Assembly: GCA_027490155.1 (NCBI GenBank)
Contig: JAIXYP010000004.1
Location: 1 to 37,500 of the forward strand
Origin: Cytophagaceae bacterium
GTDB lineage: Bacteria > Bacteroidota > Bacteroidia > Cytophagales > Flexibacteraceae
Length of the DNA: 37,500 nt
Direction of reading: 5' to 3'
The notes beneath the pieces are model-generated. The model searched no databases. It was not told the origin of the DNA and saw nothing but the letters and a program-made list of their open reading frames with translations. Below, piece by piece: positions 1-37,500 of this stretch. Positions within the stretch are counted from its first letter, which is position 1, and every line of letters starts with the position of its first letter. The position numbers were made by a program, and so were the translations under genes.

Positions 1-761
1 CGATCAGGCCCCATCAGGTCGATCATCTGCTGCAGGGTCTTGAGTAACCGATGTGGCGACTCGTACAGGATCACGGTGCGATCCTCAGCCTGGATGCGGT
101 TAAGCATGGTCTGGCGGCCCTTCTTGACAGGTAAAAACCCCTCAAACACAAAGCTGCTACACGGAAATCCACTACGCACAAGGGCAGGCACAAAGGCCGT
201 AGCACCAGGCAAACAATCTACCGATAGACCTGCCTCCAATGTCGCCCTGACGAGCAGAAAACCTGGGTCTGAGATAGCAGGGGTGCCCGCATCGCTGACC
301 AAGACCAGCTGTTCGCCAGCCTGCATCCGTTTCAGCAGCCGCTCGATGGTTTGGTGCTCGTTAAAGATGTGGTAGCTCTGCAAGGGCCGTTTGATGCCGA
401 GATGCTTGAGCAAGAAACCAGCAGTGCGGGTATCTTCAGCCAAAATGCAGCTAGCCTGTTGCAGTACCTTGATGCCACGTAGGGTGATGTCGTCTAAGTT
501 GCCGATTGGGGTGGGCACAAGGGTTAAAGCAGCACGGATCTGGCTATTACTAACTGGTTGGTCTGAGTCATCATCGGACCCACCATTAAGACCATCAAGG
601 CCCTCTAACTCTTCGGCATCATCATCCTGACTATCATCTTCCGCTGGTTGCGCAGGTGCTGACATCCCCATAATCATTGCCCGCACTGACCCCAACGGAT
701 TTGCGTCGTCGTCTATGAGGTTCGGGTGCTTCGTCATTGCTTTAGGACGCTGTTTGGCCAT
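1..761 (-). CDS. rsmI: RsmI, 16S rRNA (cytidine-2'-O)-methyltransferase (3' end cut by window edge)
   Basis: RsmI is the SAM-dependent methylase that 2'-O-methylates C1402 of 16S rRNA in the cytoplasm. Reading the minus strand gives the family hallmarks in order: LVPTPIGNLDDITLRG, AEDTRTAG, VSDAGTPAISDPG and an FEGFLPVKKG stretch. The frame is open to the window edge, so the C-terminal part is missing. Anything from the first ATG (761) puts about 80 residues before the conserved LVPTPIGN. Using the later ATG at 665 still leaves about 48. The extension is very acidic (many D and E between residues 41 and 67), which is unusual because RsmI normally begins within about 10 residues of this motif. 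No start codon lies nearer the domain, so an extension of at least 40 residues seems real. It follows the ABC exporter stop codon by 24 nt in the same frame, so the two are probably co-transcribed. The exact start is uncertain. Confidence 0.9.
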   Translation of the reverse strand, partial: MAKQRPKAMTKHPNLIDDDANPLGSVRAMIMGMSAPAQPAEDDSQDDDAEELEGLDGLNGGSDDDSDQPVSNSQIRAALTLVPTPIGNLDDITLRGIKVLQQASCILAEDTRTAGFLLKHLGIKRPLQSYHIFNEHQTIERLLKRMQAGEQLVLVSDAGTPAISDPGFLLVRATLEAGLSVDCLPGATAFVPALVRSGFPCSSFVFEGFLPVKKGRQTMLNRIQAEDRTVILYESPHRLLKTLQQMIDLMGPD

Positions 762-785
762 ATTGATGCTAAACGCTAGCTCTGA

Positions 786-2585
786 TTAATTATTGACCAA
801 GTTATCAGCTGAGGCGCCTTCTTGCTCCTTGAGGGCTTGCTCTAGGTACCATTGATTATTCTGTAACAGGTCCTCATGTTTACCTTGTGCTATGACTTCG
901 CCATCGCTCAGGATCAAGACCTTGTCAGCTAGTTTGGCACTGCTAACCCTATGGCTGATGATGACCGTCGTCTTACCATCCATGATGCGCTTAAGATTCC
1001 GCAAGATGGTGTCCTCTGTTTTGGTATCGACCGCCGAAAGGCAATCATCCAAGACCAAAACTTTCGGGTTGAGCACCAAGGCCCGGGCAATGCTGACCCG
1101 TTGTTTCTGCCCACCGCTAAGGGTGATGCCACGCTCGCCAATTTTAGTCTGGATACCCTCTGGGAAGCTGGACATATTCTCATACAAATCCGCATCCTTG
1201 ATGGCCTGGACCACTGCCCCTTCGGTGCTGGTGGGTGCGCCAAAGGCTACATTGTTATAGATGCTATCGCTAAACAAGAAAACGTCCTGCGGTACCTGGG
1301 CCATTTGGCTCCTCAGATCCCGGATGTTATAGTCCTTGATGTCCTGCCCATCGACCAAAACTTGGCCGCCTGTTGTGTCATACATCCGGGCAATGAGCTG
1401 GGCGATGGTGCTTTTGCCAGCGCCAGTCGTTCCCATGATGGCAATCGCCTCACCAGCCTTGACATCAAAGCTGATGTTGCGCAGGGCTTTGGTGCCGCTA
1501 TAACCATAAGTGAAGCTCACATCCTTGAAGCTCAGATCCCCACGAATATCCACACGATGATCGGTATTGCTCGTGATCTCTGGCAGGGTGTTGATGAACT
1601 CGTCGATGCGTTTCTGGCTAGCGGCCGACCGCTGCATGATGCTCGTTACCCAACCTAGGGAAGTAACTGGCCAAGTCAGCATGTTGATATAGATCACGAA
1701 CTCGGCAATGTTTCCCGTTGTGATGTTGCCCTTCATGACCTCGATGCCGCCGACATAGACTGTCAGGATGGTGCTTAGGCCAATTAGGCCAGACATCAGC
1801 GGGAAAAAGAAGGAGTTAACTTGGTTGAGTTGTAAGCTGCGGTGGCGGTATTCGTTGCTTTCGTCGTTAAACCGGCCTGTGCTTTCTTGCTCGCGGACAA
1901 AGGCCTTGATGACCCTGATGCCACTAAAGGCCTCCTGGGTGAAGGTACTGAGGCGTGATAGACTCTTCTGTATCTCGTCACTGCGGCGCTGGATGATCTG
2001 GTTCACATAATAGATGCTGAACGACAGGATCGGCAGAGGCAGCAGGCTGTAAAGCGTCAGCATTGGGTTTACCGAGATCATGTAGCCGATCACCAACACA
2101 AACACGATCACCAAGTTGATGCCGTACATGATAGCAGGCCCCGTGTACATCCGGACCCGACTTACGTCTTCCGAGATGCGGGCCATGAGGTCGCCTGTGT
2201 TGTGCTGCCGATAGAAGCTCAGCGATAGGGCTTGGTAGTGCTGGTAGATCTCGTTCTTCTGGTCGTACTCGATGTGGCGCGACATCACGATGATCGTCTG
2301 CCGCATCAGGAACAAGAAGAAGCCCCGCAACAAAGCCATCGCAACAATCAGCAAGCCGTAGATTAAGATGGAAGTAGCGAAAATTCCGTAAAAATTTTGC
2401 TGCAAATCCAGCCCGCCAAAGGCAAAGTAGAGGCTGATGGAGTCATTAACCAAATCGAAGGAATGGCGTACGATTTGTGCTGGAATAATGGCAAAAAGGT
2501 TAGAGATTATTACGCACAAGACCCCGAATGCCAAATGATATTTGTAGCGATAAAAATACTTGTTTAACGATTTTAGTGATTTCAC
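786..2585 (-). CDS. ABC exporter half-transporter (fused membrane and ATPase domains), MsbA/multidrug type
   Basis: A 599-residue type IV ABC exporter with a six-helix transmembrane domain (about 15-330) followed by a nucleotide-binding domain (about 348-585). Visible ATPase motifs are Walker A GTTGAGKST (385-393), Q-loop Gln433, signature LSGGQ (489-493), Walker B VLVLDD (509-514) and switch His545. The residue after the Walker B Asp is Asp514 rather than the usual catalytic Glu. In known heterodimeric exporters this change marks the degenerate half-site, yet no partner half-transporter is adjacent. It may homodimerise or pair with a distant subunit. The substrate (lipid, drug or peptide) cannot be read from the sequence. 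The gene is the likely first cistron of a transcript that continues into rsmI. Confidence 0.93.
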   Translation of the reverse strand: MKSLKSLNKYFYRYKYHLAFGVLCVIISNLFAIIPAQIVRHSFDLVNDSISLYFAFGGLDLQQNFYGIFATSILIYGLLIVAMALLRGFFLFLMRQTIIVMSRHIEYDQKNEIYQHYQALSLSFYRQHNTGDLMARISEDVSRVRMYTGPAIMYGINLVIVFVLVIGYMISVNPMLTLYSLLPLPILSFSIYYVNQIIQRRSDEIQKSLSRLSTFTQEAFSGIRVIKAFVREQESTGRFNDESNEYRHRSLQLNQVNSFFFPLMSGLIGLSTILTVYVGGIEVMKGNITTGNIAEFVIYINMLTWPVTSLGWVTSIMQRSAASQKRIDEFINTLPEITSNTDHRVDIRGDLSFKDVSFTYGYSGTKALRNISFDVKAGEAIAIMGTTGAGKSTIAQLIARMYDTTGGQVLVDGQDIKDYNIRDLRSQMAQVPQDVFLFSDSIYNNVAFGAPTSTEGAVVQAIKDADLYENMSSFPEGIQTKIGERGITLSGGQKQRVSIARALVLNPKVLVLDDCLSAVDTKTEDTILRNLKRIMDGKTTVIISHRVSSAKLADKVLILSDGEVIAQGKHEDLLQNNQWYLEQALKEQEGASADNLVNN

Positions 2586-2638
2586 AACAGATAATTTTGT
2601 TTCGGTGGTTGATTTTTAGGTCTGGCCAAATAAAATGC

Positions 2639-2669
2639 TTGTACGTAATCTGCAAGTGTTTTACATTTG
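2639..2669 (+). promoter_or_regulatory. Predicted Bacteroidota sigma-A promoter for leucine dehydrogenase
   Basis: TTG at 2639-2641 and TACATTTG at 2662-2669 are separated by 20 bp, matching the Bacteroidota -33/-7 pattern TTG-N19/20-TAnnTTTG. Transcription would start near 2676, leaving a leader of about 150 nt before the gene at 2825. Confidence 0.6.
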
Positions 2670-2675
2670 GATGAC

Positions 2676-2824
2676 CTAAGGGAGGTAACGATGCGGTAAC
2701 ATACTAGGCCCTAAGTAGCAGTTGATCTGCGCCAAAGCCAAGCCTGTTACGGCCCCATTTTCGGCATGCAAGTTACCACTAATTAGGCCCCCCTATTCAT
2801 ACACCTACTCACATTCGTTTCACA
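2676..2824 (+). promoter_or_regulatory. Possible structured 5' leader of leucine dehydrogenase
   Basis: The predicted leader holds two direct copies of GGTAAC (2684-2689 and 2695-2700) and two complementary copies, GTTAC (2746-2750) and GTTACC (2772-2777), so alternative pairings are possible. Nested inside are AGGC/GCCT (2706-2709 with 2742-2745) and GCAG/CTGC (2718-2721 with 2727-2730). A GGAGG at 2681-2685 precedes an ATG at 2691 that opens only a two-codon frame (ATG CGG TAA). I do not recognise a known riboswitch class. Regulation is inference from base pairing only. Confidence 0.3.
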
Positions 2825-3916
2825 ATGATCACAACCACCGCGCTAGACCCGCAGACAGGTAGTGTTTTTGGCCAAATGCAGGCCATGGAACACGAAAACT
2901 TAGTGTTTTGCCAAGACGGCCCAACTGGCCTTAAAGCAATCATAGCCGTCCATAACACAAACCTGGGCCCTGCCTTGGGTGGTTGCCGCATCTGGCATTA
3001 TGACAACGAAGCCGCCGCCGTTACCGACGCCCTGCGTCTGAGCCGTGGTATGACCTACAAAAACTCAATCGCAGGTCTTAACCTAGGTGGGGGCAAAGCC
3101 GTCATCATCTCTGAGCAGGGCCAAGTACGGGACGAGGCCTTCTTCCGTCGCTTTGGCCGTTTTGTGAACGACCTTGGTGGCAAGTACATCACCGCCGAAG
3201 ACGTAGGTATTAGCACCAACGAAATCGCGATCATCACCCAAGAAACCAAACACGTATCTGGCAAACCAGAGTCGATGGGTGGCGGCGGCGATCCAAGCCC
3301 AATCACAGCCTATACCGTCTATCTAGGCATGAAGGCCTCGGCCAAAAAAGTCTGGGGAACCGACTCCTTAGCTGGTAAACGAGTTGCTGTGCAAGGTGTA
3401 GGCCACGTTGGTCAAAACCTGCTAGGCTACCTCCAGAAGGAAGGTGCCGTCCTCTTCGTCAGCGATTATTATCAGGAGCGTGCCGAGGCCATCGGTGCTC
3501 AGTTTGGTGCCACTGTCGTTGGCCTAGACGAGATCTATGACCTAGAAATTGACATCTATGCCCCTTGTGCGCTAGGTGCCACCCTCAACGATGACACCAT
3601 TGCACGTTTACATTGCAGTGTCATTGCAGGTGCTGCCAACAACCAGCTTAAGGACGAAGTTCGCCATGGCTATATGCTCAAAGATCGTGGCATAGTTTAT
3701 GCTCCAGATTTCCTCATTAACTGCGGAGGCGTCATCAACGTCTATCACGAGATACATGGGTATAACCGTGCCAATGTGATGACGGACGTCGAGCGCATTT
3801 ATGACTACACCTACAAGATATTGACACTCGCCGAACAAGACGGGATCAGCACGCACGAAGCAGCCATGAATTTGGCCCGCCACCGTGTGATGACTGGCAC
3901 CCCGATTGGTTTGTAG
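2825..3916 (+). CDS. ldh: Leucine dehydrogenase (Glu/Leu/Phe/Val dehydrogenase family)
   Basis: NAD-dependent oxidative deamination of branched-chain amino acids to 2-oxo acids in the cytoplasm, reversible for amino-acid synthesis. The 363-residue length fits the leucine dehydrogenase branch. Visible hallmarks are VFCQDGPTGLKAIIAVH, the LGPALGG loop (48-53), substrate-binding Lys79 in MTYKNS, the catalytic Lys91 in LNLGGGKAVI, Asp126 in AEDVGIS, and a Rossmann fingerprint GVGHVG (191-196) preceded by RVAVQ. The C-terminal part has DFLINCGGVINVYHE, as in leucine and valine dehydrogenases. The ATG at 2825 keeps a short N-terminal arm before the conserved block. A later Met (residue 18 or 21) is possible but would cut into it. 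The gene is monocistronic, between its own promoter and the terminator at 4055. Leucine rather than valine or phenylalanine specificity is inferred from overall similarity. Confidence 0.93.
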   Translation: MITTTALDPQTGSVFGQMQAMEHENLVFCQDGPTGLKAIIAVHNTNLGPALGGCRIWHYDNEAAAVTDALRLSRGMTYKNSIAGLNLGGGKAVIISEQGQVRDEAFFRRFGRFVNDLGGKYITAEDVGISTNEIAIITQETKHVSGKPESMGGGGDPSPITAYTVYLGMKASAKKVWGTDSLAGKRVAVQGVGHVGQNLLGYLQKEGAVLFVSDYYQERAEAIGAQFGATVVGLDEIYDLEIDIYAPCALGATLNDDTIARLHCSVIAGAANNQLKDEVRHGYMLKDRGIVYAPDFLINCGGVINVYHEIHGYNRANVMTDVERIYDYTYKILTLAEQDGISTHEAAMNLARHRVMTGTPIGL

Positions 3917-4054
3917 TTTGTCTAAAATCCGCTAGTGGCATCCCGGCCCCTTTGGTTTCGGACCAAGCAAGCCGCAACCCTAGCCAACTTAGTTCCCCAA
4001 CAGTACCCCATAACAGTACCACAGCTGTTTAAGCTACTTTAACTACACCGAAGA

Positions 4055-4090
4055 AAAGCCCCGACCATCTGGCCGGGGCTTTAGTTTTTT
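4055..4090 (+). terminator. Rho-independent terminator of ldh, possibly bidirectional
   Basis: A 9-bp perfect stem AAAGCCCCG (4055-4063) / CGGGGCTTT (4074-4082) with a 10-nt loop is followed by TAG and six Ts. Read on the minus strand the stem is followed by a pyrimidine-rich TTTTCTTC, so it may also end the minus-strand zinc-ribbon gene that stops at 4148. Confidence 0.85.
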
Positions 4091-4147
4091 AGGGCGCATA
4101 GATTAGTCATCCTATGGCTAGGGGCGTAAGCAGGATTGGACTTGATG

Positions 4148-5473
4148 CTATTTTTTCTGTAGTTCGGGTAGGCCGTCTTGGTCTTCTCGGTTTTCCTTCG
4201 GCTTAGCCAGCTTGATGTCCTTGACCTTTTTGAGGTTCTCGAATCCTGTTTTGCTGATCTCATCTAAGGACTGACTACCTGCTTTGGCGACACCAGAGTA
4301 CACCCCATACTTGTTCGGGTAATCATAGAAAAAGTAATAGAAATACGCCAAGGCTATGCCCGCCCAAACCATGAGCTCAAACTTTAAACTACTAACTGAT
4401 TGGCCATCGTCACCTAGGCCCTCACCAAAGATGGCCAAACATACCCCGTTCAGGATCGCAAAACCGATAAGTGTAACCACGAAATAAATAAAGACACTAA
4501 GGCCACTGAGCGGAACCTCCATTTGCATATCGGTGTTGAGGCCACTGGCTACGAACAACTTGCTTTTGTCCTTAAATGTATAGTTGCCCACCCACATCGG
4601 GAATAGATAATGGCGGTAATGGACACGGCTATAGTCGGCAGTATAGTGGCTAATGCGTTGATGGTCACCACCGATGTCAGCCCTAATGGCCGACTCTACC
4701 TGCTCCTTACCCATGCCTTTGCTTGTTTCGAAACACTCGGCCAAGGTATGCGAGTGGCCCTCAGCTAAAAAGCCAGATAGGTATCGCTCGTCAAACGGAA
4801 CCATCGATTCGTTCTGGTTAGATCTGAAACCAACTGCGTCCGCATGCCGGCTTTTGATAAACTGAACGTCATTTAGCGAAACGTTTACTGTCCCGGATAC
4901 CGAATGCCAACGCGTATGCGTATGCCGATTGCCTTTGCTATCCGTGGTAGTGTAGTTGGTGCCACGCTCGCCGGTGTAGTCGGCCTTTACATGATAGTCA
5001 AACGAATAGGCCGGCACATAGATACCATTGATGTTACTCGGGTTGAAGTAGGTAAATAGCTTATCGGGCACAAAGGGATTTCGCTTGATGTCCTTTTCTA
5101 GCCTGGTCCAGATTTCGTTTTGGGTTACCTTAAACGGAACAAGGCCAGTTGGTTTGATCGAATGGGCTCGGTTAGTAACATCGGCCACGGTATTGGTGCC
5201 ACAATAAGGGCAATCAACGGATAGGGTAAAGGTTGGCAACTGAAAGTCACCCGAGCACTTTTTGCATTTAACCCCAACCGATTCGTAATACAGCTCTTTC
5301 TCGGTTTTGGCCTGTGCATAGGGGTTTTCTACCAAGTGCTGACCAGCCTTTTGGCTTCCGTCGATCTGGGTCAGGTAGCCACAAGAAGTACAGGTTAGTT
5401 GGTCCGAAGCAGGTAGGTATTCCAGCTCGTGGTCGCAGTTGGGGCAACTGAGTTGCAAGATTTTATTTTCCAT
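4148..5473 (-). CDS. Double zinc-ribbon membrane protein, YdjG-like partner of the SPFH protein
   Basis: A 441-residue protein with two TFIIB-type zinc ribbons at the N-terminus: Cys10/13 with Cys28/31 and Cys70/73 with Cys88/91. A conserved soluble region follows (about 110-310, with several His/Trp clusters such as THTRWH). Two membrane helices come next (about 321-350 and 366-384) and a charged Lys/Glu-rich tail. Proteins of this form are often misnamed PriA or helicase because of the zinc ribbon, but no helicase motif is visible. The gene lies 13 bp downstream of the SPFH gene on the same strand, so the two form an operon. In Bacillus subtilis the zinc-ribbon membrane protein YdjG works with the SPFH protein YdjI and PspA in membrane-stress protection. 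The same partnership is inferred here. No pspA homologue is in the window. Confidence 0.85.
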   Translation of the reverse strand: MENKILQLSCPNCDHELEYLPASDQLTCTSCGYLTQIDGSQKAGQHLVENPYAQAKTEKELYYESVGVKCKKCSGDFQLPTFTLSVDCPYCGTNTVADVTNRAHSIKPTGLVPFKVTQNEIWTRLEKDIKRNPFVPDKLFTYFNPSNINGIYVPAYSFDYHVKADYTGERGTNYTTTDSKGNRHTHTRWHSVSGTVNVSLNDVQFIKSRHADAVGFRSNQNESMVPFDERYLSGFLAEGHSHTLAECFETSKGMGKEQVESAIRADIGGDHQRISHYTADYSRVHYRHYLFPMWVGNYTFKDKSKLFVASGLNTDMQMEVPLSGLSVFIYFVVTLIGFAILNGVCLAIFGEGLGDDGQSVSSLKFELMVWAGIALAYFYYFFYDYPNKYGVYSGVAKAGSQSLDEISKTGFENLKKVKDIKLAKPKENREDQDGLPELQKK

Positions 5474-5486
5474 CGATCAATCAGGA

Positions 5487-6578
5487 CTAGGCAGGGATCG
5501 GTGGTGGAGTCTGGCCAAACAAATGGCTAAGGGCCGGCACTTGACTAGCAGGTGTCCATGCAGCCATTCCCTTTTGCCAAACAAGGGTATCTGCCTTGAT
5601 TGTCTGGTTCTGGATCAAGGCCGTAAGCTCAGCCATGGAATTCGGGCCATTTTGGGTTTGCCCAGCTGCCCAGTAGAACGGCTCGCCCGTCTGTGGCAGA
5701 GGTGGTGGCATGGCGCCGGGGGCAGAAGCCGCCCTTGTTTGCCCAGCCATTACCTGATTGGCGAGGTTGAGGCCCATGCCTAGCCCTACAGCATCAGCCG
5801 CCAAAGAGTTGCCCCCTTGGCCGTCAGTCATCGAGAGACCTGCCTGAAAGGTGATAAAATTGGGCTGACCCATGATGCCCATGCCACTGCGTTTGTCGAT
5901 CAGGGCCTCCACTTCCTCAGGCACCGTGATGGCGTCTATCGTCAGGAGCGGGACCCCAAAACCCGTTTTGCCAAATAGCTCTTGCGCCAGCTCTTGCAGC
6001 TTAATGGTATAGTCTTGGTACTTGGTGGCTAGGTCATAGAGGCTGATGTTGTCTGAGGCCACCATATCGGCGAATGCCATCACGACATTGCTTCGCAGGT
6101 AGTCAAAAATGTCATCCATCGTGAAGTTGGGCTTGGTGCCGACGAAGTCAGTCAGCAACTTGCTGGGTGTGCCGATGACCTGTATCGAGAACTGGCCCCG
6201 CGCCCGCAGCCGCACCACCCCTAGCTCGGCATCGCGTTTGATGACAGGGGTAGCTGTGCCCCACTTGAGGTTGCTAAAGATCCTGGTACTGAAGAAGTAG
6301 ACCTCAACCTTAAACGGACTCTCGAAGCCATACTTCCAGCTGCTAAGGGTGGTCGTGATCGGCATGTTAGAAGTCGTCAGACGATGGGTACCTGGCTGAT
6401 AGGTATCGCCCAGCTGACCTTCGGAGACCAGCACCGCCAACTGCCCCGGCCGGACCACGAGCTGCGCCCCGTTTTTGATCTCGTTGTTGTACCGCTCGAA
6501 ACGGTGCACCAGGGTTTGGTTATCCTTGTCGGTCCACTCGATGATGTCAATGAACTCGGCAAACAGTTTGTTAAACAT
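5487..6578 (-). CDS. SPFH-domain (YdjI-type) protein with C-terminal GYF_2 domain
   Basis: A 363-residue cytoplasmic protein. Residues about 1-250 are an SPFH/band-7 domain of the YdjI (virion-core-protein-like) type, with the characteristic FIDIIEWTD start, YNNEIKNGAQLVVRPGQLAV and LKWGTATPV. A Gly/Met-rich linker and an Ala/Pro-rich stretch lead to a C-terminal GYF_2-like domain (about 299-350; hallmarks FYWAAGQTQNGP, LVWQKGMAAW), then a PPPIP tail. There is no membrane helix, so membrane recruitment probably needs the zinc-ribbon membrane protein encoded next. YdjI relatives elsewhere often end in a zinc ribbon instead. Here those ribbons sit in the partner protein and a GYF module, a proline-peptide binding fold, takes the C-terminus. 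A small GC-rich palindrome CGCCC-AAG-GGGCG (6587-6599) lies just upstream of the start codon and could influence translation. Confidence 0.88.
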   Translation of the reverse strand: MFNKLFAEFIDIIEWTDKDNQTLVHRFERYNNEIKNGAQLVVRPGQLAVLVSEGQLGDTYQPGTHRLTTSNMPITTTLSSWKYGFESPFKVEVYFFSTRIFSNLKWGTATPVIKRDAELGVVRLRARGQFSIQVIGTPSKLLTDFVGTKPNFTMDDIFDYLRSNVVMAFADMVASDNISLYDLATKYQDYTIKLQELAQELFGKTGFGVPLLTIDAITVPEEVEALIDKRSGMGIMGQPNFITFQAGLSMTDGQGGNSLAADAVGLGMGLNLANQVMAGQTRAASAPGAMPPPLPQTGEPFYWAAGQTQNGPNSMAELTALIQNQTIKADTLVWQKGMAAWTPASQVPALSHLFGQTPPPIPA

Positions 6579-7468
6579 AAGGGGGCGCCCAAGGGGCGGA
6601 TAGGGGTGATGTTATGGGTCGTAATTTAGTAGGAATTGGAGGGATAATGCAAGTAGAAGTATGAAGGATGGTGTTTGGGCCATAATCTCGGAAAGGACGA
6701 GACTATAGGTGTGGATATGAATTGTGCTGGGGTGCTGGAGGGTGTGCTATTTTAACCGGAGTGTGAAAGTATTGCCTGAGGCATTAGGCTGTATTTTGTC
6801 TTTTCTGAACTCGGATTCATCGGATTAGACGTATTAATGGGATTCGAGTGTACTAGATTGCAACTAGAGAATAGTCGCCTGAATTCTAGGGTTTTGACTG
6901 GCCTATCCCAAAAATCTGTTGAATCAATTTTCTGGAATCTGAGTTCAGACAAACTAGTAGGCAACCTTTTATTGTCTATCTTGGTCTCGTTATAAACAAA
7001 CGATGCCTATGTACATTCTAGCGATCCCAAACACCAAAAAAAATAAAGGGGCTATTTCTCTACATCATTGAGCTCAAGAAGCACAACGACCAATTGAAGA
7101 CCGACCTCCAATTTTATGTTCCAAGTTTGCCAAACTGAATCGACCGTCTGTTATAGACAAACGGTTGATCCTGAACATCAAAAGTACTGGTTGATGTGTG
7201 CAAAATTCAAAGATCAATTTATAGTGAGATGTGTGGATCCTTTGCAAGTTTGTGCGCAAAAGACTTCGGTCAATAGTCTGCTTTATCGGTCCAAGTTTGT
7301 GAAGGAGTAACTATGGTGTCAAAAATCAGTAGATTGGTTTGATTTGAATCTATTGCATTATCTCATAGGTTCTCTTCTCAAACCGCACATAGCCACCTTA
7401 CCATAACAGAAAACAATATCTGCCATTCCTAATCATATCATGCATATCCACGAAATGGCCAGAGCCCC
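6579..7468. other. Gene-poor stretch of about 890 bp
   Basis: No convincing coding sequence: the only open frames are under 75 codons, overlap each other on opposite strands and show no recognisable motif. The segment is more AT-rich than its neighbours. It holds the inverted-repeat element at 6804-6949 and presumably the promoter of the SPFH operon, although I could not find a good TAnnTTTG match for it. The rest (6950-7468) shows nothing I can identify. Confidence 0.6.
6804..6949. repeat. 146-bp element bounded by 15-bp inverted repeats
   Basis: The left arm TCTGAACTCGGATTC (6804-6818) and right arm GAATCTGAGTTCAGA (6935-6949) are complementary at 14 of 15 positions. Next to the left arm are further spaced GGATT units (6822-6826 and 6839-6843). 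The interior has no coding potential. From memory, AATCCG-rich repeats ending in GAGTTCAGA are common in Bacteroidota genomes, so this is probably a worn copy of a dispersed, non-autonomous repeat. I see no clear target-site duplication. Confidence 0.55.
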
Positions 7469-8341
7469 CTACCCATTACACCAATCACAATACATCGCAT
7501 CAGCTGCGGTGGCCTCAACAGGTACAACGTCTTGGTGGTCGCAAACTTGGCATTCGTAGACCTTGCTGAGCGGCAGCTTGGTAGGCCGGCCACAGTTGGC
7601 GCAGGGCAGGCCAGCGTTAGAGCCTACCAGCTCAAACCCAATGGATTGGCAACGGGTGCAACGCCGATTCAGCGTCTGGATCAAGTCTGCCCCAGCGAGG
7701 GCGATCACCCGCATGCGGCTGGGGTTGTGGTGGGCCCGCATATCGGTACTTAGGCGGGCCGAGTTCGGGAGGCCCTCGTTGAGGTAGGCCGACCATGCCA
7801 CCATTAGTGCCTCATCAGTGTATAGTCCCTTATGATATACCCGTTCGGTTTGCCCTGTCAGCCACGGAGAGGTAATGTCATAATCCAAGATCAGGTGGTG
7901 CCCAGGCCCTGTTTGGTTGGCTTGCTCACGGAATATAAGCAGGTCTTGCACGTTCTGGGGTTCGGTGTGGGCATAGTTGGTTTCAGTACTTACGGCAAAG
8001 CCAGCCACCATGCGGTCATCTTGCGGCAACCAGAGGCCTACCCACTCGCGGTCAATGGCCATCAGGGGCACGGCAGGATGCGGCCCAAAACTACCTTCGG
8101 AGACCAGAATCGGCGTATCGGGGTATTGCTGCCGGACCAAATGCACCTTCAGGAACATCGTCTCGGTGATGTTGCCCGGGCGGTCCCGCTCCCCGCTAAA
8201 GGTGCCTAGCAAATCCGTATCTGGCAAAGTAGGTGGCACCAGCACTTCAGCCCCAAAGGCTTCGTAGAATAGCGGGGCAAGGGCGGCCTCTTTGCCATGG
8301 GCGGAGGCGAGGATAATATTTTGGCCTGAGAGTGGGTGCAT
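7469..8341 (-). CDS. DUF6671 family protein with two C-terminal zinc ribbons
   Basis: A 290-residue soluble protein of unknown function. The N-terminal domain (about 1-215) shows conserved-looking blocks: LASAHGKEAALAPL (11-24), TDLLGTFSGERDRPG (42-56), SEGSFGPHP (81-89), STETNYAH (118-125) and STDMRAHHNPSRM (198-210). The C-terminal part carries eight Cys in two ribbon pairs, Cys228/231 with Cys247/250 and Cys264/267 with Cys285/288. This pattern matches what I recall as the DUF6671 family. No reaction is established. The acid and His residues in the conserved blocks would suit an enzyme, but that is a guess. The gene is alone, with gene-poor sequence downstream and a divergent M16 peptidase upstream. 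A -7-like TAAGTTTG lies about 65 bp before the start. Confidence 0.75.
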   Translation of the reverse strand: MHPLSGQNIILASAHGKEAALAPLFYEAFGAEVLVPPTLPDTDLLGTFSGERDRPGNITETMFLKVHLVRQQYPDTPILVSEGSFGPHPAVPLMAIDREWVGLWLPQDDRMVAGFAVSTETNYAHTEPQNVQDLLIFREQANQTGPGHHLILDYDITSPWLTGQTERVYHKGLYTDEALMVAWSAYLNEGLPNSARLSTDMRAHHNPSRMRVIALAGADLIQTLNRRCTRCQSIGFELVGSNAGLPCANCGRPTKLPLSKVYECQVCDHQDVVPVEATAADAMYCDWCNG

Positions 8342-8407
8342 ATTGGTCGGATAGGTGCTTGGTGCTAGGCTTGAGTACTGGTCTTGGCGCCTAGAGAAGC
8401 CTGATCA

Positions 8408-8415
8408 CAAACTTA
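8408..8415 (-). promoter_or_regulatory. Possible -7 element for the DUF6671 gene
   Basis: On the minus strand the sequence reads TAAGTTTG, an exact TAnnTTTG match. No TTG lies 19-21 bp upstream, so support is partial. It would give a leader of about 60 nt. Confidence 0.3.
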
Positions 8416-8497
8416 GTGCCCATTACCTACCATTTGTCCTTAATCAGCACCGCTAAGCCCAAAAATGTTGCGAAGATTTGGACTATGCCCATTTTCA

Positions 8498-8546
8498 TGC
8501 GGATATTTCAGGGTTGAAATCCGCATTGGTTGGCAGCCTAAGTTTG
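8498..8546 (+). promoter_or_regulatory. Possible promoter with inverted repeat upstream of the M16 peptidase
   Basis: TAAGTTTG at 8539-8546 matches the -7 consensus, and a TTG lies 22 bp upstream of it (8514-8516). An inverted repeat, TGCGGATATTTCA (8498-8510) with TGAAATCCGCA (8515-8525), pairs over 11 bp with a 2-nt bulge and overlaps the -33 region, as an operator might. The leader would be about 75 nt. Confidence 0.4.
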
Positions 8547-8626
8547 CAGATCGAGCGCGGATCACGAATAGATCAAAACACCCAACCAGCATACAAGCAA
8601 GGCTAACACCAAACAGACGATCAAGC

Positions 8627-11599
8627 ATGAAATTTACGTTCCGACAACTGGGCAGCGCCCTGATGATCACGACAGCACTTGCCTTTGGCAGCTGCCAGAA
8701 ATCACCTATTGGTGGCGCTGAAGAGGCGGCAGTGGCCTATGAGGAAAAATCAGCCGAAGAAGGCGGTTTTACCTACAAATACGTCACCGGCGACCAGCTC
8801 AAGACCCGTATCTACACCCTCGAGAACGGCCTCAAGATCTATCTGACTGTCAATAAGGAAAAGCCCAGAATCCAGACTTATATCGCCGTTGCTGCGGGTA
8901 GTAAAAACGACCCTTCCACCGCGACTGGCCTAGCCCACTACCTCGAGCACATGGTCTTTAAGGGCACCAGCAAACTCGGCACTGCCGACTGGGCCAAGGA
9001 GAAACCCATGCTAGATAGCATCGAGGCCTTGTTCAACACCTACCGTGGTACCAAGGACCCTGCCAAACGCAAACTCATTTATCAGCAGATCGACAAAGTG
9101 AGTGGTGAGGCTGCCAAGTTTGCTATCGCGAACGAGTATGACAAACTCATGACCCATATCGGTGCCCAAGGTACCAATGCCTACACCTGGGTCGATCAGA
9201 CGGTCTATGTCAACGACATTCCGTCCAACAACCTCAACAAATGGGCCCAGATCGAGGCCGAGCGTTTTGGTGAGCTCGTCCCACGCCTATTCCATACCGA
9301 GCTAGAAGCTGTATATGAAGAGAAAAACCGTGGCCTAGACAGCGATCAGAACAAGATGTTCGAGAAGTTGATGGAGGCCCTGTTCCCGAACCATACCTAC
9401 GGCACCCAGACAACCATCGGTACCATCGAGCACCTCAAGAACCCCTCGATTACCGAGATCAAGAAGTTTTTTGACACCTACTACGTGCCTAACAACATGG
9501 CCGTTTGTATGTCTGGTGACCTAGATCCGACCGAAACCGTCAAGATCCTGAACCAGACCTTAGGCAAACTCAAGTCTAAGCCGCTGCCAACTTATGGTCA
9601 GGGCGCCCAGCCAGCCCTAACCGTCAAGGAGTTTAACGTCTATGGCCCAGAACAAGAAATGTTGTTCCTCGGCTGGCGCATTCCGGGCTACGGCACCAAA
9701 GAAGCCTTATTGGTCTCATTAATGAACGGCATGTTGTCCAATGGGCAAGCCGGCGTCATGGACCTCAACCTCAACAACAAACAACTCGTATTGTCTGCCA
9801 GCACTGGCGGTGAGGTTTTCAAAGAATACGGCATTGAATATATGATTGGTGTGCCCCGCCAAGGCCAAAGCCTAGAGCAAGTGCGTGATCTATTGCTAAG
9901 CCAACTGGATAGCATCAAAGCCGGCCGATTCAGCAAACAACTCCTGACATCCGTCATCAGCAACAAGAAACTAGAGCGCATGCAACAGCTCGAGAACAAT
10001 GATGCTAGGGCTAGTGTCTTGGTTAACTCCTTCGTAAACGGTGGCAACTACATCGACGAGGTAAAGGCCATTGACGAGATGAGCAAAATCACCGCTGATG
10101 ACATGATCAAGTTCGCCAACAGCACCTTTGGCCAGAACTACATCGTCGTCTACAAACGTGCTGGCGAAGACAAAAACATCCAGAAGGTCGAGAAACCAAA
10201 GATCACCCCAGTCCCAGTTAACAGGGATCAGTCTAGTGCCTTTGTAACCTCCATCACCAAACAAGTGGCCAAACCATTGACCCCAGTTTTTGTGGATGTC
10301 AACAAGGAAATCCAACACAAGGACCTACAAGAGGGTCTTAAAGTTCAGGCTGTCAAAAACGACATCAATAAACTCTTTAGCCTGGAACTGACCTGGAAAA
10401 TGGGCGAAGAAGCCAACAACCAGTATCCCCTCGCGCTGGACTACTTGCAGTACTTAGGCACCGACACCAAGTCAAACGCAGCCCTCAAACAAGAGCTCTA
10501 CATGCTGGGCATTTCGGCTAGCTTCTATGCCACCCCACGCAACACTGTGCTCCAACTATCTGGTCTGGACGAAAACCTTGAGAAAGGCCTAGCGTTGGTC
10601 GAAGACTGGGTCCAGAATGCCAAAGCAGATGACCAAGTCCTTGATAACCTCAAGTCTGACCTCATCAAAGGCAAAAACGATGCTAAGCTGGACAAGGGTG
10701 TCATCCTGCGCCAAGCCCTGATGAACTATGCCCGTTATGGTGCCGTCAACAACCTGACCCGTAAACTCAAACCAGCTGAGCTGACCCCAATCACATCGGC
10801 ACAATTGCTAGGGCTGAGCAAGGGCCTCAAGGGACTCCAGCACATGGTCAACTATTATGGCCCTCGTTCGTTGGACCAAATCACGGAGGTCATCAAAACG
10901 GCCCATAAAGTTGGCCCAACCTTGGCCCCCATACCGGCCAATGTCGAGAGCCCAGAGCAGCCACTAGACCAAAATCAGGTTCTGTTTGTGCATTATGACA
11001 TGGTGCAAGCTGACATGATGTTCTGCGCTAAGGATGTCACCTTCGACGCTGCCTTAGTGCCGATCGCGAGCCTGTACAATAGCTATTTTGACGGCAGCAT
11101 GGGCAGCATCGTATTCCAAGAACTGCGCGAAAGCAAAGCCTTGGCCTACAGCACCTTCAGTAATTACTCTCTCGCCAATAAGAAGGGCAAAAGCAACTAT
11201 AGCTTCTCTGGCATCGGTACCCAAGCTGACAAACTAGCAGATGCTATGGCTGGCATGACGCAGTTGCTGAACAACATGCCTCAGAATCCGCAGAACCTAG
11301 AGCTCGCCAAGCGCACGATGAAGGAAAGCATCGAGAGCGACCGCATGAGCCGTAAGGATTACTTTGGTCAGCAAGCCTACCTAGAAGACCTTGGCCTCAG
11401 CAAAAACACGGACGAGGAAACCTATAAGGCCGTGCCGACCATCACGATGGAGCAGTTGGTGGCCTTCCAGAAAGCCCACGTCGCAGGCAAACCGCGCACT
11501 GTGATCTTGGTTGGCAACCGTAGCAAGATCGACACCAAGACCCTAGCCCAATATGGCAAGGTCACCGAGCTAACACTTGAGCAAGTCTTCGGCTACTAA
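8627..11599 (+). CDS. M16 family (insulinase/pitrilysin) zinc metallopeptidase, probable lipoprotein
   Basis: A 990-residue peptidase with two M16 halves. The inverted zinc motif HYLEH is at 104-108 (His104, Glu107 as base, His108). The third ligand is Glu231 or Glu232 in AVYEEKNRGLDSD. The gap between them (about 123 residues) exceeds that of short M16 enzymes because of an insertion around 118-200, as in other long Bacteroidota members. The second half (from about residue 560) lacks HxxEH and is presumably structural. An alternative upstream frame opens at 8465, but the ATG at 8627 begins a typical signal sequence with a lipobox-like LAFGSC and Cys23, so I chose it. A lipidated enzyme would sit in the periplasm or outer membrane and degrade peptides. 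The substrate is unknown. A strong terminator follows 32 bp after the stop. Confidence 0.93.
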   Translation: MKFTFRQLGSALMITTALAFGSCQKSPIGGAEEAAVAYEEKSAEEGGFTYKYVTGDQLKTRIYTLENGLKIYLTVNKEKPRIQTYIAVAAGSKNDPSTATGLAHYLEHMVFKGTSKLGTADWAKEKPMLDSIEALFNTYRGTKDPAKRKLIYQQIDKVSGEAAKFAIANEYDKLMTHIGAQGTNAYTWVDQTVYVNDIPSNNLNKWAQIEAERFGELVPRLFHTELEAVYEEKNRGLDSDQNKMFEKLMEALFPNHTYGTQTTIGTIEHLKNPSITEIKKFFDTYYVPNNMAVCMSGDLDPTETVKILNQTLGKLKSKPLPTYGQGAQPALTVKEFNVYGPEQEMLFLGWRIPGYGTKEALLVSLMNGMLSNGQAGVMDLNLNNKQLVLSASTGGEVFKEYGIEYMIGVPRQGQSLEQVRDLLLSQLDSIKAGRFSKQLLTSVISNKKLERMQQLENNDARASVLVNSFVNGGNYIDEVKAIDEMSKITADDMIKFANSTFGQNYIVVYKRAGEDKNIQKVEKPKITPVPVNRDQSSAFVTSITKQVAKPLTPVFVDVNKEIQHKDLQEGLKVQAVKNDINKLFSLELTWKMGEEANNQYPLALDYLQYLGTDTKSNAALKQELYMLGISASFYATPRNTVLQLSGLDENLEKGLALVEDWVQNAKADDQVLDNLKSDLIKGKNDAKLDKGVILRQALMNYARYGAVNNLTRKLKPAELTPITSAQLLGLSKGLKGLQHMVNYYGPRSLDQITEVIKTAHKVGPTLAPIPANVESPEQPLDQNQVLFVHYDMVQADMMFCAKDVTFDAALVPIASLYNSYFDGSMGSIVFQELRESKALAYSTFSNYSLANKKGKSNYSFSGIGTQADKLADAMAGMTQLLNNMPQNPQNLELAKRTMKESIESDRMSRKDYFGQQAYLEDLGLSKNTDEETYKAVPTITMEQLVAFQKAHVAGKPRTVILVGNRSKIDTKTLAQYGKVTELTLEQVFGY

Positions 11600-11631
11600 T
11601 CTGGCCTAGGGATTGACCCTCTATCCAATTC

Positions 11632-11675
11632 AATGCCGCCCGTTGCCATGTTGCAGCGGGCGGCATTGTTGTTTT
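11632..11675 (+). terminator. Terminator of the M16 peptidase gene
   Basis: Arms AATGCCGCCCGTTGC (11632-11646) and GCAGCGGGCGGCATT (11653-11667) pair over 15 positions with one G-T wobble and a 6-nt loop. They are followed by the T-rich GTTGTTTT. Confidence 0.85.
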
Positions 11676-11702
11676 ATAGTCGTTTATCCTGAACAGGATT
11701 TC

Positions 11703-13016
11703 CTAGGCAACAGTCAGCATAAAGCCAAAGTAGAGCTGGTGCAGACGTGTTGGGTTGAAGGCCTGCCCTGGCTGCCCATTGATCTGGTGCCGAAATGCCT
11801 CTAGCTCAGCACGCTCTTCGGCATTATGGCTGATGTTGACCGCATACTTACGCTGATAGCTCTTGAGGCGGCTTCGGCAATAGATGTCGTCACCCTGACG
11901 GGCATGAAGCAGTAGCTCAAGCCGCAATAGTTTCCGCATAAGGGCCGTTCCGATAATGGCCTTGCTGCTGAGCAACTGGTTCAGCTGACGAATGTGCCGA
12001 CTGACTCCTTTTTCGGTTTGCTCCGTCAGGGCTGTGAGGATAAATAGCTCAGGGTCTTGGTCGACCAGCTCTTGAGCGATTTTCATTTCCGGATCGACTT
12101 GGCTTTGGTTAATGTTACGAAGCAGGAGCCCCAACCTAGCCAGCCTGCTTTGCCGACGGACATCATTACCTGGGCTCAGGAACTGGGTAGAGCTAAGCTC
12201 CAGTGCCACAGATGATAGCAGCTCAGGCTCTTGCCATAAAAGTCCATATTGTACTAGCCAGTCAGCCACCTCTAGGGTCAACAAGGGGTTGCTGAGCCTG
12301 ATCAACTGGTGGGTGGATAGTAGCTGCCAAGCTGTTTGGAGGCAAGACTTTGCGGCAACGGCATCCGCCAAGATGAGGCTAGTTTTACCATATACTAGTT
12401 GGTTCATGATGGCCTCACGCGTGGTCAGGGTTTCAGAAGCTAAAGGCAATTGCGCCTGCTGAAGTGCCGTCACAAAGTCTGCCAAAGGCTGCTGGTCATA
12501 ATTGTCGAACAGGAAGTTGATCTGGCTACTGCCGAGGTTCTGGGCATAGAGGGCCTGGCTTTTGCGCAGGTTGTGCATTACATCCCGTGCTGCGGCCTCT
12601 GCTTGGTCAAACATCAGGAGGTTGGCCTTTAGTTTCTGGGTCCAGCTCAGTACTACCAATTCCTCTTCCAGAAACTCGTAGGCCAAGCAGATGCCTTCAG
12701 CCTTGGTGATCTCGACCAGGGCCAATTGGGGCAGTTGGCGTAAGAACAAGTTTTCAGCATTCGTGATGTGGTTCATGATCTCCACCCGCGGACTCACTGC
12801 ACGGAAAGACCGCAAAAACCGCATCAAATGCCCCATGAGGTAGTTTTCGGCATTTCTAGGCAGGTCCCTATTAGGGCCTTGCTCTAGGGCTTGCAGATAA
12901 CCTTTGCTCTCATCTCCTGGTAGGTGCTGGATATAACGACCGAAAAACTTCTTCTCTGTGGCATCTAGCTGGCCATAAAGGCGAGAAAAAATATGTTCGT
13001 ATTTGTCTTTGTACAT
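11703..13016 (-). CDS. Unrecognised all-helical protein, 437 aa
   Basis: No signal peptide or membrane helix. The sequence is rich in Leu, Ala, Gln and charged residues in a helix-after-helix pattern, which suggests an alpha-solenoid or TPR-like fold, but no canonical TPR consensus stands out. The start (FSRLYGQLDATEKKFFGRY) and the YLMGHLMRFLRSF segment (about 79-91) recall a group of Bacteroidota proteins that begin with 'L..LS..E.K.F' and a YL...L..LR segment. That resemblance is weak and carries no function. The gene is convergent with the M16 peptidase and divergent from a T9SS cargo gene. Length and coding character make it a real gene. Confidence 0.8.
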   Translation of the reverse strand: MYKDKYEHIFSRLYGQLDATEKKFFGRYIQHLPGDESKGYLQALEQGPNRDLPRNAENYLMGHLMRFLRSFRAVSPRVEIMNHITNAENLFLRQLPQLALVEITKAEGICLAYEFLEEELVVLSWTQKLKANLLMFDQAEAAARDVMHNLRKSQALYAQNLGSSQINFLFDNYDQQPLADFVTALQQAQLPLASETLTTREAIMNQLVYGKTSLILADAVAAKSCLQTAWQLLSTHQLIRLSNPLLTLEVADWLVQYGLLWQEPELLSSVALELSSTQFLSPGNDVRRQSRLARLGLLLRNINQSQVDPEMKIAQELVDQDPELFILTALTEQTEKGVSRHIRQLNQLLSSKAIIGTALMRKLLRLELLLHARQGDDIYCRSRLKSYQRKYAVNISHNAEERAELEAFRHQINGQPGQAFNPTRLHQLYFGFMLTVA

Positions 13017-13127
13017 TGTTATTATGAGCTATTAATTTACTTTTTATCAAGTAGTTATACTATCTAATTTCGATTTGTACTTGTGCAATATAGACAACAT
13101 TTTATGACATCGGGCTACTGGATTGGC

Positions 13128-13135
13128 TAAGTTTG
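13128..13135 (+). promoter_or_regulatory. Possible -7 element for the 801-aa T9SS cargo gene
   Basis: TAAGTTTG lies 31 bp before the ATG at 13167. No TTG is found at the expected upstream spacing, so this is a half-supported promoter within the 150-bp divergent region. Confidence 0.3.
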
Positions 13136-13166
13136 GATACTGACATACCAAAAAAAGTAATTAGCT

Positions 13167-15572
13167 ATGCGAACGATGAGACATCTACTCCTTCTGATAA
13201 TGCTGTGCCTAATAGGGCCAGTGGCCACTGCCCAGCAGAACATCTTGACTTACGTGGCCAATGGTGATAGCCTCACCAGTCTGTTTGACGTCTTCCAGCT
13301 GGACCAACCAGGGCATAAATATGACAGCACCTACTTGGTTGCTGGTGGCACACAGGACTTTAGCTGGCTTAGTAACTACACCATCTTGAATCCCAACCGG
13401 ATCACCCTGCCAACAACCGCTCAGGATGGATCCACACTGCAGTCAGCCTTCAACATGACGGGCTTTATCCTGCACGTTAACAAGACCTTTGACACGATCA
13501 TCAACGTGGTTCAGTTCCCACAAGGGACGGCCTGCTCTATTGCCAAAATCAGGACTACCGTCCGGACTGGGGACCCTACTGGCGAACTTTATATCTCAGG
13601 GCACAGGGTAGTGGCTGACTCAGGCTACTCGGTGACAACGTTCCAGACTGGCCGCAGGACATGGCCTAAGTGGGAGTATTTCATCGCTCGGCTAGACAAT
13701 AATTTCCTGAACGGTCTGCCGACTACCGCCAAATTTTTCGTTAATGCCCGCTGCCGGTATGACTATCGTTCCGAGAATGTCCAGACCCAGATGCAGCCTT
13801 GGGATGTCAACAACAAAGGGGAAGTAGTCTATGGCGAAGGCGCTCACTACATTCCTGTCTATAACTCGTTCTCCTACCTCCGCAAGGTTGATGCCTTTGG
13901 TCGCCCTATGGTGGTCCCAGGCTGGATGATGCACGTGGATCAGTCTGGGTCTGTCACTTACGGTGCTGGCAACACGACACCCACAACCGCCTATAGCATG
14001 ATCAATGGCTATATGGGCTATAGGGGCAGCCTAAGGTCCCATTCCTTAGCTGACTGGACTTTCGTTGGCGAGGATGCAAATGGAAATACACGCCCTAGCC
14101 GTTATCCTGATGACTTTTTCTACCGTACTTGGGTGGACCCCATCACAGGTAATGGCGAGCCCAAACCCAAGAGCCAAGTCGACACCATCAATGTCCACCC
14201 CACTTTTGCTTCTGGTTACGAAGCTGGCCCAGGTCGCACAGGTCGCTATCCAGATGAGCCACGGTCCTATGGCTGGGCCAGCATCGTCTTTGACAAAACG
14301 ACCAATGATCTATTTGTTGGTTACATCATGGGTTATGCATTTGCGGCCCCTTCGGCTGCCAATCTGACTTCGGCATTTGCATGGCAAGGACAGCATGAGT
14401 TTGACCCAACAGTCGTCAAGTTTGATACCGCTGGCTACATCCAGATGTGGGACCGCTGCAAAAAAGAAAGCAGTGAAGACCAACCAGACCATTACCTAGA
14501 TGTTCTTGACATCGATTACGCCAACCGTATGTTAGTCGTCTTAGGTCGCCAGCATGGCTCTGGCAACTTTACGAGCTGGTCTGGCAACGATCTCACATTC
14601 AACCGCAGTGCAAGGGGCTTCAAAAACATCCTTAACGGTACCACTGGCAACGTCCATGTGTCTTGGCTTGGCAAATATTCGTTAGATAGTATGCGCATTA
14701 AACATGCTACCTTCATTGCTGAGTACATCAATAATGAGTCGATCGGGACCCCTTATGCCAATCCACATTACGATGGTTGGCAAGACCAAAATGCTGGTTG
14801 GAAAACCACCAATACAACCCGCTTGTCAGGAAGTGGAGCCTTGCTAGCTACTAACGGACTCAAGGTATCTCGCTCGGGTATGGTCGCTGTTGGGTTCACT
14901 GGTAACCGCATCATGACAACAGCAGATGCCCACATCAAGATGCTGAAGCCCAATGTTTCGGTAGGGACAGGTTTCCCCGGTGCAGTCAGGATTTATTCAC
15001 CAGATCTTAAGGATGTTGTTTATAGCTCTATTGTGGATAGTGACCCTTTGGTACCTGCTGGCTTTTCTGGTGATGCTCATATAAGGGCTGTCCTACCATT
15101 GAGGGATCGGGTCTATACAGTCGGTGGCGCTTACCATCCTATCAAAACTATTACCCGTACGGCCCCTGCATCCATGACTTGGGGGGATGCCAACTTTAAC
15201 CATACCAATGTCGTTGGTTATGCCTCGCGCTACCATTATGCCCAGCCTACCACATTTGCTGAGCCTACGGACGTGATCAACTATCCCGTCATCCCGCAGA
15301 CTTTGGTTAGCCTAGCTCCAACCAAGCAATCTTTGGCCCCAGCAGTCTATCCTAACCCTGTCCATGCCAAGCTATTTATCTACTTGCCAGAGGGCCTTGT
15401 AGCTGATGCCATCAGCCTGCACGACAGCCAAGGCAAACTCGTCTATCAGCAGTCAACAGGGGCTAACTTTAGCACAGCCATCAACACCGACAAACTTGCC
15501 AATGGGGTGTATGTCCTCAGGATCAAGACTGGCAATCAGACGGATGTGCGTCGTATAGTGGTGGCGCATTAG
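13167..15572 (+). CDS. Secreted T9SS cargo protein with type A sorting domain, function unknown
   Basis: An 801-residue extracellular or cell-surface protein. A signal peptide with a Leu-rich core ends near ATAQQ (about residue 23). The C-terminal 74 residues (728-801) form a type A Por/T9SS sorting domain: the YPNP start, LHDSQGKLVYQ, the LANGVYVLRI block and a basic RRIVVAH end. The signal peptide takes it to the periplasm and the C-terminal domain directs export through the type IX system. The 700 residues between are rich in aromatic, Asn, Gly and Thr residues, as in beta-propeller or beta-sandwich exoproteins, with several DxxNxG-like segments. I recognise no catalytic motif. The gene has its own terminator and is followed by a second, smaller T9SS cargo gene. 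Confidence 0.88.
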   Translation: MRTMRHLLLLIMLCLIGPVATAQQNILTYVANGDSLTSLFDVFQLDQPGHKYDSTYLVAGGTQDFSWLSNYTILNPNRITLPTTAQDGSTLQSAFNMTGFILHVNKTFDTIINVVQFPQGTACSIAKIRTTVRTGDPTGELYISGHRVVADSGYSVTTFQTGRRTWPKWEYFIARLDNNFLNGLPTTAKFFVNARCRYDYRSENVQTQMQPWDVNNKGEVVYGEGAHYIPVYNSFSYLRKVDAFGRPMVVPGWMMHVDQSGSVTYGAGNTTPTTAYSMINGYMGYRGSLRSHSLADWTFVGEDANGNTRPSRYPDDFFYRTWVDPITGNGEPKPKSQVDTINVHPTFASGYEAGPGRTGRYPDEPRSYGWASIVFDKTTNDLFVGYIMGYAFAAPSAANLTSAFAWQGQHEFDPTVVKFDTAGYIQMWDRCKKESSEDQPDHYLDVLDIDYANRMLVVLGRQHGSGNFTSWSGNDLTFNRSARGFKNILNGTTGNVHVSWLGKYSLDSMRIKHATFIAEYINNESIGTPYANPHYDGWQDQNAGWKTTNTTRLSGSGALLATNGLKVSRSGMVAVGFTGNRIMTTADAHIKMLKPNVSVGTGFPGAVRIYSPDLKDVVYSSIVDSDPLVPAGFSGDAHIRAVLPLRDRVYTVGGAYHPIKTITRTAPASMTWGDANFNHTNVVGYASRYHYAQPTTFAEPTDVINYPVIPQTLVSLAPTKQSLAPAVYPNPVHAKLFIYLPEGLVADAISLHDSQGKLVYQQSTGANFSTAINTDKLANGVYVLRIKTGNQTDVRRIVVAH

Positions 15573-15628
15573 TAGCTTAACTGGCTTTAGTGACCCAAGA
15601 TTTTTATTGGTTTCGTTCTTGATTGCTG

Positions 15629-15659
15629 AAAACCCTAGGCTAATTGGTCTAGGGTTTTT
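15629..15659 (+). terminator. Terminator of the 801-aa T9SS cargo gene
   Basis: A 10-bp perfect stem AAAACCCTAG (15629-15638) / CTAGGGTTTT (15649-15658) with a 10-nt loop and a run of five Ts. Confidence 0.85.
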
Positions 15660-15733
15660 GCATTGATTAGGCCATTGAGTGTCAACTATTTATCAACCCA
15701 TCACATCCCTACTTATTCTGGAAGGGTACCTAC

Positions 15734-15765
15734 TTTGGAAGCTGGCCAATAATTTCCTAGCTTTG
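15734..15765 (+). promoter_or_regulatory. Predicted Bacteroidota promoter for the 299-aa T9SS cargo gene
   Basis: TTTG at 15734-15737, a 20-bp spacer and TAGCTTTG at 15758-15765 match the consensus. The leader would be about 130 nt and contains a 7-bp stem CCAAATT (15825-15831) / AATTTGG (15838-15844). Apart from this promoter and the preceding terminator, the 328 bp between the two T9SS genes shows nothing else. Confidence 0.6.
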
Positions 15766-15900
15766 GTTGGATGAGCTCAGCAGTAGGGAATAACGCTGCT
15801 TTGGATTCCATCTCAATCTCACCACCAAATTACCATCAATTTGGTACCAACATCCCGTAGGTTTGTTAGCCTTTGATGGACCACCAGTTCTCAACCCTTG

Positions 15901-16800
15901 ATGCCCATCATGAAGCGTTTATACCCACTATTGCACCAAGTTATTTCAAGGTCCCTCCTGCGCACAACCCTAGTGGTGCTGACCTCAATCGGTGTCGGAT
16001 CGGCATCCTGTATGGCCAGTGGCCTAGGTATTAACGACGGGGTCACAGGTCCGGTAAGTGGTCTGGAGGCGATCAGTCCTGCTACTAATCCCGCAGTTAA
16101 GCCCCTAGTCAATGACGTGTTGAAGGTTAACCTCATTGGGGTGGCCAGCAATTCGGACCAAGTTGCCATCCGTTGGGACGCCACTGCTACTACTGGGTTT
16201 GACCCTCGGCTAGAGGCCACCAAGCTCTTCAATGCTGGCAGTGTTAACCTGTCTTTCACAAGTGGTACTAGGTCAATGTCCATTTTGGCTGAGCCTTTCC
16301 CGACCGTTATGACCAGCTACGCCCTGTCGGTCAATGTGCCCGCAGCGGGTCAGTACCGCATCACGTTCGAGAACTATGCTACCATCACCAATGCCAGCTG
16401 GGCGGTTTATCTGCTTGACGCAACCACCAATAACTATCGGCGGGTTGGGGATACCACAAACTACGTTTTTAATCTTACTGCTGCAGGTACCTTTGGCACA
16501 CGGTTTTCGCTTGTTGTAAGTCCTTCTGGTCCGCTTGGTTTGTTTGACCAAACCACTGATGACAAGACAACCTTTGCCCTTTGTCCCAATCCTGCCAGCC
16601 AGTCGCTGACAATCAGGTCGCTAATGCCCGCGAAGGCAGAGGCGCAATACCAGATAATCAATAGCGTTGGGCAAGTCGTCCTGACTACTGCCTTACCAGC
16701 TGGGCAGACAATGGTTACGCTCCAGGTCGGCAGCCTAGCCGCTGGCATCTATTCGGTCATCAGCCCAGACCAAACTAGGGTCAAGTTCCTGAAGCACTAA
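15901..16800 (+). CDS. Secreted T9SS cargo protein, 299 aa, with type A sorting domain
   Basis: The N-terminus has a basic region and a hydrophobic stretch ending near residue 40 (a signal peptide with a long n-region; the second Met at 15910 would shorten it and may be the true start). The middle (about 60-215) looks like a beta-sandwich repeat region rich in Thr, Val and Asn, with no recognised catalytic residues. The last 72 residues (228-299) are a T9SS type A domain: CPNPASQSLTI, YQIINSVGQVV, the LAAGIYSVI block and the terminal VKFLKH. The protein should be exported across the outer membrane and may be anchored at the surface. Its role is unknown. The gene has its own promoter and terminator, so it is not an operon with the upstream cargo gene. 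Confidence 0.85.
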   Translation: MPIMKRLYPLLHQVISRSLLRTTLVVLTSIGVGSASCMASGLGINDGVTGPVSGLEAISPATNPAVKPLVNDVLKVNLIGVASNSDQVAIRWDATATTGFDPRLEATKLFNAGSVNLSFTSGTRSMSILAEPFPTVMTSYALSVNVPAAGQYRITFENYATITNASWAVYLLDATTNNYRRVGDTTNYVFNLTAAGTFGTRFSLVVSPSGPLGLFDQTTDDKTTFALCPNPASQSLTIRSLMPAKAEAQYQIINSVGQVVLTTALPAGQTMVTLQVGSLAAGIYSVISPDQTRVKFLKH

Positions 16801-16833
16801 GGACTAAACTCACCATATAGCTATCTTCCGCTT

Positions 16834-16862
16834 AGCCGCAGCCATTGGTTTGCGGCTTTTTT
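16834..16862 (+). terminator. Terminator after the 299-aa T9SS cargo gene
   Basis: A 7-bp stem AGCCGCA (16834-16840) / TGCGGCT (16851-16857) with a 10-nt loop, followed by TTTTTT including the last stem T. Confidence 0.75.
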
Positions 16863-16972
16863 GCGTCAATGCCATCGTCTGGCAGTCTATGCAAACAAGC
16901 GGTGTGGATAACTCAGATTCTGGACTTTGCCATCAAAATCAGACCCGAATGGCGAATTTGTTATGATTTAGC

Positions 16973-17017
16973 TTGAATGTTGCCGATTTTGCACTAACTT
17001 CGTTGTGTTGTTAACAC
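16973..17017 (+). promoter_or_regulatory. Predicted amt promoter with a palindrome at the start site
   Basis: TTG at 16973-16975, a 19-bp spacer and TAACTTCG at 16995-17002 fit the Bacteroidota promoter (TTCG is a tolerated -7 variant). Directly downstream, GTGTT-GTT-AACAC (17005-17017) is a perfect palindrome over the expected transcription start, where a repressor could bind. The leader would be about 30 nt. Nitrogen control is plausible for this gene but is inference. Confidence 0.5.
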
Positions 17018-17041
17018 GGTTACATCAAAATTGCGTTCAGG

Positions 17042-18445
17042 ATGAATTTACGTTGGCTCTTACCCTTCTTGATTTTGGTCGCCGTCGCAATCCTTGGGGC
17101 GCTGTTGCCGCATCAGGAGCCGCTTGCCGCCACCCTTGGCGGGCCCCTTGATACTGGGGATGTGGCCTGGATGCTGGCAGCCAGCTGCTTAGTGCTGCTC
17201 ATGACCCCAGGTTTGGCCTTCTTCTATGGTGGGATGGTACGGTTCAAGAACATCGTGAGCACCATGTTGCAGAGCTTTATCGCCATGGGGCTGGTGAGCC
17301 TGATCTGGATCTTGGTTGGGTTCAGCCTTGCCTTTGGAGATAGCCTAGGTGGAGACAAAATGGGCCTAATTGGTAACCCCTCGACCTTCTTTTTCTTTAA
17401 TCATGTGGGTGGTGCTACGCATGCAGCACTAGCCCCCACCATTCCGCTGATACTATTTGCCATTTTCCAACTCAAGTTCGCGATCATCACCCCGGCCCTG
17501 ATTACAGGGGCCTTTGCTGAGCGCATTCGGTTTTCGGCATTCCTGTTGTTTATCGTCCTGTTCACCGTCTTGATCTATTGCCCATTGGCCCACTGGACAT
17601 GGCACCCAAATGGTTTCTTACGCAACTGGGGCGTGTTGGACTTTGCAGGCGGCACAGTGGTGCATATCTCGGCAGGGTTCGCGGCTTTGGCTGGTGCCAT
17701 CATTTTGGGTAAACGCAAAGGCCATGGCGACACGCATGAGCCTAGCAACATCCCGTTTGTTTTGCTAGGTACCGGCATGTTGTGGTTCGGCTGGTTTGGG
17801 TTTAATGCGGGCTCAAGCCTCGGAGCCAATGCTCTGGCCGCTCAGGCTTTCCTGAACACCAACTCTGCCTCAGCTGCGGCTATGTTGGCCTGGATCTTCC
17901 TCGACGGTATCAATGGCAAAAAACCATCTGCCATGGGTGCCTGCATTGGTGCTGTGGTTGGGCTGGTCGCAATCACCCCTGCGGCTGGCTACGTCACTGT
18001 GGGGCATAGCGTCTTTATCGGTGCTGTGGCTGCCATGATCAGCAACTATGCCGTCCACCTCAAGACCAAATCCACCCTGGACGATACGCTCGATGTATTC
18101 CCTTGTCATGGCTTGGGTGGTATTGTAGGTATGATCCTGACGGGTGTCTTTGCCAGTACAACTGTTAATGCAGCAGGCGGAGATGGACTGCTTTTTGGTG
18201 GCACTAAATTGTTCGGGATGCACTTGCTGGCCTTGGTAGTCGTGAGTGCTTTCACCTTTGGTGGCTCGTTTATCCTGTATAAAGTGGTTGACTTCTTTAT
18301 TCCGCTACGGGTGGATGAAGACCTTGAGGAACTTGGCCTAGACATCAGCCAACATGGCGAAAAAGCCACGGATCTGGAGAGCCCCCTACGCACATTGCTT
18401 GATGATCAACCAGCAAAACGAGACCTCGTAGCCAGCTGGGATTAA
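17042..18445 (+). CDS. amt: Ammonium transporter, Amt/MEP/Rh family
   Basis: A 467-residue inner-membrane channel with 11-12 hydrophobic helices that conducts ammonium or ammonia as a trimer. Key features are PGLAFFYGG (56-64), GAFAERI, Asp200 and pore His208 in LDFAGGTVVHISAG, GTGMLWFGWFGFNAGS (243-258), and the second pore His356 in PCHGLGGIVG. Asp200 and His208 keep the 8-residue spacing of E. coli AmtB Asp160 and His168. The cytoplasmic tail retains the GLDIS.HGE motif, but the Tyr that often follows (HGExAY) is replaced by Thr. No glnK or other PII gene is adjacent, although amt-glnK pairing is common. An upstream promoter and a downstream hairpin make it a single-gene unit. Confidence 0.95.
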   Translation: MNLRWLLPFLILVAVAILGALLPHQEPLAATLGGPLDTGDVAWMLAASCLVLLMTPGLAFFYGGMVRFKNIVSTMLQSFIAMGLVSLIWILVGFSLAFGDSLGGDKMGLIGNPSTFFFFNHVGGATHAALAPTIPLILFAIFQLKFAIITPALITGAFAERIRFSAFLLFIVLFTVLIYCPLAHWTWHPNGFLRNWGVLDFAGGTVVHISAGFAALAGAIILGKRKGHGDTHEPSNIPFVLLGTGMLWFGWFGFNAGSSLGANALAAQAFLNTNSASAAAMLAWIFLDGINGKKPSAMGACIGAVVGLVAITPAAGYVTVGHSVFIGAVAAMISNYAVHLKTKSTLDDTLDVFPCHGLGGIVGMILTGVFASTTVNAAGGDGLLFGGTKLFGMHLLALVVVSAFTFGGSFILYKVVDFFIPLRVDEDLEELGLDISQHGEKATDLESPLRTLLDDQPAKRDLVASWD

Positions 18446-18524
18446 AAAATATTGGCGGAAAGGCCCATGCGTATGGTGTGCATGGGTCACCGTTGAGTTT
18501 AGTTTTTTAGGTGTATGATTTGTG

Positions 18525-18557
18525 AAAACGCCCCAGACCCTTGGTTTGGGGCGTTTT
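18525..18557 (+). terminator. Terminator of amt
   Basis: An 11-bp perfect stem AAAACGCCCCA (18525-18535) / TGGGGCGTTTT (18547-18557), with the T-run forming the stem end. Its position 80 bp after the amt stop fits. An open frame running through it is not a reason to place the next gene's start here. Confidence 0.8.
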
Positions 18558-18634
18558 GGTTGGGGGGGTATCGTCTTAGTCTGTTCCTTCGATCAAACTA
18601 TAGATTTTGCTAACGAAAGTGGCATTTTCGGCAA

Positions 18635-18665
18635 TTGGATTTGCGGTTATCATGTTTTAGATTTG
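18635..18665 (+). promoter_or_regulatory. Predicted promoter of the 222-aa lipoprotein gene
   Basis: TTG at 18635-18637, a 20-bp spacer and TAGATTTG at 18658-18665 match the consensus exactly. The start codon at 18684 gives a very short leader of about 12 nt and supports the shorter gene model. Confidence 0.6.
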
Positions 18666-18683
18666 TGGGTAATCCAGCTTGCC

Positions 18684-19352
18684 ATGAAAAACGAACCAAT
18701 TAGCGCATTTGCCTACATATCGTTTCGCTTAGTAGTTGTAGCCTTGGTTTTTTCGCTCATCGTTTCTGCTTGTAGCAAAAGTGGTGGTGGAAGCAACAAT
18801 CCAGTGCCCGCCGGTGCTACCTCGCTTGTGGTATCAGTCATTGATAGCACAGGTCGTGCCAGTGCGAATGCCATTGTCACCTTGTACAGAAGCGACAAAG
18901 ATATCAGTCAAGAAACTAATCCTATCGCATCTAAGACTACTGGTACCGATGGGAAGGTCACATTCAATAGCCTTAACCCCATTGAGTATTTCTTCAGAGC
19001 CAATAATGGGCCTGAGAACAATTATCGTTCAACGATCAAAACACCATCAGCCATTATTAAGGGCCAAGCAAATACCATATCAACAACTGTTAGGCACCCA
19101 AGGACAGACTGCAACCTTTATCAATCATCCTGGATCACCATCTATAACATTAGCCCCGATCCTTATGATCTTGAGATTGATGGGACCTTTCGGAGGCGTA
19201 TGTCAGGTAACACCAATATTTCCTATATCCTGTCTGCAGGAAACCATACATTCCGTGCTACACAAGTCAGTGGTTTTGTGATTTCGCCAACCGTAAGGTC
19301 AGCCAGTGAGAACATGGTCGTTTGCCGGACTTACACCTGGCAGTTCCCTTAA
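18684..19352 (+). CDS. Small lipoprotein with a carboxypeptidase-regulatory/SpaA-like beta domain
   Basis: A 222-residue protein with a hydrophobic signal sequence and a lipobox-like IVSAC, followed by the Ser/Gly-rich linker common in lipoproteins. Residues about 40-110 look like a prealbumin-like Ig fold: LVVSVIDSTGRASANAIVTLY, then a G-DGKVTFNSL turn and a YFFRA strand. This resembles carboxypeptidase-regulatory or SpaA-type repeats. The second half is beta-rich, has two Cys outside the lipobox, and I do not recognise it. The frame stays open upstream to 18522, but that start would lie inside the amt terminator, and the ATG at 18684 gives the signal sequence, so I chose it. Probably membrane-attached on the periplasmic or surface side. 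The role is unknown. Confidence 0.8.
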   Translation: MKNEPISAFAYISFRLVVVALVFSLIVSACSKSGGGSNNPVPAGATSLVVSVIDSTGRASANAIVTLYRSDKDISQETNPIASKTTGTDGKVTFNSLNPIEYFFRANNGPENNYRSTIKTPSAIIKGQANTISTTVRHPRTDCNLYQSSWITIYNISPDPYDLEIDGTFRRRMSGNTNISYILSAGNHTFRATQVSGFVISPTVRSASENMVVCRTYTWQFP

Positions 19353-19384
19353 TCCATAGCATTCTTCTTTGAGTACCTAAAGAG

Positions 19385-19415
19385 CCCTCAGTACTTTACT
19401 ACTGAGGGTTATTTT
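19385..19415 (+). terminator. Terminator between the lipoprotein and antitoxin genes
   Basis: A 9-bp perfect stem CCCTCAGTA (19385-19393) / TACTGAGGG (19400-19408) with a 6-nt loop and a following TTATTTTT. It lies only 25 bp before the antitoxin ATG, so the antitoxin needs its own promoter or depends on read-through. The tail TATTTTTG (19410-19417) itself reads as TAnnTTTG, but no matching TTG lies upstream. Confidence 0.75.
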
Positions 19416-19439
19416 TGTCCTCAAACAGCACCAAAAGTA

Positions 19440-19730
19440 ATGTCCAGACAAAACAAGCCAAATACCATCACCCTCGCCCACTTCCAACAAAACCTAGACG
19501 TAACCTTTGACCGAGTGTTGAAAGAGGGTCAAGAGATCATCATCGAGCGGCCAGAAGGGCAATCCGTGGTCCTCATGTCCTTGGCAGACTACAATAGCTG
19601 GCAAGAGACTGTTTACCTTTTCAGCACCGAGGCCAATAGGCAGCACCTCGCCAAGGCTATGCATGAAGCGGCAGAAGGTAAGGGGGAGTTGCTCGATATC
19701 AAGGCTTTGATCGCTGAGCGGAAGGGGTAA
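19440..19730 (+). CDS. Phd/YefM family antitoxin without an adjacent toxin
   Basis: A 96-residue protein with the YefM/Phd layout: a short N-terminal beta-alpha DNA-binding fold (TITLAHFQQNLDVTFDRVLKEG), then IIIERPEGQSVVLMSLADYNSWQETVYLF, which matches the family core, and a charged C-terminal helix that normally wraps the toxin. Such antitoxins repress their own operon and neutralise a RelE/YoeB or Doc-type nuclease. Here no toxin frame follows (the next gene is on the opposite strand and 143 bp away) and none precedes it. It may be a solitary regulator, the remnant of a lost pair, or may act with a toxin elsewhere. Confidence 0.88.
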   Translation: MSRQNKPNTITLAHFQQNLDVTFDRVLKEGQEIIIERPEGQSVVLMSLADYNSWQETVYLFSTEANRQHLAKAMHEAAEGKGELLDIKALIAERKG

Positions 19731-19805
19731 AGTAGGGAAAGTCTAATTATCTGTTCCAAAGGCGTCAGAGCACTGCTGCCTCCCGATCGAAAAATTGATC
19801 ATTGA

Positions 19806-19826
19806 TTTAGTGGAATAGCCACTAAA
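19806..19826. terminator. Hairpin at the convergent end of antitoxin and glycosyltransferase genes
   Basis: A perfect 8-bp stem TTTAGTGG (19806-19813) / CCACTAAA (19819-19826) with a 5-nt loop. A T-run does not follow directly on either strand (on the minus strand ATTTTT comes about 10 nt later), so terminator function is only possible. Confidence 0.35.
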
Positions 19827-19873
19827 CCTACGCATATAGGCAACAGCCATCCCTGCCTCATCAATATAATAGA

Positions 19874-21031
19874 CTATTGATTAGTCTCTTCCGCCAACCC
19901 CCAAATCGTCTCAGCGTTTTTCGTCCAGCTATTGGCGGCTTTGTAGGCCGACCAGCCCGGCCGTTTGGTGCCGACATATTGCTTGGCACGGCCGATACCT
20001 TCTACTAGAGATACTAGATCATCAGGTGTTACCAGCTCGCCAAGGCTGTAGTTCCGCACAGCTTTGGCCATGGCATTTTCGCCTTCGGAAGCCACCAAGT
20101 TGCTACTGAATGGTATCAGGCTTGCGAAAATGGCACTCTGGCTTTTGAAGCTAGCACTATAAGCTAACAAGATGATATCGGTAGTCTCCAACACGGCGCT
20201 CAACTCTTCGTCGGACAAAAAGCGCTCTAGCCAGATGATGCGATCTGCGACACCGAGCTCGGTAGCGAGGTTGCGGTATAGGTTGGTATCAACACCCGAA
20301 TTGGCCGCCCGTCCTGCAATGATGAGCTTAACATCTGGGTGCTGCGGAAGGGCCTTTATCGCCAAGTCATAGTTCTTTTCGGGCCGGATGTTGCCGTTGA
20401 TGCCAGCCAGGACAAATGGCCTGCTAGGATCTGCGGGATTGATGCGGGCCGCTACCAGCTGCTGCACCATGGCTGGGTCGGCCGGGGCCATAGCATATTC
20501 GCCAAACGGGACCGATGCATAGCGTGTATGGCTTTGTTTGTAGTAGAGGCGGTCGCTTAGTATCTCATGGTAGATACCGATATCCATCATATCCATCAGC
20601 ATCAGCATCGTGCGCTGCGAATAGCCAAGGCTAGGCGGAAACTCGTCCCGATCAGGATCATGTAGCTCAACGGCAAAAACTTGACCTTTGGCTTTGGTAG
20701 CTTTGTATAGTGGCACCCAAAACGGAATCGTGATCTGGTCATAGTCGTTAAACAGGACCAAGGCATTGGGCTGGGTCCGGATATAGGTCCAGAACTTAAG
20801 TGGGCTGATGAGGCTACGCCACAAAAAGTAAAACCGCTTTTTGATATTGCCGCCTTCGATGCGGTCGGCCAATAGGTGTTTACGGGCCTCGGCCACTGTG
20901 GTGGGCGCATTGCTTGGCATCCAGATCTCGACTGGCACACCCAGGGCACGTAAGGAGGGCAACAACTGCAAGATGTAGTCATAAGTACCACCAAATGAGC
21001 TTGGGTTATAGACGATAATTTTGTCGGGCAT
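19874..21031 (-). CDS. Glycosyltransferase, GT-B fold, GT4-like
   Basis: A 385-residue cytoplasmic or membrane-associated sugar transferase. The N-terminal domain opens with IIVYNPSSFGGTYDYILQLL, the Gly-rich loop of GT4 enzymes. The second Rossmann domain has FVLAGINGNIRPEKNYDLAIKAL, VKLIIAGRAA and IIWLERFLSDEELSAVLETTDIILLAY, matching the nucleotide-sugar-binding half. The usual E-x7-E acceptor motif is replaced by a Ser/Phe-rich ASFKSQSAIFASLIPF segment, so the exact sugar and family cannot be given. It follows a GT2 gene on the same strand with a 186-bp gap. Together they suggest assembly of a surface glycan or glycolipid. Confidence 0.85.
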   Translation of the reverse strand: MPDKIIVYNPSSFGGTYDYILQLLPSLRALGVPVEIWMPSNAPTTVAEARKHLLADRIEGGNIKKRFYFLWRSLISPLKFWTYIRTQPNALVLFNDYDQITIPFWVPLYKATKAKGQVFAVELHDPDRDEFPPSLGYSQRTMLMLMDMMDIGIYHEILSDRLYYKQSHTRYASVPFGEYAMAPADPAMVQQLVAARINPADPSRPFVLAGINGNIRPEKNYDLAIKALPQHPDVKLIIAGRAANSGVDTNLYRNLATELGVADRIIWLERFLSDEELSAVLETTDIILLAYSASFKSQSAIFASLIPFSSNLVASEGENAMAKAVRNYSLGELVTPDDLVSLVEGIGRAKQYVGTKRPGWSAYKAANSWTKNAETIWGLAEETNQ

Positions 21032-21218
21032 ATTGCTGGGGCCTTAGTTGGGTTTGGCCAGATGCTAGTATCACTGGCGTTGGTTCGTCTCAATTTATTG
21101 CGCCACCGTTTGCTGCATATTGATGCTTTTCTGGGTGGCAAAACTTATCAATCAAATGGGCGGATATCGATGGTCAAGGATAGAGCAAGGCAATGCTGCA
21201 CTTAGGTGCAACTCTACC

Positions 21219-22070
21219 TTATTGCGTCAGCTTGAGACATTGGTTGTCTGGGTCAAAAGTTATCTCGGGCGGGAAGTCATACAGTGCGGCCAACTTGGCC
21301 AAGGTTCTGGTCCGGAGAATCGGTAGACGCTGGATCTGCCGTTTTAGTTTATGTACCTGGAGTACTTGTTTGGCTACCTCGGGGGCCAAAACCAATGCAG
21401 AAAAGCAACTTGCTACTTCCTCCTCGTACTTATGGATAGCTGCTGTTTTGCGTTGGCGCCTTATCCGGAATTGACCTAGGACCGTACTGGCATTAAACAG
21501 CTTGGCATGGGCGAAAAAGCGCAACCAAAGTTCAAAATCACCAGCGAGTTGCAGGTCTGTTTTCAGGTATCCACCTGCGGACTCCCACAAAGAGCGATGC
21601 CAAAAAGTACCCTCTTGCTGGATCCATTTGTAGTCCTGACTGTAGTACCGCAAGGCAGACCATCGCTCAGAAGGGCCTGTCTGGATTATGCGATCTTGTT
21701 CGTCGATTTGGGCGATGGTACCTGTCACCCACCTGATCTGGGGGTAGGCCACAAAAAGCTCCGCTACCAAGGACAATGCACCCGGGCTGATCAGGTCATC
21801 ACTATTGATATAGGTCATGATATCACCCGTGGCACGCTGCAAACCTTTGTTGAGCGCATCATACATCCCTTTGTCTGGCTCTGACACCCAATAGGTCAGC
21901 CGGTCGGCATATCGTTTAATGATCTCAACCGAACCATCCGTACTACCGCCATCGATGATGATGTACTCGAGGTTGGGATAACCTTGGTCCAGCACAGATT
22001 TGATGGTCCGCTCCAGATAGTCGGCAAGGTTATAGTTAGTCGTGACAACAGATATTTTGGGCCAAATCAT
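21219..22070 (-). CDS. Glycosyltransferase family 2
   Basis: A 283-residue GT-A transferase. The N-terminal domain has ISVVTTNYNLADYLERTI (6-23), the nucleotide-binding IIIDGGSTDGS (37-47), EPDKGMYDALNKG (64-76) and a DXD-type INSDD (88-92). A C-terminal FELWLRFFA block (the ED/E...W region) supplies the likely catalytic acid. The frame extends upstream to an ATG at 22097, but GT2 enzymes begin a few residues before the ISVVT strand, so I chose the ATG at 22070. No membrane helices are visible. This enzyme type extends polysaccharide or LPS chains using nucleotide-sugars. The specific sugar is unknown. It lies upstream of the GT4-like gene in the same direction. Confidence 0.9.
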   Translation of the reverse strand: MIWPKISVVTTNYNLADYLERTIKSVLDQGYPNLEYIIIDGGSTDGSVEIIKRYADRLTYWVSEPDKGMYDALNKGLQRATGDIMTYINSDDLISPGALSLVAELFVAYPQIRWVTGTIAQIDEQDRIIQTGPSERWSALRYYSQDYKWIQQEGTFWHRSLWESAGGYLKTDLQLAGDFELWLRFFAHAKLFNASTVLGQFRIRRQRKTAAIHKYEEEVASCFSALVLAPEVAKQVLQVHKLKRQIQRLPILRTRTLAKLAALYDFPPEITFDPDNQCLKLTQ

Positions 22071-22224
22071 ATTCGCAAAGCCATGGCAGCTGATCACTTG
22101 CTAGTCTCAGTGCCAGCATCATTGCCAATAGGTGCTGCAATATAGGGCCAAATTACATCTAGGGGGCCACCCATGGTCCTTGATCGGCCCCTGAGAAGCC
22201 CCTAATTGACCTTAATACAGCGGT

Positions 22225-23229
22225 CTATTTGGCAGCAGGGCTATAACGGACAACTTGGTTGGTCTGGGGTGGCAAGGTTCGGAGATATGCATAAATACGT
22301 CTGAGATCTGCCTCTTCCATGCCAGCGAAGCAATGCCAAGCCATATAGGTGTTGGCGCCTCCGGCTGGGATGGTCTCTGGGCGATAGGCCGAGTCGGCAT
22401 ACTGTTTGAAACGGCTCACAAAACGGTCTGCAGACCAACTGCCGATTCCTGTCCTAGGCTCTCGCGTGATATTAGAGGACCGTACCACGGCGCCACCTGG
22501 CAAAACGAAGGCACGCCCACCAGCCCCTGCTTGCGACAAGTCGGCCTCGTGACGACTATTTTCGGGGCTATGACATTCTAGGCAGCCCGCAATATTAGCA
22601 TAGTAGGCTCCAAGATCAGCCTCTTGGCTTAAGCTAGCAAAATTCGTCGGCTGAGGGCTGGGTTGGTTAAGCTTATTGATCAGTCCTACCGGAAAGTCAA
22701 CTGTGCTGGCTGGCACATCGTTCTGGATACTAGGCAAAGTCCGGAGGTAGGCAATCATCGACCAGACATCTTGAGGGTCCATTTTGCTGTAGGCACCATA
22801 CGGCATTAACGGGAACATCACGTGGCCATCCTTGGCAACACCTTGGGTTAGGGCACGGTATAGGTCATCGTCCTGATACTTGCTGAGGCCATAGGGCGTT
22901 AAGTTGGCAGCATAAAGCTCAGCGGGGAGGCCTTGGTTATGCCCCATCAGGAAACCGCCGCTGTATTTGCGACCTTCGATGGCCGGGAATCCGAACTTGG
23001 TAGCGTCTGTTGGGCTGTGGCAATGGGCACAATGGGCAACATTTTCTACTAAGTATTTCCCCCTCAGAATGCGCAGGTCATTGTTGAAACCCAGCTCCTG
23101 CGCAGGGATAGGCCAAGTTTCGACAGGCTTGAGCAAGAGGTAGATCAGTACAAAGAGGCTTATCACAACGGCCATGATACTGAAATAGATCATGTAACGT
23201 TTGTTCCTGCTTAGCAGAAGTGGTCGCAT
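22225..23229 (-). CDS. Membrane-anchored dihaem cytochrome c
   Basis: A 334-residue protein with one N-terminal membrane anchor (about 13-34) and two cytochrome c domains facing the periplasm. The haem-binding sites are CAHCH (67-71) and CLECH (216-220). Candidate axial Met residues are Met138 or Met142 in the VMFPLMPYGAY block, and Met296 or Met304 in the second domain. Each domain closes with the usual helix (DVWSMIAYLRTLP, DLRRIYAYLRTLP). Such proteins carry electrons between dehydrogenases or quinol oxidases and terminal oxidases. No dehydrogenase subunit is adjacent, so the partner is unknown. Confidence 0.9.
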   Translation of the reverse strand: MRPLLLSRNKRYMIYFSIMAVVISLFVLIYLLLKPVETWPIPAQELGFNNDLRILRGKYLVENVAHCAHCHSPTDATKFGFPAIEGRKYSGGFLMGHNQGLPAELYAANLTPYGLSKYQDDDLYRALTQGVAKDGHVMFPLMPYGAYSKMDPQDVWSMIAYLRTLPSIQNDVPASTVDFPVGLINKLNQPSPQPTNFASLSQEADLGAYYANIAGCLECHSPENSRHEADLSQAGAGGRAFVLPGGAVVRSSNITREPRTGIGSWSADRFVSRFKQYADSAYRPETIPAGGANTYMAWHCFAGMEEADLRRIYAYLRTLPPQTNQVVRYSPAAK

Positions 23230-23695
23230 TTATTCTTGGTTGTTCCTTTTGGTTGATCGGTGGTTTATAATCCTGCCCTATCTGCCGAATGAACTAGCCT
23301 TATTCGCAGACATTAAAGCAAGATTAATGCGCTTGCTAGATACTATAATTTTGGCGATCGACACCGATGATTTGGAGCAAGCCTACAGATGGGGTCGCCA
23401 ATTATAGGATACTGTTTCGACTGGGGCATAAAAAAACGAGACTAAGAGTCACCTTTTACTGACCAAACTAGTATGGTAGGCTAGACCATAGTCTAAATCT
23501 TTTTGACAAAACGTTGGATTTAGGATGCGGTTTGTAGGTTTAATAGCTACCGCCTTATACACATTATCAAGAAAATTAGGGCAGGCTTTCCGCGTTATGG
23601 CCTAGTCATTAGGTTTCTTTTTTGATCTTGACAGGCCAAACCGGTACCTTGCTACACATCATCACGTAGCTGAAAATCTTGACCCAAGCCCACTC
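23230..23695. other. Intergenic stretch of about 465 bp
   Basis: This divergent region between the cytochrome and acetyltransferase genes shows no convincing gene. A 68-codon plus-strand frame starts inside the cytochrome gene and has no recognisable motif. A weak hairpin TATGGT (23472-23477) / ACCATA (23485-23490) is followed by TTTTT at 23498-23502. I found no good promoter match for either flanking gene. Confidence 0.5.
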
Positions 23696-24238
23696 ATGAA
23701 TCTAACCTATCGTCTGGCTACAATCATCGATGCCGAGCGCCTTGGCCTACTCGCGGCCAAGGCATGGCAGGCCGCCTATCCAGGGATCATCAGTCAAGCA
23801 CAGATCGAATATATGTTGGGCCGGATGTATAACCTCGAGACTATAGAAACCCAAATTAGGGAGGGCCATATCAGCTGGTTAATCATGATCGAGGGGCAGG
23901 GAAATCCTGCAGAACAGATGGGATTGCCAGATAACGAAAATTGGGTTGGCTATGCCAGCTACGGACCCCACCCTTCATCACCAGACGAGTACCGACTACA
24001 TAAGCTATACCTCGATCCTGCGGTGAAAGGGAGGGGCTATGGAAAACTACTATTGCAGGCAGTTGTCAATAGGCTGCCCCTCGGCACCCGGCAACTAGAG
24101 CTCAATGTCAATAAACTGAACCCTGCCTACTCCTTTTATCTTCGGCAAGGTTTCCGGGTCAGGCGCGAGGAGGTCCTAGATATTGGTGAGGGATACGTCA
24201 TGGATGATTATGTAATGGTGCTGGATGTCAGGCCCTGA
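23696..24238 (+). CDS. GNAT family N-acetyltransferase
   Basis: A 180-residue single-domain acetyltransferase. Motif A is clear in LHKLYLDPAVKGRGYGKLLLQAV: the R/Q-x-x-G-x-G/A acetyl-CoA pyrophosphate loop is KGRGYG. Motif B follows as LELNVNKLNPAYSFYLRQGFRVRREE, with the typical A..FY...GF signature. The fold acetylates a primary amine from acetyl-CoA in the cytoplasm. The substrate (polyamine, amino acid, aminoglycoside or protein N-terminus) cannot be told. The sequence between residues 60 and 95 is an irregular loop rich in Gly, Pro and Asn. It lies 198 bp before psd with no visible terminator. Confidence 0.9.
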   Translation: MNLTYRLATIIDAERLGLLAAKAWQAAYPGIISQAQIEYMLGRMYNLETIETQIREGHISWLIMIEGQGNPAEQMGLPDNENWVGYASYGPHPSSPDEYRLHKLYLDPAVKGRGYGKLLLQAVVNRLPLGTRQLELNVNKLNPAYSFYLRQGFRVRREEVLDIGEGYVMDDYVMVLDVRP

Positions 24239-24436
24239 ACTAGCACCTAAGTCACACACCGTCAAGCAGATATAGATTGATATGGGGCATGTCAGCATTT
24301 TTGCGCAATTTTGCGGTTCGGTGGCAACGCCCTTGGCCAAATCCTGATTAACATCAGGCATCTTGTCCAGACGAGCCAAGGCAACAACTAGCCTCATTGG
24401 TCACAGAGCCCATGCCAAACCTCACTCTCAGCGCAC

Positions 24437-25105
24437 ATGACATTACACCACGAAGGACGAAACTTAATCTTAGCATTCACGGCACTGTGGTTTGGCACCA
24501 TTGGCATCTTGATCTTGATCGAGGCACCAACCTACATCACGATCCCCTTGGTCGGGATCGTCACCATGCTTTTGCTAATTGTCCTCCAGTTTTTCCGCTA
24601 CCCGACCAAACACACCATCCAGAACCCAAAGCAGATAATTGCCCCAGCGGACGGTAAGGTGGTCGTGATCGAGAACGTGGTTGATGAGGAGTTCCAGAAG
24701 GAAAGTGGCATCGGCGAGCGGATCCAGGTCAGCATCTTTATGTCGCCTTTCAATGTCCATAGCAACCACAACCCGGTAACGGGTATCATCAAATTTTTTA
24801 AGTACCACCCAGGCAAGTTTTTGGTTGCGTGGCACCCCAAATCTAGCACCGAAAACGAGCGTACAACTGTGATTTACCAACTGCCCAATGGCGAGCAGGT
24901 ATTGGTCCGGCAGATTGCAGGAGCACTAGCCAAACGCATCAAATGGTATGTAAAAGAGGGTCAGCGCGTGGAACAAGGCCAACAGTTTGGTTTCATTAAG
25001 TTTGGTTCGCGGGTCGATATCTACCTTCCGCCTGGCACCAAGATCAATGTCAACCTTGGCGATGTCACGACAGGTGCCGAGACCGTGATTGCAACCTTGG
25101 CGTAA
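24437..25105 (+). CDS. psd: Phosphatidylserine decarboxylase family protein (short, archaetidylserine-type)
   Basis: A 222-residue proenzyme of the short PSD-A class. Two membrane helices (about 10-28 and 32-52) precede the catalytic domain with IIAPADGKVV (Asp72), IFMSPFNVHSNHNPVTG (His108 and His111 region) and the self-cleavage site in FGSRVDIYLPPG. Cleavage between Gly190 and Ser191 would generate the pyruvoyl prosthetic group. It makes phosphatidylethanolamine from phosphatidylserine at the inner membrane. The partner synthase pssA, often adjacent, is not in the window. gmhA follows 83 bp downstream in the same direction, so the two may share a transcript. Confidence 0.93.
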   Translation: MTLHHEGRNLILAFTALWFGTIGILILIEAPTYITIPLVGIVTMLLLIVLQFFRYPTKHTIQNPKQIIAPADGKVVVIENVVDEEFQKESGIGERIQVSIFMSPFNVHSNHNPVTGIIKFFKYHPGKFLVAWHPKSSTENERTTVIYQLPNGEQVLVRQIAGALAKRIKWYVKEGQRVEQGQQFGFIKFGSRVDIYLPPGTKINVNLGDVTTGAETVIATLA

Positions 25106-25188
25106 CAGTCTTGGTTGTCACTAGCTCAAGATCCGCCACTGCCAGAGCCTAGTTTTAGGCCTACGAACACCACATCCTCCACCAAATA

Positions 25189-25806
25189 ATGGCCACTCTC
25201 AACAAAACGACTGACTATGCCAACCTCGTCGCCCAACAGCTGACTGAGGCTGCCACCTTGCTAGATCAGTTTATCCAAAGCGGGATCAGCCAGGACATAG
25301 CACAGGCCGCAGCGATCATGGCCGAGGCGATGTCAGCTGGTCAGAAGGTAATGAGTTGTGGCAACGGGGGCTCCCATTGCGATGCCATGCACTTTGCCGA
25401 GGAACTCAGTGGTCGGTTTCGACAAGACCGCCCGGCCCTGGCCGCAATGGCCATCAGTGACGTCAGCCACATCACCTGCGTGGGCAATGACTACGGGTTC
25501 GATCATATCTTTAGCCGTGCAGTTCAGGCTCTAGGTCAGCGAGGCGATGTTTTGCTTGCAATCAGCACCAGTGGCAATAGTGCCAACGTCCTCAAAGCCA
25601 TCGAGGCTGCCCAACTAAAAGGAATGCGTATCGTTGCCCTTACAGGCAAAGATGGCGGCAAAATGGTGCCTATGCTGCGCCCTGGTCAAGACCTAGAGAT
25701 TCGCGTCAGCCACTTCGGCTTTGCGGATCGCATTCAGGAGATCCATATCAAGGTCATCCATAGCCTCATCCTCTGCATCGAGCAGATGGTCGGACAGCCT
25801 GCCTAG
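25189..25806 (+). CDS. gmhA: GmhA, D-sedoheptulose-7-phosphate isomerase
   Basis: The first enzyme of ADP-heptose synthesis for the LPS inner core: it converts sedoheptulose 7-phosphate to D-glycero-D-manno-heptose 7-phosphate. The 205-residue SIS-domain protein keeps nearly all family motifs: [18 protein letters not shown] (56-73), [16 protein letters not shown] (89-104), [14 protein letters not shown] (125-138) and [11 protein letters not shown] (181-191). Metal and catalytic residues match E. coli His61, Glu65, Gln172 and His180 as His68, Glu72, Gln183 and His191. Other heptose genes (hldE, gmhB) are not in the window. The position after psd suggests an envelope-precursor unit. Confidence 0.96.
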
Positions 25807-25919
25807 CATTCTCCTTGGTAGATACAATCTGGCTGGAAGTCCTATGCTAACAGCCCTGCACAAACCAACAGGTCCATCAATTGATCGGCAAGCCATGAAT
25901 GGCACCTCAGAATAGTTGG

Positions 25920-27392
25920 TCAGCGTGCCTTTAGCAAAATGCCGTCATAGTTCATCTGCCACTCTTGGTTGCGTTGCGCAAGCCAGCCATACTGATTGCG
26001 CGATAAGTTCTGCATCGGGATGTAGGACCGAAGTTTAGCCTTCGGCAGTGTGTCATAGGCTAGCGCTATTTCAGGCCAAAACCCTTGTTTGTTCTGGAGG
26101 GTGGTCTCGTGTAATAGCACATAATCTGGGCGATCGGGTCCAGTCAGACAGCTTGGCAAGGGGGTTGCCTTGGTTTTGGTCAGCAAATTGGTTGTCGAGA
26201 TTAGCAGGTGGGTATCCCCGTTCTTGATGATCGAAAAATAGTATCGTGCATCTGCAGCCACAGTCTGACCCGGAGCTACACGGGTCCGAATCTCGTAGTC
26301 TGCCATAGCATAGTCCCTACCACCAAGGCTGCTCATCACGAGGATAATGGCGCCTGCCGAAAAAGCAATATTGTTGCCCACCACACCCAGTACCCATGGC
26401 CTAGCGGCATACCAGCCTATCTGCTGACCAATGAAGTCAGCCATAAATAGTAGCGAAAAGTAAATCAGAGGCAATGCAAAGGCCGAGTTGCCGGTCTGGG
26501 GCTGCACCAAAACAAAATAGGCACCTATAACTAAAATGCTGCTCGCAAGTGGGGCCGACAAGCTTAACCCATGCCGCACGATCCAGAGCACGACAATGAT
26601 TGCGCCTGCAAGCACGATGGCATAGTGCCAAGGATAGATATACCACCATTGGTGTTCGGAGGCTGTTGGGAGGGTATAATTCACGACTGGAATGCGCCAA
26701 CCCATTAGGGCCGTCCACCAACTTGCTAAAGTGCCACCAGACCATGCTACATAGAACCAGACTGGCATCAGCATGCCAACCACAAACAAGAAAGGACCAA
26801 TTTTAGCCTGCCAACCTGGGTGCCTTATCGCTTTAAATACCAACCAGGCCGCCAACACCAGCCCAATCCAGAACATGGGCATGATCGTCAGGATAGCGAG
26901 GCCCAATAGCAACCCACCGATACCATAGTGGCCATAGCCTGGCACAGCCCTGCGGGTCAGAACGGCAAGGCCCAACAACACGAGTAACAAGGCCATGGTA
27001 TCGGCTTGGCCATTGTGCAGTAGTAGGGCATAACCTGGCTCGAAACATAGCAACAACAATAGCAGGTCGGCATATAGCTTACGCATCCCTGCCCAATGGG
27101 CCATTAGATAGATTAGGGGGAGGCAGAGCAAACCCGCTAAAAGCCCAGCGATCCGGTAGCGGAATATGCTAGGAAAGGACCCCTGGGTGAACCAACCTGT
27201 GACCTTAAAAAAGACAGGCGTGTAAGTAAAGTCAGGCCTTGCAACATCTAGGCAAGCCTTTAGGTCCACCTGGCCATATAGGTGGCTGGCATACACCACC
27301 TCAGCTGTTCGCGGCAGTGGGCTATAAGCCACCGTCAGGACATGAAACAGCCCAACAAACAAAATCAGCATCCAGAGCAAGGCAGAGCGCAT
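25920..27392 (-). CDS. Polytopic membrane protein, GT-C/GT39-like
   Basis: About 490 residues with 10-12 hydrophobic helices in the N-terminal four fifths and a soluble C-terminal tail (about 380-490). The pattern of RIAGLLAGLLCLPLIYLMAHW, a loop with HNGQADTMALLLVLLGLAVL, and repeated WF/AW helices resembles GT-C dolichyl- or undecaprenyl-phosphate sugar transferases such as the ArnT/PMT group. The conserved acidic pair in the first periplasmic loop is not clear (PLPRTAEVVYASHLYG), so enzymatic activity is uncertain. An open frame reaches an ATG at 27452. I prefer the Met at 27392, just before the first helix. A near-consensus promoter (TTG-N19-TACATTTA) ends 5 bp before that ATG, which would make the transcript almost leaderless. 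Confidence 0.75.
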   Translation of the reverse strand: MRSALLWMLILFVGLFHVLTVAYSPLPRTAEVVYASHLYGQVDLKACLDVARPDFTYTPVFFKVTGWFTQGSFPSIFRYRIAGLLAGLLCLPLIYLMAHWAGMRKLYADLLLLLLCFEPGYALLLHNGQADTMALLLVLLGLAVLTRRAVPGYGHYGIGGLLLGLAILTIMPMFWIGLVLAAWLVFKAIRHPGWQAKIGPFLFVVGMLMPVWFYVAWSGGTLASWWTALMGWRIPVVNYTLPTASEHQWWYIYPWHYAIVLAGAIIVVLWIVRHGLSLSAPLASSILVIGAYFVLVQPQTGNSAFALPLIYFSLLFMADFIGQQIGWYAARPWVLGVVGNNIAFSAGAIILVMSSLGGRDYAMADYEIRTRVAPGQTVAADARYYFSIIKNGDTHLLISTTNLLTKTKATPLPSCLTGPDRPDYVLLHETTLQNKQGFWPEIALAYDTLPKAKLRSYIPMQNLSRNQYGWLAQRNQEWQMNYDGILLKAR

Positions 27393-27809
27393 GGCGGTAA
27401 ATGTAAGAGCCGTTTGGCTTGATACAATACGACAGATTTTCTTACTCCACAAAGATCTTCCCTGTTTTCCCCATTTGTCAACGGTTGCACAGCTGTGGCT
27501 TTGGCCTACCTAGGTCAGTTAATTGTGGCTTAGGCATGCACCTGTTGCATAGTATGAGTTTATATCCTTTAGTTTTCCGACATGCCAATTTTATCCCTAA
27601 TTTCGTCAAAGATGGTCCTAATGGTCTTCAAGCGATATTGGTTGCCAGATTGTTGTCGGATATTGCTGTTTTCTTACATATGATATTCGTTATCTTGCAC
27701 CCAATACGGACTTTGAGTGCGAAAGTAGTCTATCTTGCCCCATGGTAGCGGTCATTGGTCTGCCAATCCTGCATTCTTAACCCCATATTTCGTTCAACCT
27801 GCATCATTA
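27393..27809. other. Divergent intergenic stretch of about 400 bp
   Basis: No convincing gene. Minus-strand TTG-N19-TACATTTA lies directly before the ATG at 27392. On the plus strand TAATTTCG at 27598-27605 could be a -7 element for the histidine kinase gene, with only TTT about 22 bp upstream. A small palindrome ATGCA-CCTGT-TGCAT lies near 27536. The remainder shows nothing. Confidence 0.4.
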
Positions 27810-29966
27810 GTGTTTACCCGTCCGGATACGCTACAACTGATATTAATCCCTATCCTTAGGCCATTGTTACTGACAATTCTATTGTCAGTAGGGCTTTGCT
27901 ATGGTGTCGATGCTCAGTTATACAAACTCGGCGATACTACCTACCTAAAGCAGGCCATCAAAGACCCTAAAGTCAGTGATAAGGTCTGGACCCAGTACCT
28001 TGAGACGGCCATGATTGCCCGAGAGGCATCAAGAACTAACTACATCAACTTCTTTGAGGATGGCATGGCTATTGCCCGCCAGCACAATAGGCTGAAGCAC
28101 TACTACAGGCTACTTGGAATGCGGGCCGCCATTTATCATAGTTTTGGTGATGATAAGTCAGCCGCCAAGATCCTGACTCAGGTGCTGGACTATGCCCGCA
28201 CAAACCATGACGACACAACCATGGTATATTACCTGATAATAAAGGCCCGTGTCGTTGCCCGAACAGAGACCTACACCCAAGGTGTGCATCTCGCCCTTGA
28301 GGCCCTTACATTATCTCAAAAGCTTGGCCTCCATAAGCTCGAGATCTGGAGCTCGATGCTGTATGCCCACCTTTTCGGCTATGGGGGCACCTACCGCACC
28401 ACACTTAACCTCTACTACAAAGCTCGTCAGCTAGCCATCCTCCATAAGGACACCCTCGCCTTGGCCTTCGTGAACAACAACATGGCCAACATCCATAATA
28501 ATGCGCACCAATACGACAGCGCGTTGGCATGTCTCAAGGTCAGCTTTGCGATTGCGGATAAATATAAGATTGAAGAAATGGCATTTGTATCCCAGATGAC
28601 CATGTCCGAGATCTACTTTAACCAAGGCAATAACGAAGAGTGCCTCCGGATTGCCGAGAAGGTTACACACAGAGAGGACCTCGAAAAATTGGCAGTACCC
28701 TTGGTCGATATCTGGATTTTGCAGATCAAGGCATCGCTCAAGCTAAAACGTTATCATGATGTTGAGCTGCTTTGCCGCAAGGCTTTGGTCGAGTTTCAGG
28801 CCCAAAATCGGCGGATCGAGGCCAACCAACTTTGGGGATGGCTTGCTGAGGCCTTAGTCAAGACGGGCAAAATGAAGGAGGCTTCGGTAGCACTGGACTC
28901 GTTTTTCTTGCTAGGTAACATTTATCATAGCGACAAACAGGCCCGAGTTGCAAACGAGCTCGAGATCAAATACCGTGACAAAGAAAACGCCCTTAAAATT
29001 GCCAACCTCGAGGCCAGCAACCGCAGCCAAGCCAATATTACCTTCCTCTTGATCGCTGTCTTGGTCCTGGCCATTGGTCTGATCCTGATTGGCGGCATCC
29101 TGACATTCCAGCTCAATAAACGGCGCCAGCACGAACAGGCCCAGCGTGACGTCATCGAGGCCCAAAATGTCCAGCTTGCGAGCCTAAATAACAGCAAGGA
29201 TCGCATCATGGGCATCATTGCACATGATCTGCGTGGACCTATAGGGACGCTAGACCATGTTGCAGATATGGGCCAGGACCTCATCGAAGCGGAAGACTAT
29301 GGCACCCTTAAAAATATTTTCCGCCATCTTAAAAATACCACTCTGTCGCTCAATGACCTACTAGGCAACTTACTTGATTGGGCCGTAAGCCAGGAAGGGA
29401 ACCTATCAGTCCGTCCAGATGAAATTAAAATTGCTGAGGTCTGGCAAAAGGTCGAAGGTTTATATCAGGACATGGCCTCAACAAAAAACATCTCGATCAC
29501 AACCAACGTGGCCGATGGCGTTGTTGTCCATGCCGATTACAACAGCTTGTTTACAATCCTGCGAAATTTGCTTAATAATGCGCTCAAGTTCTCACCAACT
29601 GGCGGGACAATCGTCCTGTCGGCGATGCAGGAGCCTGCTAACATCACTGTCATTTCGATCAAGGACAACGGCAAGGGAATGACCTCTGCCCAGCTTGACC
29701 GACTAAGGGTAGCAGATAGAGCTCAGCATACAAGAGGCACTGCAGGAGAGAAGGGTGCTGGCCTCGGGATGCTAATCGTTAAAGAACTTTTGGCGCTCAA
29801 TAAGGGCCGGATCATTATCAGCTCGGGTATCGATCTTGGTACCACGGTCAAGATCTATTTGCCCACCACGGGGCTGACTACAGGGCCTTCGACTGTGGAG
29901 CTATCTGGCGCTCCAGCCACCAGTTCGATTATCGTGACAAATTACCTTGAGCCTGTTAAGGGCTAG
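27810..29966 (+). CDS. TPR-containing membrane sensor histidine kinase (first of tandem pair)
   Basis: About 718 residues from a GTG start. It has a signal sequence (about 6-34 ending in DAQ), a helical TPR-like periplasmic sensor (about 35-395), one membrane helix (about 409-433), a coiled-coil linker (about 435-465), a HisKA domain with the phosphoacceptor His472 in IIAHDLRGPIGTL, and an HATPase domain: N-box NLLNN (586-590), DNGKGM (619-624), GEKGAGLG (646-653). No receiver domain or DNA-binding tail is present, so phosphate must pass to a separate regulator, none of which is in the window. No ATG precedes the signal sequence. TTG at 27735 or GTG at 27810 are the possible starts, and GTG gives a normal signal peptide. 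The next gene encodes a close paralogue. Confidence 0.9.
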   Translation: MFTRPDTLQLILIPILRPLLLTILLSVGLCYGVDAQLYKLGDTTYLKQAIKDPKVSDKVWTQYLETAMIAREASRTNYINFFEDGMAIARQHNRLKHYYRLLGMRAAIYHSFGDDKSAAKILTQVLDYARTNHDDTTMVYYLIIKARVVARTETYTQGVHLALEALTLSQKLGLHKLEIWSSMLYAHLFGYGGTYRTTLNLYYKARQLAILHKDTLALAFVNNNMANIHNNAHQYDSALACLKVSFAIADKYKIEEMAFVSQMTMSEIYFNQGNNEECLRIAEKVTHREDLEKLAVPLVDIWILQIKASLKLKRYHDVELLCRKALVEFQAQNRRIEANQLWGWLAEALVKTGKMKEASVALDSFFLLGNIYHSDKQARVANELEIKYRDKENALKIANLEASNRSQANITFLLIAVLVLAIGLILIGGILTFQLNKRRQHEQAQRDVIEAQNVQLASLNNSKDRIMGIIAHDLRGPIGTLDHVADMGQDLIEAEDYGTLKNIFRHLKNTTLSLNDLLGNLLDWAVSQEGNLSVRPDEIKIAEVWQKVEGLYQDMASTKNISITTNVADGVVVHADYNSLFTILRNLLNNALKFSPTGGTIVLSAMQEPANITVISIKDNGKGMTSAQLDRLRVADRAQHTRGTAGEKGAGLGMLIVKELLALNKGRIIISSGIDLGTTVKIYLPTTGLTTGPSTVELSGAPATSSIIVTNYLEPVKG

Positions 29967-29967
29967 G

Positions 29968-29998
29968 CCCGATTTGGTTGAAAATCTTGCGGGTTTTT
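29968..29998 (+). terminator. Probable weak terminator after the first histidine kinase gene
   Basis: CCCGATTT (29968-29975) pairs with AAATC and CGGG (29982-29993) around a small bulge and is followed by TTTTT. The stem is interrupted, so it is weaker than the other terminators in the window. Confidence 0.45.
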
Positions 29999-30032
29999 AT
30001 TTTTAAACAGCCCAGTTTGGCCAAAAACTGTC

Positions 30033-30058
30033 CTAAGTATTTCTAAATTTGGACTTAG
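30033..30058 (+). promoter_or_regulatory. Possible -7 element inside an inverted repeat, upstream of the second histidine kinase
   Basis: TAAATTTG (30044-30051) matches TAnnTTTG exactly and is enclosed by the 6-bp inverted repeat CTAAGT (30033-30038) / ACTTAG (30053-30058). A TTTG lies 24 bp upstream, which is too far for a normal -33. A second small palindrome AGTGC-GAC-GCACT sits at 30100-30112, between here and the ATG at 30176. The leader would be about 120 nt. Confidence 0.4.
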
Positions 30059-30175
30059 TGACTTTTGTCTCCTATCTGCTTCGTTGTAAGTAACTATTAA
30101 GTGCGACGCACTCTTTGGTGATTACATCAATAGACAAAGAAGCATCTTTGCCCAATCCGACAAACTAAAGACTAA

Positions 30176-32368
30176 ATGTCCGCCTTGCTTTCGCTTATAC
30201 CGACCCTATTATCTAGACCTAACAGTCTTTGCGGTAGTTTGGAGCTGGTGGGTCCACCCAAGGCTAGGGAGCTTTGGTGGGTTCTGGTTCCTTTGCTTAT
30301 AATGATTTTGGCTGGTGGTGCCGCCCAAGCGCGAATCGACCAATTTGTCCCAAGCGACTCTGTTAGGATCAAGGCGGCCATTGTATCCCCAAATGCTAGT
30401 GAAAAGGCTTGGGTGGTCTATCACAATTATTGCCATGCAATGCGGGATGTCGAACTGCCGACGTACGAGGGTTTCATTAGTCGTGGCCTTGCCCTTTCCA
30501 AAACGCAAGGACGCCTAAAGCCCTATCATCGGCTAATGACCCTCCGGATGTTGGACCATTTCAGGTTCGGGCGTGACTCCCTCGCCCAGGCCAATCTCAA
30601 GGTCCTGTTGGCATTTGCTGACGCCCAGAAAGATGATACGCTTAGGGCTATGAGCCTCATCACCAAAGGCACCATCTTGGCCCGCAGTTCCTCCTATACC
30701 GAAGGGCTCAAATACATACTCGAGGGCCTTACCCTCTCCCAAAGGTTGCGCCTTGAGCGCGTCGAGCTCATCTACCGAGCGGCCCATGCCCTAATCTATG
30801 GTTATGGAGGTTCTTACAAGGCTACCCTTGCCCTCTATTATGATGCAGTATCATTTGGCAAACGTATAGGCGACACCATCAATGTGGCCCACCTTTACAA
30901 CAACATCGCGAACATACATAGCAATGCCAAAGCTTATGATAGTGCGATCTATAACCTCAACCTTGCCATCAAGGATGCCGAACGATATCATGCGCCACAC
31001 TTCCTCTATACCTGCCAACTGAGCCTAGCCGAAACCTACAAGAGCGCTGGGATGCATGATAAAGCCCTTGAGCTTTGTCGTCAGATTGAAAAAGCAACGC
31101 CCAATCGGTCTGGCAAAATTGATGCTGAGGTCTGGCTCGTCATGCTCGAGAGCCTCACGACGCTCAAACGGTACGAAGAAGCCGCAACAATGGGGCTCAA
31201 AACCATCCAAGAATATCGAAGACTGGGCTGGAAGACCGACCTGAACCACATTTGGGGCGTGTATGCAATGGCGTTGCTTAAATTAGGTCGTCATCAGGAA
31301 GCAACCTTGGCGCTTGACTCCCACTTCTATTACGGCGGTCAGTTTCATGACGACAAACTCACCCAGCAACTTAATGAGATCCAGAGTCAGTATAGCAACC
31401 GCGAGCGCGCCCTAACCATCGAGAAACTAGAAGCGGACAAAGCGGGGCAAGCCAAGGTAACTTACCTTTTGGTAGTGGTGCTAGCGTTGGCCCTCGTGAT
31501 CTTGGTCATTTCCGTCTTCACGACCCGCAAACTCAGCAAACGGCGACAGGAGCTTCAGACCAAAACCGATATCATTGAGGCACAGAACCAGCAGCTAGCG
31601 GCCATCAACAACAGCAAGGACCGCATCATGGGCATCATAGCACACGATTTGGGTGGACCACTAGGCACACTAGCATCAGTCAGCACACTGGGTAAAGAGC
31701 TAGTCGAAAACCGTGATTATGCCATGTTGGAGCAGCTTTTCGGCCACCTCAGTAACACCACCCAGTCTGTTAACGACCTACTCAATAACCTACTGAGCTG
31801 GGCTGTTAGCCAGAAGGGTAACCTATCCGTCCAGCCTGAGCAACTGGTTGTCCTGCAAGTATGGCAGAAGGTCGAGCAGCTCTTTGCCGACCAAGCCGAA
31901 CGCAAAGGCATCAGCCTCAAAGCCCAGATAGACCCTGATGCGACGGTCTGGGCGGACTATAACAGTTTGTTTACTATCCTGCGGAACGTAGTTGGCAATG
32001 CCCTGAAGTTCACCCCCACTGGTGGTCAAATCCAGATCAGATCCAGCAATGGGTCAGGTAGACCGGATACCACCATCATCAGTGTGCGGGACAATGGTCG
32101 GGGCATGACCCAAGAGCAACTACAGGCCCTTAACATCACCACTGGCGTCAAGTTTTCCGTCGGCACCGCAGGCGAAAAGGGTGCAGGCCTCGGCATCTTG
32201 ATCATTAAGGAACTATTGGCCCTTAATGGCGGCAATATCTTGATCGAGAGTGGGCCCAAGATTGGTACCCGCATACAGCTAGCATTGCCAGCGGCACAGA
32301 TAAGCAATGCAACCAATCCTGACTTGGGTGGGAGGCTAGAGGTGCTGTATGTGGGCGAGTCTAGTTAA
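30176..32368 (+). CDS. TPR-containing membrane sensor histidine kinase (second of tandem pair)
   Basis: 730 residues, colinear with the upstream kinase and clearly its paralogue. It has an N-terminal hydrophobic segment (about 33-50, after an unusually long 32-residue lead), a helical TPR-like sensor (55-410), one membrane helix (429-448), a coiled coil, HisKA with His490 in IIAHDLGGPLGTL, N-box NVVGN (604-608), DNGRGM (639-644) and GEKGAGLG (666-673). The position three residues after the phospho-His, normally Arg or Lys (Arg in the first kinase), is Gly here. It has no receiver domain. The shared core but different sensor residues suggest the pair arose by tandem duplication and now senses different cues or forms heterodimers. 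It ends convergently toward a TPR-HTH regulator gene. Confidence 0.9.
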   Translation: MSALLSLIPTLLSRPNSLCGSLELVGPPKARELWWVLVPLLIMILAGGAAQARIDQFVPSDSVRIKAAIVSPNASEKAWVVYHNYCHAMRDVELPTYEGFISRGLALSKTQGRLKPYHRLMTLRMLDHFRFGRDSLAQANLKVLLAFADAQKDDTLRAMSLITKGTILARSSSYTEGLKYILEGLTLSQRLRLERVELIYRAAHALIYGYGGSYKATLALYYDAVSFGKRIGDTINVAHLYNNIANIHSNAKAYDSAIYNLNLAIKDAERYHAPHFLYTCQLSLAETYKSAGMHDKALELCRQIEKATPNRSGKIDAEVWLVMLESLTTLKRYEEAATMGLKTIQEYRRLGWKTDLNHIWGVYAMALLKLGRHQEATLALDSHFYYGGQFHDDKLTQQLNEIQSQYSNRERALTIEKLEADKAGQAKVTYLLVVVLALALVILVISVFTTRKLSKRRQELQTKTDIIEAQNQQLAAINNSKDRIMGIIAHDLGGPLGTLASVSTLGKELVENRDYAMLEQLFGHLSNTTQSVNDLLNNLLSWAVSQKGNLSVQPEQLVVLQVWQKVEQLFADQAERKGISLKAQIDPDATVWADYNSLFTILRNVVGNALKFTPTGGQIQIRSSNGSGRPDTTIISVRDNGRGMTQEQLQALNITTGVKFSVGTAGEKGAGLGILIIKELLALNGGNILIESGPKIGTRIQLALPAAQISNATNPDLGGRLEVLYVGESS

Positions 32369-32476
32369 ATGCGATTAGATATGCCCAAACGTTTTCTATT
32401 TGGACGAATGTATATTCAGATAATCACATACATTTCTCTTTGAATTAGGCTTTTAGAAAATAGCGTCATAAGAGTC

Positions 32477-32560
32477 ATGGAATTGGTTTGTAAATCCAAC
32501 CCAAAAACTAGGCTATTGCCAATTGCAATAAGGTGCCAATACGTAGCCTATCAATTCCAT
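32477..32560. other. Nested inverted repeats in a convergent intergenic region
   Basis: Three sets of complementary arms nest in 84 bp: ATGGAATTG (32477-32485) / CAATTCCAT (32552-32560), TAGGCTA (32509-32515) / TAGCCTA (32544-32550), and ATTGC (32515-32519) / GCAAT (32525-32529). Neither strand continues into a T-run. The surrounding 326 bp (32369-32694) contains no gene. It could be a structured 3' untranslated segment shared by the two convergent genes or a small RNA. This rests only on base pairing. Confidence 0.4.
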
Positions 32561-32694
32561 TATTGCACGCCGCCCGAGACAGAACAATTGCGAAGTCTAA
32601 TTGACATAGCATAAAAAACACAGCATTTTCGGTAGGGGGGGCGGTACTTAGGTGATGTAGATTTGTTCTATTAATTCGACCTCGAATTCCTTTC

Positions 32695-34599
32695 CTAAAC
32701 ACCTTCAACCCATATCCCCAAATCCAGGTCCCCAATGTTCAGTTTTTTTCGGATTCGGAGCCGAATATTGCGGATCGAGCCCTCTGCAACGGAAGTCATA
32801 TAGGCCATTTCTTTGGTGCTAAGTTTCATCTTATGATAAGCCAGTATGCGCAAGTCGTTGGGTGTAAGGGCAGGGCTAAGGGCCAATAGGCGACTGAAGA
32901 AGTCTGGGTGCACCTCCTCGAAGTGTCGTTTGAAGCTATTCCAATCATCTTCTTCGTCCAGGATGCCGTCCAACTTGTCAATGAGGTCACGCAAATGCTT
33001 AGGCAGGCGGTTGGCTGCGTCGGCCTGCTCCTTGATGGCAGTCAGAAGTTGGTTTTTGCGGATCATGAAGGCCGTTTTAGAAGCAAGCTCTTTGCGGCTA
33101 CGCTCTAAGGACTCCTCCAATAGGGCCTGCTCTTGTTGGAGCGCCTCCTCCTTCAGCCGGGCAACTTCGGAGGCTTGTTGTTGATTGGCTAGCTCCATTT
33201 GGCTGAGTTGCAACTCGGCGCCAAGGCGTTGGGCCTTGGCTGTAACCAATGACCTTTGCCAATTGGCAGCAAAAACAATGACCGCACCACTTAAGATAAT
33301 GAGACCAACAATGATGCCTCCAAATAGTTGATATTGCTTCTGCGTGCGTAGCTCATAGTTTAGAAGGTCATTTTCGGCCTGTTTTTGACTGACTTGATAT
33401 TTCTTTTCTGCCAGGGTGATCTGTTCACTTTGGTTCAGATTAAGCAAGGTGTCCTTAAGCTCCTGATGCTGGACAACGTATTTAAACGCCAATCGATAAT
33501 CCCCAGCATCAGAATAAAGGCGATAAAGACGATATAACCAAGAAAGACGCTCGGTCCTCAGGCCAAGTCCGGCCATCTGTTTACATTGGCTGAGCGCAAT
33601 CTGGATGGCTTTGTTTAGCTCACCGAGACTTTGGTAAGCATCGACTTGGGTGAGCTTAAACCTATTATAGTTGATTTGGGACCACTTGTTTGGGTCGTCC
33701 AATGGGGCCAAAATTGTAAGGGCCTTCGCAGGATTACCTCGTTTGATCTCGACATCAGCCAAGGCGCCCATAATGTCAAACAGGTATAGTGAGTCAGCCT
33801 TTTTGATGGAAATTTCCATGCAGGTATTGAGCATGATACTAGCAGAGTCTAAGCCATTATTACGGCTATAGATGTCGGACATGTTCAGTAGAGTGAAGAT
33901 GATCAGCTTTGGCTCCTTAGACTTGAGCGCATACTGATAGGAGAGCTTGTAATAGCGTTTAACTTCCTCAAGCCTACCGAACCAACCCAGGGCGTATGCC
34001 ATTTCGCGCAGGGCCTCGGCCTGGTAACGGTCATCCCTATTGCGTTGGCCAATGTGGTATCCCTCCTGTGCATGCTTAAAAGCCATAGGGTAATCGCCCT
34101 GTGACGAGGCAACCAAGTTCTGCTGCATCAGGAGGCTAAACTGGTAACGTGGCGGCAAAAGCTGCTGATGCGGCATGGCGCTCTTAAGCACAACCGCTGC
34201 CGAGTCTAGGTGACTTGTCCGTATGTAAAACAACCCATGTTGGATTTGGGCCTTAGCCCATTGTGTGACCTCTGTTGGTGTCGCCTTTTCGGCAGTTATG
34301 AGGTTAACGTACCTGATTATGGACAAGATCCTGGCCTGTGAGGAAGGTTTGAGCAGCACGTTGTTATCAAACAAACGATAGGACCGGGCCAATAGGGTAT
34401 CAAGCGGCTGCCCTTGATCCTGCGGCATAAGCTGTGCTTTGGCCTCCTCAAAAGTGATTAACAGGGCCGACTGTACCAGCAAAATCACCAACCATAGTTT
34501 GGCTTTAGCCGATATTGAAGCAGTGGAAAGCGAAATCTGACGAAGCACAAAAGTCATGAAATCCATCATAAATGAGATCAGGGTGTTAGGTATGACCAT
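32695..34599 (-). CDS. TPR membrane-tethered regulator with C-terminal LuxR-like HTH
   Basis: 634 residues: an N-terminal secretion signal or helix (about 33-50), a TPR-like helical periplasmic region (60-395), one membrane helix (about 426-446), a long coiled coil (450-510), and a C-terminal winged/LuxR-type helix-turn-helix in LTPNDLRILAYHKMKLSTKEMA through SVAEGSIRNIRLRIRKKL (578-620). This architecture is frequent in Bacteroidota: a one-component regulator that binds DNA while anchored in the inner membrane. It has no kinase or receiver domain. Several Met codons (residues 1, 11, 12, 15) precede the signal, so the start may be up to 14 residues later. It is convergent with the second TPR-kinase and shares its sensor layout. 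Its promoter lies within a palindrome (34613-34634), which suggests autoregulation. Confidence 0.9.
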   Translation of the reverse strand: MVIPNTLISFMMDFMTFVLRQISLSTASISAKAKLWLVILLVQSALLITFEEAKAQLMPQDQGQPLDTLLARSYRLFDNNVLLKPSSQARILSIIRYVNLITAEKATPTEVTQWAKAQIQHGLFYIRTSHLDSAAVVLKSAMPHQQLLPPRYQFSLLMQQNLVASSQGDYPMAFKHAQEGYHIGQRNRDDRYQAEALREMAYALGWFGRLEEVKRYYKLSYQYALKSKEPKLIIFTLLNMSDIYSRNNGLDSASIMLNTCMEISIKKADSLYLFDIMGALADVEIKRGNPAKALTILAPLDDPNKWSQINYNRFKLTQVDAYQSLGELNKAIQIALSQCKQMAGLGLRTERLSWLYRLYRLYSDAGDYRLAFKYVVQHQELKDTLLNLNQSEQITLAEKKYQVSQKQAENDLLNYELRTQKQYQLFGGIIVGLIILSGAVIVFAANWQRSLVTAKAQRLGAELQLSQMELANQQQASEVARLKEEALQQEQALLEESLERSRKELASKTAFMIRKNQLLTAIKEQADAANRLPKHLRDLIDKLDGILDEEDDWNSFKRHFEEVHPDFFSRLLALSPALTPNDLRILAYHKMKLSTKEMAYMTSVAEGSIRNIRLRIRKKLNIGDLDLGIWVEGV

Positions 34600-34612
34600 A
34601 TTTTACCTAAAC

Positions 34613-34651
34613 GCATAGCAAATTTATACTATGCAGCCAAATAATTGACAA
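34613..34651 (-). promoter_or_regulatory. Predicted promoter with operator-like palindrome for the TPR-HTH gene
   Basis: On the minus strand, TAAATTTG (34626 to 34619) is a perfect -7 match, with a TTG 22 bp upstream (34651 to 34649, slightly long spacing). The -7 element is enclosed by the inverted repeat GCATAG / CTATGC (34613-34618 and 34629-34634). A protein bound there would block the promoter. The leader would be about 13 nt. Confidence 0.5.
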
Positions 34652-34995
34652 TCAACAAGATAATCCTGAAATATGACAGTATATATACTCCCCCTATGAC
34701 ACTATAGAGCAGGAAAAAGTAGCAAGTCTGAAAAAAATTTGCCACATTGGTTTCAGATACGCAGCAGTATTGCCTCGCATGACTGCCGATTTCTCAAAAC
34801 CCAACCTGCCCAACCGACGAGACCTAGCTTATCCTGGTCCTGATCGTCTGGGCAAACGACAACGAATGAAACACCGATCACTATGGTCCAGCTCAGCCTT
34901 GCTGACATGGGTTGGTTGTTGGATTTCAGAATACCCGAATTGCGTAGTCTATCCCTAAGTGTCAGGACGTTGACCTTATGCAGGATTGATATTGG

Positions 34996-35028
34996 AAAAC
35001 CCTCTGGCACATGCCCGAGGGTTTTTTT
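34996..35028 (+). terminator. Orphan plus-strand terminator
   Basis: A 9-bp perfect stem AAAACCCTC (34996-35004) / GAGGGTTTT (35017-35025) with a 12-nt loop and seven Ts (35022-35028). No plus-strand gene lies upstream for more than 2.6 kb (the second kinase ends at 32368, and the gene between is on the minus strand), so the transcript it ends is unidentified. Confidence 0.75.
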
Positions 35029-35074
35029 CTTTAGAGGCCTTGGCTACTGGCTGCTTCAAGTTGTGCAGGATTAG

Positions 35075-35082
35075 TATATTTG
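35075..35082 (+). promoter_or_regulatory. Possible -7 element for the DUF1801 pair
   Basis: TATATTTG matches TAnnTTTG and lies 28 bp before the ATG at 35111. No TTG lies 19-21 bp upstream, so the -33 element is missing or weak. Confidence 0.35.
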
Positions 35083-35110
35083 GCCATATCAGAGCACTCT
35101 CTTGCTGATC

Positions 35111-35527
35111 ATGGCGCAAAAGACTGTACCTACCACCGCCTCGGTTGCTGCCTTTGTTGCGACACTTGACCCCGCACAACAGGCGGATAGCCAAATCTTG
35201 ATCTCGTTGCTAGAGGAGCTAAGTGGATCAAAAGCCGTAATGTGGGGCAATATCATTGGGTTTGGCCAGTACGAATACCAATTTACGTCAGGCCATAAGG
35301 GTTATAGCATGTGCCTCGGCTTTTCCCCCCGCACAGGGAAAATCAGCCTATATGTTGGGGCTGGTGCTGCAGACAACCAACCACTGCTGGAAAACTTGGG
35401 CAAGTTCCAGATGGCCAAAAGTTGCCTTTATGTCAAACGAGTGGCCGACATTAACCTTGACATCCTTGCCAAGATCTGTAATAACAGACTTGCATTGCTA
35501 GAGCGCGAGTATCCATCTAACACCTAA
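35111..35527 (+). CDS. DUF1801 domain protein (first of tandem pair)
   Basis: A 138-residue cytoplasmic protein of the DUF1801/YdhG-like family, whose fold is related to frataxin-type iron chaperones in Bacillus. Typical features are an N-terminal helix with VAAFVATLDPAQQADSQILISLLEEL, the KAVMWGNIIGFGQYEYQFTSG core, FSPRTGKISLYV and CLYVKRVADINLDIL. The frame could open at a TTG at 35102, but the ATG at 35111 gives the more usual start. Function in this organism is unknown. It is followed after 10 bp by a paralogue, so the two are translated from one transcript. Confidence 0.85.
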   Translation: MAQKTVPTTASVAAFVATLDPAQQADSQILISLLEELSGSKAVMWGNIIGFGQYEYQFTSGHKGYSMCLGFSPRTGKISLYVGAGAADNQPLLENLGKFQMAKSCLYVKRVADINLDILAKICNNRLALLEREYPSNT

Positions 35528-35537
35528 CCAACCCTTT

Positions 35538-35936
35538 ATGTCGCTAAATCCGGACCTATCCAACTTTCTTGATACGCTAGAATCAGAAAAACGTACTGAT
35601 AGCCTAGCCCTAATTGATCTAATGCAAAGGCTTACAGGTGAGCCAGCAAGCCTTTCGGGAGGCGGAATGATTGGCTTTGGGCGGTACCACTACCGCTATG
35701 AGTCTGGCCATGAAGGTGACACCAGCTTGCTTGCTTTTGCTCCGCGCAAAGACAAGTTTAGCATCTACTTAGCACCTGGGGCTGATAGTTTTGTGGAGCT
35801 GCTGGCACAACTTGGCAAACACAAAATGGGTAAGGGCTGCCTCTACGTCAAGAAACTGGCGGATGTTAACCTAAGCGTGTTAGAGGCCCTTTGCCAACAG
35901 TCAATCGATGTGATCAGGGAACGGTTCCCGCAATAG
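35538..35936 (+). CDS. DUF1801 domain protein (second of tandem pair)
   Basis: A 132-residue paralogue of the preceding gene, with the same order of blocks: FLDTLESEKRTDSLALIDLMQRL, GMIGFGRYHYRYESGHEGDTS, FAPRKDKFSIYL and GCLYVKKLADVNLSVLEAL. The core from the IGFG motif onward aligns with the first copy with only a few length differences. The tandem arrangement points to duplication and possible heterodimer formation. No enzymatic function is assigned. The gene is 98 bp upstream of the DUF4153 gene and may be co-transcribed with it, as no terminator is visible between. Confidence 0.85.
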   Translation: MSLNPDLSNFLDTLESEKRTDSLALIDLMQRLTGEPASLSGGGMIGFGRYHYRYESGHEGDTSLLAFAPRKDKFSIYLAPGADSFVELLAQLGKHKMGKGCLYVKKLADVNLSVLEALCQQSIDVIRERFPQ

Positions 35937-36034
35937 GTATAAGCCAGCTGGCCAACATAGGGCACTGATGTTGCCTTTGGTCCTGACGTTGCTAGCTTGA
36001 GTACCTACCCGTTGCCTAACTGAAAACAACCCTT

Positions 36035-37500
36035 ATGATGGAAGAGACAATCAAACTTAGTTTCCAAGAACGGTTTTGGCTAGGACTACGGAAGGCGATG
36101 CAAAACTTCCCGCTATCGGTCATTTTGGCATTGGGATTAGCGGTGTTTGGGATTACTAATTTGTACTTAGAGCCTGCAATCAGGAACTCAGTGGTGATCA
36201 TGCTTGGTCTAGGCATCGGGATATCCATTGCTGCAGCGGTTGCCATAGCGGCTAGGCAAAATCGATGGCCAGCATGGATATACATCAGTTTATCAGCGGT
36301 GGTCCTATTGGTGATTGGGAGTTACATCTGGACAGGCTGGAATCATGATTTTGAAAATGGACGGTGGCTGTTGACGGGACACCTAGCCCTAATATCGCAT
36401 TTACTGGTAGCCATTGCTGCATTTGGTCGATCTGGCCAAGAGCTTAGCTTCTGGAGCTATAACCGTACACTGTTGTTGGGTTTTGTGTGGTCTGGTTTTT
36501 TTGCCCTTGTTCTATTCGTAGGTGTGCTTGCTGCGATTGGGTCGGTTGAGCTGTTGTTTGGTATCGACGTCAAGAACGAACTATATGGTAGCACCTACTT
36601 TTTGGCAGCGTTTATTTTCCATCCATTACACTTCTTTGGCAACCTACCTACACGGTTTCAACCCATACCAGACTATCAATCCTTGGGGTACCCCAAGATA
36701 ATGCGCAACCTGATCCAATATGTGTTGTTGCCGTTGGTGGTCCTCTATGTCACGATCCTGTATCTGTATGGGCTTAAAAACATTTTTGTTGAGGTAACCA
36801 AGGGTTATACTGCCTGGTTGGTCCTGATCTTTTCGGTGGTGGGAGTCTTTGCCTTACTGCTGGCCTACCCAATGCGGCAAGACCCAGATGAACGCTGGGT
36901 GTCCGTATGGGATCGGCTCTATTTCTGGTTGATGATCCCGCTGATTGGTTTACTGATTTATGCAGTCTATATCCGTGTGGATAATTATGGCTACACTGCC
37001 AACCGGGTGGTGCTGATTTATTTGATCATTTGGCTAGGGGTCCTAACTGCCTACATGCTAACCAATAGAAAGTGGGGTATTTTCTTTGTGCCTGCCTCCT
37101 TGTTGGTCCTAACAGCGCTATCAATGGTAGGGCCATTGAGCTCGGCACGGTTGGCGGTTAACTGGCATATTGATCACCTACTAGGGTTAATGGATGAACA
37201 CAAGTTGGTGCCGAATAAACGATTTGGAGATGCATTGCCGGATTCGGTTACTGCGGAGCTACACACTAGTATTTCGTACATCACGATACAAGGATACCAA
37301 AACGAGATTATGCCTCCGTTTGTCCAGCTTGCAGCCAAGGATAGCACACCCTACCTAGTCCAGAAGGCCATACTTAATCAACTCAAGCTAAAGGATATTG
37401 ATGATCTTAGGATAAAGACCGATGATTATCACAACATAGAGGCCGACCTCAGCAATGGATATTCGCCAATGAGGCCTAGTAAGTTTATTCTTGAATTGAG
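36035..37500 (+). CDS. DUF4153 polytopic membrane protein (3' end cut by window edge)
   Basis: The frame opens at ATG 36035 (a second ATG follows at once) and runs to the window edge without a stop, giving about 488 residues so far. The N-terminal two thirds holds many hydrophobic helices, starting at FPLSVILALGLAVFGITNLYL. The later YFWLMIPLIGLLIYAVYIRV-x-x-YGYTANR block matches the DUF4153 family of Bacteroidota inner-membrane proteins. A soluble region starts near residue 380 (DHLLGLMDEHKLVPNKR). The family has no established role. The right end is truncated by the window, not by the gene. Confidence 0.85.
   Translation, partial: MMEETIKLSFQERFWLGLRKAMQNFPLSVILALGLAVFGITNLYLEPAIRNSVVIMLGLGIGISIAAAVAIAARQNRWPAWIYISLSAVVLLVIGSYIWTGWNHDFENGRWLLTGHLALISHLLVAIAAFGRSGQELSFWSYNRTLLLGFVWSGFFALVLFVGVLAAIGSVELLFGIDVKNELYGSTYFLAAFIFHPLHFFGNLPTRFQPIPDYQSLGYPKIMRNLIQYVLLPLVVLYVTILYLYGLKNIFVEVTKGYTAWLVLIFSVVGVFALLLAYPMRQDPDERWVSVWDRLYFWLMIPLIGLLIYAVYIRVDNYGYTANRVVLIYLIIWLGVLTAYMLTNRKWGIFFVPASLLVLTALSMVGPLSSARLAVNWHIDHLLGLMDEHKLVPNKRFGDALPDSVTAELHTSISYITIQGYQNEIMPPFVQLAAKDSTPYLVQKAILNQLKLKDIDDLRIKTDDYHNIEADLSNGYSPMRPSKFILEL

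Follow-up and report, generated by a model that had tools for sequence, protein, structure and literature searches.

The analysed stretch of DNA, hereafter the window, is 37,500 nucleotides long and carries two neighbouring open reading frames on its minus strand, at 5487-6578 (gene 1) and 4148-5473 (gene 2). The spacer between them covers 5474-5486, in agreement with the earlier note, which had placed the two genes 13 bp apart. The features of the locus are listed in the direction of reading; A4 is the gene 1 alignment described below.

5487..6578, minus strand: gene 1, open reading frame of 363 amino acids; SPFH protein (Band_7_1) with a C-terminal GYF_2 domain
5694..5708, minus strand: PPPLP motif before GYF_2, residues 291-295; Pro292 in 57/57 rows of A4
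5529..5675, minus strand: GYF_2 domain, residues 302-350 (PF14237, 4.2e-15)
5493..5507, minus strand: PPPIP motif after GYF_2, residues 358-362; Pro358 and Pro359 in 57/57 rows of A4
5474..5486, minus strand: spacer between gene 1 and gene 2, 13 bp
4148..5473, minus strand: gene 2, open reading frame of 441 amino acids; double zinc-ribbon membrane protein
5201..5446, minus strand: two C4 zinc ribbons, Cys10 to Cys91
4505..5164, minus strand: conserved middle domain, approximately residues 104-323, about 200 residues with long beta strands
4307..4504, minus strand: C-terminal helices, residues 324-350 (331-349 by hydropathy) and 361-389 (model only)
4055..4082, minus strand: candidate terminator hairpin downstream of gene 2, 12 pairs, -26.2 kcal/mol, z -4.6

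Beyond the hairpin at 4055-4082, which is not listed by a separate sequence scan, lies a convergent gene of the Glu/Leu/Phe/Val-dehydrogenase family. On the other side, 890 bp separate gene 1 from the next likely minus-strand gene upstream, encoding a DUF6671 protein. Due to the hairpin downstream and the gap upstream, gene 1 and gene 2 look like a complete unit. A promoter scan returned 8 sites compared to 4.2 (sd 2.3) expected and yielded nothing usable.

Residues 24-235 of gene 1 match the Pfam family PF13421 (Band_7_1) at 1.7e-76, with 257 bits against a cut-off of 24. In the AlphaFold2 model (mean pLDDT 83.2, alignment of 57 sequences) this SPFH part resembles prohibitin, stomatin and HflK/C (Foldseek 1.5e-9, VIA Z 13.1). 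It is followed by a linker of low confidence at about residues 240-298 and by a C-terminal portion, residues 301-350, with a pLDDT of 96-97. By hydropathy, a membrane helix is found neither in the window's protein nor in any of the 57 rows of A4, an alignment which comprises 56 of the 60 SPFH proteins found upstream of gene 2 relatives (see below; L111, L119, L147 and L160 were left out) plus the protein of the window. The latter sits on a long branch of the tree and is thus a divergent member. A role in anti-phage defence was considered and rejected, as gene 1 gave no PADLOC match and gene 2 only two marginal ones in the ribbon region (E 0.005).

The earlier note had proposed a GYF_2-like domain at the C-terminus of gene 1, and this assignment is borne out: PF14237 scores over its cut-off, and the predicted structure of the region gives a GYF fold. 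Residues 298-363 match Tic56 (7vcf_Q; VIA-align Z 8.4, rmsd 2.8, 66 aligned), and the sequence profile over the GYF part matches 7z3c, 'Adventurous gliding motility protein X', at 2.4e-10. We take 7z3c to be the GYF domain of GltJ; the NCBIfam GltJ model matches the same stretch of gene 1. The Pfam match, the confident model and the matches to Tic56 and 7z3c together indicate that the GYF fold is present. A predicted structure lacking this fold at residues 299-350, which the earlier note had named as a refuting result, was therefore not obtained. A search of the open-access literature for GltJ together with GYF, with or without a zinc finger, retrieved no paper.

Within the domain, Gly311, Pro312, Trp334, Gly337 and Trp341 occur in 57/57 rows of A4. 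The proline-rich tail noticed earlier is the PPPIP at residues 358-362, and the PPPLP at 291-295 is a second motif that the earlier note did not contain. Among the 57 GYF-tailed sequences in A4, three consecutive prolines occupy positions 291-293 in 54 sequences and positions 358-360 in 55. As a control, 21 GYF_2 proteins of other types from 148 genomes were inspected; PPP followed the domain in 7/21 and preceded it in 0/21. Judging from these sequences, PPP after a GYF_2 domain also occurs outside SPFH proteins, but a pair of PPP motifs around the domain is confined to them within this sample. The GYF domain may bind the PPPIP tail, a contact that the earlier note had proposed to check; the idea gains interest from the invariant prolines before and after the domain. 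Since a conserved, doubled, ligand-like motif flanks a ligand-binding type of domain, the arrangement points to a clasp that might act internally or from subunit to subunit.

Gene 2 fits its previous description as a double zinc-ribbon membrane protein, based on eight cysteines and C-terminal helices. In the gene 2 alignment A5, which has 80 rows with the window included, cysteines 10, 13, 28 and 31 are found in 79/80 rows and cysteines 70, 73, 88 and 91 in 80/80; all eight are invariant among eight relatives. No Pfam family, and thus none of the zinc-ribbon models, scored over its cut-off on gene 2, and the ribbons were called by their cysteine pattern. The AlphaFold2 model (mean pLDDT 83.1, alignment of 80 sequences) consists of two ribbons, two blocks of a helix plus long strands, and the C-terminal helices, including a third one at residues 393-418 of low confidence. 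A single hydrophobic helix ending at most 40 amino acids from the C-terminus occurs in 78/80 rows, again with the window included. The middle domain, searched within the whole-protein model, yielded no meaningful fold match in the PDB. The pore-toxin barrels that ranked best for gene 2 in Foldseek (E 0.02, probability 0.04, TM about 0.1) were dismissed as artefacts of long strands. An internal duplication of the middle domain, in which a helix plus long hairpin would occur twice, was rejected by profile comparison of the two halves (probability 0.4%). For the 80 members, the 25 most frequent of 244 Pfam families are mostly zinc-binding and do not include PepSY, YpeB or NTF2-like families.

The ribbons of gene 2 weakly resemble TFIIB, S27e and RNA polymerase Rpo12, which raises the question whether gene 2 could be a membrane-tethered regulator whose ribbons bind DNA or RNA, with the SPFH protein as its sensor. 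A gene 2 relative from Comamonas is annotated as 'TFIIB-type zinc ribbon', the SPFH relative of Comamonas ends in an HTH_17 domain, and a regulatory role was suggested for YdjG of Bacillus in the accessible part of PMC9239133. However, the ribbon matches are weak and generic, and zinc ribbons bind proteins too, so that we regard this function as unlikely.

The distribution of the pair was analyzed in 395 genomes of the window's phylum, with E values of at most 1e-90 defining a full-length gene 2 and E values <1e-110 defining a close gene 1. Some SPFH match was present in 55 of these genomes, a close gene 1 in 24 and a full-length gene 2 in 14. Every one of the 14 genomes with a full-length gene 2 also has a close gene 1 (Fisher p about 1e-19, a value that ignores kinship). 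In 11/14 the two genes are neighbours on one strand, with gene 1 leading and 3-178 bp in between; the other three genomes, all from one family, have them on separate contigs. Rare co-occurrence, named in the earlier note as the finding that would count against the pair, was thus not seen. Five further genomes contain weak gene 2 matches only, and in four of them (G067, G215, G304 and G339, not G136) the match follows an SPFH gene of the same strand at a distance of no more than about 0.7 kb, or matches follow it in tandem. Among 39 nearer relatives, gene 1 occurs in eight and gene 2 in six, all within these eight. The pair is adjacent in the window's genome, separated by about 0.5 kb in G161 and by 3.4 kb in G178, and located on separate contigs or far apart in the remaining three. 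Within the window's family (11 genomes including the window's), neither gene occurs outside the window's own genome. This rarity, 14/395 genomes in the phylum and one of 11 in the family, indicates that the pair is dispensable.

A scan of all bacteria was performed from the gene 2 side with one peptide pattern on a species-wide genome set. The best 80 of at least 590 relatives were used, a sample biased toward relatives of the window's gene 2, with 44/80 from Pseudomonadota and 12 phyla in total. An SPFH gene is located upstream on the same strand in 60 of these best 80 of at least 590 loci, covering nine phyla. The gap, measured with mechanically assigned gene starts, is at most 150 bp in 40 of the 60, 151-1300 bp in 19 and longer in one. 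Several of the wider gaps hold a small membrane protein, putatively cytochrome-like as judged by eye. A GYF tail was detected with our own profile in 59 of the 60 upstream SPFH genes, the exception being a Clostridium protein with a zinc-ribbon end, and Pfam GYF_2 in 57/57 aligned members of A4. No SPFH gene was found nearby in 20 of the best 80 of at least 590 loci; four of these have <1500 bases upstream and 16 have more, so that 16 of the 72 loci with >1500 upstream bases lack a nearby SPFH gene. The pair also occurs in plasmid records, spaced by 3 bp in Vibrio coralliilyticus, 1 bp in Paracoccus, 161 bp in Tsukamurella and 291 bp in Comamonas. Cultivated carriers include Loktanella salsilacus DSM 16199 (L118) and Yoonia vestfoldensis SKA53 (L155). 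A GYF-tailed SPFH gene followed by a zinc-ribbon gene is a common arrangement in nine phyla. We found no description of it in the open-access literature, which is not the whole literature. In public records such proteins are named 'hypothetical protein' or 'zinc ribbon domain-containing protein'.

The tail of the SPFH protein is exchangeable. Beside the gene 2 partner, GYF_2, SHOCT (G095, G037), HTH_17 (Comamonas) and zinc ribbons (Clostridium, Enterococcus) were found. Since the tails vary with the partner kept, the link between SPFH protein and zinc-ribbon protein looks constant and the tail looks like a module. In the 24 genomes with a close gene 1, a full-length gene 2 accompanies 12/13 GYF-tailed but only 2/11 SHOCT-tailed proteins (Fisher p 5e-4). 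Likewise, among 45 phylum rows with both traits (one further row was left out), 17 GYF-tailed proteins occur with and three without a full-length gene 2, compared to two with and 23 without for other tails. This would be expected if the GYF domain held gene 2, binding a motif of the zinc-ribbon protein and so anchoring an SPFH ring. However, the association is clustered on the tree, which leaves one independent pair if only well-supported branches are counted and four if all are (sign test p 1), and is mostly a matter of shared descent. The correlation as a proof of binding between GYF domain and partner is thereby ruled out. Moreover, the domain is not needed for pairing, as gene 2 also pairs with SHOCT, HTH_17 and zinc-ribbon tails. 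Anchoring through the GYF domain therefore appears improbable. In a chosen list of 16 SHOCT loci, a gene with two or more CxxC pairs follows downstream in 14; L063 and L072 lack one on that side. According to the consulted section of PMC3581485, SHOCT is most often attached to the Band_7_1-type SPFH family and, in one test reported, failed to function as an oligomerisation domain. The latter observation counts against the scaffold explanation given below, as SHOCT takes the place of GYF.

The earlier note had likened the two products to YdjI and YdjG of Bacillus, and this likeness holds in the following respects. B. subtilis also matches the SPFH family PF13421, although the search does not name the gene. 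Enterococcus gallinarum encodes an SPFH protein, a gene 2 relative (profile E 1.7e-52) and a TPM protein in a row, with no PspA within the 17 kb shown. On sequence grounds, this row corresponds to the types ydjI, ydjG and ydjH. The window's pair is accordingly classified as YdjI/YdjG-like, with an indirect link between gene 2 and YdjG that runs via the Enterococcus locus. In the available portion of PMC11237479, YdjG is described as two zinc ribbons, a YpeB-related or NTF2-like domain and a TM segment; its SPFH partner is said to have a zinc ribbon at its end. Extracts of PMC8581546 place a zinc finger near the C-terminus of YdjI, which is predicted to be soluble and requires YdjG and YdjH for membrane foci. 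Such a zinc finger is absent from the C-terminus of gene 1, where GYF_2 is located; gene 1 is thus a sister form rather than a strict YdjI. A TPM (YdjH) gene is also absent from the window's operon: contig C36 carries the two TPM matches of the genome, and contig C43 the pair.

Recruitment of PspA by YdjI is described for B. subtilis in the part of PMC8581546 at hand, and the pair might depend on PspA here as well. PspA scores over the cut-off in 59 genomes of the 148-genome sample. Of the 11 genomes in this sample that have a close gene 1, five are among them (G013, G034, G131, G079, G095). Against this dependence, the other six have none over the cut-off, G037 showing a weak match at 9e-4, and the window's genome, 100% complete according to the tool used, has 0 matches to PspA (PF04012), with matches in 9/14 control genomes. 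The absence of a nearby PspA, stated earlier for the window, thus extends to the whole genome. A PspA model built from 18 of 20 known PspA stretches, all from the window's phylum, recognised the two stretches left out (E 8e-72 and 6e-67). Applied to 130 loci around genes 1 and 2 (1.48 Mb), this phylum-trained model found one PspA, in G034, about 7 kb from the gene 2 homologue and outside its operon, with a weak second match beside it. It found none in the stretches of the 60 SPFH-paired loci among the best 80 of at least 590. A dependence on PspA is therefore refuted for the window's genome, barring an assembly gap or substitution by a very divergent ESCRT-III protein, and we consider it very unlikely for the pair as such. 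As the pair occurs in nine phyla with no PspA seen beside it and in a genome that lacks PspA, recruitment of PspA can hardly be its only task. A reading of the window's pair as a reduced or rewired system specific to this genome is not supported, given that the same arrangement is common in nine phyla.

No stress gene adjoins the window's pair, and the window contains no TelA or XpaC neighbour. Elsewhere, the two nearest predicted genes per locus were counted, and the 25 most frequent of 142 families on each side were evaluated. Upstream neighbours (131 proteins) include DUF2927 (22), TelA (17) and XpaC (8), counts that are not independent because many come from related Rhodobacterales. Downstream neighbours (146 proteins) include PfkB (19) and D-Tyr-tRNA deacylase (18). 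The gene order in L116 is TelA, DUF2927, SPFH-GYF, gene 2, PfkB and deacylase. TelA directly precedes gene 1 by 3-7 bp in L124, L151 (Sulfurovum) and L161 (a gammaproteobacterium), and it also precedes gene 1 in the alphaproteobacterium L112. All TelA and XpaC neighbours are found outside Bacteroidota. They are of interest because xpaC-yaaN and pspA-ydjGHI of B. subtilis are both sigma-W genes, as given in an excerpt of PMC3498285. A TelA-type mutant of Listeria was reportedly more sensitive to nisin (cited in the accessible text of PMC12791056). The occurrence of TelA neighbours in three groups, not in one clade, makes a role in stress slightly more plausible.

Taken together, it is reasonably probable that the two genes encode a membrane scaffold of the YdjI/YdjG type that is independent of PspA in this genome, is anchored by gene 2, carries a GYF/PPPxP module and has a probable role in envelope stress. 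The C-terminus of gene 2 would hold the protein in the inner membrane and leave its zinc ribbons and middle domain on the cytoplasmic side. Gene 1 has no membrane helix; it would be recruited to gene 2 and might assemble in an SPFH-like manner into membrane-bound rings or domes. Together with the PPPxP motifs on its flanks, the GYF domain would make up a module for protein interaction at the scaffold's end, most likely as a clasp within or between subunits, or as a dock for clients. The job of the assembly is probably maintenance or protection of the membrane under envelope stress. Apart from the SHOCT test, this explanation has against it the rarity of the pair, the 16 loci with enough upstream sequence but no nearby SPFH gene, and the location of the TelA and XpaC neighbours outside Bacteroidota. 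A wider and rather doubtful reading proposes a pan-bacterial, PspA-independent SPFH scaffold in which GYF_2 grips its own or a neighbour's PPPxP, the clasp locks or opens the ring, and the tails are interchangeable locks. GYF_2, SHOCT, HTH and zinc ribbon would then all be locks on one conserved core of SPFH and zinc-ribbon protein.

The pair is a conserved variant of the known YdjI/YdjG type; the copy in the window is divergent but ordinary, and it is the family that makes the finding interesting. In the Bacillus system, the YdjI/YdjG half appears separable from PspA. Furthermore, the family offers a candidate regulator of SPFH assembly, with a domain and its presumed ligand in one chain, and supplies a partner for proteins recorded so far under uninformative names.

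Among known systems, the fold of the GYF domains of 7z3c and Tic56 (7vcf) is the same as in gene 1, whereas their host proteins are unrelated. SPFH-NfeD pairs, for example QmcA-YbbJ, have an SPFH protein with a membrane anchor of its own. QmcA-YbbJ (8z5g) likewise combines an SPFH protein with a dedicated partner, but this partner is of the NfeD type and not a zinc-ribbon protein. The SHOCT-tailed Band_7_1 proteins treated in the consulted section of PMC3581485 belong to the same SPFH family, but carry SHOCT instead of GYF_2 and mostly a CxxC partner of another type. The closest counterpart is the sigma-W operon PspA-YdjGHI of B. subtilis, whose PspA-linked form has already been published (PMC8581546, PMC9239133 and PMC11237479, each in the part available). 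Both systems combine a soluble Band_7-type SPFH protein with a zinc-ribbon membrane protein. In contrast to the Bacillus operon, the window's genome lacks PspA and has no TPM gene beside the pair, its SPFH gene comes first, and its SPFH tail is a GYF_2 domain where YdjI, according to the extracts cited above, has a zinc finger.

The zinc-ribbon membrane protein of the window continues for about 90 residues beyond its first membrane helix, and this part comprises a second predicted helix (residues 361-389), a third helix predicted with low confidence and a charged tail. By hydropathy, 78 of the 80 aligned sequences (the window's among the 80) have a single hydrophobic helix and end at most 40 residues after it, whereas the stretch in the window's protein is longer.

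4148-4423, minus strand: part of the zinc-ribbon gene after the first membrane helix (structure prediction, hydropathy comparison)
7469-8341, minus strand: likely gene for a DUF6671 protein (open reading frame and domain match)
G000:C41:234956-235093, window's own genome (locus L001): second GYF_2 match (profile match)

The DUF6671 gene is the nearest likely minus-strand gene upstream of the pair, at a distance of 890 bp, and its product carries CxxC pairs of its own towards the C-terminus. Besides the SPFH-GYF protein, the only GYF_2 match in the genome forms the N-terminal start of another protein, on contig C41, and is followed by a hydrophobic part, which by eye looks RDD-like.

In loci of Alphaproteobacteria, Gammaproteobacteria and Sulfurovum, a TelA gene flanks the SPFH-GYF/zinc-ribbon pair on its 5' side or lies close to it there; such loci are L135, L112, L124, L151, L161, also L033, and L116, which was checked and reads in full TelA, DUF2927, SPFH-GYF, zinc-ribbon protein, PfkB kinase and D-Tyr-tRNA deacylase. 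At L067, L068 and L069 an SPFH-SHOCT gene precedes a tandem of two different zinc-ribbon membrane proteins, both weakly related to the window's.
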